From positions 1 through 49,410 of the IMG/VR virus record IMGVR_UViG_3300050821_004061: DNA of 49,410 nucleotides, one strand, 5' to 3'. This stretch comes from a virus. A model generated the notes under the pieces. The model saw nothing but the letters and a program-made list of their open reading frames with translations, did no database searches and had not been told where the DNA came from. Every line of letters begins with the position of its first letter. Position 1 is the stretch's first letter. The position numbers and the translations under genes were made by a program. Positions 1-49,410 of the stretch are shown here, piece by piece.

Positions 1-98
1 TGATCGTCGTAATCGATGTTGCCTTCGTACGCCTGCCGTATCGATTCGGTCATCGCTCCATCAATAAGGATATACTGTAAAGCAGTTGGCTCTTCGTC
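1..98. repeat. Terminal direct repeat, left copy (98 bp)
   Basis: Bases 1-98 are identical to 49313-49410. The repeat lies inside the helicase gene; joining the copies restores a single open frame (569 + 886 = 1455 bases, 485 codons). It is therefore the overlap left when a circular or circularly permuted genome is linearised by assembly, not a functional terminal repeat. Confidence 0.95.
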
Positions 99-569
99 AA
101 ATGATTCAAGCCAATCTCGTGCAAAAACTATTGGTGTTCCTGCTTTAATCCATTTATCAGGAACCCAACCATCCCGTTTGGCGTACCGAAGCCAACGGAG
201 TGTGTCGGCGAAATCCTCCCACGCCTCACCCTGCCGCGCTCGAGGGAGTTCGTCGATGAGGCGGCGCACAATATCTCCCATCTTCGCCGTATCGACCACA
301 AGCTTGCGGCCGCAGGCCTGAGCCCACACCCTATGCCCTAAGGCATTCATGGTGCGGCATTCAACGTGAGATGGAAGCCGCTTGGTCATCTCGTCCGCGA
401 TACGCTTGTTGAATGCAAGCGCGAGGATCGGGATGTTGGTTACAGCGTGGCAGATCATTTCGAGCGTTGTCGTTTTCGCCGCGCCGGCCAAGGCGTTAAC
501 GCAGAGATTCTCGGTGTGGGTGCGGGCGAAGTCGATAATTGCCTGCTGCTCTTCGGTTGGGTTATGCAC
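1..569 (-). CDS. SF1 (UvrD/Dda-like) DNA helicase, N-terminal part, continues at the right end
   Basis: N-terminal 190 or so codons of a 484-residue helicase interrupted by the window ends. It starts with GTG at 569, overlapping the upstream stop by 8 bases (GTGCATAA), with AAGGA about 8 bases upstream. Residues 4-9 (PTEEQQ) are a Q-motif and 27-35 (LAGAAKTTT) the Walker A loop of superfamily 1A helicases. Motif II (CDEVQ) and motif III follow in the segment at 48427-49410. The protein should unwind DNA with ATP during replication or recombination. It lies in the leftward early operon, after a run of small unknown genes. The family call is secure; the precise role is inferred. Confidence 0.93.
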   Translation of the reverse strand, partial: MHNPTEEQQAIIDFARTHTENLCVNALAGAAKTTTLEMICHAVTNIPILALAFNKRIADEMTKRLPSHVECRTMNALGHRVWAQACGRKLVVDTAKMGDIVRRLIDELPRARQGEAWEDFADTLRWLRYAKRDGWVPDKWIKAGTPIVFARDWLESFDEEPTALQYILIDGAMTESIRQAYEGNIDYDD

Positions 570-846
570 TTTGCATATCCTTCATTATAATTATTGAGGT
601 ATCTCCGGCAGTTAATTCAATACAGGTTGAATATTTTGGATCTAGCCACGGTCCTTTTGTGTCGGCTATTTTTTGTCTTAAAAACTCACCGCGATTTTCA
701 TCGCCTGCATCGTTGTGAGCTAATTCGCGCGCCTCTTTTTGGTTTTCAGCGCATATCACGAATCCAAAGCATTTATCGTACCAAGGATTCCACGGATTAT
801 CTGTTTCAGCATTTTCATCTATTAGACGTAGCAGCCAGAGCTTCAT
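562..846 (-). CDS. Conserved small phage protein, unknown function
   Basis: 94 residues. Starts at ATG 846, which overlaps the upstream stop as ATGA, and ends inside the helicase start, so it is translationally coupled on both sides. The sequence has the look of a recurrent phage early protein: N-terminal KLWLLR, a WNPWYDKCFGF stretch, a helix of the EAREL type, then WLDPKYSTC near the C-terminus. Two cysteines and many acidic residues, no membrane segment. I recognise the general pattern from other phage genomes but know no function. Confidence 0.8.
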   Translation of the reverse strand: MKLWLLRLIDENAETDNPWNPWYDKCFGFVICAENQKEARELAHNDAGDENRGEFLRQKIADTKGPWLDPKYSTCIELTAGDTSIIIMKDMQSA

Positions 847-1112
847 TGTACCCTCCCATGTGGCGAAATCACCGGTCCCGCTCTATCACACGCCTGCCGA
901 AACAGCATGATACATTGCTCGATACAACGTTGTTTAAACTGCTCGTTAGGGAACCGCTGGCCCCGAAGGTTTTCGCCCGCGTAGACCATTATCGCGGAGA
1001 CTATTGCATCGTCGCGAAAGGGGGTATGGGCGAGGGCGATGCGGAGGAGTGGAACGATACGGTTGATCTCGTCGGCGAATTGGGCGGCGTTGGCTGCGTC
1101 AGATGGGGGCAT
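843..1112 (-). CDS. Hypothetical protein
   Basis: 89 residues, helical and soluble. It overlaps its upstream neighbour by 14 bases and its downstream neighbour by 4 (ATGA), fitting the close packing of this operon. The sequence begins with PPSDAANAAQFADEINR and contains two cysteines (CIEQC) in a predicted helix. No domain recognised. The antisense frame is also open for 178 codons here, but lacks neighbours on that strand and a ribosome binding site. Confidence 0.72.
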   Translation of the reverse strand: MPPSDAANAAQFADEINRIVPLLRIALAHTPFRDDAIVSAIMVYAGENLRGQRFPNEQFKQRCIEQCIMLFRQACDRAGPVISPHGRVQ

Positions 1113-1614
1113 GTATATCTTCCTCTTTAGAGGGCTTGTTATATTTATTATAGATGCGGTCGCGAATTTCTTCTACCAGCGGGAGTGGGAGCGAATCGAC
1201 TGGCATCTTGTCATCGTGGAGATTCGACGCTACTTCCTCGTAAAAGAGTATATTTCTCGTGTGGCCGGCGGCGATTGCTTGTTCCCTAACTATCTCGGTA
1301 TTCAGATCGGAGCGAGTGCAGGCGCCGAGATTCTTACCAATTGCCTTCATACGCCAGTCGAAGACAGTAGCTTTGACATATATGCGCATTTCATCATCTA
1401 ATTCGCGGCGACGTTTCTTTTGCGTCTCTTGATCATGTTTAATTTCTCTCCGCTCGACATAACTCTCTTGGCCACTGTAATACAAAAAGCCTTTAGAGAG
1501 CAATTCGGTGATTAGTTCGTCGGCGTTTTCTTGCTTTCGCACTTGAGCGAGACGCGACGAGTACGTTTTGTATTTCTTTACGATGGCGGTTAGTTGTTCA
1601 TTAATCGACTGCAT
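1099..1614 (-). CDS. Hypothetical charged helical protein
   Basis: 171 residues from ATG 1614, chosen because AAGGAG lies 7 bases upstream; an in-frame start 30 bases earlier lacks one. It overlaps the end of the zinc-finger gene by 14 bases. The protein is rich in Lys, Arg and Glu and likely helical (QLTAIVKKYKTYSSRLAQ at the start; a basic QKKRRREL region mid-protein). It contains one CTRSD segment but no recognisable active site. It may bind nucleic acid given the basic patches; this is only inference. Confidence 0.75.
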   Translation of the reverse strand: MQSINEQLTAIVKKYKTYSSRLAQVRKQENADELITELLSKGFLYYSGQESYVERREIKHDQETQKKRRRELDDEMRIYVKATVFDWRMKAIGKNLGACTRSDLNTEIVREQAIAAGHTRNILFYEEVASNLHDDKMPVDSLPLPLVEEIRDRIYNKYNKPSKEEDIHAPI

Positions 1615-2191
1615 TGAGGATCTCCTTGAGGTTTGGGAATTCACCAGATTCGATGAGTTGACGGATAAAAGCGTGCATCCGCCTTTGTTTTACAGCTCGC
1701 ATTTTCGCATCGAGAACTTCCTGGAGATTGGGTAACTCACCGGACTCGACAAGCTGCCGAATGAAAGCACGTATTCGCTTTTCTTTCGCAGATCGTATTC
1801 TTTCTTTTTCAGGATTATTTTCACGCCAGCGTCTATGAACTTTACACTTACGTTCCATAACAATTGGATCGTGTTTTTCTTTGTCACGCCTACGCTTATC
1901 ATATTCTAATACTTTATCTCTGTTGTTTTCACGCCAACGCTTGTTTCTAGATACTGCATGTTCTTTGTTTTTTGCATACCATAATCTCTGAGTTAAGTTA
2001 TCGTACTCTTTATAGGTTCTATCGGTATTTCTACGATATTTTCTTTCTCTTATCTTTGAAATATCAAGGCATCTCCTGGAACAATATTTTTGGTTATGTA
2101 CTCTCTTTTTAAATTCTTTCTCACAAGTGAGACAACACGCATTCGGACCGAAAAGCCCTAACGCCTCAAGATCAATTTCTTCCGCTATCAC
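1601..2191 (-). CDS. Zinc-finger protein with duplicated C-terminal module
   Basis: 196 residues. Residues about 19-40 carry CLTC and YCSRRC, a CxxC...CxxxC zinc-ribbon of the kind found at the N-terminus of many phage HNH proteins. A long Arg/Lys-rich region follows with repeated WRENN segments. The C-terminus contains two copies of a 24-residue module (AFIRQLVESGELPNLQEVL and AFIRQLIESGEFPNLKEIL). No clear HNH residues are visible, so nuclease activity is unsupported. The gene is visibly more AT-rich than its neighbours, a sign of lateral arrival, yet is embedded in the operon with ATGA and 14-base overlaps. Probable DNA-binding protein. Confidence 0.78.
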   Translation of the reverse strand: MIAEEIDLEALGLFGPNACCLTCEKEFKKRVHNQKYCSRRCLDISKIRERKYRRNTDRTYKEYDNLTQRLWYAKNKEHAVSRNKRWRENNRDKVLEYDKRRRDKEKHDPIVMERKCKVHRRWRENNPEKERIRSAKEKRIRAFIRQLVESGELPNLQEVLDAKMRAVKQRRMHAFIRQLIESGEFPNLKEILNAVD

Positions 2192-2433
2192 AGCAGCTCC
2201 AAATCATTGAGGTCAACGGGAGATTTGTGTGTGGTCGGCGCGGGTGCTGGTGGGTGCCATATCCGCTCGATTTCGGATAAATCTGCCCATCGAGCGGGTA
2301 CGAAGCCGCAGAGTTCTCGCGCCGCATTAAACACCGCGATAGAGCCATCACGCAGCGGCAGCAGCATGATGATATCGTTGCTGTACCGCCGCGATAGGGC
2401 CTCTTGAACGCGTGGGTCAGTCGCGGGGTTCAT
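2188..2433 (-). CDS. Hypothetical protein
   Basis: 81 residues from ATG 2433 (NPATDPRVQEALSRRYSND), a start that gives a 17-base overlap with the upstream gene; longer in-frame starts would bury most of that gene. The central part reads as a small beta-rich domain (IIMLLPLRDGSIAVFNAAREL) followed by a proline-rich segment and an acidic tail LNDLELL. Overlaps the zinc-finger gene start as ATGA. Function unknown. Confidence 0.72.
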   Translation of the reverse strand: MNPATDPRVQEALSRRYSNDIIMLLPLRDGSIAVFNAARELCGFVPARWADLSEIERIWHPPAPAPTTHKSPVDLNDLELL

Positions 2434-2623
2434 CGCCGAGCGATCCATAAATTTGGGTGTCGAGCGCAATATCGTCGCGACGTGCTTCTTCGCATCCAAT
2501 TTTCCCGTCCACGAACATCTGAATTCGCGTATCAAGAGCCGTTAATTTCCGCAACAAATTAGTTCTTTGGGCGAGCATATCGCGTAAGGTGCTATCGCGC
2601 GCAATGGCTTGCTGCCGTTCCAT
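2417..2623 (-). CDS. Small coiled-coil protein, unknown
   Basis: 68 residues from ATG 2623, chosen over the ATG at 2644 because AAAGGAG sits 9 bases upstream of the later start (the earlier ATG has none and precedes the site). Sequence is helical with a leucine-rich heptad-like region (MLAQRTNLLRKLTALDTRIQ). No catalytic motif. Likely a small accessory or adaptor protein; function unknown. The 77 bases upstream to the next stop show no feature I can support. Confidence 0.7.
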   Translation of the reverse strand: MERQQAIARDSTLRDMLAQRTNLLRKLTALDTRIQMFVDGKIGCEEARRDDIALDTQIYGSLGDEPRD

Positions 2624-2700
2624 AATTCGGCTCCTTTCACTCATTCAACACCTCTAACACACCCAAAAGCCCAACCGCACGGATCGAGCTTTAAGCTGTG

Positions 2701-3060
2701 TTAGAACGTAATGTCGTCCGCTCGTGGTGTGGTGGCAATACCATCGATATTGTGGCGATCATCGGTGAGGGCGCGCATAGAGGAGGCGATCCGCGCCTCC
2801 TCTCGATCCTGATATCCGAGGCGACGGTACACCTCATCCATCACTATTTCGAGATCTGAACCCTTAATCGTTTCGCCGTAGGTCGAACCCGGATTGCATT
2901 GGATTTCCCACTTTGGTGTCTCGCCGAATGTGACGATGAGATGGAGGCGGGAATCTTTGTACTTCGGCCAACCCATCTGTTGATGTAGTCGCGCCAACTC
3001 GTCGCGGAACGATTCGGCAACGGCGGCGATTTGTGCTTTGGTGGCGAGTGGTTTACGCAT
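2701..3060 (-). CDS. Hypothetical protein
   Basis: 119 residues. Two ATGs in tandem (3063, 3060); the second has the better distance to GGAGGG. The N-terminal half is helical (TKAQIAAVAESFRDELARLH), then a beta segment LHLIVTFGETPKWEIQC, a GETIKGSDLEIVMDEVYRRLGY helix and a polar C-terminus. The layout resembles small phage proteins of unknown function that follow one another in early operons. No assignable activity. Confidence 0.72.
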   Translation of the reverse strand: MRKPLATKAQIAAVAESFRDELARLHQQMGWPKYKDSRLHLIVTFGETPKWEIQCNPGSTYGETIKGSDLEIVMDEVYRRLGYQDREEARIASSMRALTDDRHNIDGIATTPRADDITF

Positions 3061-3113
3061 CATTACCCTCCATTATCTGGCGCCAGGATCGGAGCCAGGA
3101 GATTAACACGGGA

Positions 3114-3515
3114 TTAGAGGCCGGCAGCGGCCAGTGTGTCGGCGTATTCCTTCCGTTGTATTCGCTTCGCATCGGCGTTCAATCGGCGCTTGCGTTGTGC
3201 GTCGGCTTTATTCCGAACGCGATCGCCCGCCTGTTTCACGAGTTCATCCCATTTAGTGGGCTCATGACCGTTGACCTTTGCACCCTCTTTCAATGCCAGC
3301 GCTACAGTGTCAATATCGTATTGCACCGGAGCGGCCTCGGTGCCGACAGTCATTGGCCGCTTCCGTTTAATACTGTCGGCGCGGTGCTGCAGCGTCAACA
3401 TGAGTTGGATTGGAGAGTCGTACATCACGAGTTGTCGATCTGGGAACCGTACCATGATCTTGTCGCCTTCGAGCCAGATAGCTACGGCGTGGGAGGGTGC
3501 GTCGATCGAGATCAT
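3114..3515 (-). CDS. Hypothetical protein with basic C-terminal helix
   Basis: 133 residues. Starts at ATG 3515, overlapping the upstream stop as ATGA. The first 35 residues form likely beta strands (HAVAIWLEGDKIMVRFPDR), followed by a predicted long basic helix (KADAQRKRRLNADAKRIQRKEY). The basic tail could contact DNA or RNA; no known domain recognised. Encoded in the small-gene run started by the promoter at 3937-3965. Confidence 0.72.
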   Translation of the reverse strand: MISIDAPSHAVAIWLEGDKIMVRFPDRQLVMYDSPIQLMLTLQHRADSIKRKRPMTVGTEAAPVQYDIDTVALALKEGAKVNGHEPTKWDELVKQAGDRVRNKADAQRKRRLNADAKRIQRKEYADTLAAAGL

Positions 3516-3706
3516 CGCCGAAACCTCCGGCGCATGGACCGCCGACGCATCGAGCGATCCGATTGAAAATCCTCGCGATCCCTAATCGCCAACCCGTATT
3601 CATCTGGATCTGGCGTTGTTGCGACTGCCTCGCGCCAGTCAATATCAAAGTCGAATCCCTCGATGTATTGGCCGCCAATTGGCGGTGTGACCCACTTGTG
3701 TTTCAT
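3512..3706 (-). CDS. Hypothetical small protein
   Basis: 64 residues from ATG 3706, chosen because it gives ATGA overlap with the preceding gene; a longer frame up to 3832 would lie across that gene. Contains IEGFDFDIDWREAV and an Arg-rich C-terminus with two RSMRRR repeats. Ends as ATGA with the following gene. Unknown function. Confidence 0.65.
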   Translation of the reverse strand: MKHKWVTPPIGGQYIEGFDFDIDWREAVATTPDPDEYGLAIRDREDFQSDRSMRRRSMRRRFRR

Positions 3707-3915
3707 CGCGTTTCTCCCTGGATGGTAAAATGTGGCACCCGCACGCGGACGTTTGGTCCTGACCTCGTAATCATCAATTGTCGCATCTCGGGGGCGTGGC
3801 GGCGAATGTAGTTGTGGGCGCGGAACACCCAATTCTTCGCCTCGACATGATCGCCGAATGAGAGCGTGATAGGCTCGGTGAGGGCGCGGCCGAGAATATC
3901 GGGGACTTCATGCAT
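3703..3915 (-). CDS. First gene of the small-gene operon, unknown function
   Basis: 70 residues from ATG 3915. The alternative ATG at 3927 would be almost leaderless, because the promoter at 3937-3965 predicts transcription from about 3930; ATG 3915 has GGAG 6 bases upstream. The protein has PITLSFGDHVEAKNWVFRAHNYIRRHAPEM followed by two strands (MITRSGPNVRVRVPHF, split here by residue limits), a small alpha/beta fold. No known family recognised. Confidence 0.7.
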   Translation of the reverse strand: MHEVPDILGRALTEPITLSFGDHVEAKNWVFRAHNYIRRHAPEMRQLMITRSGPNVRVRVPHFTIQGETR

Positions 3916-3936
3916 TGGGTGCTCCATTTACCACGT

Positions 3937-3965
3937 ATTGTATCATTGTCCGTTGTCAATGTCAA
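3937..3965 (-). promoter_or_regulatory. Sigma70-type promoter (TTGACA-17-TACAAT)
   Basis: On the minus strand TTGACA (3965-3960) and TACAAT (3942-3937) are separated by exactly 17 bases, near-perfect consensus. It lies between the stop of the gene at 3975 and the start at 3915 and should drive the leftward operon. A second TTGACA begins inside the spacer, followed by ACGGACAATG, a string shared with the promoter at 5637-5665, perhaps a regulator site. Confidence 0.85.
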
Positions 3966-3974
3966 GTGCCATAT

Positions 3975-4475
3975 TCAGCATTCATCGTCCAACAATGAGA
4001 GTGGTTTGTTGGGGTTGAATTTCTCGCGTGGTGGCCGCGTTGTACCATCCGACGCTATTGGTGTCCACGTTTTGGTCTCATGCTCTTTATACGGATTAGG
4101 TATCTCGAACGGTTCGATTTGCATTGGTTCGCCATCGAGTGTTTTAACCGATTTATAAGGCATACCACGCATCTCTACGAGCACGATACTGTCCCGCCGT
4201 TTAAAGATTAAATCGTCGAAGTCGGATTTGAGGTAATAGAGATTATTACGAAGCGACAGCTCCATTTCTCTGTCGGCGGCGACATAGGGTAATTCGCGCC
4301 GACATGCTGCGTCGTGGTTTATCTTACGATCCAAGATACGGAATTGATTCATTCGTTGTACGAGTTTTATCGCGGCGGCTGTTGATCCCGCATCAACCTG
4401 ACAGCCGCCGCGATGAAGCGCCGACATCAACAACGGCGTTATATCTTTGTACGCCTGTGGTCCTTTGAGTGGCAT
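3975..4475 (-). CDS. Hypothetical protein
   Basis: 166 residues, with GGAG 9 bases upstream of ATG 4475 and its own promoter candidate at 4502-4531. N-terminal half is helical (ITPLLMSALHRGGCQVDAGSTA), the middle contains strands (SIVLVEMRGMPYKSV) and the C-terminus is Pro/Lys-rich and polar, ending LLDDEC. It is the only gene between two promoter-containing gaps, so it is probably separately regulated. No family recognised. Confidence 0.75.
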   Translation of the reverse strand: MPLKGPQAYKDITPLLMSALHRGGCQVDAGSTAAAIKLVQRMNQFRILDRKINHDAACRRELPYVAADREMELSLRNNLYYLKSDFDDLIFKRRDSIVLVEMRGMPYKSVKTLDGEPMQIEPFEIPNPYKEHETKTWTPIASDGTTRPPREKFNPNKPLSLLDDEC

Positions 4476-4501
4476 GTGTATCCTCCGTTATCAATATATC
4501 C

Positions 4502-4531
4502 ATGTTATCATGTGGTCCAATACCGCGTCAA
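4502..4531 (-). promoter_or_regulatory. Promoter candidate (TTGACG-18-TAACAT)
   Basis: Minus-strand TTGACG at 4531-4526 and TAACAT at 4507-4502 with an 18-base spacer, 27 bases upstream of the start at 4475. A weaker match than the promoters at 3.9 and 5.6 kb but correctly placed. Confidence 0.55.
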
Positions 4532-4566
4532 CATCCTTGTATGGTCTCTGTGTGCGCGTCTGCTGT

Positions 4567-4690
4567 CCTAAAATCTAGTAAGTGAATTGATGGGTGTCTC
4601 CCCCCTGTTCTAGCTTCTAATAAAAAAAAAAAAATAAAAAACCAATTTGAGATACCCCTAGACCCCTTTCTTCGATTACTAGATTTTAGG
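4567..4690. repeat. 15-bp perfect inverted repeat pair
   Basis: CCTAAAATCTAGTAA at 4567-4581 is the exact reverse complement of 4676-4690; 94 bases lie between, including the A/T tract. Too far apart for a simple terminator; could extrude as a large stem-loop or bind a protein at both ends. Confidence 0.9.
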
Positions 4691-4752
4691 GGAGCTGTGG
4701 CGAATGGAGAGGGAGCTGGGCAGGGGAGCGGCGTGGTATTGAGGGAGTGGTA

Positions 4753-4801
4753 GAGGATATGTGTGTATTGGTTGACCATCAACGTATACACACATATCCT
4801 C
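4753..4801. promoter_or_regulatory. 49-bp palindrome with symmetric promoter-like elements
   Basis: Arms 4753-4767 and 4787-4801 are perfect 15-base reverse complements (GAGGATATGTGTGTA), and inside them GTTGA-CCA-TCAAC forms a second short stem. On the plus strand TTGACC and TATCCT are 17 bases apart; on the minus strand TTGATG and TATCCT are also 17 apart. Both promoter-like pairs are thus built from the same symmetric element, as expected of an operator overlapping divergent start sites. The minus-direction pair has no downstream gene until 4475. Confidence 0.7.
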
Positions 4802-4842
4802 CATCGAATTGGGCAGTTTATCGCCGTGCCCAGGGCGTCGTG

Positions 4843-5376
4843 TCACACCATCGCGGTTTCGTCGGCCTTGTCCCGTTCGGCCACAATGCGCTTGGCTGCC
4901 GTCATGACCTTCGGATTGGCGACGAGCCATGTGTCGATATAACTCTCGACGGTATGATCCAGCTTGCGTTCGACAATCCGCGCCATGACTGCACGCCCAA
5001 ACTTATCCGTACCCTTCTTCGGCCAGTGACCAATCGACTTCATCTGTTCCTCGATCTTCTCACGCGCGATCCGATACGCCTCACGCTCCACCGGATCAAC
5101 CGGCTCTGCAGCCGACCCATTCCGCACCCGCAACTCGCCAGCGTATAACGCATCGAGCCGCTTTTGTACCTTCGCGACGATTTGATCGGTTGGGAGCGTG
5201 TTGCCGTCGTCGTCGGTCTTGTCGGCCATTGCGTCGTTGAGGATTTGGCGCAGGCCATACATGTAGACGTGCTGTTCGACGGTATCATTGAACCGATCGA
5301 CATCCACGGCCATTGAGCCATATTTGCCGCCACGCCCCAACGGGACTGTAACCTGTGTCGTACCGTTAACGATCAT
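4843..5376 (-). CDS. Conserved phage protein, unknown; possible relative of the gene at 47051-47554
   Basis: 177 residues from ATG 5376, which has GGAG 6 bases upstream; the ATG at 5388 does not. The protein has a pattern I recognise from many phage early regions: VPL near the start, YGLRQILNDAMADKT, a QKRLDALYAGELRVR segment, then DPVEREAYRIAREKIEEQ and GTDKFGRAV. Entirely helical, charged, no membrane segment. Its order of motifs (RQI..., RxGSA, DP[VL]E[RK]E...) parallels the protein at 47051-47554. Function of the family unknown to me. It ends immediately before the palindrome region. Confidence 0.82.
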   Translation of the reverse strand: MIVNGTTQVTVPLGRGGKYGSMAVDVDRFNDTVEQHVYMYGLRQILNDAMADKTDDDGNTLPTDQIVAKVQKRLDALYAGELRVRNGSAAEPVDPVEREAYRIAREKIEEQMKSIGHWPKKGTDKFGRAVMARIVERKLDHTVESYIDTWLVANPKVMTAAKRIVAERDKADETAMV

Positions 5377-5445
5377 CGTGTTCTCCATCGCGTTACGCCA
5401 CGGTGCCTCATCAGCAACCGATACGTGGCCTACGGCTGGACCGGA

Positions 5446-5607
5446 TTACTCCGGTTTCGGCGCCAATTTCGCCCGCATACGCTCGACACGCTCGCGCATC
5501 TCACGCTCCTCGCGTTCACGTTCCGCCCCCTCGCGTCGCTCGCGTGTTACGTTTTCGCGTTGCAGATTGCGTGACGTGTAGAACGCCCGCCGTGATCCAT
5601 ACCGCAT
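5446..5607 (-). CDS. Small Arg/Glu-rich protein, first early gene
   Basis: 53 residues, short and easily missed. ATG 5607 has a full GGAGG 6 bases upstream and lies 30 bases downstream of a strong promoter (5637-5665). The protein begins RYGSRRAFYTSRNLQ and continues as an almost uninterrupted charged helix (RERREGAEREREEREMRERV) ending KLAPKPE. As the first gene after the promoter it is likely made very early and abundantly; the alternating charge suggests a single alpha-helix or nucleic-acid/protein binder. Function unknown. Confidence 0.75.
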   Translation of the reverse strand: MRYGSRRAFYTSRNLQRENVTRERREGAEREREEREMRERVERMRAKLAPKPE

Positions 5608-5636
5608 AACCAACCTCCATCAATCATCGTGAGAGC

Positions 5637-5665
5637 ATCATACCGCCGCCATTGCCCGTTGTCAA
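5637..5665 (-). promoter_or_regulatory. Strong early sigma70 promoter (TTGACA-17-TATGAT)
   Basis: Minus-strand TTGACA (5665-5660), 17-base spacer, TATGAT (5642-5637). Transcription would start near 5630, leaving a 23-base leader with GGAGG before ATG 5607. The -35 box runs into ACGGGCAATGG, shared with the promoter at 3.9 kb. AT-rich sequence upstream (ATTTATTTTG) could act as an UP element. Confidence 0.88.
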
Positions 5666-5878
5666 AATAAATTGTGTAACAACCCTCGAAAAATTGTAAC
5701 GGCTCGAGTGGCATTTTCGCCGCACCGGGGCCGAGATGGACGATACCCCCACTCGCTAAATTTGTGCGAGTTTGGGACTTAATACACACTCACTCACACC
5801 ACATCGATACAGCGGCGTGTGTATCCTCAAGGGAACATCATTGACATGCCGGCGTTCCTATGGTACACAGGAGGCGTT
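5666..5878. other. Divergent intergenic region between early and late units
   Basis: No gene is supported here. It contains an inverted repeat ATACACAC (5782-5789) / GTGTGTAT (5817-5824) spaced by 27 bases, the same core as in the palindromes at 4753-4801 and 47587-47606. The late-direction promoter is not obvious: TATCCT at 5822-5827 lacks a good -35, and TTGACA at 5841-5846 would start transcription only a few bases before the first late gene. Late expression may need an activator. Confidence 0.6.
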
Positions 5879-6379
5879 ATGGCATTAGATCTTGAAATCG
5901 CCGGCGAGAGTCGGCCCCTCACCGAATCCGATCTGTTGGAGGAAACGGTCGCCGCGCCGCCAACCGTCAAACGGCTCCGCGATTCGCATCACGCCCTCGC
6001 CCGCGCCATCGCCTCCGGTCTCACTCCGCAGCAAGCATCATTGGCAACGGGGTACAGTATCTCCCGTATCTCGATCCTCCAGCGCGATCCATCGTTCCGC
6101 GACCTCATGGCGCATTACGAGCGGACGCACGACGAAGCGATTCTCGACCTCGAGGGCCGTATCGTCGGCCTCGCCGCCGACCTGATGCAGGAATTGCGGG
6201 AGCGGCTTGAGGACAACCCGGAAACGATCGATAACGAGACACTGGGGAAAGTGACCAAGGATATGCTAGATCGCGCAGGGTATGCGCCGATCACGCGCTC
6301 CATTTCGATTAATAAATCGGTCGGGATTGGGGAGCGGCTCGATCGATTGAATCAGCGGAGGCGGGATGATGCGGTGTAA
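5879..6379 (+). CDS. terS: Terminase small subunit (probable)
   Basis: 166 residues from ATG 5879 with GGAGG 4 bases upstream; an upstream in-frame ATG at 5819 has no site. Residues about 45-80 (ASGLTPQQASLATGYSIS, then RISILQRDPSF) match the DNA-binding helix-turn-helix of small terminases: a recognition helix followed by a FRDLM helix. The C-terminal half is acidic and helical. It is the first late gene, two small genes ahead of the large terminase. The small subunit recognises packaging sites and stimulates the motor. Length fits the family. Confidence 0.8.
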   Translation: MALDLEIAGESRPLTESDLLEETVAAPPTVKRLRDSHHALARAIASGLTPQQASLATGYSISRISILQRDPSFRDLMAHYERTHDEAILDLEGRIVGLAADLMQELRERLEDNPETIDNETLGKVTKDMLDRAGYAPITRSISINKSVGIGERLDRLNQRRRDDAV

Positions 6380-6476
6380 CTCTGGCTTCGACCCGGATAC
6401 AATCGTCGCCGCGATCGCAGTGGTTTGCGTCTTTATCGTGTTTATGATACTCAAATCGTGGGCGGGGGATTATTGA
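6369..6476 (+). CDS. Tiny single-membrane-segment protein
   Basis: 35 residues. ATG 6369 has GGAGG 7 bases upstream and the stop overlaps the next ATG as TGATG. A short N-terminus with acidic residues is followed by one strongly hydrophobic helix (IVAAIAVVCVFIVFMIL) and KSWAGDY. Its position between terminase genes is not typical of holins, so the role is open. Too short for most gene finders. Confidence 0.55.
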   Translation: MRCNSGFDPDTIVAAIAVVCVFIVFMILKSWAGDY

Positions 6477-6721
6477 TGGCGCGCAGCTCCCTCGGTTACG
6501 TCGCCGCCCAAATGGACGAACGAGAGGCGTTCAACAATTTCGTTGAGGCCCTGTCGATCGCCACCGCAGCCAGTCGGCAAATGGGTTTCATGCGATCCGA
6601 GCCAGAGTGGTTCCGTATATCCCAACAAATCGCGACCTTGCGCCAGATGTGCACGCTGTTGGCGAATCGCCCCTTCGACCCGACCGTCCGCGACCCGGCG
6701 TTAATCGGCGCCCGTAAGTGA
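6476..6721 (+). CDS. Hypothetical phage protein near terminase
   Basis: 81 residues from ATG 6476, coupled as TGATG. Helical throughout: MDEREAFNNFVEALSIATAA and FRISQQIATLRQMCTLLANR. It precedes the large terminase with one tiny frame between. Similar small helical proteins are common between terS and terL in podoviruses; I know no function. Confidence 0.72.
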   Translation: MARSSLGYVAAQMDEREAFNNFVEALSIATAASRQMGFMRSEPEWFRISQQIATLRQMCTLLANRPFDPTVRDPALIGARK

Positions 6722-6804
6722 CTATCGACGAAGCCGGTATTATCGGCGCCTTAATCCACTTCGGATCGTATTATTTCTTCCTGTGGGTATTCGAGCATGG
6801 TTGA
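6718..6804 (+). CDS. Possible 28-residue membrane peptide
   Basis: GTG at 6718 overlaps the previous stop (GTGA), and the frame ends 8 bases inside the terminase start, so it fills the gap exactly. The peptide is hydrophobic (AGIIGALIHFGSYYFFLWVF). It may be a real coupling peptide or only chance; no ribosome binding site of its own is clear. Confidence 0.35.
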   Translation: MTIDEAGIIGALIHFGSYYFFLWVFEHG

Positions 6805-8392
6805 TCTCGACGCCAAGGAACTCGATGATTTGTTATCGGGGCTGGCGTTGTACCACAACGATCCACTCGGTTTCGTCCAACACGCATTCCCTTGGGGTGA
6901 GGGGGAACTGTCACGTGCATCTGGTCCCGAGGTATGGCAAGCGGAGATCCTCACACTCATTCGTGACGGTCTCAGCCCCGATAAAGCGGTAGCGATTGCG
7001 GTCGCCTCGGGCCACGGCATTGGCAAGTCCGCGTTAATCTCTTGGATCATACTGTGGTCCCTCAGCACCGAAACCGACACACGCGTTGTCGTCACCGCGA
7101 ACACCGAGTCGCAACTCCGCACGAAAACGTGGCCCGAACTCGCGAAATGGTACCGCCTCTGTGTCGCCCGTCCATTGTTCAAACTCGAGGCTACATCCCT
7201 CCTCTCGATCGATGTGGATCACGTCAAGACGTGGCGCGCCGATATGATCCCTTGGTCCGAACGCAATCCCGAGGCATTCGCCGGTTTGCACAACCAAGGT
7301 CGCCGCGTCGTTATGCTATACGACGAAGGCAGCGCCATCCCCGACATCATTTTCGAGACCTCAGAAGGATTTATGTCGGATGCAGATACGGAGCGGCTGT
7401 GGCTGGTATTTGGAAATCCAACCCGATCTACTGGTCGGTTCCGAGAATGCTTTCCGGGTGGTCGCCATGCCGCCTCTTGGATATCCCGTCAAGTTGACTC
7501 ACGATCAATTAGTTTTACGAATAAAGACCGTCTCCGAGAGCTTGCGGACGCTTACGGGGAAGACAGCGATTATTTCCGAGTTCGTGTTAAGGGCGAGTTC
7601 CCACGAGTCGGCGCTATAGAATTTATCTCAGCAGCGGTGGTGGCCGAAGCACGGGCGCGAGATACCGAGTCACAAACCTTCGACCCTCTCATTATCGGCG
7701 TGGATGTGGCGCGGTTCGGCGACGACGAGACCGTAATTGTCGTGAGGAAGGGACGAGATGCCCGATCATACTCTGCCGTGCGGTTGCGCGGACTCGACAC
7801 AATGCAGGTTGCCAGCCGTGTTATTGAGACCGCTCAAACCCTCCGGGCCGATACTGTATTTATCGACGAGGGAGGTGTGGGCGGCGGCGTGGTTGACCGC
7901 TGTCGCCAACTCCGGCTTTTTGTGTTGGGCGTTCAGTTCGGAGGAAAAGCCGACCGCTCCGACCTCGTGACGCAGGGCGAACGATATGCCAATAAACGCG
8001 CCGAGATCTGGGGAACAATGCGGGCATGGCTCCTCGGTGGGATGATTGAGGACAATGACGACTTACGCGATCAACTCGTTGGCCCCTCATACGGCTTCAA
8101 TGCACGCGACGAAATTCAACTCGAGCGGAAAGAAGATATGAGGCGGCGTGGTATCCCTTCACCCGATTGGGCCGACGCTTTGGCGATTACGTTCGCGTAT
8201 CCCGTAATGCCGAATGAAATGGCTGGCGGCGAGCACGTTCCAGCGCCGATGTACGTCACGGAGTATAACCCTTATGAAGCGGCTGGGCTGTCGGCTCGAG
8301 TCGCAGTCGCCGCTTTGGCACGGGCGCTCGAAGTGATCCTGATGAATAATCGTCGCAGATTCGACTTGATGATCGTGGTACAGCCCGTATAG
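6797..8392 (+). CDS. terL: Terminase large subunit
   Basis: 531 residues. ATPase domain: Walker A at residues 70-80 (SGHGIGKSAL), Walker B at 171-177 (VVMLYDE, D176/E177), and the coupling segment FGNPTRSTGRF at 205-215. Nuclease domain: GVDVARFGDDET at 301-312 with the metal-binding Asp303 and a further acidic site FIDEGGVGGG about residue 355. It translocates DNA into the prohead and cuts it. The C-terminus is a little longer than usual, with a helical tail. Position after the small terminase and before the portal is standard for this class. Confidence 0.95.
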   Translation: MVDLDAKELDDLLSGLALYHNDPLGFVQHAFPWGEGELSRASGPEVWQAEILTLIRDGLSPDKAVAIAVASGHGIGKSALISWIILWSLSTETDTRVVVTANTESQLRTKTWPELAKWYRLCVARPLFKLEATSLLSIDVDHVKTWRADMIPWSERNPEAFAGLHNQGRRVVMLYDEGSAIPDIIFETSEGFMSDADTERLWLVFGNPTRSTGRFRECFPGGRHAASWISRQVDSRSISFTNKDRLRELADAYGEDSDYFRVRVKGEFPRVGAIEFISAAVVAEARARDTESQTFDPLIIGVDVARFGDDETVIVVRKGRDARSYSAVRLRGLDTMQVASRVIETAQTLRADTVFIDEGGVGGGVVDRCRQLRLFVLGVQFGGKADRSDLVTQGERYANKRAEIWGTMRAWLLGGMIEDNDDLRDQLVGPSYGFNARDEIQLERKEDMRRRGIPSPDWADALAITFAYPVMPNEMAGGEHVPAPMYVTEYNPYEAAGLSARVAVAALARALEVILMNNRRRFDLMIVVQPV

Positions 8393-8401
8393 GAGAACGG
8401 A

Positions 8402-8620
8402 ATGAGTATCGAAAAAGCCAACGATTGCCGCACACAGATTAAAGATGCCGCCACCGATGTACTCGCGATGAAAGTTGGGATGACTGATAGTGAAGCTATT
8501 GCAAATGTAATGCTCGCTTACCGTCATCTCGAGGATGCCTCGATGCGTCTCGGCAAGGTGATACAAGCGCTCGACGGCGGCATCTCCGTATACGATAAAA
8601 AGACAACTGTGGGAGCATAA
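8402..8620 (+). CDS. Acb2/Tad1-like small protein (possible anti-CBASS/anti-Thoeris sponge)
   Basis: 72 residues with GGAG 8 bases upstream of the start. Two predicted helices form a hairpin; the second holds AYRHLEDASMRLGKVIQ, which I recognise as the signature of a widespread family of short phage proteins now grouped with the Acb2/Tad1 hairpin domain. Acb2 and Tad1 bind cyclic nucleotide signals and block CBASS or Thoeris defence (established for the type members). Whether this protein binds any such signal is inference. It ends two bases before the next start. Confidence 0.55.
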   Translation: MSIEKANDCRTQIKDAATDVLAMKVGMTDSEAIANVMLAYRHLEDASMRLGKVIQALDGGISVYDKKTTVGA

Positions 8621-8621
8621 C

Positions 8622-8855
8622 ATGAAATCTCAGGGTACTGCCGACCGCACCGAATCCTACCGTACCCCCCACAGCGTCCGCGGCTCCGAGTCTCCGATCG
8701 GCGGCGGTCGCCCCACACCCTACGTCCTCCACCGCGACGAGGATGTGGCCTCCGCTCCAATGACGCGACAGAAGGGTGGCACGATCCCACAAACGAATCG
8801 AGTCGGCGGCATCACAATCGGCGCCGGTAAGGGCTTGAAGGATGTTGGCACATGA
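8622..8855 (+). CDS. Disordered glycine/proline-rich protein, copy A
   Basis: 77 residues with GGGAG upstream. Low-complexity, polar: PHSVRGSESPIGGG near the start and RVGGITIGAGKGLK near the end. It resembles the following gene (PHHSRGSVSPIAGT), suggesting an old tandem duplication. Probably a small virion or head-assembly protein, judged only by place. Confidence 0.6.
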   Translation: MKSQGTADRTESYRTPHSVRGSESPIGGGRPTPYVLHRDEDVASAPMTRQKGGTIPQTNRVGGITIGAGKGLKDVGT

Positions 8856-9031
8856 AATCTCCTCGTATCCCCCACCACTCGCGCGGCAGCGTATCCCCGA
8901 TCGCCGGCACCCATAACCCGCAGCAGCCGAATCCCCAGGGACCAACGGCGCCCGGTCCGATGCCGCAGGCGAACACAGCGATTCCACAAGAACTGTTGGC
9001 TGGAATTACGTCGAAGCCAGAGACACCGTGA
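8852..9031 (+). CDS. Disordered proline-rich protein, copy B
   Basis: 59 residues, starting at ATG 8852 inside the previous stop (ATGA) and ending as TGATG with the next gene. MKSPRIPHHSRGSVSPIAG parallels the previous protein; the rest is Pro/Gln-rich (NPQQPNPQGPTAPGPMPQ) and ends GITSKPETP. No function known. Confidence 0.6.
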   Translation: MKSPRIPHHSRGSVSPIAGTHNPQQPNPQGPTAPGPMPQANTAIPQELLAGITSKPETP

Positions 9032-9222
9032 TGCCATCCACACCCAAGATCTCTCCGCCGCCGCCGCCAGCTCCACCTCCGAACCCACCGACGTTCGCCT
9101 CCGCCACCGCATCGCCACAACGCCGCAACCCTCTCGGCGGCCTCGGTTCCACCATTATGACCTCGCCGCAAGGTCTCACCGACCAAGCAACTCCCGGCCG
9201 CAAAACGCTGTTGGGTCAATAA
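9031..9222 (+). CDS. Small proline-rich phage protein with KTLLG C-terminus
   Basis: 63 residues from ATG 9031 (TGATG overlap). The N-terminal half is nearly pure Pro/Ala/Ser (PPPPPAPPPNPP); the C-terminal half has STIMTSPQGLTDQ followed by GRKTLLGQ. This ending recurs in short phage proteins encoded close to terminase and portal genes in many phages. Its conserved end suggests a binding peptide for a virion partner; function unknown. Confidence 0.72.
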   Translation: MPSTPKISPPPPPAPPPNPPTFASATASPQRRNPLGGLGSTIMTSPQGLTDQATPGRKTLLGQ

Positions 9223-9500
9223 TGTACGCCGATCTTCGACTCGCCACCGATGTATTGATGCTTGTCGCCTCAATTGGTGCCGGCTTTTTCGGTTGGGTCA
9301 ATCGCGCGGCGATCAAGGAGGTTCATCTCACAATGAACTCTCGTCTCGATGAATTGTTAAAATCAACGCGGGCGACAGCATTCGCTGAAGGTCGGGCATC
9401 GCAGGTGCCCGCTGCCGCTAATGCAGCCGCCGAGATCCTCCAGCGTGCGGCAAACGAGGCAGCCGTTGTCCTCGCAGAAGCCGCAAAAAAGGCGGAATGA
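9222..9500 (+). CDS. Membrane-anchored coiled-coil protein
   Basis: 92 residues, starting in a TAATG overlap. One hydrophobic segment (VLMLVASIGAGFFGWV, residues about 11-26) is followed by HLTMNSRLDELLKSTRATA and a long Ala-rich helix (AANAAAEILQRAANEAAVV). This topology occurs in small phage proteins of lysis regions, where it may be an inner-membrane spanin or antiholin-like factor. Function inferred from topology only. Confidence 0.68.
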   Translation: MYADLRLATDVLMLVASIGAGFFGWVNRAAIKEVHLTMNSRLDELLKSTRATAFAEGRASQVPAAANAAAEILQRAANEAAVVLAEAAKKAE

Positions 9501-9528
9501 AACGCATGTGGACCCCCCTGTTACATGA

Positions 9529-9876
9529 ATGAACGAAACAATACAATGGGTATCGGTCGCACTTCTCATCGTCACAGGCATCGGTATTCCAGTTCTCATT
9601 CACCACCTACGGAAGCAGGATGATGACCGCCGTGAACGGTTCAAGCGTCTCCATGAGCGTATCGATCATCTCGACGAGTGTGTGGATCGCGTTAACGGCA
9701 TTGTTGTCGGTAAGGCCGTCACCCGCGAGGATCTTAACGCAATGCGTATCGAGCTGATGGAAGTAATGCGGCAACAGCGCTCCGATATCCAGCAAGAGAC
9801 AAACGGCTTGCACGCGCGTATAAGCCGCCTCGAGAACCCGTATTTCGAGCAACGTCGGCGATTGGAAACATCATGA
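9529..9876 (+). CDS. Membrane-anchored coiled-coil protein; i-spanin candidate
   Basis: 115 residues. N-terminal signal-anchor (VSVALLIVTGIGIPVLI, residues 8-24) followed by a charged periplasm-type coiled coil (LRKQDDDRRERFKRLHERI...). That is the usual plan of an inner-membrane Rz-like spanin, and small outer-membrane-type lipoproteins are encoded nearby (10297, 10785). The start lacks a clear ribosome binding site. The spanin role is inference. Confidence 0.62.
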   Translation: MNETIQWVSVALLIVTGIGIPVLIHHLRKQDDDRRERFKRLHERIDHLDECVDRVNGIVVGKAVTREDLNAMRIELMEVMRQQRSDIQQETNGLHARISRLENPYFEQRRRLETS

Positions 9877-10016
9877 CTCTCGTCCTCATCATTCTCGTTT
9901 TATTGATCCTCTTCGGTGGCGGCGGTTATTATTACGGCGGGCCACATATCGGCGGCGGCATCGGTCTCATTCTCATTATAATTCTCGTCATCGTACTTTT
10001 GCGGGGAGGCCTCTAA
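9873..10016 (+). CDS. DUF3309-like small hydrophobic protein
   Basis: 47 residues, ATGA overlap at the start and TAATG at the end. Two hydrophobic stretches (TLVLIILVLLILF and LILIIILVIVLL) flank a glycine/tyrosine-rich turn (GGGGYYYGG). This is the layout of the DUF3309 family, found mostly in proteobacteria and some of their phages. It may be a holin-like or holin-modulating peptide. Confidence 0.65.
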   Translation: MTLVLIILVLLILFGGGGYYYGGPHIGGGIGLILIIILVIVLLRGGL

Positions 10017-10300
10017 TGGGAAACACAATCGTAAGTACGCCGAATCCAGAGATCCAAACGCTCGTTTACACCGTAATCCGCGCCGTCGCCACGATCCTCG
10101 GCACATTCGGAGTGACTTGGGGCGCGACAGTTTCCGGTGAACAATGGCAGATGATCGCGGGGGCAGTCGCGGTGTTAATAAGTGTCGGTATGTCAGTTTA
10201 CCAGAAGTTCCAAGCAGCTCGCGCCGATCATGTCAACAGCGTTGCCTCGGCGACAGTGGGTGCGCCGGTTAAAGTCGTAACACCAGGAGAATCAGGATGA
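10016..10300 (+). CDS. Holin candidate
   Basis: 94 residues with two membrane segments: VIRAVATILGTFGVTWGATV (about 21-40) and WQMIAGAVAVLISVGMSVY (about 44-62), joined by a short loop, and a polar C-terminus. Size and topology fit class II holins, and the neighbours are other membrane and lipoproteins. A holin would open the inner membrane at lysis. No sequence signature proves it. Confidence 0.6.
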   Translation: MGNTIVSTPNPEIQTLVYTVIRAVATILGTFGVTWGATVSGEQWQMIAGAVAVLISVGMSVYQKFQAARADHVNSVASATVGAPVKVVTPGESG

Positions 10301-10602
10301 AGTATCTCGCACTCGCCGCCGTCGTTTTGTTGTCGGCGTGTAATGCAACGGTTGCGATCTCGAATGATGTCGCCGCCGCCGAAGTGTCTCTCACCGCCGC
10401 CGAGCAGGCCGCCTTGATTTACACGAACCGGCCCCGTTGTGGTGGCACCGTCACCTTGTGCTCCGACCCCGCTACCGTCGCCAAGATCAAGGCGCTCGAT
10501 AACCAAGCATATACCGCCGTCACTATGGCCCGCGATAACAAAGGTACACTGTCGGCCGCAATCGCCGCCGTCTCCGCATTCTCCCTTGCTATCCCGAAGT
10601 AG
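10297..10602 (+). CDS. Lipoprotein with lipobox
   Basis: 101 residues, ATGA overlap with the holin candidate. Signal peptide of type II: MKYLALAAVVLLSAC with lipobox LSAC and acylation at Cys15. The mature part is Ala-rich and helical with two cysteines (RCGG...LCSD). Expected to be anchored in the outer or inner membrane of a Gram-negative host. Could be a spanin partner or exclusion factor. Confidence 0.72.
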   Translation: MKYLALAAVVLLSACNATVAISNDVAAAEVSLTAAEQAALIYTNRPRCGGTVTLCSDPATVAKIKALDNQAYTAVTMARDNKGTLSAAIAAVSAFSLAIPK

Positions 10603-10611
10603 GAGTCAATT

Positions 10612-10788
10612 ATGCTCACAGAACTCATTGGCGTGTTGACGACGATCCTCACTCAGGCACCGCAGTTCGTCACGGAGATCGAATCGATTTGGTCACTCGT
10701 CACTGCGACGACGCAGCCAACCGATGCGGAGCAAGCGGCGATCGACGCCGCATTGGAGAAGGCGCATAAGGATCTGCAGGCATCATGA
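10612..10788 (+). CDS. Small helical protein of the lysis region
   Basis: 58 residues, GGAG 6 bases upstream of ATG 10612. Amphipathic N-terminal helix (LTELIGVLTTILTQAPQFV) and an acidic Ala-rich second helix. It ends as ATGA with the next gene. No membrane segment of full length. Function unknown. Confidence 0.65.
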   Translation: MLTELIGVLTTILTQAPQFVTEIESIWSLVTATTQPTDAEQAAIDAALEKAHKDLQAS

Positions 10789-10922
10789 TCCGTGTTTTCG
10801 CCCTCGCGTTATTGCTGGCGGGTTGTGCGCCAGCGCAGCCGTGGGCGCCAGCCCCGCCGACACATGATGAAGGGTTTACGGCCTATTGCGCCGCGAACCC
10901 TCATCGCGGGACATGTCCATGA
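10785..10922 (+). CDS. Rz1-like small proline-rich lipoprotein (o-spanin candidate)
   Basis: 45 residues; too short for most gene finders. MIRVFALALLLAGC is a type II signal peptide with lipobox LAGC and acylated Cys14, followed by a proline-rich mature part (APAQPWAPAPP) and a short tail with two cysteines. This size and composition are classic for Rz1-type outer-membrane spanins. Overlaps both neighbours as ATGA. The partner could be the protein at 9529-9876. Confidence 0.62.
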   Translation: MIRVFALALLLAGCAPAQPWAPAPPTHDEGFTAYCAANPHRGTCP

Positions 10923-11308
10923 TACCCGAACAAATGGCAGAGTTAACAGGGCTTAATCGCTCGGTCAACGCCCTTCCGTTCATCGACCACGGTGACGAGC
11001 CGTACGACTACTGGCACGATACGCCTGAGCCGGGAAAGTCGTGGGTCTGTCGTGATTATGTTGAGATGAAAGCCGAGCGTCTCCGTGAATCCGGGTGGGA
11101 TCCAAAGTTGCTCCGTGTCGTACTATGTTGGACTGAAGAACCCGACTCGGGATATTACGCGGTTCTAGGCGTGACCGTCGGCTCCGAGATTTGGATCCTC
11201 GATTCCCGTGCCGACGATCCATATCTCATGCAAACTCCGTCGCCGAATGGATATCGCTGGGACCGCATTCAGGTCGCTGGCACCGTGGATTTTGAGCCCG
11301 TCGCGTGA
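10919..11308 (+). CDS. Transglutaminase-like cysteine peptidase family member (BTLCP), active-site His not seen
   Basis: 129 residues from ATG 10919 (ATGA overlap). WVCRDYVEMKAERLRESGW, then LLRVVLCW and WILDSRADD, follow the order of bacterial transglutaminase-like cysteine proteinases (nucleophile Cys in C-x-D-Y, His in HAVL, Asp in LDN/LDS). Here the usual His position reads YYAVLGV, so the triad appears incomplete. It stands in the lysis region, where a peptidase could act on cell wall or host proteins; the missing His argues for altered or lost catalysis. Confidence 0.62.
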   Translation: MIPEQMAELTGLNRSVNALPFIDHGDEPYDYWHDTPEPGKSWVCRDYVEMKAERLRESGWDPKLLRVVLCWTEEPDSGYYAVLGVTVGSEIWILDSRADDPYLMQTPSPNGYRWDRIQVAGTVDFEPVA

Positions 11309-11793
11309 AACAACCGCTAACGCAAGAAGAAGCAGTCAAGCTTTTTGACTACAATCCTATAACAGGGGTTGTAGTAAGAAGAGTAGCAACTGAACGCGGT
11401 GACATTTACCCACATTCCAGTGGTCATGGTTATTTTAGGTTCGGTCTTAAGGTAGCCGGAGTGTGGAAAAGTATCTACGCTCATCAAATAGCTTGGCTGA
11501 TATTAACAGGTAAATGGGAGATGGTAGATCACGAAAACGGCGATGGTGAGGATAACAGAGAATCTAATTTAAGGCCGGCCAATAAATCTAAAAACGGCCA
11601 TAATAGAGGTGAAGCAGTTAATAATAAAAGCGGCCAAAAAGGTGTATATTTTCAAAGCGGTAAATGGGTAGCAGAAATTTGGATCGAAGGCAAGTATCAT
11701 TATCTTGGACGTTATACATTATTTGAAGAGGCTCAAAACGCATATAGAGAAAGCTCAAGAGAGCTTTGTGGAGAATTTTCAATTTATGGCTAA
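11305..11793 (+). CDS. HNH-AP2 homing-type endonuclease
   Basis: 162 residues, GTG start in a GTGA overlap. Residues about 75-95 carry DHENGDGEDNRESNLR, the His/Asn core of the HNH_3 fold; residues about 108-150 (KGVYFQSGKWVAEI, YLGRYTLFEEAQNAY) are an AP2 DNA-binding domain. The gene is AT-rich and unlike its neighbours in base composition, and it ends 8 bases into the portal gene. Free-standing HNH-AP2 genes spread by cutting genomes that lack them; insertion just ahead of the portal gene fits. Intact, unlike the copy at 39.4-39.9 kb. Confidence 0.9.
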   Translation: MKQPLTQEEAVKLFDYNPITGVVVRRVATERGDIYPHSSGHGYFRFGLKVAGVWKSIYAHQIAWLILTGKWEMVDHENGDGEDNRESNLRPANKSKNGHNRGEAVNNKSGQKGVYFQSGKWVAEIWIEGKYHYLGRYTLFEEAQNAYRESSRELCGEFSIYG

Positions 11794-13471
11794 TACAGAA
11801 TTATATAGAGAACTTAGAAAAAGATGTGAAGGGCGCTTGTCCGGATTACGTGTTAATAGATATAGCTACTGGTCACACTGGAGGGAGCTGGCCCAATTCA
11901 TCCTCCCACGACGTTATCGCTGGCTCGTCACCCCCAACCAAGGATCGCGCGGTTCCCAAATTAATCAAGCAATAATCAATAACACTGGGACCGTCGCCGC
12001 CAGAACACTCGCATCCGGTCTCCACGCCGGCCTCACGAACCCAATGACTCCGTGGTTCAAGTTTAAGATCGACGGCTACGAGGATGAGTCATCGATCGTC
12101 GTCCGCTGGCTCGCCGAGTGCGCCAAGCGAATGCAGCGTATTTTCCAAGAGTCCAATTTCTATAACTCCCTCGCAATCCTTTATTACGATCTCGTGGTAT
12201 TCGGCACGGCGACGATGCTGATTTACGAGGACTTCGAGAACGTCATTATATGCTACAATCCCGCGCTCGGCGAGTTTTATATCGATGTGTCGGCGCGTCT
12301 TGAGGGCTCGGTATTTTATCGTGAATTCGTTCGCACCATCGATCAAATCGTCGAGGAATTTGGTGTCGAGAATTGTCCCGTCGATATACAAAAGATGTAT
12401 CGCGATGGTGGTGCCGGTTTGACTCAGGAACGGGTGTTAATCCATGCGATCGAAGCGAACACACGTCTCGGCGACAAGGGCTATCCCGTATCCCCATTTT
12501 TTAAATTCCGCGAGGTTTATTGGATTCTCGGCTCCGCGAACGATGAAATTCTGCGGTGCAAAGGATATCACGAATTTCCGGGGCTGATGCCACGTTGGGA
12601 CACAATCGGTAACGACGCCTATGGCCGCTCGGTCGGCATGGATGCTCTCGGCGACATCAAACAATTACAGCAGGAGGAAAAACGGAAGGGTCAGGGCATC
12701 GACAAAATGGTCAATCCGCCGATGGTCGCCGACATCGCGATGAAGAATCAGCCGGCGTCCGGCCTCCCCGGCGGCGTCACTTATGTCCCCGGCTTCGGCC
12801 GCGAGCGCCCCGGCTTCGCCCCCGCATACATTGTCCAACCTAATATCGCTGAACTCCGTATGGACATTAATGGTATCGAGGAACGAATCAAGCGAACCAA
12901 TTTCAATAACTTATTCACCGATATATCCGACCTCAAGACCGTCCGCAGCGCCACCGAGATTGAAGCGCGCCGCGAGGAAAAGCTCCTGATGCTCCCGGTG
13001 ATCAAGCGCCTCGATAAAGAAGTGTTGGCGCCGGCAGTTGAGCGGACATGGGCGATCATGGAACGCGCCAACTTGCTCCCGAAACCGATTCCGCCCGAAG
13101 TCGTCGGCATGTTGATCGGCATCAAGTATATCTCGCCGTTCGCAATGGCGATGCTTGCGGCCGAGACGACGGCGATAGAGCGCGCGTGGCAATTCGCCGG
13201 TAATATCTCCGCCGTCCGCCCTGATATTCTCGATAATCTCGACAGCGATTCGACCATGCATATTTACGTCGACGCACTCGGCACCGACCCTCGTATTCTC
13301 CATACCGACGAAGAGCGGGATGCATCTCGCGCCCGGGCTGAGGCACAAAAGCAGGCGGCGCAGACGGCGCAGTTGGCACAAATGGGAGCACAAGGCGCCC
13401 AAACGTTGTCGCAAACTGATGTCGGCGGCGGCAAGAACGCCCTCGAATCGATGCTTGGGGGTGCAGCGTGA
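11786..13471 (+). CDS. Portal (head-to-tail connector) protein
   Basis: 561 residues from ATG 11786 (an in-frame start 81 bases earlier lies wholly in the HNH gene). The N-terminal YWSHWRELAQFILPRRYRW is typical of the podoviral head-tail connector family (T7 gp8-like), with NNTGTVAARTLASGLHAGLTNP, split by a short gap from PWFKF. A long C-terminal helix is rich in Ala/Gln. Twelve copies would form the DNA channel. The usual GGAG is 12 bases from the start, possibly disturbed by the HNH insertion. Confidence 0.93.
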   Translation: MANTELYRELRKRCEGRLSGLRVNRYSYWSHWRELAQFILPRRYRWLVTPNQGSRGSQINQAIINNTGTVAARTLASGLHAGLTNPMTPWFKFKIDGYEDESSIVVRWLAECAKRMQRIFQESNFYNSLAILYYDLVVFGTATMLIYEDFENVIICYNPALGEFYIDVSARLEGSVFYREFVRTIDQIVEEFGVENCPVDIQKMYRDGGAGLTQERVLIHAIEANTRLGDKGYPVSPFFKFREVYWILGSANDEILRCKGYHEFPGLMPRWDTIGNDAYGRSVGMDALGDIKQLQQEEKRKGQGIDKMVNPPMVADIAMKNQPASGLPGGVTYVPGFGRERPGFAPAYIVQPNIAELRMDINGIEERIKRTNFNNLFTDISDLKTVRSATEIEARREEKLLMLPVIKRLDKEVLAPAVERTWAIMERANLLPKPIPPEVVGMLIGIKYISPFAMAMLAAETTAIERAWQFAGNISAVRPDILDNLDSDSTMHIYVDALGTDPRILHTDEERDASRARAEAQKQAAQTAQLAQMGAQGAQTLSQTDVGGGKNALESMLGGAA

Positions 13472-13665
13472 AGCTCTTAAAATTGCCAATTATTTTAATG
13501 AATTCTGGTGATGCAGCATTTATTGCTGTAAATCCTCGTTGCGTGAAATACGTATGTCCGTTTGACGAAGAGAGTTGTATGCTCGCCATAGAGGGTCATC
13601 AGTATTCAACGAGAATTGGATTACCGATTGATGTCGTTCTCGAAAAGTTATCGGAAATAGCGTAA
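13468..13665 (+). CDS. Small hypothetical protein
   Basis: 65 residues, GTG start in a GTGA overlap with the portal stop. Likely beta-rich: LPIILMNSGDAAFIAVNPRCV, then CMLAIEGHQYSTRI, then a C-terminal helix. The pattern 'residue-N-P-R-x-V' followed by a second strand pair resembles small FlbD-like folds seen in phages, but I would not assign a role. The next 50 bases hold no gene. Confidence 0.65.
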   Translation: MKLLKLPIILMNSGDAAFIAVNPRCVKYVCPFDEESCMLAIEGHQYSTRIGLPIDVVLEKLSEIA

Positions 13666-13715
13666 TGTGTATGCCGCAAAACCCGTTGTTGACTAGCTCA
13701 GAATGATGATGCACA

Positions 13716-14117
13716 ATGTCCGATACACCCCAGGAAGTAGACGTTGGTGACAGCCCTCAAGTCCACAAACGCGCAAAAGCGCTCGGGCTCGATGAGCGCG
13801 AAGAGGGAGCCTCGCTCACCCAACTCCTTTCGACAAAGAGTGGCCGACGTTGGATGTATAAGCTCCTCGAGGCATGCCATATCTTCGCGACCAGCTTTCG
13901 GAACAGCGTCGGCGAGATGGCGTTCGCGGAGGGTGAACGCAATGTGGGCCTTCGCGTCCTTGCTGCGATCCAACAGCATTGTCCAACTCGATATTTGGAG
14001 ATGATTCAGGAAGCGAATGATGAGCGACAGCCCGCCCGCCCAACCGACAACCGAGACGCCATCTCCAGGATCGGCAGCAGCCCCTTCGGCCGCCCCGAGT
14101 TCGACGACAGCGCCTGA
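13716..14117 (+). CDS. Bbp19-like structural protein
   Basis: 133 residues. The core STKSGRRWMYKLLEAC, then FATSFRNSVGEMAFAEG and RNVGLRVLAAIQQ, matches a conserved phage structural domain named after Bordetella phage BPP-1 Bbp19. It lies between portal and scaffold as in related podoviruses. The last 100 bases overlap the next gene in another frame. Exact position in the virion unknown to me. Confidence 0.8.
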   Translation: MSDTPQEVDVGDSPQVHKRAKALGLDEREEGASLTQLLSTKSGRRWMYKLLEACHIFATSFRNSVGEMAFAEGERNVGLRVLAAIQQHCPTRYLEMIQEANDERQPARPTDNRDAISRIGSSPFGRPEFDDSA

Positions 14118-14706
14118 TGGCCGCGCCACCACGCTCCTCACGGAGCAGCCAAATGCATCCGGTACAACGGAACCGGCTACGGAAACAAAAACGGAAACTG
14201 AGACGTCGGCGACTCCGTTTGATGCCGCCAAGCTCACTTTCCCCGACGACTTCGGCAAACCCGATGCGGGAATGTTGGAGAAGTTCGCCGAAATAGCTAA
14301 GTCCGCGAACCTTTCGCAGGAAGCGGCACAGCAGTTGGCGAACTTGCATACCGAGACCAGTAAAGCTGCTTCGGAAGCGAATTTGCAAGCTTGGTCGCGG
14401 ACGATTGAGGCCTGGGAAACAGAGATCAAATCCGACCCTGTTATCGGCGGCGATAAACTCGAGGGCGTGAAAGCGTCCGTCGCTAAAGTCGTTCAAGATC
14501 CCCGATTCGCAACCCCAGGATTTATTGAGGCACTAAACCTCACTGGCTTTGGTTCAAATCCCGCCGCAGTTCGCTTCTTCGCCAAAATTGCATCTGCATT
14601 GACGGAGGGGAGCGCGGTTCAGGGGTCTCCACCGGGGCCACCGCAGCGTACCGCAGCCCAACGCATGTATCCCAACAACCCATCTTCCGAAGCAGCAGGT
14701 GATTAA
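14017..14706 (+). CDS. Capsid assembly scaffold protein (probable)
   Basis: 229 residues. Acidic, with a long Pro/Ser/Thr-rich N-terminus and a helical core (MLEKFAEIAKSANLSQEAA, QLANLHTETSKAAS) and a GSNPAAVRFFAKIASAL segment, typical of phage scaffold proteins placed directly before the capsid gene. Two tandem ATGs (14017, 14020). Overlaps the Bbp19-like gene by 101 bases, unusually long here, so the start could be later. Ends in TAATG with the capsid gene. Confidence 0.82.
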   Translation: MMSDSPPAQPTTETPSPGSAAAPSAAPSSTTAPDGRATTLLTEQPNASGTTEPATETKTETETSATPFDAAKLTFPDDFGKPDAGMLEKFAEIAKSANLSQEAAQQLANLHTETSKAASEANLQAWSRTIEAWETEIKSDPVIGGDKLEGVKASVAKVVQDPRFATPGFIEALNLTGFGSNPAAVRFFAKIASALTEGSAVQGSPPGPPQRTAAQRMYPNNPSSEAAGD

Positions 14707-15749
14707 TGGCAACAATTGGTTCAACCGCCCTTACGTTCGCTGATTGGGCGAAGCGTATGGACGATGATGGTCGCATCACTTCGATCGTCGAAATCCTCTC
14801 ACAAACCAACGAGATCATGGACGACATGCTCGTTGTCGAGGGTAATCTCCCGACCGGGCACAAGACCACGATTCGAACTGGCCTCCCAACCGCGACGTGG
14901 CGCTTGCTCAATTACGGCGTTCCGAACGGAAAATCCACTACGGCACAGGTGGTCGATACGATCGGTAATCTCGAGACGTTCGCCGTAATCGACCGCGACC
15001 TCGCCGACCTCAACGGTAACACCGCCGAGTTTCGCCTGTCGGAGGTCCGTGCGTTCCTCGAGGGTATGACGCAGCAAGTCGCATCCACCCTTATTTACGG
15101 CAACGTCGCCGTGAACCCCGAGCGGTTTATGGGGATGGCACCGCGTTACAACTCGGTATCGACTGGTACGGCGCAGACAGCTGCGAACGTCATCGATATG
15201 GGCGGCACTGGATCAACTAATACTTCGATCTGGATCGCAACCTGGGGTGCCGATACAATGCACGGTATTTTCCCCAAGGGCAAAATGACCGGCCTGTTGC
15301 ATGAGGACCAGGGCTTGTGGCCAGTTCTCGACGCCAACTCGAATACATACATGGCATACCGTGACCACTTCAAATGGGAGGTCGGTTTGTCGTTACGTGA
15401 TTGGCGATACGTCGTTCGCCTCGCGAATATCGACGTGACGCTGCTGAACGGCGTCAACGCAGCCAATATATTGAACGGTTTAGTCCGCGGATTACGTCGT
15501 CTGCCGACTGCGATGGCTGCTGCCTCGCCGGTGCAATCGAGCGACGCGCCGACGATCCGGGGGCCGATGGGTCGTCAGATTATCTACTGCAATCGCGTCG
15601 TGTCCACGTACCTCGACCTCCAGGCGATGAATAAGACCAACGTCTTGCTGGCGATGCGGGAGTTTGAAGGACATGTAGTGACAACATTCCGCGGTATTCC
15701 GGTTCGCACCGTCGATGCCATTCTCAATACCGAAGCTCGGTTGACCTAA
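14706..15749 (+). CDS. Major capsid protein
   Basis: 347 residues, TAATG overlap with the scaffold. LTFADWAKRMDDDGRI at the start, then LSQTNEIMDDMLVVEGN and KTTIRTGLPTATWRLLN follow the N-arm and E-loop of HK97-fold capsids in podoviruses close to Bordetella phage BPP-1. The C-terminal part ends with GIPVRTVDAILNTEARL, the P-domain loop. Placement after scaffold and before a cement protein supports the call. Confidence 0.92.
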   Translation: MATIGSTALTFADWAKRMDDDGRITSIVEILSQTNEIMDDMLVVEGNLPTGHKTTIRTGLPTATWRLLNYGVPNGKSTTAQVVDTIGNLETFAVIDRDLADLNGNTAEFRLSEVRAFLEGMTQQVASTLIYGNVAVNPERFMGMAPRYNSVSTGTAQTAANVIDMGGTGSTNTSIWIATWGADTMHGIFPKGKMTGLLHEDQGLWPVLDANSNTYMAYRDHFKWEVGLSLRDWRYVVRLANIDVTLLNGVNAANILNGLVRGLRRLPTAMAAASPVQSSDAPTIRGPMGRQIIYCNRVVSTYLDLQAMNKTNVLLAMREFEGHVVTTFRGIPVRTVDAILNTEARLT

Positions 15750-15760
15750 GGAGACGACAA

Positions 15761-16261
15761 ATGTTGGATGGAGCCCTCCAGTTTACTGGTGTAGCGGGTC
15801 TAACTACTTCGCTGACCGACTCACCAACCACTGGGACGCAGCAATCGACGAACGTCCTCGATCTACTCAACGCCCGAGACCTTGGGATCGGCGATGATCC
15901 ATCGCTCGAGTTGTTGATTCAGATCATGACGACTTTCACCGGCGGTACATCCCTTGAAGTCCAACTTCAGGGCGCCCCGGATAACGGTTCTGGCGCTCCC
16001 GGCTCGTACACAACGATGTGGGATTCGACCGCGATTGCTGAAGCATCCCTTCTGGCCGGCCGATATATCTCGAATATCACCGTGCCTCGAGTTTTGCTGC
16101 CGACTCCAACCGGCGTGTCGGCGGCGCAGGCCCTCCCGCGTTTCCTCCGGTTGCAGTATATCACCGTAGGGACACACGGTGCTGGTGCCCTGTTCGGTGC
16201 AATCGTGCTGGATCGCCAGGATTATGTGGCGTATCCTCCCGGTATCGTGATCGCGAATTAG
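15761..16261 (+). CDS. Capsid cement protein, Bbp16-like
   Basis: 166 residues with AAGGAGA upstream. Beta-rich: GDDPSLELLIQIMTTF, SLEVQLQGAPDNGSG, FLRLQYITVGTHGAGALF. This is the composition and order of the Bbp16 family, which clamps neighbouring capsomers on the outside of the BPP-1 head. It directly follows the capsid gene, as in that phage. Confidence 0.82.
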   Translation: MLDGALQFTGVAGLTTSLTDSPTTGTQQSTNVLDLLNARDLGIGDDPSLELLIQIMTTFTGGTSLEVQLQGAPDNGSGAPGSYTTMWDSTAIAEASLLAGRYISNITVPRVLLPTPTGVSAAQALPRFLRLQYITVGTHGAGALFGAIVLDRQDYVAYPPGIVIAN

Positions 16262-16270
16262 GAGATCGAA

Positions 16271-16768
16271 ATGTTATTTCGTTTAAGAACTCCGCATATC
16301 ATCGGCGGTGCAGTCCGCAATCCCGGTACCGTTGTTGGCCCCTATGCCTCCGACGCTCCCGTTAAGTACGAGGGTGAACCGACACCGGATATGGAGGGCG
16401 CCGACGAAGAGGGCGTCTCCAAGATTAACGAGGTGTACCAGCGGATTCACGGCACGAATGCTCCCTGGCACGAGGAGGGTTGGGCCAAACCGGAACGGCC
16501 CTTCGCCGGCGACCATCCCGACTACGCTGAGATTTCCGACGAGGAGCAAGAAAAGAACGCGGAACTGCTGCGCGAGGCGAATGCGCGGTATCATGGTCGC
16601 GGAGGGACCGGGCCGATGACAGTTCCACCACCGACGGTCTCGGTCGGCGTCCGTCCATCGCAGGTCGATGAGGCGCCACCGACACAGATCCCGCCGCAGG
16701 ATACGCCGCCGATTCGTACACGCTCCGTACCACGGCCCAAGCCACCCACCGATGACGAGGACTGCTGA
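16271..16768 (+). CDS. Virion-region hypothetical protein A (PTPDM motif)
   Basis: 165 residues, GGAG 7 bases upstream. N-terminal half contains EPTPDMEGADEE; C-terminal third is Pro-rich and disordered (PPQDTPPIRTRSVPRPKPP). The motif recurs in the next gene as DPTPDMVGLDEES, so the two probably share a short domain. Between cement and tail cassette; likely a minor head or joining component. Ends as TGATG. Confidence 0.68.
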   Translation: MLFRLRTPHIIGGAVRNPGTVVGPYASDAPVKYEGEPTPDMEGADEEGVSKINEVYQRIHGTNAPWHEEGWAKPERPFAGDHPDYAEISDEEQEKNAELLREANARYHGRGGTGPMTVPPPTVSVGVRPSQVDEAPPTQIPPQDTPPIRTRSVPRPKPPTDDEDC

Positions 16769-17172
16769 TGCCCCGATATCGATTGCTCTCCGCACACTAT
16801 TCGGAAGAGGATAAATGGCTGCCGGGTGATAAGGAGGCCGCCGATAGTAACGGTCCGATTACCGGATACCAACTCGACGAGAAGGGTAATCAGGTACTCG
16901 ACGAGAAGGGTCAGCCGATCGCCTTTAGAGGTACGGTCGTCGGCGATGGCACTCCGCATAAATGGACTCGCGATCCGACACCAGATATGGTCGGACTCGA
17001 CGAGGAATCGCAGGCGTTAGTCGAAATCGCAAAGAAGCGTGGCGATGGCCTCGATCCAGTTGACCGCCTTCCGTTGACAGTCGATACGCCGCAGTTATCG
17101 CTCGGCGATCTCCAAGCGCTTGCGGAACGCGCTGGATTCCGCCTCGTACCGGAGAAGAAACATGCTGCGTAA
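16768..17172 (+). CDS. Virion-region hypothetical protein B (PTPDM motif)
   Basis: 134 residues. YRLLSAHYSEEDKWLPGDKE at the start suggests a small beta domain binding or capping; VGDGTPHKWTRDPTPDM then DEESQALVEI follows. A C-terminal helix-helix segment (LSLGDLQALAERAGF) resembles a head-joining or Rho-N-like fold. Shares its motif with the preceding gene. No function known. Confidence 0.68.
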   Translation: MPRYRLLSAHYSEEDKWLPGDKEAADSNGPITGYQLDEKGNQVLDEKGQPIAFRGTVVGDGTPHKWTRDPTPDMVGLDEESQALVEIAKKRGDGLDPVDRLPLTVDTPQLSLGDLQALAERAGFRLVPEKKHAA

Positions 17173-17581
17173 GCTCTTCTTCGCTGCGTTCGTCGCGTTC
17201 GTCCCGGTGGCTGGGTGGGCGCAAGTTGTCGCTCCCGGCGTCGAATACTTCCTAGGCCCGTCGTTAGGAAAGAAGTGGGAGGCCGCGGGATCACAGACCG
17301 GCGGTGTCAACGCCCAAACCGGAACGTCATATACTATCGCCGACACCGATATGGGTAAACTCGTTACGTTTAATAACGGGTCGGCGGTTACTGTTACTCT
17401 ACCCGCTGCGACAACCGCCGGCTTCGGTACATATCACGAGTTTAAGGTACTGAACCTCGGCGCGGGGACGGTAACGATCACGCCGACGACAAGCACGATC
17501 AACGGCGGCGCGACCAAGACATACGCGCAAAATGCGAGTGGTTCGATTCGGAGTGACAGTACGAACTATTTCGCATATTAG
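17162..17581 (+). CDS. Secreted-looking beta protein, tail cassette gene 1
   Basis: 139 residues from ATG 17162 with GGAG 7 bases upstream. Starts with a Sec signal peptide (LRKLFFAAFVAFVPVAGWA, predicted cut after Ala20). The mature part repeats a beta pattern (TSYTIADTDMGKLVTFNNGS, then AVTVTLP, VTITPTTSTINGG) common in phage tail fibre and spike proteins. A signal peptide is not expected for a protein assembled in the cytoplasm. First of seven such genes in a row. Confidence 0.78.
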   Translation: MLRKLFFAAFVAFVPVAGWAQVVAPGVEYFLGPSLGKKWEAAGSQTGGVNAQTGTSYTIADTDMGKLVTFNNGSAVTVTLPAATTAGFGTYHEFKVLNLGAGTVTITPTTSTINGGATKTYAQNASGSIRSDSTNYFAY

Positions 17582-17590
17582 GGGGCGATA

Positions 17591-17932
17591 ATGCGTTTTC
17601 TTATTGCGGCCCTTCTTTCGCTGTGGTTCGGTACAGTTTGGGCAGCGCCTGCCGACGACGGGCAAACCGCTGGCTCTCGGCTATGGACCCTTAATCAAGC
17701 GCGTTCCGGAATCGCTGTAACAGCGAGTGATTCAACAGACCTTACACCAAAACCGACTCGCGCAATATTTATTGGGGGATCGGCCGCGTGTAATATCGCC
17801 GTCCGCATGGCTGACGATGGTACAACGGCTGTTACACTCGCTAATGTCCAACCGGGTCAGGTACTTCCGATTCAAGTTAACCGTGTCATGAGCACGAATA
17901 CCACATGTACCGGTATCGTAGCTTTTTATTAG
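17591..17932 (+). CDS. Secreted-looking spike-base-like protein, tail cassette gene 2
   Basis: 113 residues. Signal peptide RFLIAALLSLWFGTVWA with a cut before APADDG. The mature part (LTPKPTRAIFIGGSAACNIAVR, split by residue limits into two strands, ... [23 protein letters not shown]) reads like the small beta domain called spike base protein, RCAP_rcc01079 family, from alphaproteobacterial phage-like particles. It would sit at the base of a tail spike. Two cysteines could pair if exported. Confidence 0.68.
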   Translation: MRFLIAALLSLWFGTVWAAPADDGQTAGSRLWTLNQARSGIAVTASDSTDLTPKPTRAIFIGGSAACNIAVRMADDGTTAVTLANVQPGQVLPIQVNRVMSTNTTCTGIVAFY

Positions 17933-18120
17933 CAACAGTTATATTGACGGCTGCTGGTGTAGCTATAGCTCACGATCTCGGGATGGGGATGGGTATACCG
18001 GAGGTTCGCGGGTTAAAGGGAACGCCGCCGGTCACAAGTGGCTGTCTCCTCATTTCCGGCACGACGACTAACTGCCTCTTAATCAATGGGACGACAACAA
18101 ATGCGCTACTTATCAAGTAA
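17905..18120 (+). CDS. Small secreted-looking protein with GTTTN repeats, tail cassette gene 3
   Basis: 71 residues, overlapping the previous gene by 28 bases in another frame. Signal peptide [18 protein letters not shown]. The C-terminus is a short tandem repeat: [25 protein letters not shown]. The repeated hydrophobic/GTTTN units could form a beta-roll edge. Start lacks a clear ribosome binding site. Function unknown. Confidence 0.6.
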
Positions 18121-19534
18121 AGCGGCCGTTGTCGCTCTCTTACTGTCGACGTCGTCGGCGTTTGGGCAGGGGCGAATAGATCAACTTGCGGCCGGCGCTG
18201 CGGTAAGTGGCACCGATAAAATAGGTAATTGTCAGGGTTGTAGCGCTGCCGTAAATATGGTTGGCACTACACTCGCACAAGTTTTAACGTATATTCAAGG
18301 TGCAATTGCGGTTCCAGTTGGGCAAGTTACAGGACTTGGAACTGGTATTGGAACTGCGCTCGGCGTTAATGTTGGAAGTGCTGGTTCGATTCTCGTTAAT
18401 GGCGGTGCATTAGGGACACCATCATCTGGCACAGCAACCAATCTGACGGGATTGCCGCTTTCGACGGGTGTTACCGGAAACCTCTCAGTTAATAACCTCA
18501 ACTCCGGCACAAGCGCATCATCCTCGACCTTCTGGCGGGGCGATGGGACTTGGGCAACGCCTGCGGGTGGTAGTGGACTCACGGTAGGCACTAGCACCAT
18601 TACCAGCGGCACAACCAACCGACTGCTTTACGATAATGGCGGCGTATTAGGCGAAGCGATCGTCGGAAGCGGCCTATCACTTTCTGCCGGCACACTGACC
18701 GCAACCGCCGGTGGTGGGGGCACCGTCACAAATACGGCGGGCACACTTACTGCGCATGCGCCGATCATTGGTAATGGTTCTGCCGATGTAAAAGCCACGG
18801 CGGCGATGACGAATGGGCAAGTCCTGATTGGCTCGACAGGGGCTGATCCGGTTCCTGCCGTTCCGACCGCTTCTACAGCCGACGTGCAGATCGGCGCGAG
18901 CGCGGGCGGTCTGTCGATCGGCCACTACGGCCTAACAACGGTCGGTGATGCGAATTGCGGGGCTCTTACTGCTGCTGGCACAGCGAACGTCGCATTTAAT
19001 GTTGTATTGACGGCGCCGCGCTCTTGCACACTGCCTGTCGCGAGCACGATGCAAGACGGGGCCGAGATTACTTTCGTCGATACTGGAGACGGGACAAATT
19101 ACGCGATCAACGGCGCAAATACCATCACACTAAATCGCGCGGGCTCAGATAAGATTGGCACCGGCATCACGATCGTTATGAGTGTCCCCGGTTGTTCCGT
19201 GAAGGTTAAAAAGACCGGCTCCACCGAGTGGGGCATTCCGTATAACAGTTGCCCGGCAAGCGGCACTGCCACACTTGGGACCAGTGCGATCTCGTCAGCC
19301 GCCTGCGCTGCGGCAGTCACCGTTGCAGCAAGCGGCGTACTAACTACCGATGTCGTCACGGCTTCGTTCAATGGCGATCCGACAGCGGTGACGGGCTATA
19401 TCCCGGCTACGGCGGGGATGCTGACGATCATCTCGTACCCGACCGCTGGTAACGTCAACTTCAAGGTATGCAACAACACAGGTTCTTCGATAACCCCCGG
19501 CGCGATCACGCTGAACTGGCGGGTCGCTCGATGA
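18101..19534 (+). CDS. Tail fibre-like protein with signal peptide, tail cassette gene 4
   Basis: 477 residues from ATG 18101. Signal peptide [21 protein letters not shown]. The body is Gly/Ser/Thr-rich with fibre-type repeats ([16 protein letters not shown] is the collar motif seen in many tail fibres; [16 protein letters not shown]) followed by a beta domain ([34 protein letters not shown]). Such proteins contact the host surface. Ends in ATGA with the next gene. The fibre call is by composition and motif. Confidence 0.75.
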
Positions 19535-20478
19535 AGGTTATCGCCTTTGTATTTGCGCTGACACTAGCCAGCGTAGCGGCACTTGCACAAGTCGGGTTGC
19601 CGTGGCCCGGGCCTGGTGGTGTCTCTGCCCCCGCCGGTTATCAAGGACCAGGGAATATCCTGACGGGCGCGACTATGTGGGTAGGGTTACGAGCCTACAC
19701 TGCGGCTGCCGCGACCGCACATAATAAAGCGGTCAACGTCAAGAGCACATCTCACTCTAACGAGACATGCGATATTGGCCTGGGAAGCGACGGGTTCATC
19801 GGGGGAACAGGGAGCGTTACCTCCGCCTGTTCCGGCGCTGACAATGGCGTGTCACTCTCGACCTTTTGCACCAGCAACACGGACTGTCACGTTGTCACGT
19901 TCTACGATCAGTCGGGGAACTCAAATAATCAAGTGGCCTCGACCCAGGCGGTGCTTTCCATATCCCCCCTGAAGGTCCTCTGCACGACGAGCACCCCTTA
20001 CGATACGTCGTTTAATGGCACGCCGAACATCAGCATTCCGCAGCCGGCGACCGCCTCCTATGTGGCGCAGCGCACAAGCGGGACGAGCAGCTTCAACGTT
20101 GTTGTTGGCTTTGAAACTGCAGGGAATGCCCAAGCGGGATTTAACAACGCCAGTCAGCAGCTTTTCATCTATGGCGGAAGCGCGGCGGTCGGCGTCACGA
20201 CGGGCGGGGCAGAAGGCACGCAACTCGCAGTGCAAACGACCTTCGATGGCGCGAACTCTGTCATCTACGAAAACGGCAACAACAATGCTGGACTTAGCCC
20301 AGGAACGGGATCGGCAACCTCTGGGGTTATCTCGATTTGCGTTGGTAATGGGTCGAATGGACTCGCCGGGAATTTTTGGGAAGCGGGTATCTGGCAAGGC
20401 ACGACAGCCAACCACACCAATTTTCCTTATAGCAGCATGAACAGTAACCAGCGCGGTACCAGCGGTTGGAACTTCTAA
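19531..20478 (+). CDS. Arabinofuranosidase-B-like lectin/enzyme domain protein with signal peptide, tail cassette gene 5
   Basis: 315 residues from ATG 19531. Signal peptide [18 protein letters not shown], cut before QVGLP. The body [49 protein letters not shown] follows the catalytic-domain pattern of fungal and bacterial alpha-L-arabinofuranosidase B (concanavalin fold), also seen in phage tail proteins as a sugar-binding or -cleaving domain. Probably recognises or trims host surface polysaccharide. Catalytic residues cannot be verified by eye. Confidence 0.68.
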
Positions 20479-21935
20479 TGCGCCGCATTGCCGTACTGTT
20501 AGCGTCGCTTCTCGCTCTCTGTGCAACGTCAACTGCCGGGGTCGCCGCCTGCCCCTCAGGATTGTTGGGTGTTACATGGACAGTATGTCTTGAATCCGAC
20601 AGCGGAGCTTACAAGGATGCTGGGACGACGCTGGCGGTTAATAACGATACAGTCCAGCAGTGGAATGATGCATCGGGTAACGCGAATAACGCTACCCAAT
20701 CGACCGCGCTAAACCGGCCCCCCTTCAAGACCAGCATTGTCAACGGGCTGCCTGTCCTGCGCTGTGACGGCTCGTCGAGTTTCATGCTCGGGCCGAATGT
20801 CTTCCCGACAACGCAATCCTACACGCTAATTGTTGTCTCGGTCCAGAGAGGGACATCGACCGGCAACCTCGTCAGTGGTGCTACGTCTCACGCGCTGTTC
20901 TATAATAGCACAGATACTGTAAAAGTATCTGAGGGTGGAACGACCCAGCTAACATCGACAACCCCGACAGGGGTTGGCGTCGTTGCGGTCGATATTCTGG
21001 GGGTCTATAATTCGAGCAACACCACAGCAGCCCATGCCGAGGCATTCAATCTCACTGTTAATGGTAATTACAACACAGGGATCGCGGACACATCGGTTAA
21101 CGCTTCCGATACTGCTCTACAGATTTGCGCCTTCAATAGCACAAACTTCGGTCAGGTAGACATCCTCGCCGTCTATCTCGCGAGTGGCCTACTCAACTTG
21201 ACGAACACCAACGCGGCAACCTCTTATGTAAATTCAAAGTACGGAACGACGATCGCAAAGTTCGGCACAGCGCGACAGCACATCGTGTTCGCCGACAGTA
21301 TGGGGGTCGGGTTCTTAGGTCAGCCTCCATTCGCGATGATCGCGCCGAACGACCAGCATGCCTTCGCAGTCAATCTTGGCTCGCAGGGCGCGTACATGCT
21401 GGACCTGAAGAACAGCTCGGCTAGCGCGGTTAACCCACTGTTGATTAGCGCGCCGACTCTTGGGCAGAGCTTCATCACCATCCTGGCTGGCGGGAACGAT
21501 CTCGTCCTCGGTGGGCGCACTGCGGCGCAGGTTTACGCTGACTTTCAAACTCTCTGTTCTAATCTGCACGCGGCGAATTCAAATACCCTCGTCGGCATCA
21601 TTGATATGCCGCCTCGGTCAGCAGGAAGTGAGGCGGCACGCACGACGCTCAACGGTGACTACGACGCGGATACCTGCGCTGATTACCATGTCAAGACGAC
21701 CTGCAACGTAGCGATGTGGGCGGCGGGGGCTAATACCAATTCGCTGTGGTACGCCAATGACAACCTCCACCCCAATGCTAATGGGCATTCGATCATTGCA
21801 GGGTGTCTAGAGGCGGCGATTGCTGGACTATCGATTAACGCGCCTGTTGGAAGCGCCTCCCACGCTTCACTGAAACAGCCGGCTAACGATAACGATCTGC
21901 CGTTCCAAATGGTCGCCGGGGAACGGCGACGATGA
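20478..21935 (+). CDS. Tail spike with LamG-like and SGNH esterase domains and signal peptide, tail cassette gene 6
   Basis: 485 residues from ATG 20478 (TAATG). Signal peptide RRIAVLLASLLALCATSTA. Residues about 60-240 form a LamG/concanavalin-like domain (VQQWNDASGNANNATQ). Residues about 268-470 are an SGNH hydrolase: nucleophile in FADSMG (Ser274), block III GGND (Asn340), and DNLHPN with Asp428 and His431. Likely deacetylates host surface polysaccharide. The set of catalytic residues looks complete. Confidence 0.78.
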   Translation: MRRIAVLLASLLALCATSTAGVAACPSGLLGVTWTVCLESDSGAYKDAGTTLAVNNDTVQQWNDASGNANNATQSTALNRPPFKTSIVNGLPVLRCDGSSSFMLGPNVFPTTQSYTLIVVSVQRGTSTGNLVSGATSHALFYNSTDTVKVSEGGTTQLTSTTPTGVGVVAVDILGVYNSSNTTAAHAEAFNLTVNGNYNTGIADTSVNASDTALQICAFNSTNFGQVDILAVYLASGLLNLTNTNAATSYVNSKYGTTIAKFGTARQHIVFADSMGVGFLGQPPFAMIAPNDQHAFAVNLGSQGAYMLDLKNSSASAVNPLLISAPTLGQSFITILAGGNDLVLGGRTAAQVYADFQTLCSNLHAANSNTLVGIIDMPPRSAGSEAARTTLNGDYDADTCADYHVKTTCNVAMWAAGANTNSLWYANDNLHPNANGHSIIAGCLEAAIAGLSINAPVGSASHASLKQPANDNDLPFQMVAGERRR

Positions 21936-22021
21936 CCCTCCACCGCATCACCACCAAGGCCCTGCTGCGCTCGCCCATGCGAGGCTACGAACTCCAGCGC
22001 AATCCTGCGGCTGGGGATTAG
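21932..22021 (+). CDS. Possible 29-residue peptide
   Basis: ATG 21932 overlaps the previous stop (ATGA) and the frame ends 15 bases before the next gene. The peptide is basic (LHRITTKALLRSPMRGYELQR). No own ribosome binding site; may be a coupling peptide or chance. Confidence 0.35.
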   Translation: MTLHRITTKALLRSPMRGYELQRNPAAGD

Positions 22022-22036
22022 AAGGAGAAGTGAAAA

Positions 22037-22255
22037 ATGGCATCGATTATTGTTCGCGCCCCGGCTGATAGCCTGGGTCGTAAAGCCACCAAAAAGATGG
22101 GGCGCGGTTTTCTCGACATGATGATGCATGGGAAGAAGACTGGGGATCACATCGAGATCACCGAGACGATCGCACCCGGCGCCTATACCTTCGGGCACAG
22201 CGAGACCCCGGAAGGGCACATCTCGATCGATCTTACCTCCGGAAAAGAGCCCTAA
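22037..22255 (+). CDS. Small hypothetical protein
   Basis: 72 residues with a strong AAGGAGAAG 8 bases upstream, so probably well translated. IIVRAPADSLGRKATKKMG at the start; the second half reads as beta strands (IEITETIAPGAYTFGH, HISIDL). No signal peptide, unlike the neighbours. Could be a chaperone or cap for a tail protein; no evidence. Confidence 0.65.
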   Translation: MASIIVRAPADSLGRKATKKMGRGFLDMMMHGKKTGDHIEITETIAPGAYTFGHSETPEGHISIDLTSGKEP

Positions 22256-22276
22256 GCCCAAGCCGATCTGCCGCCG

Positions 22277-22507
22277 ATGCCACCTGCGTCACGCCTTGAT
22301 AAAAGCAGGAACTGCTTCACCTGGGCGTGGCGCAAGTGGCGCATCGAGGGCGGCTTTATCGCCTTTGCGATCGCCGAGGGCTGGCCCCGCTTCTATTGGT
22401 GCGCATCGATCGAGGGTGAATATCGTCGACCTATTTATCGTTATCGTATTCCTTGGAATATATTTTGGCATAAAGGACGCGTTGAACGTCAATCTGGAGC
22501 GCCTTAA
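22277..22507 (+). CDS. Conserved small phage protein (WxxW/IEGGF type)
   Basis: 76 residues. NCFTWAWRKWRIEGGFIAF, then GWPRFYWCASIEG and YRIPWNIFWHKGRV match a pattern I have seen in small late proteins of many phages (tryptophan-rich, with a strand-turn-strand core). Start at ATG 22277 is uncertain; no strong ribosome binding site. Ends in TAATG with the next gene. Confidence 0.65.
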   Translation: MPPASRLDKSRNCFTWAWRKWRIEGGFIAFAIAEGWPRFYWCASIEGEYRRPIYRYRIPWNIFWHKGRVERQSGAP

Positions 22508-22773
22508 TGCGTGTTAAACTCCTTCGACAGCATATGATCGATGACGCACTCCGAGAACCAAATGAGATTCTCGAGGTTTCCGTTGTTACACCGTATATGG
22601 AGGGTCTCGATCCAGAGGCGCGAAAGGCGATCTACGACGAGAAAGTGCGAGTATTTGGACGTTGGGTATATGATGAACATAACGTTCAATACTTGCTCGA
22701 TGATCCACCGATAGAGCGCCCGATTGAGGAAAATCAGCCGGTGCGACGAATTCCAGGAGTAGGACCGAGATGA
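22507..22773 (+). CDS. Hypothetical protein
   Basis: 88 residues, TAATG start, ATGA end. Acidic and helical: MIDDALREPNEILEVSVVTP, DPEARKAIYDEKVRVFG, and a Pro/Arg tail. No family recognised. Placed between secreted-looking spike genes. Confidence 0.68.
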   Translation: MRVKLLRQHMIDDALREPNEILEVSVVTPYMEGLDPEARKAIYDEKVRVFGRWVYDEHNVQYLLDDPPIERPIEENQPVRRIPGVGPR

Positions 22774-24539
22774 AACGACTTGCACTTTTATTGTGCTTTA
22801 TTGCGGGTGTGGCGCTAGCACAGACTGGCGCTAGGACACCACAGGTCAATGATGTTTTCACGTATTTCGGCCCAACGATAGGTGGCGATTGGGGACCGCC
22901 GCCCGGGAATGCAGCTGGCCCAATTATTCCTGACAACGCTACGCTCAAAACATATGCTACCACGCAGTACACATATGTAACGCGACAATCATTCTCATCA
23001 ACCGTTTACGCCCCACCACTGGCATATATTGCAAGTGGAAGTCCATGCGTATTGAACGCCGGCGCGGGCGACAATGGGAGTCAAGTACTATCGGCTGACG
23101 GCAAGTGCTGGCTCGCACGTTTTCCAAAAGGTCCAACTGATGCGCGTGAGTGGGGAACCGTCGCCGATAGTGGTGTAACAGATAATACTGCTGCAATTAA
23201 TGCGTGTCTCGCTTACGCGGCGACGATTCAAGTTGAGTGTTTATTACCGGGGACACCGGGTAATTCTTGGATTAAATCGGGCGGGATCATTGTACCACCA
23301 GGTCTGTCGGCGACATTTGCCGATGGCGGGCGCACTGGCTTAAGAGGGCAGGGACAAAACCAGACACTCATTAAGAGTACTGTTACCGGTACAAATTGTG
23401 CTATCACGTATTCATTTACTTACGGAGTTAATGGCGAGGGGTATACGGGCGGCGATTTCCAAATCATTGGTACTGACGTCGGCTACGGTATTTGCACAAC
23501 CGGCCTCACGTCTGGTACATTCAAGGACTTTATGATACAACATTTTACGATCGGTTTATACGCACTTGATACTATCCGTCTCCATCTCGAAAATCCTACG
23601 TTTGTATTTAATGGACAGCATATTGCTGCGGCAAGTGCCAGTAATTCACATCCAAATCAGTGGGTTATTATTAATCCAAAAGTAAGCGGCTCCACAAACG
23701 ATGGATTTATATTCACGAATGCTGCCGACATTGATATCTATGGCGGGGATTTCGAGTCAAATAATCAATCAAATAATCCTGGGCACGCTACTATCTTTAT
23801 GAATGGCGCACCAAGTGAGGGCAAAAAAGGTTTATCTATATTCGGCGGTTATTACTCTGCAAACGGCGGGGACGCCGATTTCCTCTTCCTTCAAAATAAT
23901 GGAGAGAACGCTGGTACACATGGTATCTATGGCGCCGAGGTACAACGCAGTAACGCCACAACTTTCACGACGAATAATGTTCGTGTCGTAAATAATGGAA
24001 CTAATCTCACCACGATCGCACTCTACGGTAATTCGTTTGGTGCCTTTAACACATATGTGCAAAGTGCCCTGCGCCCAGATATAGGTATTGGAACGCCAGC
24101 ACACGCGGTTATTGTCGGGGCAGAATCGAATTATTTTCAGCCTGGAGTTGATGCACCTGGGCCACTCATTGTCGATAATACTGTCCCGGCGACTTGGACA
24201 CCTGTTGATGCAAGTGGTGCCGGCCTCACGTTCACTTCAGTAAGTGCAGTTTACACGCGGAAAAATAACGTTATAACTGCGTCGTTTTCTCTTACATTCC
24301 CAACTACTGCGAGTGCAACTCCGATTCTTATAGGCGGCCTTCCAGTCCCTGTTCCAACACCGTACGGTTCCTCAGTTAATGTCCTTTCGTGCTCTGGTAC
24401 AGCACTGTTACTGGTAGGCATAGCACAAGTGGGTTCCAGTAATTTCTCAATTGCTACATCAAGCGCAGGTAGTGCTGTACAGAATACGACGTTACAAAAT
24501 CTAATCGTCCGTGGAACAATTATTTATCCGGCGTCGTAA
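22770..24539 (+). CDS. Beta-helix tail spike with signal peptide, tail cassette gene 7
   Basis: 589 residues. Signal peptide KRLALLLCFIAGVALA, cut before QTGAR. Residues about 130-150 (DAREWGTVADSGVTDNTAAI) are the entry segment of pectate-lyase-3-type beta-helix spikes; long runs of Asn/Gly-rich strands follow (IDIYGGDFESNNQ, ...GLSIFGGYYSANGG). The last 120 residues are a beta-sandwich cap (ITASFSLTFPTTASATPILI). Probable polysaccharide depolymerase or receptor-binding spike; no catalytic residues claimed. Confidence 0.83.
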   Translation: MKRLALLLCFIAGVALAQTGARTPQVNDVFTYFGPTIGGDWGPPPGNAAGPIIPDNATLKTYATTQYTYVTRQSFSSTVYAPPLAYIASGSPCVLNAGAGDNGSQVLSADGKCWLARFPKGPTDAREWGTVADSGVTDNTAAINACLAYAATIQVECLLPGTPGNSWIKSGGIIVPPGLSATFADGGRTGLRGQGQNQTLIKSTVTGTNCAITYSFTYGVNGEGYTGGDFQIIGTDVGYGICTTGLTSGTFKDFMIQHFTIGLYALDTIRLHLENPTFVFNGQHIAAASASNSHPNQWVIINPKVSGSTNDGFIFTNAADIDIYGGDFESNNQSNNPGHATIFMNGAPSEGKKGLSIFGGYYSANGGDADFLFLQNNGENAGTHGIYGAEVQRSNATTFTTNNVRVVNNGTNLTTIALYGNSFGAFNTYVQSALRPDIGIGTPAHAVIVGAESNYFQPGVDAPGPLIVDNTVPATWTPVDASGAGLTFTSVSAVYTRKNNVITASFSLTFPTTASATPILIGGLPVPVPTPYGSSVNVLSCSGTALLLVGIAQVGSSNFSIATSSAGSAVQNTTLQNLIVRGTIIYPAS

Positions 24540-25339
24540 TGGACTCAACCACAATCTGTAATATGGCGCTTGCAGAGATCGGTACGCGCTCGAAGATCAC
24601 ATCGCTGACGGATGGTAGCTCCGAAGCGAACGTGTGTAATTTATATTATACGAGCGTGAGGGATCAGGCGCTGCGGGCTGCGCGATGGAACTTTGCTAAA
24701 CACGTTGATACCGTAACACTATGGAAAGCGTTACCGGGAACACCGGAGAATCCGACGCCGGCGACTTTGACGGGTTGGCAGCGTACATATCCGCCGCCGC
24801 CGTGGCTTTATTCATACGCGCTTCCCACCGATTTCCTCTACGCCCGCTGCGTTATTCCGCAACCAGATATATCTACGTTATCCCCTCCGTTATATCCTGT
24901 CGCCGGCACGATGCTCTCACTCCCGCGAGTGATGCGAGTACCGTTTGGCGTATCTATCGACCATTATGATACAAGCGGAAATGTGCAGACGCCGCAGAAG
25001 AAGGTATTTTCCACTAACGCACAAGTGCCGCTTCTCGAATATACGTATCAATGTACCGACGAAAACTTGTTCGACAGTGAGTTCGTGATGACGATGGCGT
25101 TGGCGATGGCTGCTCGCCTCGCAATCGCTCTTATGTCCGACAAAGCGATGGCGCAACTCAAGGCGCAGACCGCGAATGAGTATATTGCGAACACACGAGC
25201 AATGGATGGAAATGAGGGATTGACGGTGCTTGATCACACGCCTGATTGGCTCCGAATTCGCGGCGTTTCATCACAGTATTACAATCCCGATTTTTGGTAT
25301 CCTTACGGTCCGTTATTCACGATGGGCGCTTATGCCTGA
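24539..25339 (+). CDS. Tail tubular protein A (gp11-like)
   Basis: 266 residues. ICNMALAEIGTRSKITSL, then CNLYYTSVRDQALRAARWNFA are hallmarks of the podoviral tail-tube A/adaptor family. A proline-rich loop and YALPTDFLYARCV follow. It forms the ring between portal and nozzle. TAATG coupling with the spike before it. Confidence 0.9.
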   Translation: MDSTTICNMALAEIGTRSKITSLTDGSSEANVCNLYYTSVRDQALRAARWNFAKHVDTVTLWKALPGTPENPTPATLTGWQRTYPPPPWLYSYALPTDFLYARCVIPQPDISTLSPPLYPVAGTMLSLPRVMRVPFGVSIDHYDTSGNVQTPQKKVFSTNAQVPLLEYTYQCTDENLFDSEFVMTMALAMAARLAIALMSDKAMAQLKAQTANEYIANTRAMDGNEGLTVLDHTPDWLRIRGVSSQYYNPDFWYPYGPLFTMGAYA

Positions 25340-27983
25340 TCTCCAACAAAATACACTCGCATCAGGAGAATTGTCGCCGCATCTCTATGGTCGGACCGAT
25401 CTTGCGAAATATCACTCCGGCCTTATGTTGATGAAGAACGTATTTGTTGATTATCGCGGCGGCGGCTCGTCGCGCCCCGGTACTCAATTCATCGGGTTCG
25501 CAGGCGGTAACAGTCCGTCGCGGCTCGCTCGCTTTGTTTTCTCTGCAACTCAAACATATATGTTGGTATTCTCTCATTTAGCATTACAATTCATTCGAAA
25601 TCCACTGACACCTGGGCATATTAACGGCTCTAACGCTGGCTTTATTTTGAGCGCTGGTGTTCCATATACGATTGCGACGCCGTATGTTGTCGGCGATTTA
25701 TCAAAACTGCGTATGTCGCAGTCAAACGATATAATGATTATTACGCATCCGAGTTACGCTCCCATGCAGTTAACTCGAATAACCGATACTAACTGGACGC
25801 TGACGGGACTCACGATTAACACCGCTACGCCGACGCCCGCTAATCTCGTCGCCTCGATTACCGGCCTTCCTGCAGGTTCAACTGATCCACAAAACACGAA
25901 TCATAGCTATGTGGTAACGGCAGTCGGCGTCGATGGGCAAGAGAGTCAACCGTCTGCGGCTGGGATCGTGACGGGAATTAATATTGCCGCGACACAAGGT
26001 ACAATAACGCTTCGCTGGGCGGCGGTCGCTAACGCACAATTCTATTTTGTATATAAAGCGATTTCAAGCCCCGGTGGTGTCCTCGTTGCGCCGTCAGCCT
26101 CATATGGTTTCGTTGGTACAGCCTATGGCCCCGAGTTCACCGACAGTAATATCATCGCTGATTTCTCGCAATCTCCACCCTCGAACCGTAACCCACTCGC
26201 GAATGGGCAAGTAATCGGATATACTATCTTAAATGGTGGTGCGACGTATCCTGTCGGCGCGACGACAGCTTCTATTACAGATCCCAACGGTGGTACAGCA
26301 CAAATCATTCCGGTATTAAATACTAATACAGCAGGTGGAACTGCTGCTGTAATCGGATTTATTATTCGGGTAGCTGGTCGTAATATAACGAATGGCGCCT
26401 CGATAGTGATAACAGGCGCTGGTGGCAGCGGATTCGTCGGCACCGTGACGACAACACCAGCTTCTGGCGCTGAACCAGCCGTTTCCACATATTTCCAACA
26501 GCGTCGCATCTTCGCGGGTGCTAACAATCGACCTCTCACGTTGATCGGTTCGCGCGTAGCGTATTACAATAATTTCGACGTATCGAATCCGGTGGTAGAC
26601 AGCGATGCGTATGAGTTCACTATCGCCGCACAAGAAGTTAATGTCATTCGACATATGGTTCCGATGCCGGGCGGCCTTGTCATATTTAATGACGGAGGTG
26701 TTGTTCAATTAACAGGTGGATCGTCGAATCCAAATAATCCCGCCGCCGTTACACCCTCATCCGCCGTAATCGTTCCACAGAGTTATTATGGTGCCGCTGA
26801 CATAACCCCTATTGTTATCAACTACGATATCTTATATGTTCAATCTGAGGGTCCTATCGTTCGTGATCTTTCATATAATTTCTTTGTCAACATTTACACT
26901 GGCACCGACCTTACATTAATGTCGAGCCATTTCTTTTATCCAAGAGTACTTATCGATTGGGCATATCAAGATACGCCAAACAAAATTATTTGGGCTGTTC
27001 GCGACGATGGTCTTTTACTCTCACTCACGTATCTTAAAGAACAAGAGATTTATGGTTGGGCGCAGCATCAAACCGCTGGACAAATACTCGATATAGAGAG
27101 TGTACGCGAGGGATCAACCGACGCTGTTTACTTTGTTGTGCTACGTAATGGAAATTATTGTATCGAGCGTTTGGCTGACCGTCAATATACTAATGTAGGT
27201 GATATTTTCTGTCTCGATGCTGCATTATTTACAGCAAAGACATTCCCGCCGACGACTCTTAATATGGATGGTACAGCATCCATTATGGGAAGTACGAACG
27301 TTCCTTTTACTACATCAGTAGCTACCTTTAGTGCTGGTGATGTTGGTAAACTCATCCGTGGTTACGGCGCTTACGGTTCCGCACTTATTACATCATTTAT
27401 TAATGCATTTCAAGTTAATTGTACTATAGCTGCGCCATTTGTAGTTTCGACTGGAACAGGAACATTATCGCTCCCGCAGAATAGTTGGTATACAGCACCA
27501 TTAGTTACTACGGTTTCTGGTCTCAGTCATTTAAATGGCTTGAGTGTTATGGCTACAGTAGACGGATTTACACAGGGACCATTTACTGTGGTTGGAGGCT
27601 CGGTTAATTTATCCACGGCTGGCTTCGACGTTCTTGTCGGCCTTCCATATCAATGTCAGATACAACAATTGCCGCCTGAAGATCAAACTATTTCGGCGCA
27701 AGCAAGTAAACGAAATCGAACAATAGCTACGACAGCCCGCGTGATGAATACGGGGTTGGGATTGAAATTTGGCTCATCATTTACTACTGCCACACGATTT
27801 CGTCCTGATGTCTCGTCTACGGACACACAATGGGTTACACCATATTCTGTCCCCGGCCTCGTAACTGGCGAGCAACGAATGCTTATCGATCCGGTATGGA
27901 ATACACAGGGCGGTGTCTGTCTCCAGATGGATGATCCGATGCCGTTCACCGTCCTCGCGTTGATTAACGAGATCGCAACATGA
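25332..27983 (+). CDS. Tail tubular protein B / nozzle (gp12-like)
   Basis: 883 residues from ATG 25332 (overlaps the previous gene by 8 bases; an upstream in-frame start is inside that gene). N-terminal QQNTLASGELSPHLYGRTDL, then GLMLMKNVFVDYRGGGSSRPG, is the conserved start of this family. Mid-protein has fibronectin-like and beta-strand repeats; MPMPGGLVIFNDGGVVQL is another family landmark. Forms the tail nozzle. The 26-27 kb stretch is visibly AT-richer than flanking genes. Confidence 0.88.
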   Translation: MPDLQQNTLASGELSPHLYGRTDLAKYHSGLMLMKNVFVDYRGGGSSRPGTQFIGFAGGNSPSRLARFVFSATQTYMLVFSHLALQFIRNPLTPGHINGSNAGFILSAGVPYTIATPYVVGDLSKLRMSQSNDIMIITHPSYAPMQLTRITDTNWTLTGLTINTATPTPANLVASITGLPAGSTDPQNTNHSYVVTAVGVDGQESQPSAAGIVTGINIAATQGTITLRWAAVANAQFYFVYKAISSPGGVLVAPSASYGFVGTAYGPEFTDSNIIADFSQSPPSNRNPLANGQVIGYTILNGGATYPVGATTASITDPNGGTAQIIPVLNTNTAGGTAAVIGFIIRVAGRNITNGASIVITGAGGSGFVGTVTTTPASGAEPAVSTYFQQRRIFAGANNRPLTLIGSRVAYYNNFDVSNPVVDSDAYEFTIAAQEVNVIRHMVPMPGGLVIFNDGGVVQLTGGSSNPNNPAAVTPSSAVIVPQSYYGAADITPIVINYDILYVQSEGPIVRDLSYNFFVNIYTGTDLTLMSSHFFYPRVLIDWAYQDTPNKIIWAVRDDGLLLSLTYLKEQEIYGWAQHQTAGQILDIESVREGSTDAVYFVVLRNGNYCIERLADRQYTNVGDIFCLDAALFTAKTFPPTTLNMDGTASIMGSTNVPFTTSVATFSAGDVGKLIRGYGAYGSALITSFINAFQVNCTIAAPFVVSTGTGTLSLPQNSWYTAPLVTTVSGLSHLNGLSVMATVDGFTQGPFTVVGGSVNLSTAGFDVLVGLPYQCQIQQLPPEDQTISAQASKRNRTIATTARVMNTGLGLKFGSSFTTATRFRPDVSSTDTQWVTPYSVPGLVTGEQRMLIDPVWNTQGGVCLQMDDPMPFTVLALINEIAT

Positions 27984-28432
27984 TCGTTTCGATCATCCCC
28001 GCCACGTTAGATCACGTTCCAATTATGCTGGCGACTTGCCGTGAGCGAGAACGTGCGGCCTACGAGGAGTTTACTCATAACCGCGCGCAAGAACACTTGT
28101 GTCAAATGATTCGGAATAGTGCGGAAGCGTGGACCGGCTTTATTGACGACGATCTCGTTTGTTTATTAATTATCTCTCGTGGATCGATTATCGGTGATTC
28201 GGTGACGGTGTGGCTCCATACCTGTGTGGCCGCCGACGAGCATCCATTGGTTTTCGTGCGGCACTCGCAGAAAATCCTTGCAAAATTGCGCGAACGGTAT
28301 CATTATATTTACGGTGTTGTGCAAGCGGATAATGAGCAATCGATGCGCTGGCTTCGTTGGCTCGGCTTCCAATTCGATCCGCCAGAAGTATTTAATGGGT
28401 ATTGGCTGCGTAAATTCTCGATGGTGTCTTGA
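27980..28432 (+). CDS. GNAT/DUF2833-like phage protein (gp13-like)
   Basis: 150 residues. The fold pattern (TCRERERAAYEEF, ... IISRGSIIGDSVTVWLHT, SMRWLRWLGFQFDPP) resembles the acetyltransferase-like proteins encoded after tail tube B in T7-type phages, where gp13 helps virion assembly. Catalysis is doubtful as the acetyl-CoA loop is not obvious. ATGA and TGATG overlaps. Confidence 0.72.
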   Translation: MIVSIIPATLDHVPIMLATCRERERAAYEEFTHNRAQEHLCQMIRNSAEAWTGFIDDDLVCLLIISRGSIIGDSVTVWLHTCVAADEHPLVFVRHSQKILAKLRERYHYIYGVVQADNEQSMRWLRWLGFQFDPPEVFNGYWLRKFSMVS

Positions 28433-29013
28433 TGCGCGTTGACGCCTGGGGACAATATCATTCCCCAAATATCTGCTTCCTCGATCCAGTATCGCTGGCG
28501 GTCGTCAGTATTGGATCGACCGTGTTGTCGGCGGGCGTCGGAGCTATCGGCGCGATACAACAGGGCAACGCGGCGGCTGCGTCCGCGAACTACCAAGCGC
28601 AAGTTGCGAAAAACAATCAAACGATTGCGGAACAGAATGCGACGTACTCGCGGCAGGCAGGACAAGCGGAGACCGAAGCTGAGGGGATGAAAACGGCCTC
28701 GATCGTCGGCGCAGCGGTTGCGGGACAGGGGGCTGCCGGCGTTGATCCGACGACCGGCTCGCCTGCCGACGTTGTGCGTGGTACTCGAGAAACTCGCCGG
28801 CTCGATACACTCAATATAGTGCAAAATGCAGAATTGCGTGCGCGGGGATTTGATATACAAGGATCGAACTTTGGAGCGCAGTCACATCTGGATCGGTTGA
28901 CCGCTTCGAATGCACAGACGGCGGGGTTATATGGTGCGGGGGCATCGTTACTCGGCGGCGCGTCGTCGGTAGCGACGAAGTGGCAGAAATATCAAACCGA
29001 GGGAATATTCTAA
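28432..29013 (+). CDS. Internal virion protein (gp14-like)
   Basis: 193 residues. A hydrophobic Gly/Ala segment (LAVVSIGSTVLSAGVGAIGAI) followed by a long Gln/Ala coiled coil (NYQAQVAKNNQTIAEQNATY) and the DVVRGTRETRRLDTLNI region is typical of the gp14-type core protein ejected first to form a pore in the outer membrane. Position before the transglycosylase agrees. Confidence 0.82.
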   Translation: MRVDAWGQYHSPNICFLDPVSLAVVSIGSTVLSAGVGAIGAIQQGNAAAASANYQAQVAKNNQTIAEQNATYSRQAGQAETEAEGMKTASIVGAAVAGQGAAGVDPTTGSPADVVRGTRETRRLDTLNIVQNAELRARGFDIQGSNFGAQSHLDRLTASNAQTAGLYGAGASLLGGASSVATKWQKYQTEGIF

Positions 29014-31434
29014 ATGCCACTTGTCACAGCGGCTGGATACCCCTCCCAAAACGTTCCGACCGTCTCGCCATCGCCAACTCCCGGCGCCGATTACCAAGAC
29101 ATTCGGTCGAGCCCGGACGCCTTTGGCGCCGCTGTAGGCCGTAGCGAATCGCACCTTGGCGAAACGTTTGGGCAAGCGGGTAATCAGTTTGAGGCGGTCG
29201 CACTCGAACAACAGCGGTTGACGAATCAGGTCGCCGCCGACAATGCCGCCAATTATACTATGAACCAAGCACAAACCATCTTGCATGGCGATCCAAACGT
29301 TCCCGGCGACGTTGGCTATTTCGGTAAACAGGGGAATGACGCGGTTAATGGTCGCAAGGACGCCTGGGATAATTTGAACAAGTCAATTAATGACGCACGT
29401 GCGAAGCTGACGAATCAGCGACAAATGTTGGAATTTGACCGACAGACACAACGGATGCGTGGTATCTGGCAAGGACAAATTGGTGCGCACTACGACCAGC
29501 AACTGCGGGTAGCCGCGCACGGAGCCGCTGTCGCACAGCAGCAACTCGGTTTGCAGGGTATGGCTTCGTCGGCGGCCAATCTTGATGAACAGGCATTTAA
29601 TGCGAATGTTGAGCAGGCAATGCGGGCGGGGATTAATGCGGTTAAAGTACGTGGCGGTGGACAGGAGGAAATCGATCTCGAATTGAATAAGGTGCGAGCG
29701 CAAGCGACACGGACTTGGGCACAATCGATGTCGCAGAAAGACCCACTTGGCGCTGACCAATTCCTTGAACATAACAAAGATGCGTTGCTGCCTGGCGAGT
29801 ACGATACGCTGAAACGGGAGTTTAGGGCGCGAGCGGAGAAACAACAGGCGACACAAGATGTCTACGGTGTACCACAGGGACAGAAGCGTGTTGATCCTAA
29901 TTTAATTAAAGGCGGTGCTGCATCGGGTAATATGTCGCTTGGTGATATGAAGGCTGCTGCAGTCCGCGCCGGCTTTACTGGTTCAGCTGTAGATATTATG
30001 GCTGCAACCGCGATGGCGGAGAGTGGTGGCAACCCAAACGCGGCGAATGAGATTGGTGAGCATTCATATGGTATTACGCAGATTAATGCTGATGCACATG
30101 GTCCCGAAGCGAAAGAAGCACTTGGTAATCCAGATAAAGCAATGCAGTTAGCATATAGAATTAGTAAAGGTGGCACGGATTTCTCACCATGGACCATGTA
30201 TCGAAATGGTAGTTATCAACAATATATGACAGCAGGCCACGCTTCGGCCACAGCTAATAATGATACGGGACTACGTGCCGAATATGATGCTGCAGTCGCG
30301 AGGCGTAAGGCTAATCCAGAACGTAATACAGGTCCTCGTGGGTCGGGACAAGAAGCAAACCTTGGTATGGAAAGTTTCGAGGACTGGCGGGCGCGTGTCC
30401 ATCCTGTTACAACGGTTGAACTAGCTTCGGCAACTGGTGCTACACCAAGTGCCAAACCACTCGATACTCTTGTTAATCGCCCACTACCACCGCGCGAACC
30501 GGAAGAAATACCAGATCAGCAGGTCCCCGGCCTCGCCCAAAAGATACAAGATCTTGCACAGAAGATACCTGTGGATGATCCAGACCGCTTTGCTCGCGCC
30601 GTAAAGTTACTGCGACAGGACGCAAATCGTGATTATGCTGATCAGCAACACCAGCTTAAATTGAAGCAAGAGGCCGATAAAGCCAATGATGAAAAGCTGA
30701 CGCTCGATTATTACCGCAAGTTGGGAACACCGGGCGGGCCGACGACGGCGCAAGTGCTCGCCGACACCCGCTTCCGTACTCCTGAGGCGGTAAAGAATGT
30801 CGTCGGTTTTATCGAGCGTGAGAATAAACAAGATCCGGCCGCCGAAGTGTCGAAGAATAATACACGCAATTTTTATTCTCGAATGACAGCGCCGGAGGAC
30901 GACCCGACCAAATTACGTAATATGCAAGAGGTTCATTCAGCGTATACGGCGGGAGATATAACGCGCCAAGACCACGATTGGCTTATTTCCCAAAACGATA
31001 AATTGGCGAAAGAGGGTGACGAATCGTTCAAAGAGTTTAAGGCACGAAAGATCCGATCTGTGCAAAATCAGATACTTGGGACGAGTGCGTTTTTACCACA
31101 GGGGGAACAGCGGCCTGCCGACCTCGCGCGTATGCAGGATTATCTCGATGCAGTTGACGCGAAGATTGAGGAATATAACGGCACGAATAAAAACAAGCGG
31201 GATTTATTTGATCCGAAGAAGCCGGGGAATGTTGTTGATAAAGAGTTCTTGAAAGAGTTTGCGCCGAAGGTCGGGGAGGCAGTACGGACTGGCGGCGCCC
31301 TTGATCTCTCAACGCCAGATAAGGTGGGAGCGGCACTGCGGGCAAATCGAATCTCGTATGACGCAGCGGTTAAGGCGTTGGAGGCACAAGGTATACCTCA
31401 TGAGTCGCGTGGACAACCGGCAGCGGTTCAATGA
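29014..31434 (+). CDS. Internal virion protein with lytic transglycosylase domain
   Basis: 806 residues. Residues about 320-400 form a soluble lytic transglycosylase-like domain: IMAATAMAESGGNPNA with catalytic Glu336, then HSYGITQINADAHGPEA, and FSPWTMYRNGSYQQY. Helical regions lie on both sides. In podoviruses such ejected proteins open the murein for DNA entry. The gene is well formed with GAGGGA upstream. In the absence of an evident free endolysin, it is the only clear murein-acting enzyme in the genome. Confidence 0.88.
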   Translation: MPLVTAAGYPSQNVPTVSPSPTPGADYQDIRSSPDAFGAAVGRSESHLGETFGQAGNQFEAVALEQQRLTNQVAADNAANYTMNQAQTILHGDPNVPGDVGYFGKQGNDAVNGRKDAWDNLNKSINDARAKLTNQRQMLEFDRQTQRMRGIWQGQIGAHYDQQLRVAAHGAAVAQQQLGLQGMASSAANLDEQAFNANVEQAMRAGINAVKVRGGGQEEIDLELNKVRAQATRTWAQSMSQKDPLGADQFLEHNKDALLPGEYDTLKREFRARAEKQQATQDVYGVPQGQKRVDPNLIKGGAASGNMSLGDMKAAAVRAGFTGSAVDIMAATAMAESGGNPNAANEIGEHSYGITQINADAHGPEAKEALGNPDKAMQLAYRISKGGTDFSPWTMYRNGSYQQYMTAGHASATANNDTGLRAEYDAAVARRKANPERNTGPRGSGQEANLGMESFEDWRARVHPVTTVELASATGATPSAKPLDTLVNRPLPPREPEEIPDQQVPGLAQKIQDLAQKIPVDDPDRFARAVKLLRQDANRDYADQQHQLKLKQEADKANDEKLTLDYYRKLGTPGGPTTAQVLADTRFRTPEAVKNVVGFIERENKQDPAAEVSKNNTRNFYSRMTAPEDDPTKLRNMQEVHSAYTAGDITRQDHDWLISQNDKLAKEGDESFKEFKARKIRSVQNQILGTSAFLPQGEQRPADLARMQDYLDAVDAKIEEYNGTNKNKRDLFDPKKPGNVVDKEFLKEFAPKVGEAVRTGGALDLSTPDKVGAALRANRISYDAAVKALEAQGIPHESRGQPAAVQ

Positions 31435-34400
31435 GTGATACGATCGAAGGATTACTCGGTCCAAAGCCGCCGCAGACGATCGAAGGTATACTCGGACCAA
31501 GAGAGGTCGCAGAGCCGTCAGTGTGGGATGGGGCGTTCGCCGACGAGTATTTCTCGCAATCGTCGGCGGGCCGCATTCTTGATCTATTCGGTCAGGGAGC
31601 ACAAAAGGGTTACGGCTATAGCCCAACACCAGAATTCGACAAATGGGCTAAAGACAACAATATCCCAATAAAGGATTATCAATCGACACAAGAAGATAAT
31701 TTAAAAGGGATTCATAATGAACTGATGCGATCAACGGCGCTGACGACCGACGCCGCACTTCGAAAGACAGGCGAGTTCGCAGGAGCGCTCGCTGCTACTG
31801 GCGTTCAACTCGCCAACATATTCGCTATTGATCCGCTGATCGCCGCCGGCGAGACGATTCGGAAAGCTATCGCTGGCGAGCACGTTACCGAGGAGGAAAC
31901 CCTTGGTGCCGCATCATTTGGCGTTGGCGGAAGTGTGGTTCGTAACTCATGGCGGCATTTGCAAGCACTAGAGGCCGCCAATGATCTTGGCGCTGTGAAA
32001 GAAGTTGGTAATGGCATGTCGCCACGTGAGGCCGCTCGAACCTCTCTCGCTCCAACCGGACAGCCAGGACCTGCCGAAAGAGTTATCCTCCCTGCAGAAG
32101 AAGGTCCTCCGATTGAAGCTTCAGCGGTTGAACCGCCTGCGTCGCCGCCGCAAGATATCCACACCCTCGCGCGACAAATAGCGCCGGATACGTTCGCTGA
32201 ATATGACGAACTCCAAGGGCAGCACGCTTTTTATACTCGCTGGATCGATGAACTAGGAGAGGAGCGAAATAAAGAGCTGCAAAGTCGGATCGATAATATT
32301 CTCGATAAAGTCGGCGGTGTCGAAGATCGTTTGACGAACGTGGCGAAACGGCGTCTCGAACGTGCACGAGAGGAATACGATAATTTCTCGCGCCGTGATA
32401 CGCCAGCGATGGCGGCATTACGACAGGATCGCGAGGCGTTTGATGCACGTATGCGGGAACTGGCACCGGACGTATCGCGGGCATATCGGGATGCGCGGGA
32501 TGCCATGCCGCCGCCACCCGAACCCGCCACGGCCCCGCCTACGACTGATATGGTGCCACCCACCGCCCCGGAACCCACGCCCACCGTTGTGCCCGCCGAA
32601 TCGCCCGAAATATACAATCTCCTTCAGCGCCGTCCAACTATCGCCGCCGATGTATCCCGCCAACTGATCGCTGCTGGCCGCCCCGAAGCGGAAGCCCGCG
32701 CTGCCGCCGCTTTGATCCAAGCACATTATGAGGCGCGTGCAAAACGATTTAACGGAGCACTCGGTTCGGCGCGTGACTTGTACGAACGCGAGGATCCATT
32801 TATTCAGACCGGAGAAGGAAATGCGCGTGGGCGTCTCGATCTTGTACGAAATCAAGTTACGCTATTCAAGGATGCCGACGCTTCAACTTTCATCCATGAG
32901 TCAGCACATAACTGGCTTGAGGAAATGCAACGAGACGCAGTACATGAAGCTGCGCCGCAAGATCTTAAAGATGACCTTAAGACGATACGTGACTGGCTGG
33001 GCGCTGAAGGATCAATCACCCGCGCTCAGCATGAGCGTTTCGCAAGGGGATTTGAGCGCTACCTTATGGAAGGTATCGCCCCTTCGAATCGCCTCGCTCA
33101 AGTGTTCGCGAAATTCAAAGATTGGCTTACGCAGATTTACCAAAAGCTTGGGGCACTCAGGGCGCCGATAAACGATCAAATTCGTGGTGTATACGATCGT
33201 CTCCTCTCGATGCACAACGAGCCAGTAATCGCTCCGGAGCGTGAGGTCGCCGCGAACTTCGCTGATATACACGAGCGTGACGCCGCGACCGCCCGCCCCG
33301 AGAACGCACTCAAAACCGCCGACGAGATCGAAGCCGAACGTGCTCAAATCGCGCAGATCATGCGCGCGGAGATAATGAATGGACGACGAAGAGCAAGAGC
33401 CGAAAGATCCGGCGGACCAACTGAAACAACTCCAGTCGGAGATCAAGTTCCTCCGCGAACTGGACCCGACGACACTGGTGCCGTTCGAGAGGAAACAGCT
33501 GCGGAACCTTCTGCGGTCAGCCCAAGCGGAGCTAAGTTTAAGGCAAAAAGCGATGTCCCTGGACCAGGAGAAAGCTTCGGGCCGGCCGACGGACGACTCG
33601 TCGACAAAACCGGAGAACTTAGACTCGATAATGTCGAAGCTCCGGACGATGTTGACGCAGCTCTTCGGGAACAAGCAGAGCGGACAGGAGGGCGAACGGC
33701 CGCAACCGACGGCCAGCTTCTCGACCTCGCCGACGCAATCGGGGTAAACCCCTCATTTCTTAATGGCGATGCGGTGCGGACGGCTTGGTCGTCGCAAGAG
33801 ATACGCTTCGGTATGGATATGCTTCGGCGGGCGGAGACTAACGTTCGCGATAAGATGATCCAAGCGGCTGAAGGTGGCGACGCGCTTGAACTGGCGCAAT
33901 CGATCGCACAGCTGGAAATGATACAAGGAAAGTTGTCGGCGGTCGCGTCGGAGTGGGGGTATGCAGGTCACGCCTTGCGCGCGCTGAAGGAATATACCGG
34001 AGGTGATCTCGCATCGATACTGCGGGAGACGACGGGACGCTCATACGATCAGCTGATGCAGATGGCGCGACTGGTCGCCTCACACCCTGACGTGAAACCA
34101 GGGCAGATCGGTCGCTTCGTCAATGATACGCGAGGCGGGCGTATTCGACAAGCAATGTTTAACTACTGGATGCAGTCGGTACTTTCAGGGCCGTTTACTC
34201 ACGTGGTCTATGGTATTGGTAATATGATTAACGCAGTCGGTGAGCCAGTTGGAACTGCGGTCGCTGCAGGTATACATCAAATTCGTGGGGGTGGTCCTGA
34301 CGGCGTCTATTGGCGAGAGGTCGGCGCTTCGTTACACGGTTTGATTTCCGGCTTCGAGAATAGTTTACCGTTTGTGAAAGAGGCGTTTAGTACTGGCCAA

Positions 34401-35822
34401 AACATTCCGTTACCAGGTGAGAAAGGTTTCGGCAATTCGATGGGGACGTTTATATCTCCGGGAATTGGGCTGCCGGCTGCTGCTACACCAACGCATTACA
34501 TCGCCGCGCTTCATCAGTTCGGGAAAGGGATACGATACGAACAAGCGAAAAATCGACTGGCGGTGCGGCAGGCACTTGATGAAGAATTAGAGGGTGAGGC
34601 GGCAAACGCACGTATTGCTAAACTCCAACAGTGGCCGACTGACGCTATGAGTGAGGAAGCGGCACAAACTGCCCTCACCGAAATGTATATGAAGCCATCA
34701 CAGTATAATACGCTGGCGTCGGCGATCCAACGTGTCGCCCACAAGTCCGTGATCGGCGATTTCCTCTTTCCGTTCCTCAAAATCAATTTCCAAATTCAGC
34801 GGCAGACATGGCTCAAGATGACGCCGCTCGGACTCGCGGATAAAGAAATACGTAACCAACTGTTGATGCGTGACGGCGGCGCTTCGTTTGATAACGCCGC
34901 CGCGAAACAGTTATTGGGTATAAGTGCGCTCGGGATGGGTGCTGTGTGGGCGGCGAACGGGATGATTACTGGATACGGCCCACCAGACCCGGAACAACAT
35001 CGCGCTTGGACCGAAGAAGGGAATGTACCGTATTCGATTCAAGTTGGTAACTTGCGGATTCCATATAAGGGATTTGGGCCTATATCGGGATTACTGTCGT
35101 TTGCCGCCGATGGATATGAAGCACAGCGATCCGATTACATGCGGCCGAATGAGCCACACCCTTGGGCTAAACTCGCCCAACATTATACCGAAGCAGTCGC
35201 CCGAGCTGCATTAGACGAAGGTTTCTTCCGCGAGTTACATGATCTCTCTCGCGTCGTTAATGAGCCAGGGCAATTCGCGATGCAGTGGCTTTATAACTAC
35301 CTCCCGTCGTGGCTCCCGTATTCAACAGCACTCTCCCAAACTAACCGCAACTTATTCGATCCGTATACCAAAGACGTGGAGAACATCTTCGATGCATTTC
35401 GCGCCAAGGTGCCGGGCGCGAGCCAGTTCGTCCCGAATCGCTATGATATCTTCGGGCAACCACGGCTGGCGCGTGGAATGACATTCGACCGCTACGCTAA
35501 CGACCCAACGATGCAATATCTTCGTCGAATGAATATTGGAATCGGCGCGCTAGATAAAAAGATTAATGGGGTGGAACTTACGCCGGAGCAGCGTGGGGAT
35601 TATGCGAAGAATGCTGGCGTTCTGTCGAAACAACTGCTTGATGATTTTGTCGCTGACCAAAGGGCTACCTCAGCGCCGCATGGAATACAATTGCGAGAGA
35701 TTCATTCCTTATTGGAATCTGCACGAAAGGCTGCGCGGGCTGTTATAAAACAACAGTCGATTGGGACGGATAATGATTTGGTGGAGAAGGGGGCGGCGTT
35801 GAAGCTAAAAGCGCTAGAGTGA
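31431..35822 (+). CDS. Large internal ejection protein with HExxH metallopeptidase motif
   Basis: 1,463 residues, the largest gene. N-terminus has two direct repeats (TIEGLLGP, TIEGILGP). A predicted zincin module has FIHESAHNWLEEM (His489, Glu490, His493) and FARGFERYLMEG as candidate third-ligand helix. A Pro/Ala/Thr-rich linker follows, then LRLDNVEAPDDVDAALRE and a long helical region (WGYAGHALRALKEYTGG), as in polyvalent ejection proteins. It should travel with the DNA into the cell. The stop overlaps the opposing gene by 9 bases. A second frame is nested in the linker (33379-33747). Confidence 0.85.
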   Translation: MSDTIEGLLGPKPPQTIEGILGPREVAEPSVWDGAFADEYFSQSSAGRILDLFGQGAQKGYGYSPTPEFDKWAKDNNIPIKDYQSTQEDNLKGIHNELMRSTALTTDAALRKTGEFAGALAATGVQLANIFAIDPLIAAGETIRKAIAGEHVTEEETLGAASFGVGGSVVRNSWRHLQALEAANDLGAVKEVGNGMSPREAARTSLAPTGQPGPAERVILPAEEGPPIEASAVEPPASPPQDIHTLARQIAPDTFAEYDELQGQHAFYTRWIDELGEERNKELQSRIDNILDKVGGVEDRLTNVAKRRLERAREEYDNFSRRDTPAMAALRQDREAFDARMRELAPDVSRAYRDARDAMPPPPEPATAPPTTDMVPPTAPEPTPTVVPAESPEIYNLLQRRPTIAADVSRQLIAAGRPEAEARAAAALIQAHYEARAKRFNGALGSARDLYEREDPFIQTGEGNARGRLDLVRNQVTLFKDADASTFIHESAHNWLEEMQRDAVHEAAPQDLKDDLKTIRDWLGAEGSITRAQHERFARGFERYLMEGIAPSNRLAQVFAKFKDWLTQIYQKLGALRAPINDQIRGVYDRLLSMHNEPVIAPEREVAANFADIHERDAATARPENALKTADEIEAERAQIAQIMRAEIMNGRRRARAERSGGPTETTPVGDQVPPRTGPDDTGAVREETAAEPSAVSPSGAKFKAKSDVPGPGESFGPADGRLVDKTGELRLDNVEAPDDVDAALREQAERTGGRTAATDGQLLDLADAIGVNPSFLNGDAVRTAWSSQEIRFGMDMLRRAETNVRDKMIQAAEGGDALELAQSIAQLEMIQGKLSAVASEWGYAGHALRALKEYTGGDLASILRETTGRSYDQLMQMARLVASHPDVKPGQIGRFVNDTRGGRIRQAMFNYWMQSVLSGPFTHVVYGIGNMINAVGEPVGTAVAAGIHQIRGGGPDGVYWREVGASLHGLISGFENSLPFVKEAFSTGQNIPLPGEKGFGNSMGTFISPGIGLPAAATPTHYIAALHQFGKGIRYEQAKNRLAVRQALDEELEGEAANARIAKLQQWPTDAMSEEAAQTALTEMYMKPSQYNTLASAIQRVAHKSVIGDFLFPFLKINFQIQRQTWLKMTPLGLADKEIRNQLLMRDGGASFDNAAAKQLLGISALGMGAVWAANGMITGYGPPDPEQHRAWTEEGNVPYSIQVGNLRIPYKGFGPISGLLSFAADGYEAQRSDYMRPNEPHPWAKLAQHYTEAVARAALDEGFFRELHDLSRVVNEPGQFAMQWLYNYLPSWLPYSTALSQTNRNLFDPYTKDVENIFDAFRAKVPGASQFVPNRYDIFGQPRLARGMTFDRYANDPTMQYLRRMNIGIGALDKKINGVELTPEQRGDYAKNAGVLSKQLLDDFVADQRATSAPHGIQLREIHSLLESARKAARAVIKQQSIGTDNDLVEKGAALKLKALE
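33379..33747 (+). CDS. Nested out-of-frame protein inside the ejection-protein gene
   Basis: 122 codons in the +1 frame relative to the host gene. ATG 33379 has a perfect GGAG 7 bases upstream. The product looks like a real soluble protein: acidic start (DDEEQEPKDPADQLKQLQ), a leucine-rich helix (ERKQLRNLLRSAQAELSLRQK), and a second helix (LDSIMSKLRTMLTQLFGNK). Over the same bases the main frame is a low-complexity linker, which would tolerate overprinting. Caution: the opposite strand is also open for 220 codons here, so openness alone is weak evidence. Confidence 0.5.
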   Translation: MDDEEQEPKDPADQLKQLQSEIKFLRELDPTTLVPFERKQLRNLLRSAQAELSLRQKAMSLDQEKASGRPTDDSSTKPENLDSIMSKLRTMLTQLFGNKQSGQEGERPQPTASFSTSPTQSG

Positions 35823-37076
35823 GTCACCTTTGTCATGATCTCGCGCAAAATACGCTACCACGCCGCCCGACGTAACCGCCTCAATCATCCCCGACCGTAT
35901 CATCAAGTTGACGATATCCATATGCGAGTTTGATGGCGCCCGAACTCGCAACCACGAAAATACCTGTTGCGACGGGACTGGTTGACCCTTTCGGGTATTA
36001 TACTCAAGAATATAATGGTGTAGCTCCATCGTGATTTGAGCGTCGCCGCCGGACGCCATCGCTTTAAAGATATCGGGCATATAGGTCTCGGCTTCGGCGA
36101 GCCAATTCTGTGCGCACGATACATCTTCGGCGGTGATTACCTCGGCGTCGGAGTGATCGAGGGCGGCGATCATAGATAGCTTTAATAAATGGGTTGTGCG
36201 GCGAGATCCGTAATTGACGAGACGTGGATGATCGGGGGCTCCGTGACGATTTATATGCCAGTGTTCTATAGTGTCGGCGGCGCCTCGGGTGAACTGTAGG
36301 CGGCGGTAGTTGTCCTCGGATCCGATTTTTCGGATGTCGTGTGCGAGTGCGGCGGCGAGAGGGTTTGACTTTTGGGTTTCATCTCCCAACAGATCCAATG
36401 GCTGGATATCAGTATGCCCGCTATAAACGATAATGACCCGAGAAAGAAATCCTTGTTCCCAGGCTCCGGCAGGCATAAGCTCAGTGAGAAAGGAAGGAGT
36501 ACAGCAAGCAAGCAAATTAATCTGAGGCTTCTCAATAACCAGTGGTTCTCCTTTGTGGACATTTCGAAATTGCTCATCATATTTCTCCCGGTCGTAGATG
36601 TATGTTAACGCGTTCATGAAATCGCTGTCATAGCCGGGGAGCAATACGCCTAATTCGCCGGCGGCGATTAAGAGGGAGTTGAATTGTTCGGTTCCTCGAA
36701 TGACGCGGACGGCTTTGGCGAGGACATCGATGAGAGATGATTTCGATAGTTTAATGGGCGCGACATAATGTGATTCTCTAAGCTCTTGCCACAAGTTATT
36801 ACAAGCTCGTAAAGCTCTTGTTTTTCCCGAGCCGGAAGGTCCGACGAGGAATGTATATAGATTTGGATAGAGAATTTCCTTTTGGGATCTAATCCAAATC
36901 TTTTGCTCCAGCGCGCCAGCAATCGCCGTGATCGCGGCCCATTTCCGAAAGATCTCGGGCGATTGGATTCCATCGGTCAACTCCAAAAAGCCGGCGACCC
37001 ACGAGGACAATTTTCGCCCAGGGGCCGGCGGCGGAATTGGTGGGGTTGGTAGATGAACAACGTTATCCTCGGGCAC
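35814..37076 (-). CDS. DUF3987-type P-loop protein (helicase/primase-like)
   Basis: 420 residues, last gene of the leftward unit. Walker A at 78-88 (VGPSGSGKTRAL) after a short N-terminal region with SPEIFRKWAAITAIAGAL, and LLIAAGELGVLL as the Walker B-like strand. These are the landmarks of DUF3987 proteins, found beside phage replication genes. Likely an ATP-driven DNA-processing factor replacing a conventional helicase-primase. Overlaps the polymerase stop by 14 bases and converges with the late unit. Confidence 0.82.
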   Translation of the reverse strand: MPEDNVVHLPTPPIPPPAPGRKLSSWVAGFLELTDGIQSPEIFRKWAAITAIAGALEQKIWIRSQKEILYPNLYTFLVGPSGSGKTRALRACNNLWQELRESHYVAPIKLSKSSLIDVLAKAVRVIRGTEQFNSLLIAAGELGVLLPGYDSDFMNALTYIYDREKYDEQFRNVHKGEPLVIEKPQINLLACCTPSFLTELMPAGAWEQGFLSRVIIVYSGHTDIQPLDLLGDETQKSNPLAAALAHDIRKIGSEDNYRRLQFTRGAADTIEHWHINRHGAPDHPRLVNYGSRRTTHLLKLSMIAALDHSDAEVITAEDVSCAQNWLAEAETYMPDIFKAMASGGDAQITMELHHYILEYNTRKGQPVPSQQVFSWLRVRAPSNSHMDIVNLMIRSGMIEAVTSGGVVAYFARDHDKGDSL

Positions 37077-38553
37077 GGACGCGCCGTACTGTCTCGGGCC
37101 ATTTCCTCAGTGCGTCGGGATCGTCTTTGTCGTCAGACCAATTCCAACCGCACTTGGCCTCTGCGGGTATTGTGAACTCTCGGCCGCCCTTAAGAGCGAT
37201 TCGTTGTTGTACAAGATCGAGAGCCCACGGTACAATATCGTTCTCTTCATCCTCACGGAACTGAAATAAAATCGAGTCGTGCACTTGAAGTAACAGCTGA
37301 ACCCGATTTGCTTGCCACACACTAAGCATACCACGGTTGATCGTATCTGCAGTAACGGATTGGGGTTCATATGCTATTGCCGCGCGGATTGTGTCGGGGT
37401 CTTTTGGATGGCCGAAGAACTTTCGTCGCCGGCCAAGCATCGTGGTGATTATACCGCTGGACCGGATCTGGTCGCCGACCCATTCCCACCAACGCTCGAA
37501 TCCAAATTGCGGGAGGTACGCCTGCTGGAACCGGATGATATCGCCGATCGGGATATGAGTTTCTCGTGACATCTTCGGTGGCTCGCCCTGATAGTTTGTA
37601 CCGTGGCCGAGGCGCTTACTAGCATCGCGAAAGCTAAACTCACGATAGAAGCGGCCATTAGCGATAATCCGATCCGAAGATTGACTTCCAGTCCAGGGAA
37701 GTTCCCGAAAAGCAATTCGAGAAACACCAGTGTGGAGATCCCCAGACTCGCAGAGGTTAAGATAACGGTCGTCGCGGAAGAGATTCCAATGGATTGCGCC
37801 ACAGACTCTGGCGTCGGATTGTTCGAGGTCGATGTTGCAGAATTTGTATCCAGGGTCGGCGATGAAGATGGCGCGGAGACGGTTCTCGACATTTTGAAGG
37901 TTAGTTCCTGTCCCGAAGTCTGAAAATGAAGATGCCAAGCGGCCGGTTGTAGTGCCTGCAATATTGAAATTGGTTCGCAGTCGCCCGTCTCCGTCAATCG
38001 CAGAACTAAGGAAGCTAAGTTTCTTTCCGTGTTCACGTAGCACGTAAAGGTGCCGGACGATAGGTTCTGCATAGAAGTAACCCTCCAATTTCTCGAGTGC
38101 CTTGCGATCTACCGTGAGCCGGCGCTCGCCCTCATCCGTCAATTTGAATATAGCGGGAATGCCCATATAATCGTAAAACAGTTTGCATAATTGTTGGTCG
38201 GATGGCCAGGGGTTCTTGCGGTTAGGGGTTATCTCGAACTCGAAGCCGACGCCCTCGCGGATAATGCGGTTTAATTGATCGGCGAGTTGCATTGTCTCGA
38301 TGCGATACTGACGTAAAAGGGACTGGCGGCGGTCCTCATCGATACGAAGGCCGCGGGTGTTCATCTCGAGAATGACGCCTTGGAGAGAGCGGGAAAAGTC
38401 GTATGTCGCCTGTGTCTCGTGGCGTAATTGCGGTAACAGCTTTTCCAATATTTCGTAAGTTATACAACAATCCAATCCGTTGTAGACGTATAATTGGTCC
38501 GAATAATCGAGCGGGGCGTCGGCGGAGAGGTCTTGCGTTTGGATTATCCGCAT
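37063..38553 (-). CDS. Family A DNA polymerase, polymerase half (begins at Exo III)
   Basis: 496 residues. Begins just before exonuclease motif III (YNGLD, residues 24-28), without motifs I and II, which are encoded at 39848-40927. Polymerase motif A: IDLEQSDARV with Asp242; motif B: Arg309, Lys313, Tyr321 in RDASKRLGHGTNYQG; motif C: VHDSILF with His425, Asp426 and Ser in place of Glu at 427. Full thumb-palm-fingers length. Presumably pairs with the exonuclease polypeptide to form the replicase. ATG overlaps the previous gene by 10 bases. Confidence 0.92.
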   Translation of the reverse strand: MRIIQTQDLSADAPLDYSDQLYVYNGLDCCITYEILEKLLPQLRHETQATYDFSRSLQGVILEMNTRGLRIDEDRRQSLLRQYRIETMQLADQLNRIIREGVGFEFEITPNRKNPWPSDQQLCKLFYDYMGIPAIFKLTDEGERRLTVDRKALEKLEGYFYAEPIVRHLYVLREHGKKLSFLSSAIDGDGRLRTNFNIAGTTTGRLASSFSDFGTGTNLQNVENRLRAIFIADPGYKFCNIDLEQSDARVCGAIHWNLFRDDRYLNLCESGDLHTGVSRIAFRELPWTGSQSSDRIIANGRFYREFSFRDASKRLGHGTNYQGEPPKMSRETHIPIGDIIRFQQAYLPQFGFERWWEWVGDQIRSSGIITTMLGRRRKFFGHPKDPDTIRAAIAYEPQSVTADTINRGMLSVWQANRVQLLLQVHDSILFQFREDEENDIVPWALDLVQQRIALKGGREFTIPAEAKCGWNWSDDKDDPDALRKWPETVRRVRARG

Positions 38554-38858
38554 ATCTTCCTCATTTCCGTCCGCAGCTGCATCGTTTTAGCCCGCTGGAG
38601 CGCCTTATGCATCCCAGGGCTCATTCCGTAATCGACGTAGAATGCGATTAAGTCGGCGGCTTTCCACCAGGCGTACCCGGCGCGAATGCCTTTGTCGCGT
38701 TCTTCGGGAATGGAGTCATCGAGGGCCCCAGGAATGATCGCGTGAGAGGCGTATGGGGACTCGCCGCGATTAAGGGAGTCACGGATACATTGTCGGAGAT
38801 ACGCTTCGTTACGATCTCGGTCGCCGGCGTATGGACTCTCGATAATAATGAGTCTCAT
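38544..38858 (-). CDS. DUF7768 nucleoside deoxyribosyltransferase-like protein
   Basis: 104 residues. IIIESPYAGDRDRNEAYLRQ, SPYASHAII, DDSIPEERDKGIRAGYAWW and FYVDYGMSPGM are the landmarks of the DUF7768 family, a small relative of nucleoside 2-deoxyribosyltransferases. Members are common in phage nucleotide-metabolism or replication regions. The exact substrate is unknown. Overlaps its neighbours by 4 and 10 bases and lies between the two halves of the DNA polymerase. Confidence 0.8.
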   Translation of the reverse strand: MRLIIIESPYAGDRDRNEAYLRQCIRDSLNRGESPYASHAIIPGALDDSIPEERDKGIRAGYAWWKAADLIAFYVDYGMSPGMHKALQRAKTMQLRTEMRKICG

Positions 38859-39280
38859 CCTAATCTCCGCATTCTTGCGTGAATCAACAGGTGATACGCT
38901 TGATTAGGACATATCACTAATGTAGGTATAATACCTTCGTGGTGATGTATTACTGCTAATCTCGGTAATTGTTTACCGAGTGCTTTTTCTGCTGCAAATC
39001 TGTGTTCTGAAATACGTCTCTTATAGAGCCCCTTTGCTTCAGGGCGCCTGTTATTTTTCTGCCATTCGCGCCCATAATGCATTTTGCACTTACCTTTAAC
39101 ACTAGCAAAGCGCGCGCAGTCAGGCTCTGAACAAAGCGTTCCTTCAATAGTGTGGTTTATTTTATAGACTTTATTTACATCACCGTTTTTCCTTAGTCTG
39201 TTATAGTGACGTTCACACAGCATTAATTTTCCGTATTTAACTTCTCGAGAACACTTCTCGACTTTACAGACAAGGCGCAT
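38855..39280 (-). CDS. HNH endonuclease with two zinc-finger-like repeats
   Basis: 141 residues with GGAGGAG 6 bases upstream. Two CxxxxC...CxxH units: CKVEKCSREVKYG...CERH and CSEPDCARF...CKMH. The C-terminal HNH core is IHHHEGIIPTLVICPN followed by HLLIHARMR. AT-richer than neighbours. Homing-type HNH genes of this form sit beside or inside phage polymerase genes; this one is in the gap that splits the polymerase. ATGA overlap with the following gene. Confidence 0.85.
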   Translation of the reverse strand: MRLVCKVEKCSREVKYGKLMLCERHYNRLRKNGDVNKVYKINHTIEGTLCSEPDCARFASVKGKCKMHYGREWQKNNRRPEAKGLYKRRISEHRFAAEKALGKQLPRLAVIHHHEGIIPTLVICPNQAYHLLIHARMRRLG

Positions 39281-39393
39281 TGGATCTCCTCCATTAATTC
39301 GAATACTGACTTGCCGCCGACCTTGATGCCAAGTGATTTGGCGATTTCGCGAAGCCAGTCTTGCATTTTATAATACTCAAGTTTCTCGTACAT
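39223..39393 (-). CDS. Small hypothetical protein in the polymerase gap
   Basis: 56 residues; not picked up by length cut-offs. ATG 39393 has GGAGAG 8 bases upstream. YEKLEYYKMQDWLREIAKSL, then GIKVGGKSVFELMEEIQ, predicts two helices. Its last 58 bases overlap the HNH gene start in another frame, so the HNH gene may have landed on its 3' end. Confidence 0.5.
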   Translation of the reverse strand: MYEKLEYYKMQDWLREIAKSLGIKVGGKSVFELMEEIQCALSVKSRSVLEKLNTEN

Positions 39394-39851
39394 GAGTAAC
39401 TCTCCAAGAGGTTACAGCAGCTTCAGCTTCTTCTTTTGTTTTGAACGTACCAAGATACGTTTCAGCGCTACGAGGTCTGTTTGGTATCCAAGACTTCCAG
39501 CGGTTTCTTGAACGCTCGAAATATACAAATGAGGCATTAATACTTCTGTGAATTATAGGCGTTTACACTTTTATTGGTTATCCGCAGATTATTTTTTTGA
39601 TTATCTAATGCGTTAATATTTTTATGATCTATAAGTTTTCCACCTTTAATTGAGTGTATTCCTAACACAAAATAGGACATATATATGAGTCGCCGAGGAA
39701 ATTCTCCGTGAGTCCATCTACAGGCTGCCACATGAAAGCCGTTTGGGCCTGTAACTGTAACTACTGCAAACCATTTAAACTGATTTACCTTAGCAAAATC
39801 AGCATCATCCACAAAAGCAATAAACCCTTGTGTTAACTTAATAGTTTTCAT
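39377..39851 (-). pseudogene. Frameshifted HNH-AP2 homing endonuclease
   Basis: The HNH part reads in one frame (39537-39851), stopping after NSQKY. Immediately after, in the +1 frame, the AP2 half is intact: SFVYFERSRNRWKSWI, then SAETYLGTFKTKEEAEAAV, to a TGA at 39377-39379. In the intact homologue at 11305-11793 these two domains are one chain (YLGRYTLFEEAQ). A single frameshift has therefore cut the gene in two. The AP2 half has no start of its own. Confidence 0.82.
39537..39851 (-). CDS. HNH domain fragment (5' part of the frameshifted endonuclease)
   Basis: 104 residues. ATG 39851 overlaps the UDG/exonuclease stop as ATGA. N-terminal ITLTQGF-type strand pair (KTIKLTQGFIAFVDDADF), then the HNH core IDHKNINALDNQKNNLR. 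It ends at TAA just before the AP2 part, now out of frame. It could still be expressed and cut or nick, but without its DNA-binding domain. AT-rich, unlike flanking genes. Confidence 0.75.
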   Translation of the reverse strand: MKTIKLTQGFIAFVDDADFAKVNQFKWFAVVTVTGPNGFHVAACRWTHGEFPRRLIYMSYFVLGIHSIKGGKLIDHKNINALDNQKNNLRITNKSVNAYNSQKY

Positions 39852-40927
39852 TCTTCGCGCTCATCTTTTAGTGTAGCATTTTTGCCGGTTTGACGCATTA
39901 GTTTCCAAGCAGGTTCCGCTGTATAGAGGCTGCCCAAAAATCCCAGGCCTTTAAGCATTTCAGGATGTAATGCGTGGTGCAGCAATAATGTATCGTGCGC
40001 GCAGTTATTTACGCATATTCCATATTTACGCCACAGGAAATGCAGGTCATAGTTCCCATTCTGAAACACCTTCGGAACCGATAATTCGCACAACGATTTG
40101 ATCAAATTCCATATCACCGGCTCCTCGTTCGCTGACCAGTAGCTTTTGTTTTCGTTTTGCCAGTTGAAGATGGGAATAACAAGGACATGACTCGGCGACC
40201 ATGCAAATCCGATACAAGTAATTTGATCGGCCACCGTTTCAATATCGATACTAAGGCGGTCTGCGTTCTCAAGTTCGGGGAACAATCGCGATATGTCATC
40301 GGGGCTCTCCGGTATGTGGACGAAGCGTGGTGGGCGGCGTACTTCGGCGTATTCACTCTCACGTCGTGCTTTAGCCAAATCGAAAATAACGACGGGTCGC
40401 ATCTTCCATGCGCCACGCATGAGATACGCCGGGTGAAAAGTAGGGAGTACCTTGCCGAATTCGGAGGCGGCTACAGCCCCACGAATTTTCGTAATACGGG
40501 GATCACGTAAAAGAAACCAAGAAGCAAGACCGCCCATCCCAATAATGATCCGAGGGCGATGACTGCGAAGCTCCATCGCGAGGCGGTCAAGTTCCCCATA
40601 GTATTCTCGTCGGAGATATTGTCCGGCTTTGATTCCTGGTCGGTCATCGACGCGCTCCTTCTGACACAGTGCGGGGATCTTGTTGCCTGGAGGGTGGATA
40701 TTTAATACGTTCGTGAGATGGATATCGGCGTTTTCATAAATGCTGTCGCGGCGACGATACATTCGCTTCCATAAATCGTTGTTGATAGAGTGGGCCGATC
40801 CGGTTGGGAGCAGACCGGCTTCCTCCATCAAATGATTCATAAGCATCCCAGTCTTGCCGACGAAGGGCCGGCGGGCTTTTTCCTCTTCGCTGCCCCATGA
40901 TTCGCCGATGACCACGATGTGACTCAT
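39848..40927 (-). CDS. UDG-like domain plus 3'-5' exonuclease half of DNA polymerase I
   Basis: 359 residues. Residues 1-195 resemble family 4 type uracil-DNA glycosylases: VIGESWGSEEE, RPFVGKTG, LTNVLNIHPP and FHPAYLMRG (165-172). Residues about 220-355 are a DnaQ-type exonuclease: motif I SIDIET (Asp228, Glu230), motif II NGNYD (Asn290, Asp294), then HDTLLLHHALHP. The chain stops after KDEREE, before motif III, which lies at the start of the polymerase gene 1.3 kb downstream. Other phages have UDG, exonuclease and polymerase in one chain. Likely works in trans with the polymerase half. Confidence 0.85.
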   Translation of the reverse strand: MSHIVVIGESWGSEEEKARRPFVGKTGMLMNHLMEEAGLLPTGSAHSINNDLWKRMYRRRDSIYENADIHLTNVLNIHPPGNKIPALCQKERVDDRPGIKAGQYLRREYYGELDRLAMELRSHRPRIIIGMGGLASWFLLRDPRITKIRGAVAASEFGKVLPTFHPAYLMRGAWKMRPVVIFDLAKARRESEYAEVRRPPRFVHIPESPDDISRLFPELENADRLSIDIETVADQITCIGFAWSPSHVLVIPIFNWQNENKSYWSANEEPVIWNLIKSLCELSVPKVFQNGNYDLHFLWRKYGICVNNCAHDTLLLHHALHPEMLKGLGFLGSLYTAEPAWKLMRQTGKNATLKDEREE

Positions 40928-41160
40928 TTACCAGCCATTAATTGCGCGAGTGATATACCCGCAATTGCATTTGGAGTGGCTTTAGAACGTTTTCTAGATT
41001 TATGAAGTTCAATGTAACTTGATTCCTCGGCAGGATTTTCAGGAATTATATCAATACGTTGTATTTTTGCCTCTTTACGTTTTCGAAGGTGTTCCGCCCA
41101 TAGGACAGGATCATTACGAATGCGCTCGTACCAGCGCCGCATACGTTCGCTTGCGATCAT
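40924..41160 (-). CDS. Small basic hypothetical protein
   Basis: 78 residues. RMRRWYERIRNDPVLWAEH followed by LRKRKEAKIQR is a basic helical segment like those preceding zinc fingers in phage HNH proteins, but no cysteines are present. ATGA overlaps at both ends. The sequence is AT-rich. Unknown function; may bind DNA. Confidence 0.65.
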   Translation of the reverse strand: MIASERMRRWYERIRNDPVLWAEHLRKRKEAKIQRIDIIPENPAEESSYIELHKSRKRSKATPNAIAGISLAQLMAGK

Positions 41161-41408
41161 AATGGCGTTTGTGTCCCTTCTTTTGAAACCTTTTTGCGGC
41201 CACTACGTTCCCAATCATCGCCGTGAAGCGAGACTGGATATGATAATTCTGGAGGAATATGACGTACGCAGCGCCAATCTGGTCGGTTGGCGACGCCGGC
41301 GTTTTGGAGCGCAAACGCTACGTTATACATTGGTTCTGGATAATGTGCGTCACATTCCTCTGAAGCGCAATGAAGGTGTTTAAGGGAATCATTGATTGGC
41401 TTTGGCAT
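41157..41408 (-). CDS. Hypothetical protein
   Basis: 83 residues. LHCASEECDAHYPEPMYNV and DWRCVRHI carry three or four cysteines that could bind zinc. The C-terminal tail is basic (GRKKVSKEG). Starts inside the gene before it and ends ATGA with the gene after. No family recognised. Confidence 0.65.
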   Translation of the reverse strand: MPKPINDSLKHLHCASEECDAHYPEPMYNVAFALQNAGVANRPDWRCVRHIPPELSYPVSLHGDDWERSGRKKVSKEGTQTPL

Positions 41409-41577
41409 GGCGGGCCTCGATCAGGATGCGGGTGGCAAGTTCGATTGCTTCGTCGGGGGTCATCTTCTTTTCGACACGAGAACCTAATAAGCCAAATGAA
41501 TCAGTTCCCCGTAGCCACAGCGTTATTTCCGTTCCGTCTCCCCCGATTCCAATTATCGTAGGTTCGTCGTGCGTCAT
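41389..41577 (-). CDS. Hypothetical protein
   Basis: 62 residues with GGAG 7 bases upstream. Strand-rich N-terminus (IIGIGGDGTEITLWLRG) and a helix KMTPDEAIELATRILIEA. It overlaps the methyltransferase 3' end by 77 bases in another frame, longer than usual here, though the independent ribosome binding site supports it. Confidence 0.65.
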   Translation of the reverse strand: MTHDEPTIIGIGGDGTEITLWLRGTDSFGLLGSRVEKKMTPDEAIELATRILIEARHAKANQ

Positions 41578-42742
41578 TTATGAACTCCTTATTCACTTCG
41601 AGTCCAAGTGTGCGACCAGCCCCAAGTGCGGTGGCGGCGCGGATAGCTGAACCCGATCCACACGTAGGGTCTAAAATGGCGGTTTGTGGGTCAACGACCA
41701 TCTCGAAAAAGTACTCTAACATCGATTGAGATTTCTCATGCGCGTGATCTCCGGAGGGAGAGGGGCCAACGAAGGCGTTGTTCTTCATTCGCACCAGTGG
41801 GCGATCTCCACGCCATCCGAAGAAAGCGGTTTCGTACACACGCCTGGGACGCCTTTGTGCGTCCGGAGCGATCCCTCGCTGATCATCCCGTGCCCATATA
41901 AGGGGATGTTCGTCGAACTTAAATCCGTCGAGAAGCTTGAGGAGTTCCCAGGTTTGGCAGAAGTAGGTTGGGCTGAACCAGAATATGATATGGGCTGAAG
42001 GAGCACAAAAACGGTCGAGATTAATACTGAGAGTCCTGATAAGATTAAAGTAAGTTTCAATACTATCGTCATATCCGCTTGGGTTTTGCCGGGAATTATG
42101 ACTATTAATACCATAAGGAAAATCGCAGTGAATAAGATTAAATTTAGGACCATTATAGGTCTCGCTCCAAGCGTGGAAATCGGCGTGGATGAATGGTGAT
42201 GTGTATTGGTTGCCGATCAACCCGTGTGTATTGGCCTCGTCCGCCGCCCGTCGTTCCAAGATACGGGTCGCATTATTTAATGCGGTACGGAAGCCGTCAG
42301 CATTTCGAACGAGGGGATTATCACGGAGTTTATCAACCGTAGTGTGTTGCGTAACTGTTGGGCGAGCAATACCGATTGCCGACGCAGTTCGTGCTTCCGT
42401 CCAATTTGGATCTTGTTCCTTGCGAATCCGGTGGTACTCGATTATCGCGTCGTGGCGCTCTTGCCACGTTAGATCCTTGCGTTTTATATTTTCCTCAAGT
42501 TCGATTAAATGGAGCACCAAAGGGTCAAGCTCATCGGTATAAGTGCAATCAATATGAGTCCAGCCCAAAGCCTTAACTGCTGAAAATCGTCGAAAACCAG
42601 CGATAAGGCAATTATTGCGATCAACGACAACAGGATGAATGAGACCAAGACGAGAAATAGAGTCCGCCAGCTCATTTATGTCTCCGATTTCGCGGCGCTG
42701 TCGGTGCTCTGGGACGGTGATGGAGGAAATGAGGATGGACAT
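41501..42742 (-). CDS. ParB-N domain fused to DNA methyltransferase
   Basis: 413 residues. Residues 1-110 are a ParB/Srx-like domain (LADSISRLGLIHPVVVDR, GFRRFSAVKALG). Residues about 115-135 look like a helix-turn-helix. Residues about 200-385 are a beta-class methyltransferase: CDFPYG at 206-211 (a variant of the usual DPPY, with Phe), and DPTCGSGSA at 358-366. Typical enzymes methylate A or C. A phage would use it to protect its DNA or to tune its own transcription. TAATG overlap with the gene before. Confidence 0.88.
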   Translation of the reverse strand: MSILISSITVPEHRQRREIGDINELADSISRLGLIHPVVVDRNNCLIAGFRRFSAVKALGWTHIDCTYTDELDPLVLHLIELEENIKRKDLTWQERHDAIIEYHRIRKEQDPNWTEARTASAIGIARPTVTQHTTVDKLRDNPLVRNADGFRTALNNATRILERRAADEANTHGLIGNQYTSPFIHADFHAWSETYNGPKFNLIHCDFPYGINSHNSRQNPSGYDDSIETYFNLIRTLSINLDRFCAPSAHIIFWFSPTYFCQTWELLKLLDGFKFDEHPLIWARDDQRGIAPDAQRRPRRVYETAFFGWRGDRPLVRMKNNAFVGPSPSGDHAHEKSQSMLEYFFEMVVDPQTAILDPTCGSGSAIRAATALGAGRTLGLEVNKEFINDARRTYDNWNRGRRNGNNAVATGN

Positions 42743-42933
42743 TAACCGGCTCGAATGCTTGGATTAAGTTTGTCAATCATACCACGTTCAAACATTATAC
42801 GTTCACAAGCGTCACGCCACTTTACCGCTTGCATCATGGCAGCCCAACCAGTTGCCTCTTGGACCTTAAGATCCCAAATTTCAAATTCAGCACGAAGCTC
42901 ATCATCAGATAATTCGATGAATGGTTTACTCAT
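42742..42933 (-). CDS. Small acidic hypothetical protein
   Basis: 63 residues from ATG 42933, with GGAG 9 bases upstream. IELSDDELRAEFEIWDLKV, then QAVKWRDACERIMFERG: two helices. Translationally coupled to the methyltransferase by TAATG, so perhaps its partner. No known family. Confidence 0.65.
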   Translation of the reverse strand: MSKPFIELSDDELRAEFEIWDLKVQEATGWAAMMQAVKWRDACERIMFERGMIDKLNPSIRAG

Positions 42934-42956
42934 TAAGGGATCTCCGAAGCGAGAGC

Positions 42957-42973
42957 GGGGGCACGAAGCCCCC
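42957..42973 (-). terminator. Short GC hairpin after the gene at 42985
   Basis: GGGGGC (42957-42962) pairs with GCCCCC (42968-42973) across a 5-base loop, just after a stop. No T run follows on the minus strand, so it may only be a partial terminator or attenuator. Confidence 0.35.
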
Positions 42974-42984
42974 AACCCGTCGTG

Positions 42985-43428
42985 TTAAACCGCGAGGAAG
43001 GCGTCGATCTCGGCGCGCAGTCCCTTGGTACCGTCGCGGCGGTCGGTGGGACGGTGCGACACATGCACCTTCAGCTGTTTACCCGGCGATTCGGCGACCG
43101 CTTCCTTCACCGAGATACCCTTGAAGCCCATCACACGGAGGGCATCACGGAACATCGGGAGCGCTTTCGGCACTTGGTAAAAGGCGTGCTCCAATTCGAG
43201 GGCCTGGAGGCCGCCGACCTCGGCCAAAGCGTCGCGGTCAACGTCAGGGAGCGCCTCAATCGCCGTAAACTTGTATTGCCAAAACGGGGTCTGCTTTTGC
43301 GACGACGTACCTTGCTCCGGCATCCCCTTGACGAGCACGATATACGTGCCCTTTGGTGTAAGTGGAATATCGGAGATATCGTCGATCGACATATTTTGGA
43401 TGTCTTCAAAACTTTCGGGGTTCGGCAT
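42985..43428 (-). CDS. Putative ssDNA-binding accessory protein
   Basis: 147 residues, AGGAG 8 bases upstream. Beta-rich: DIPLTPKGTYIVLVKGM, TPFWQYKFTAIEALPD, GKQLKVHVSHRPT, ending EIDAFLAV with an acidic/hydrophobic tail. The fold pattern and its place beside a Sak4-like ATPase and a RecB-type nuclease suggest an OB-fold ssDNA-binding protein or equivalent. That is inference; no direct match. Confidence 0.6.
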   Translation of the reverse strand: MPNPESFEDIQNMSIDDISDIPLTPKGTYIVLVKGMPEQGTSSQKQTPFWQYKFTAIEALPDVDRDALAEVGGLQALELEHAFYQVPKALPMFRDALRVMGFKGISVKEAVAESPGKQLKVHVSHRPTDRRDGTKGLRAEIDAFLAV

Positions 43429-43514
43429 TTTTCGCTCCTATTGTGGGTATGGATGCTGGTCGCGAGGGTGAGATATGGGAGCCCCTCCACCAGCGGACGC
43501 GGTTACAATGCCAC

Positions 43515-43679
43515 TCACGTCTTGGCCATTCTGCGATCAAGTGATTCGATGATGGCTTTATCCATTAACTTGTGACAGCACTTCATTTTAATTGACGAAG
43601 GTACATCAGGGTCGGCGATAATTGAGAGCAATTCTTTCTCATCTAACATACGCAGATAGTCCCAGCCGTCGTTTTTCAT
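43515..43679 (-). CDS. Small hypothetical protein
   Basis: 54 residues; missed by ordinary length cut-offs. ATG 43679 overlaps the ATPase stop as ATGA. KNDGWDYLRMLDEKELLSI, then IKMKCCHKLMDKAI. Charged, helical, with a CC pair. It lies in the recombination module; function unknown. Confidence 0.6.
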   Translation of the reverse strand: MKNDGWDYLRMLDEKELLSIIADPDVPSSIKMKCCHKLMDKAIIESLDRRMAKT

Positions 43680-44473
43680 GGTTTTGAGAAGTACGTTGCT
43701 AACCCTGTGTCCATCGGCAGTTCCTCCGCGAGGTTGCGGTCGAAACTCCGTGGATCTTTTAAATCGATCATGTTAGTAGATCGAGTTCGGATCACCCGCT
43801 TGTCGCCGTTCTTCGTGGCTAGGGCTACAGCGGGGAAATAGGTTGGGATTTCAGGGGAAATGGCGGAGCCGACGGCGACAGGAAATCCTTTCACGGCCCC
43901 ATCCCTCTCCATATACTTCAAATGTGCGATAACGATCACGTTACACCGAAAATTGTCCGCAGTCAAGAGGGCTACGACATTCATTATCGCCTGTTGCGCG
44001 GTGTGGTACGACTGCTCGGGGCGATAGCCCTTGGTCGGAACGCCCTCGGCGAACGTGCCGGCGCCCTGCATCATTTTGGCCCAGAAGTATGCGGCGCGGC
44101 TCATCGTCGTGAATGAATCGAGCACGACGATGGTACGATCGCCCCACTCACGTGGCCGCGATCCATCCTCCCACTTATCCAACGCTTTGAGGCCGAGAGT
44201 AAATGCTTGCGGGGACGGGACTATCGGGCCGGCTGCCGTTGTCATATACTCATCCCGGAACGACATGAACTCGATGTTATCCAAAAGCTCGGGCGCCTTG
44301 CCGCGCGCCATAGAAATTAATGGATTGAGGAGATTATCGTAATCGAAGATGCGGAGCTTATAACCGGCGGTGAGGAGGGAGAATAATGATGTTGTTTTAC
44401 CTGTGGCGCTATCGCCGATATAGAGCAATTTCTGTATCGACGATGATATGTGTTCCGAGGCGCGTGGCATCAT
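43676..44473 (-). CDS. Sak4/RecA-like ATPase (AAA_24)
   Basis: 265 residues (tandem ATGs 44473 and 44470; GGAG 5 or 8 bases upstream). Walker A at 20-28 (GDSATGKTT), Walker B TIVVLDSF with Asp119, and VIVIAHLKY as the sensor strand. This is the layout of the phage Sak4 group of RecA-like annealing ATPases. It forms a module with a RecB-family nuclease upstream and a likely ssDNA-binding protein downstream for recombination or replication restart. Confidence 0.87.
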   Translation of the reverse strand: MMPRASEHISSSIQKLLYIGDSATGKTTSLFSLLTAGYKLRIFDYDNLLNPLISMARGKAPELLDNIEFMSFRDEYMTTAAGPIVPSPQAFTLGLKALDKWEDGSRPREWGDRTIVVLDSFTTMSRAAYFWAKMMQGAGTFAEGVPTKGYRPEQSYHTAQQAIMNVVALLTADNFRCNVIVIAHLKYMERDGAVKGFPVAVGSAISPEIPTYFPAVALATKNGDKRVIRTRSTNMIDLKDPRSFDRNLAEELPMDTGLATYFSKP

Positions 44474-44540
44474 TTAATCTCCGTACAACCAGGAGCATAA
44501 GCAAATTGATAATTTACTTCATCGAATGTAGGGAGTGGCA

Positions 44541-45464
44541 TCAGCGTACATCCAACGGGTTACGAAAGCGTTTCACATACTTGCCGCCGTCCAAATAATC
44601 CTGCCGCACGGACGGCGCTTTGGAGCACACATCGATGAAGGGACACCCTCCATACTTTTGGCAACTCGAATCATTCATCGGCCACCCCGCTTCTGCTGCC
44701 TGCCACGTCAATCGGATGTGATATTCTGCGTCACGGAGCCATTCGGCGGTTTGATCTGGGGTACGGAACGTGAAACCGCGCTCAAACCGTGTGAACCCGA
44801 CAGCGATCTGTGCCGCATCGATCATCACACCCTTAACCGGCGCCTTCCACACTATCTCGGCGGCGACAGTATACAAACTCATTTGGTTGTCGGGGTTATA
44901 TCGCTTGAAATACCAAGCTCCGAGAGTAGCTCCAGTAGTCTTTTGATCTTGGACATAGTGATCTCCGGCGTAGTTGACAAGCCGATCGATATGACCACAG
45001 AACCAGATCTCATCCGAGTACTGAAACTTAAAAGAGAGTTCGACGGCAGGATCGCCGTTAGCAAGAATGATAGTTGAGCAGGAGTCATTTTCGTATTCAT
45101 CGAGATACCATACGATTGAACGGATTAGATGCTCGCGGGTCTTGTTGCGGGCGGCACCTGGCAAGTCACGCAATAAATTGGCGTCGAGTTTATCCCACGA
45201 TTGACCAAGCGCATATGAGACGGCGTCATACACCGCGCCTTCGTGACTTGTGCCAGCGGCGCGGACGGAGTGATACAATTCGAGGGCGCCGGCGTAGATG
45301 CCGCCGAAGATTAAATTGACGTTTTCCTCGGCGGTGACGTACCCGCAGATAACTTCGTAGTAATACTTGCGGGCGCATTCCTTGGCGGGTTTGAGGGACG
45401 ATGAGTTCCATGCCCACTGGCGCCCGTCGGCGAGGAATGGTGATTCAGCGATAGATGTATCCAT
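44541..45464 (-). CDS. RecB-family PD-(D/E)XK exonuclease with Fe-S cluster cysteines
   Basis: 307 residues from ATG 45464 (TGATG). The nuclease core is visible: Glu142, CGHIDRL (Asp160), VQDQKTT (Asp173, Lys175) and QMSLY. Four cysteines, Cys30 and Cys268/Cys274/Cys280 (CQKYGGCPFIDVC), are arranged as in Cas4 and AddB, which hold a 4Fe-4S cluster. Expected to resect DNA ends for the Sak4-like partner. Complete and well placed. Confidence 0.88.
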   Translation of the reverse strand: MDTSIAESPFLADGRQWAWNSSSLKPAKECARKYYYEVICGYVTAEENVNLIFGGIYAGALELYHSVRAAGTSHEGAVYDAVSYALGQSWDKLDANLLRDLPGAARNKTREHLIRSIVWYLDEYENDSCSTIILANGDPAVELSFKFQYSDEIWFCGHIDRLVNYAGDHYVQDQKTTGATLGAWYFKRYNPDNQMSLYTVAAEIVWKAPVKGVMIDAAQIAVGFTRFERGFTFRTPDQTAEWLRDAEYHIRLTWQAAEAGWPMNDSSCQKYGGCPFIDVCSKAPSVRQDYLDGGKYVKRFRNPLDVR

Positions 45465-45634
45465 CACAGAAGCCCCAAATCCCCGAGGTCCACATCTCGC
45501 TTCGTCGATGACACTGGCTTCCCGCTTTGTTTGTATAACCGGCGGGCTTCGCGCTGCGCCTCGATTATCGCTTCGATATCACCCTCCTGGTACTTCAATG
45601 GATCTCTCGCGAACAGTTCCGCTATGGTGTCCAT
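45464..45634 (-). CDS. Conserved small phage protein (DPLK/IxAI type)
   Basis: 56 residues from ATG 45634 with GGAG 7 bases upstream. TIAELFARDPLKYQEGDIEA, then REARRLYKQSGK is a motif order I recognise from many phage early regions; it is short and helical. It overlaps the preceding gene by 56 bases. Function unknown, perhaps a nuclease partner as it is coupled to that gene. Confidence 0.72.
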   Translation of the reverse strand: MDTIAELFARDPLKYQEGDIEAIIEAQREARRLYKQSGKPVSSTKRDVDLGDLGLL

Positions 45635-45791
45635 CTTTGTTCTCCAGCAGTTTCGCTTCGACACGATCGCAATGGCCGCGCACAAGATCTCGGATCACAG
45701 CGGTCGGCGTCAGGGTGTGATATATGGCCCGGAGGCGCTCCATGTCGCCGGCATACAAGAGAATTTGGTGGCGAGTCAGCTTTCCGGCCAT
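45579..45791 (-). CDS. Small hypothetical protein
   Basis: 70 residues. LTRHQILLYAGDMERLRAIY, then TAVIRDLVRGHCDRVEAKLL suggests a ribbon-helix-helix-like or short helical DNA-binding fold. Start lacks a clear ribosome binding site and overlaps the previous gene by 16 bases. It may be a small transcription factor; not proven. Confidence 0.65.
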   Translation of the reverse strand: MAGKLTRHQILLYAGDMERLRAIYHTLTPTAVIRDLVRGHCDRVEAKLLENKDGHHSGTVRERSIEVPGG

Positions 45792-45943
45792 GTCGGTTCG
45801 ATCTCGGTTGTCGTGCCGTCGGGGTTAACAACTTTCGGAGGGTGCGTTGGATGAGTTATTACGATCTTGTTTTGATAGATAAACCAATCCTCACCTGGTT
45901 TGAGCGTATAAATATGTTTTGTGCCAGAGCGCCGTTCAAACAT
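45776..45943 (-). CDS. Small hypothetical protein
   Basis: 55 residues; shorter than usual cut-offs. ATG 45943 overlaps the previous stop by 8 bases. FERRSGTKHIYTLKPGED, then WFIYQNKIVITHPTH is a small beta sheet. Fills exactly the gap between two supported genes, which favours it. Confidence 0.65.
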   Translation of the reverse strand: MFERRSGTKHIYTLKPGEDWFIYQNKIVITHPTHPPKVVNPDGTTTEIEPTWPES

Positions 45944-46172
45944 CACGCCTCACAATCCAAACTGCATCTGGCCGCTCAACAAGTCGGAAACCGTTGTATG
46001 CGTTGTGTCCACACTCGCGCCGAGCCATATACAACTTTTGTAACAGGATGTTGGGACGCTTCGAGGCGATATGGATACCAAGAGTTGATGCGGCAGCCGC
46101 GTTCCAGTACTCGAGTAATTCGGGGATTTGGCTGACGGCGACGGTGCCCTTGAGAGGTCGGCCACGGCTCAT
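45936..46172 (-). CDS. Hypothetical protein
   Basis: 78 residues from ATG 46172, ATGA overlap with the gene before. RGRPLKGTVAVSQIPELLEY has the look of an AT-hook or RG-rich basic start followed by a helix and then two strands (KLYMARRECG, ERPDAVWIVRR). May bind DNA. No family match. Confidence 0.65.
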   Translation of the reverse strand: MSRGRPLKGTVAVSQIPELLEYWNAAAASTLGIHIASKRPNILLQKLYMARRECGHNAYNGFRLVERPDAVWIVRRDV

Positions 46173-46681
46173 CTTCCGGTTATCTTCAGCGCAGCGGCGC
46201 GGAGGGCGGCGCGCTGCGCTTCGATATAAATCTCGCGGGAGGTCAGCGGGATTTCGCCCCACGGCCTGAACGCTGGACCACACAAGAACTGGTATCGCTC
46301 ATAAGACGCTTGCGCCGCCACCTCCACCACTTCCTCATTCGGATCGAGGAACGCGGAAGGTGCTATCGTCATGCTAATCCGGTGCTCAGTAGCAACCCCA
46401 GCAGCGGTGCGGTCGTATTCGGCGAGGGCGTTTTTAAGACCATCGATGCCATCTCTGGCCACATTGAATGTTTCGTGTATATCGCCTTTGTACGCGAGCG
46501 ATTTCTCCCATTCGCGCACCGCCTCGATGACGAGGTGCGCAGCGGAGAGGTGCTGGGCGGCGAAGGCGTCGAGTGCCCACGTGATGTTCTCTCGCGTATC
46601 TCGATCCATCGTGCAGATAAACACTTGATTGGCGGCTTTCTGTGCCTCTTCCGAGGGCGCTCGCGTGGGTTTATCGCTCAA
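46169..46681 (-). CDS. Hypothetical protein (TTG start)
   Basis: 170 residues starting with TTG at 46681, overlapping the upstream stop as TTGA; the first ATG lies 25 codons in and would drop a plausible N-terminus. Helical: [20 protein letters not shown], then [20 protein letters not shown]. The antisense frame is open but has no supporting neighbours. Function unknown. Confidence 0.68.
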
Positions 46682-46818
46682 CGTTTTTTACCTTTGTTTG
46701 ACTTCCCCGCCTTCGACAGCGCGATCGCGACCGCCTGCTTCTGCGGCCGGCCCGCATTCGCTTCGGTGCGAATGTTGGATGAAATGGTCTTGCGCGATGA
46801 ACCAGATTTGAGTGGCAT
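46678..46818 (-). CDS. DUF6496-like small basic phage protein
   Basis: 46 residues, AAAGGA upstream. [19 protein letters not shown], then [18 protein letters not shown] and a basic tail. This short sequence is very common in phages, usually unannotated. It is highly basic, so it likely binds nucleic acid. TTGA overlap with the next gene. Confidence 0.75.
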
Positions 46819-46819
46819 T

Positions 46820-46984
46820 TCAGTTTCCTTTCAAGGCTTCGCGACGAGCTTTACGCATAGCCGACTTAATAATCTGACGCAATGTGACTAAATGAACAGT
46901 AATGTAATCGTTCTCAGAATGATTTTCTGCAGAGCTTTCCATTGCGGTCTTTAATGCTTTATTTAAAATTTGTTCTTCGTTCAT
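46820..46984 (-). CDS. Small hypothetical protein
   Basis: 54 residues; below usual cut-offs. GGAGGGA 6 bases upstream. [20 protein letters not shown], then [20 protein letters not shown], two helices with a basic C-terminus. It lies just downstream of the terminator at 47006-47040, so it depends on read-through or its own weak promoter. Confidence 0.65.
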
Positions 46985-47005
46985 ATTCCCTCCAGAAAGG
47001 AAAAC

Positions 47006-47040
47006 GTGGGCCGGCTGCCGCGATGAAACAGCCGGCCCAC
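47006..47040 (-). terminator. Rho-independent terminator
   Basis: A perfect 12-base GC-rich stem (47006-47017 with 47029-47040, loop 11) is followed on the minus strand by GTTTTCCTTTCT. It stands just after the stop of the gene at 47051, so it ends that gene's transcript and would leave downstream genes to read-through. Confidence 0.85.
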
Positions 47041-47050
47041 ACTCGCGGCG

Positions 47051-47554
47051 TTAGAGCCCTGCGGCCGCGAGATCTTCCGTCCCGACCGACTCCCGCTGTT
47101 TGAGAATGGCCCGCGCCTTCTTCTCGTACTCATCGTGCTTGGCCGAGAGGAGATTCTCGACCGCGGCCGCAAGCTGTTCCTTTCCGACCTTCTCGCCGTG
47201 CTTGGCGAAGTAGGCCTTCTGGATGGCGGTTTTCGCCAACGCCTGCATTTCCTTCTCGAGCGGATCGCGGACAACACGGACGGCGCTGCCCGCCGACCTA
47301 ACACCCATCTCGTACTTGTCGGCGTAGGTATTGAACTCAGTCTGGAGGGCGGCGTGAGCGTCGGGAGCCAGTTTTCCACCGTTCGCCTTGTCCTTCACCT
47401 TCTTGGCGAAGTTATTGCGGAGATTTTCGGTGATGATCTGGCGGACGGTGTGCCGAAGGCCGTCGGGTGCGTCGGGGTGCATGAAGTTATCGTATTTGGC
47501 CAAAACGCCCTCGGGAACCTCGAACTGATGGCCGGCGATAGTAATGTTGGGCAT
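47051..47554 (-). CDS. Conserved phage protein, unknown; strongly regulated
   Basis: 167 residues from ATG 47554 with GGAG 7 bases upstream; longer starts to 47626 have none and run into the operator. ITIAGHQFEVPEGVLAKY, then RQIITENLRNNFAKKVKDK, VRSAGSAVRVVRDPLEKEM, and a charged helical end. A pattern similar to that of the protein at 4843-5376, so a distant paralogue is possible. It has its own promoter/operator upstream and a terminator downstream, implying high or timed expression. Confidence 0.82.
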   Translation of the reverse strand: MPNITIAGHQFEVPEGVLAKYDNFMHPDAPDGLRHTVRQIITENLRNNFAKKVKDKANGGKLAPDAHAALQTEFNTYADKYEMGVRSAGSAVRVVRDPLEKEMQALAKTAIQKAYFAKHGEKVGKEQLAAAVENLLSAKHDEYEKKARAILKQRESVGTEDLAAAGL

Positions 47555-47586
47555 TTGAAACTCCGTTGATTTGGTTGTGGTATCGG

Positions 47587-47606
47587 GTGTATGATGCGCC
47601 ATACAC
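47587..47606. promoter_or_regulatory. Palindromic operator candidate
   Basis: GTGTATG (47587-47593) and CATACAC (47600-47606) form a 7-base inverted repeat with a 6-base spacer. It overlaps the -10 region of the promoter below and shares the GTGTAT/ATACAC core with the palindromes at 4753-4801 and 5782-5824. Confidence 0.65.
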
Positions 47607-47620
47607 ATCGACCATGTCAA
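47591..47620 (-). promoter_or_regulatory. Promoter candidate for the gene at 47051
   Basis: Perfect TTGACA on the minus strand (47620-47615) and CATCAT 18 bases downstream (47596-47591). The -10 is weak and lies inside the palindrome at 47587-47606, as if it needs or is blocked by a regulator. Confidence 0.55.
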
Positions 47621-47629
47621 CAACATTAT

Positions 47630-47767
47630 TCAACTCGTCGACACAACTGATGTCGGCTCCGGTATGACGGCGGTGGCATTCATTGGTGCGGGTGGGTTCG
47701 TTGGCGTGGCGTTCAGAGCCGCCAGCACGTCGGCGAACGCGCCTTCCGTATCGCCCGGCGCGGCCAT
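47630..47767 (-). CDS. Small Pro/Ala/Thr-rich protein
   Basis: 45 residues; below usual cut-offs. ATG 47767 overlaps the HNH stop as TGATG with GGGAGGAAG upstream. AAPGDTEGAFADVLAALN is helical; the rest (TPTNPPAPMNATAVIPEP) is disordered. Ends just before the promoter of the next gene. Function unknown. Confidence 0.6.
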   Translation of the reverse strand: MAAPGDTEGAFADVLAALNATPTNPPAPMNATAVIPEPTSVVSTS

Positions 47768-48231
47768 CACTTCCTCCCAAGACAGTGTGATAAATCCCGC
47801 AGATCCGCCATGAAGCACGCTTGAGCCACCTTGATAGGCAGCGCTCCGTGGCATACCTCGCGGCAGGCCCACGCTTCATCTTCGTCTTTTGAGTGGAAGT
47901 TCTGTTGCGCCCAGAGATTCGGGGCTTCGTCCGCGCCACCGAGACATAATGGGACGCGGTGATCGATTTCCCATGATACGCGCTCCCTCCCGGTTGGGAT
48001 ATAACCGAGATCCCGCATAAATATCTCATGTTTAAGTTCGTAGGATGTAGCGCGGTGGCGTTTACTATATGTACCGCCATGAGTATCGCACACCTCGGTT
48101 GCGTCGGATGTGGCGACGAGACCTGGAGCGGCGAGCGGAGGGATGGTACCGCCGTAGGGCTCGCCGACAACAATTGCGGCGGATGCGACGACGGAGATGG
48201 CGAGGCCGGTGGCTATTGATATATTTCTCAT
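47767..48231 (-). CDS. Secreted HNH nuclease-like protein
   Basis: 154 residues from ATG 48231 (ATGA; GGAAGG upstream). Signal peptide RNISIATGLAISVVASA (residues 2-18). Mature region: EIDHRVPLCLGGADEAPNLW (88-107), a His-Me/HNH core with Asp90, His91 and Asn105, then NFHSKDEDEAWACREVC. Five cysteines may pair outside the cytoplasm. Similar small secreted HNH proteins occur in proteobacteria. An exported phage nuclease could degrade incoming DNA or scavenge nucleotides. Confidence 0.8.
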   Translation of the reverse strand: MRNISIATGLAISVVASAAIVVGEPYGGTIPPLAAPGLVATSDATEVCDTHGGTYSKRHRATSYELKHEIFMRDLGYIPTGRERVSWEIDHRVPLCLGGADEAPNLWAQQNFHSKDEDEAWACREVCHGALPIKVAQACFMADLRDLSHCLGRK

Positions 48232-48434
48232 CGTGTTGCCTTCCATCCTGAGTGACTTACTTTGATATTGTAAACATCTCGATCTATATTGTTTCTGAAA
48301 ACTATAACATGCCCATCGGCCTCGAGTACAATCTTTGCTTTATCGAGATATGCGTCGCCCTCATCACGAGCCTTAATCAAAAACTCTTCGATAAGTTCAC
48401 CGAGAGCTTCCCGCATGATATCGCGCTTAGGCAT
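48228..48434 (-). CDS. Small hypothetical protein
   Basis: 68 residues; ATG 48434 overlaps the helicase stop by 8 bases. REALGELIEEFLIKARDEGD is helical and acidic; IVFRNNIDRDVYNIKVSHS forms two strands. Coupled to the helicase upstream and the HNH gene downstream. Function unknown. Confidence 0.68.
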   Translation of the reverse strand: MPKRDIMREALGELIEEFLIKARDEGDAYLDKAKIVLEADGHVIVFRNNIDRDVYNIKVSHSGWKATR

Positions 48435-49410
48435 CGAAGTCCTCCAAGTTAATGAATGTCATCGTTTCCTTAAACCTTGTCTCCGCGACGTAGATGCAAT
48501 TCAGTTCTTGCTCCCATTCCTCCGTATCAGGGCGCGCCCACTTCGAGGGGCATCGCCAGGAATCGAGAACAAACACGTGTTGGTACTCCAACCCTTTGAC
48601 CTTGTGGTACGAAAGGAGTTGTATCGCGCCATTTCGTTTGAATAGATCTTCGGCGAATGCGATCGCTTGCCCGAGGTTGTCACCCCTCTCGCATAATACC
48701 GAGAGACATTCGTACTTCTCGAATACAACGTGCTCCGCTTTCGCTTTCGCCAACTCGCGCTTGAGCCAATTGTCGAGGGCGAATCCAATGTCGCGGCGGG
48801 ACATACTGGCGGGACCGAGCTTGCGCATTATTCGGACGAGTCCGGGGCCAATATCCATTCCAACAAGCTTGATCGATCGGCCGGCCTTAAGGAGCCTAAG
48901 CGCACATGTAAAAAGCGGAGCGTTATTCCGACAGATAATTGCGGCACCGTCAGGGATATGTTCTGGTCCCCACGGCTCAAGGTGATTGATATCTCCCTCG
49001 ATTTGCCACTCGGGGGCGCGGAATTGTGGGACACGGCTTTTGGCACGTTCGACTCCTTTTTTCGGAACGCGGAATGTCATCGACAATGGGAGTTCGTACA
49101 TCGAGTACCGTTTAACGAGCTGGCACATACCGTTGGAGACAGCGCCGCGAAAGCCGTAGATCGATTGATATGGATCGCCGACCACTATGACGCGTTTATA
49201 GATCAGGCGCTCGAGCATAACATGATTGATCGGCGACAGATCTTGTACCTCATCGCATACGACGAGAGGATATTTGGGCCAAGGGGCGCCGAAGATTACG
49301 GGCATATATATCTGATCGTCGTAATCGATGTTGCCTTCGTACGCCTGCCGTATCGATTCGGTCATCGCTCCATCAATAAGGATATACTGTAAAGCAGTTG
49401 GCTCTTCGTC
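48427..49410 (-). CDS. SF1 DNA helicase, C-terminal part, begins at the left end
   Basis: Continues the gene that starts at 569. Residues about 209-213 (CDEVQ) are motif II and 233-244 (VVGDPYQSIYGF) motif III; later LLSYHKVKGLEYQHVFVLD is motif V and YVAETRFKETMTFI motif VI. The full set supports an active SF1A helicase. Bases 49313-49410 duplicate 1-98. Confidence 0.93.
   Translation of the reverse strand, partial: DEEPTALQYILIDGAMTESIRQAYEGNIDYDDQIYMPVIFGAPWPKYPLVVCDEVQDLSPINHVMLERLIYKRVIVVGDPYQSIYGFRGAVSNGMCQLVKRYSMYELPLSMTFRVPKKGVERAKSRVPQFRAPEWQIEGDINHLEPWGPEHIPDGAAIICRNNAPLFTCALRLLKAGRSIKLVGMDIGPGLVRIMRKLGPASMSRRDIGFALDNWLKRELAKAKAEHVVFEKYECLSVLCERGDNLGQAIAFAEDLFKRNGAIQLLSYHKVKGLEYQHVFVLDSWRCPSKWARPDTEEWEQELNCIYVAETRFKETMTFINLEDFDA
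49313..49410. repeat. Terminal direct repeat, right copy (98 bp)
   Basis: Identical to bases 1-98; see that entry. It marks the end of one genome unit of 49,312 bases. Confidence 0.95.

Follow-up and report, generated by a model that had tools for sequence, protein, structure and literature searches.

The array under study lies at positions 17162-24539 of a 49,410-nt stretch of soil-phage DNA (IMGVR_UViG_3300050821_004061; the whole stretch is called the window here). It holds seven genes with predicted signal peptides, S1 to S7, and three small genes without them. The features on which the analysis rests are as follows:

14706-15749, +, major capsid protein (phrog_212, E=6e-86), 5' landmark and query for finding relatives
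15761-16261, +, Bbp16-type cement protein upstream of the array (PF21190 Bbp16, E=7e-10)
17162-17581, +, S1, 139-aa fibre-type protein, export predicted, mature part without Cys
17162-17221, +, S1 signal peptide by the signal rule (MLRKLFFAAFVAFVPVAGWA, cut before Q)
from 17246, +, S1 docking-like motif YFLGPSLG, 9 residues past the cleavage site (motif search)
17591-17932, +, S2, 113-aa predicted exported head-spike base, RCAP_Rcc01079 family, 2 Cys
17591-17644, +, S2 signal peptide by the signal rule
17699-17929, +, S2 family domain (RCAP_Rcc01079, NF048002)
17905-18120, +, S3, 71-aa putative exported head fibre, 2 Cys
17905-17970, +, S3 signal peptide by the signal rule
17977-17997, +, LGMGMGI in the mature N-terminus of S3, resembling the peptide by which head fibres bind the spike base
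18101-19534, +, S4, 477-aa predicted exported protein, 8 Cys in the mature part
about 18101-18160, +, S4 signal peptide by the signal rule
19531-20478, +, S5, 315-aa predicted exported protein, 6 Cys
19531-19587, +, S5 signal peptide by the signal rule
20478-21935, +, S6, 485-aa predicted exported SGNH/GDSL esterase-type protein, 8 Cys
20478-20549, +, S6 signal peptide by the signal rule
about 21375-21791, +, S6 SGNH domain (Pfam PF13472, E=4.3e-9)
22037-22255, 22277-22507 and 22507-22773, +, three small signal-less genes within the array (ORFs and translations)
22770-24539, +, S7, 589-aa predicted exported tailspike, 7 Cys
22770-22820, +, S7 signal peptide by the signal rule (MKRLALLLCFIAGVALA, cut before Q)
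22863-22883, +, S7 motif YFGPTIG (motif search)
about 22917-23219, +, S7 N-terminal domain (domain alignments), followed by a predicted beta-helix
23046-23048 and 23106-23108, +, conserved Cys93 and Cys113 in the S7 N-terminal domain
24539-25339, +, tail tubular protein A (phrog_394, E=2e-37), 3' landmark

The array overlaps structural genes at both ends: the start of S1 overlaps the upstream gene, whose stop is at 17172, and the start of tail tubular protein A overlaps the stop of S7, which places the array within the block of structural genes. Inside it the S5 start overlaps the S4 stop (ATGA), the S6 start overlaps the S5 stop (TAATG) and the small gene at 22507-22773 overlaps the S7 start. 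Scans for promoters and terminators did no better than shuffles. A sequence-only reading of this DNA had described the seven signal genes as consecutive, which is true of the first six, but three signal-less genes (22037, 22277 and 22507) precede the seventh; the two of these three that were tested gave no useful family match. That reading had also called the position of the array odd, and it is indeed unusual, since in named BPP-1/epsilon15-type isolates the slot holds just one small gene or a few of them, without signals. The SGNH esterase that it saw in S6 was confirmed by a Pfam GDSL match, and S6 also matches the virion structural protein family phrog_10356 (E=8e-9). S1 has weak matches to tail/fibre PHROG families, and the LamG call did not hold up, as neither LamG nor any other family was found in S4 and S5.

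Signal peptides were called by a rule that asks for a positive n-region, an uncharged core with a 9-residue Kyte-Doolittle mean of at least 1.9, a small-x-small cut and soluble sequence beyond, and for Sec/signal peptidase I the small residues had to stand at -3 and -1 within about 15-35 residues. All seven genes said earlier to carry such a signal passed the strict rule (7/7), compared to 66 of 2100 (3%) when their first 60 residues were shuffled and 11 of 267 mechanical ORFs of the window. Just two other genes of the window passed, one short and lipoprotein-like (10297), the other HNH-like (47767, minus strand). On inspection of the seven, no [LVI][AST][GA]C of a lipoprotein signal (signal peptidase II) was found at the predicted cut and no Tat motif S/T-RR-x-F-L-K in the N-termini; mature QC starts do occur among relatives, where the small residue before Cys is missing, unlike in a lipobox. 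Of 110 non-redundant signals of relatives, 103 have A at -1 and 67 have Q at +1, where Q makes up 3.9% of the mature parts; a preference for small residues at -1 and -3 is built into the rule, one for Q at +1 is not. The signal, with a dN/dS of 0.36 against 0.16 for the mature part (61 pairs), changes more quickly but is still constrained. Annotation pipelines can mask signals by choosing a later start, as in Shewanella phage vB_Sb_QDWS.

The best evidence for export comes from the cysteines, which the sequence-only reading had already thought to fit oxidation outside the cytoplasm. The number of mature Cys is even in 91 and odd in 6 of the signal-bearing proteins, whereas the signal-less neighbour genes, with 32 even and 48 odd, are unbiased; counted once per family the proportion is about 24 even to 5 odd (p=2.7e-4). 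In the window five of the six Cys-containing array proteins have even numbers, the exception being S7 with 7. The N-terminal domain of S7 ties signal and Cys together still more closely. All 39 untruncated A2 homologues of this domain bear a signal (35 by the rule and 4 by eye) and 33 of the 34 tested have at least two Cys within it; the A5 homologues, 68 of 68, are without a signal and all have fewer than two Cys in the domain. Among homologues of the domain the even to odd ratio was 28:3 when signal-bearing versus 24:39 when signal-less (p=8.5e-7), these counts being based on the strict rule and the four cases by eye only. A relaxed rule called false signals in signal-less spikes and its 2x2 table was discarded. 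Real Sec export with disulfides is, as a prediction from sequence, well supported by these patterns.

A domain related to that of S7 also occurs in signal-less phage beta-helix spikes, and those homologues that were tested have neither the signal nor the conserved Cys pair, both of which S7 has. The signal-bearing versions with the Cys pair occur in tail loci of the podo-, sipho- and myo-type, and signal-bearing spikes of other phages adjoin baseplate, tape-measure, tail-tube and lambda-J-type genes. The domain was found in two of 399 Burkholderiales genomes and in none of 385 alphaproteobacterial genomes. Burkholderia phages Bcep781 (gp49) and Bcep43 (gp48) have the S7-type domain with a clear signal in tail-fibre position beside baseplate genes, but as a single gene in a myophage and not as an array; GenBank describes both proteins with the words 'possible signal peptide domain'. 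The tandem fibre genes of Bcep22-like phages, considered as a possible precedent, have no convincing signal. The AlphaFold model of S7 was poor overall (pLDDT 50) and good only at about residues 50-165. Its best Foldseek matches were phage tailspikes, and S7 may be alike in fold to K2-2 TSP, CBA120 TSP2 and Fri1 gp49; a beta-helix, as proposed earlier for this gene, would fit this resemblance, at a model confidence that is low.

When relatives were collected by their capsid protein and genes between capsid and tail-tube A were compared with those upstream and downstream, signals were found in 71 of 278 genes of this interval (window and relatives) and in 62 of 213 where the contig stops before tail-tube A. 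Outside it they were found in 20 of 544 genes upstream and 1 of 127 downstream, that is, in 0.8-3.7% of genes as opposed to 26-29%. Such genes are not peculiar to one genome, and there are up to nine of them per phage. The mature domains are highly varied, with 128 proteins falling into 38 families. S4 has tblastn counterparts in three relatives (58-69% identity), single-protein scans of IMG/VR gave one relative for S2 and none for S1, and three array proteins of relatives, searched by tblastn against isolated phages, had no useful match. The signals are retained throughout the clade even though the linker from signal to domain can have anything between about 26 and 215 residues, and no decayed signals were seen among relatives of signal-bearing families. 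As judged from their sequences, signal-bearing receptor-binding candidates appear to occur in many relatives and in unrelated phages.

S2 scored 59.8 bits against NF048002 (RCAP_Rcc01079; curated cutoff 28) and also matches phrog_12296 tail fiber and PDB 6tb9 Rcc01079 (E=3.8e-4), by which it is predicted to be an RcGTA-type head-spike base. Homologues of S2 without a signal exist, and the RcGTA-type bases of alphaproteobacterial genomes are signal-less, unlike S2. The match of S2 begins at profile position 14, so that the capsid-binding N-terminal stretch (positions 1-13) is unmatched, and signal and linker stand in its place; the attachment of S2 must therefore differ. The RcGTA head spike consists of the Rcc01079 base and the Rcc01080 fibre, and a docking peptide of xGxGx type in the fibre binds the base (PMC7296036). 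S3 has such an Rcc01080-like peptide, LGMGMGI, beginning at mature residue 3, a single short pattern in a comparison with genes after spike bases. As the RcGTA fibre has 325 aa with a long receptor-binding C-terminal part, which the 71-aa S3 does not have, S3 is not counted among such fibres and is only possibly similar in action. It is also the least certain of the seven genes because it lacks both a homologue and a clear ribosome-binding site. Virion-docking-type motifs thus stand just behind the predicted cleavage site in S1, S3 and S7. YFGPTIG is found, always near the N-terminus, in 12 signal-less proteins and is limited to three of the signal-bearing ones.

In the textbook account tailed phages, tail proteins included, are assembled wholly in the cytoplasm. 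The Cys patterns indicate that the array proteins pass into an oxidising space, and hence that completion of the particles probably takes place elsewhere than in the compartment assumed for assembly. The array proteins are the only receptor-binding candidates of the genome, and in five of the relatives examined the genes behind the internal virion proteins include none that is fibre-like. From such features of the genes we infer that the array proteins are virion members. The array would be the receptor-binding outfit of the particle, with a head spike (S2 as base and probably S3 as fibre), tailspikes or fibres (S1 and S7) and the glycan-active esterase S6. The host Sec system would export each protein in its preprotein form, signal peptidase I would remove the signal, and folding would follow in the periplasm, with Dsb enzymes at hand to form the disulfides. 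Assembly of capsids and tail tubes would be cytoplasmic in the ordinary way. Once the holin has made the inner membrane collapse, both sets of proteins would mix and the mature N-termini would dock on the particles; we infer, by a chain of steps, that joining takes place at or after lysis. This reading as a whole, with periplasmic maturation of spikes and fibres and their addition at lysis to particles built in the cytoplasm, has in our view a probability of about 0.6.

The signals and the Cys would be explained equally well if the proteins were exported and disulfide-bonded but acted off the virion, as diffusible depolymerases, receptor decoys or superinfection-exclusion factors released outside or at lysis. 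S6 is of esterase type, and among the fold matches of S7 is WceF of Pantoea stewartii, a tailspike-like trimer with an export signal that trims exopolysaccharide (PMC7949094), but it is a bacterial enzyme with a Tat signal and no virion. Against such roles, which the sequence-only reading had put forward, the phage would be left with no receptor-binding proteins, the genes overlap structural genes on both flanks, and it is hard to see what a spike base, a head-fibre-like peptide and the YFGPTIG common to signal-less structural proteins would do away from the particle. The export part of that proposal stands, and a non-virion role is unlikely though the leading alternative. Less probable, and in our view rather improbable, is that the proteins stay at or anchored in the inner membrane, where particles would collect them and finish assembly as in filamentous phages. 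Signal-bearing proteins with docking motifs would fit this, and filamentous phages do have exported virion proteins located at the membrane, the coat proteins pIII and pVIII being Sec-exported and pIII having disulfides. These are unrelated to the array proteins, however, and filamentous phages are extruded through the membrane without lysis and have no tailed capsid, unlike this phage. Only 17 of the 110 mature parts have a membrane-like window, and release is to be expected from the well-formed cuts and from the S3 docking peptide two residues past its cut.

That the N-termini are uncleaved docking or oligomerisation tags without export, as was also suggested earlier, would agree with the usual cytoplasmic location of tail proteins in tailed phages. 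A mere hydrophobic tag predicts neither an even number of mature Cys nor the near-perfect link of signal and Cys pair, and the Q at +1, the motifs behind the cut and the signal-less homologues in the same slot of sister phages speak against it, which makes it very improbable. Just as hard to credit is that the signals are functionless relics of recently captured host exoprotein genes: the great variety of mature domains is what capture might leave behind, but the domains are phage-type and the signals have been kept, under constraint, across the clade.

Returning to periplasmic maturation with joining at lysis, it is an evenly balanced question whether many tailed phages, their tail genes being of podo-, sipho- and myo-type, combine cytoplasmic heads and tails with periplasmic, disulfide-bonded spikes in this manner. 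No general description of exported receptor-binding proteins of tailed phages was found in the literature, the GenBank note on the Bcep781 and Bcep43 tail fibres being the only mention, and no paper that followed up this note was found. Sister phages have versions of one domain with and without a signal at the same place in their gene order, which makes the question directly testable. If the reading is true, cytoplasmic recombinant production of such spikes risks misfolded protein, and the infectivity of a common group of soil phages would depend on Sec, signal peptidase and the Dsb enzymes of the host.

The window, a virus record of 49,410 bases, is a podovirus of the BPP-1/epsilon15 type, with genes for a portal (phrog_332), a capsid (phrog_212), a Bbp16-type cement protein, the tail tube (phrog_394 and phrog_376) and internal virion proteins. 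Downstream of the cement protein gene and upstream of that for tail tubular protein A are seven genes with a predicted Sec signal:

S1, start 17162, plus strand: overlaps the preceding gene, whose end is 17172
S2, start 17591, plus strand: head-spike base type
S3, start 17905, plus strand: 71-aa putative head fibre
S4, start 18101, plus strand
S5, start 19531, plus strand
S6, start 20478, plus strand
S7, start 22770, plus strand: 589-aa putative tailspike; its end is the tail tubular A start, 24539

All seven proteins pass a strict Sec signal-peptide rule; when shuffled, they pass it about 3% of the time. The sequence-only reading had placed the seven in a row, but three small signal-less genes lie between S6 and S7. 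Elsewhere in the window, an HNH-type protein (47767-48246, minus strand) has a signal-like N-terminus that meets the rule, and a 101-aa protein (10297-10602, plus strand) near holin-like genes has a lipoprotein-like start, LLSAC, and resembles the phage exclusion lipoprotein Cor only weakly, below the cutoff.

Related phages share the trait, as a capsid-protein search of IMG/VR showed. In the best 80 of 529 loci encoding a relative, the rule was passed by 71 of 278 genes in the interval from capsid to tail tube A, and by 62 of 213 where the contig is without tail tube A, whereas outside the interval the figures were 20 of 544 on the upstream side and 1 of 127 on the downstream side. The relative L061 has nine signal-bearing genes. 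Among 110 non-redundant signals, residue -1 is A in 103 and residue +1 is Q in 67; the rule constrains -1 and -3 but leaves +1 free. The dN/dS of the signals was 0.36 compared to 0.16 for the mature parts, that is, the signals are quicker to change but still constrained. These signal peptides are almost certainly genuine. No signal array was found in this slot of Bombella, Saccharibacter, Herbaspirillum and Burkholderia prophages with related capsids, and one array-bearing relative, L098, lies within a soil Terriglobia MAG contig, where mis-binning is possible. Limnohabitans phage DC33 (L095) is recorded as Inoviridae despite its podovirus-type capsid gene.

An even number of cysteines is expected of disulfide-bonded proteins, and there is no reason for it in cytoplasmic proteins. 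The earlier hint that the cysteines fit oxidation outside the cytoplasm gained support, as the counts in mature parts of signal-bearing proteins were even in 91 and odd in 6, compared to 32 even and 48 odd in signal-less genes of the same interval. With one protein per family this was about 24 even to 5 odd (p = 2.7e-4) against 23 to 20, and among homologous signal-bearing pairs with unequal cysteine numbers the difference was even 122 times and odd 14 times, relatedness being only partly controlled. Export with disulfide formation is very probable. The proposal that the N-termini are hydrophobic docking tags on proteins that are not exported does not stand up to the cysteine evidence.

The N-terminal domain of S7 recurs in a variety of phages, at 40 IMG/VR loci (alignment A2). 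All 39 untruncated loci carry a signal, which passes the strict rule in 35 and is plain to the eye in the other four, at about 26 to 215 residues from the domain. At least two cysteines were found in the domain in 33 of 34 signal-type loci tested (33 from IMG/VR and one Shewanella phage), whereas the 68 homologues found via the signal-less sister L075 (alignment A5) all lacked a signal, and none had two cysteines in the domain; alignment A4 shows both cysteine columns side by side. Whole-protein counts were 28 even and 3 odd in signal-bearing homologues compared to 24 even and 39 odd in the A5 signal-less ones (Fisher p = 8.5e-7, relatedness ignored). The neighbours of signal-bearing spikes in these loci are:

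L199, L216, L225: baseplate wedge genes
L228: tape-measure gene
L218: tail tube A
L209: tail fibre gene
L211: lambda-J-like gene

As these include baseplate wedge, tape-measure, tail tube A and lambda-J-like genes, the signal trait is not confined to a single kind of tail. Two phages found via the S7 domain and not the capsid have tandem runs of three signal-bearing genes (L207, 1781-6620; L218, 109-1980). The isolated carriers of the signal-type domain are Burkholderia phages Bcep781 and Bcep43 and the record of Shewanella phage vB_Sb_QDWS. In the last (L128, 8467-10530) a clear signal stands at the start of the ORF, at 8467, and is hidden by the annotated start at 9274; a second record, Hujiaoplasma phage zrk29-1, equals it in length and match. 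Bcep43 gp48 (L129, 2622-4695) is annotated as a join of two pieces, and Bcep781 gp49 is in one frame throughout with a GTG start.

That the exported proteins are virion parts has, in our estimate, a probability of about 0.75. The motif [YF]xGP[TS]xG is found near the N-terminus of 12 signal-less clade proteins and lies 9, 14 and 17 residues behind the predicted cleavage site in S1, S7 and the relative L006, respectively, with no other occurrence in 98,091 residues of the interval's proteins. By score, S2 belongs to the RcGTA head-spike base family, and it matches the solved Rcc01079 (E = 3.8e-4), but it is without the usual N-terminal stretch; its signal-less relatives occur in alphaproteobacterial genomes, in phages P8625 and RcapNL and in sister phages L013, L014 and L027. 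The RcGTA head fibre attaches to the pentameric base via its extreme N-terminal residues IALGLGLGL (PMC7296036). Downstream of signal-less spike bases, the next gene starts MIGLGLDLSL in P8625 and MLGFGVRLW in L027, and that after RcapNL gp29 has a similar peptide, MGLGLGIGLGLS, whereas S3, the gene after S2, places its comparable peptide, LGMGMGI, behind the predicted cut. S3 also has three near-repeats (18010-18117). The predicted model of S7, a weak one, matches phage tailspikes. The rest of the window yielded no recognisable fibre gene, and in five of the relatives followed beyond the tail genes (L231-L235) what comes after the internal virion proteins is lysis-type genes or short ORFs, with opposite-strand replication genes next, as called from lengths and N-termini.

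The explanation we favour is that the spikes and fibres would be exported and their signals then cleaved, that they would be oxidised in the periplasm, and that they would meet the cytoplasm-built particles once the inner membrane fails. In P22 and T4, spikes or fibres can attach to finished particles from outside in vitro. Joining at or after lysis is somewhat better than an even chance. The main rival is that the proteins are exported and never become part of the virion, for which the bacterial enzyme WceF is a precedent (PMC7949094).

The sequence-only reading knew of no general description of exported tailed-phage spikes, and we found none in the literature searched, most subscription journals being outside its scope; in GenBank, Bcep781 gp49 and Bcep43 gp48 carry a note of a possible signal peptide. 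The parts of the array are of known kinds and, as far as can be told, it is their export that is new for tailed phages.
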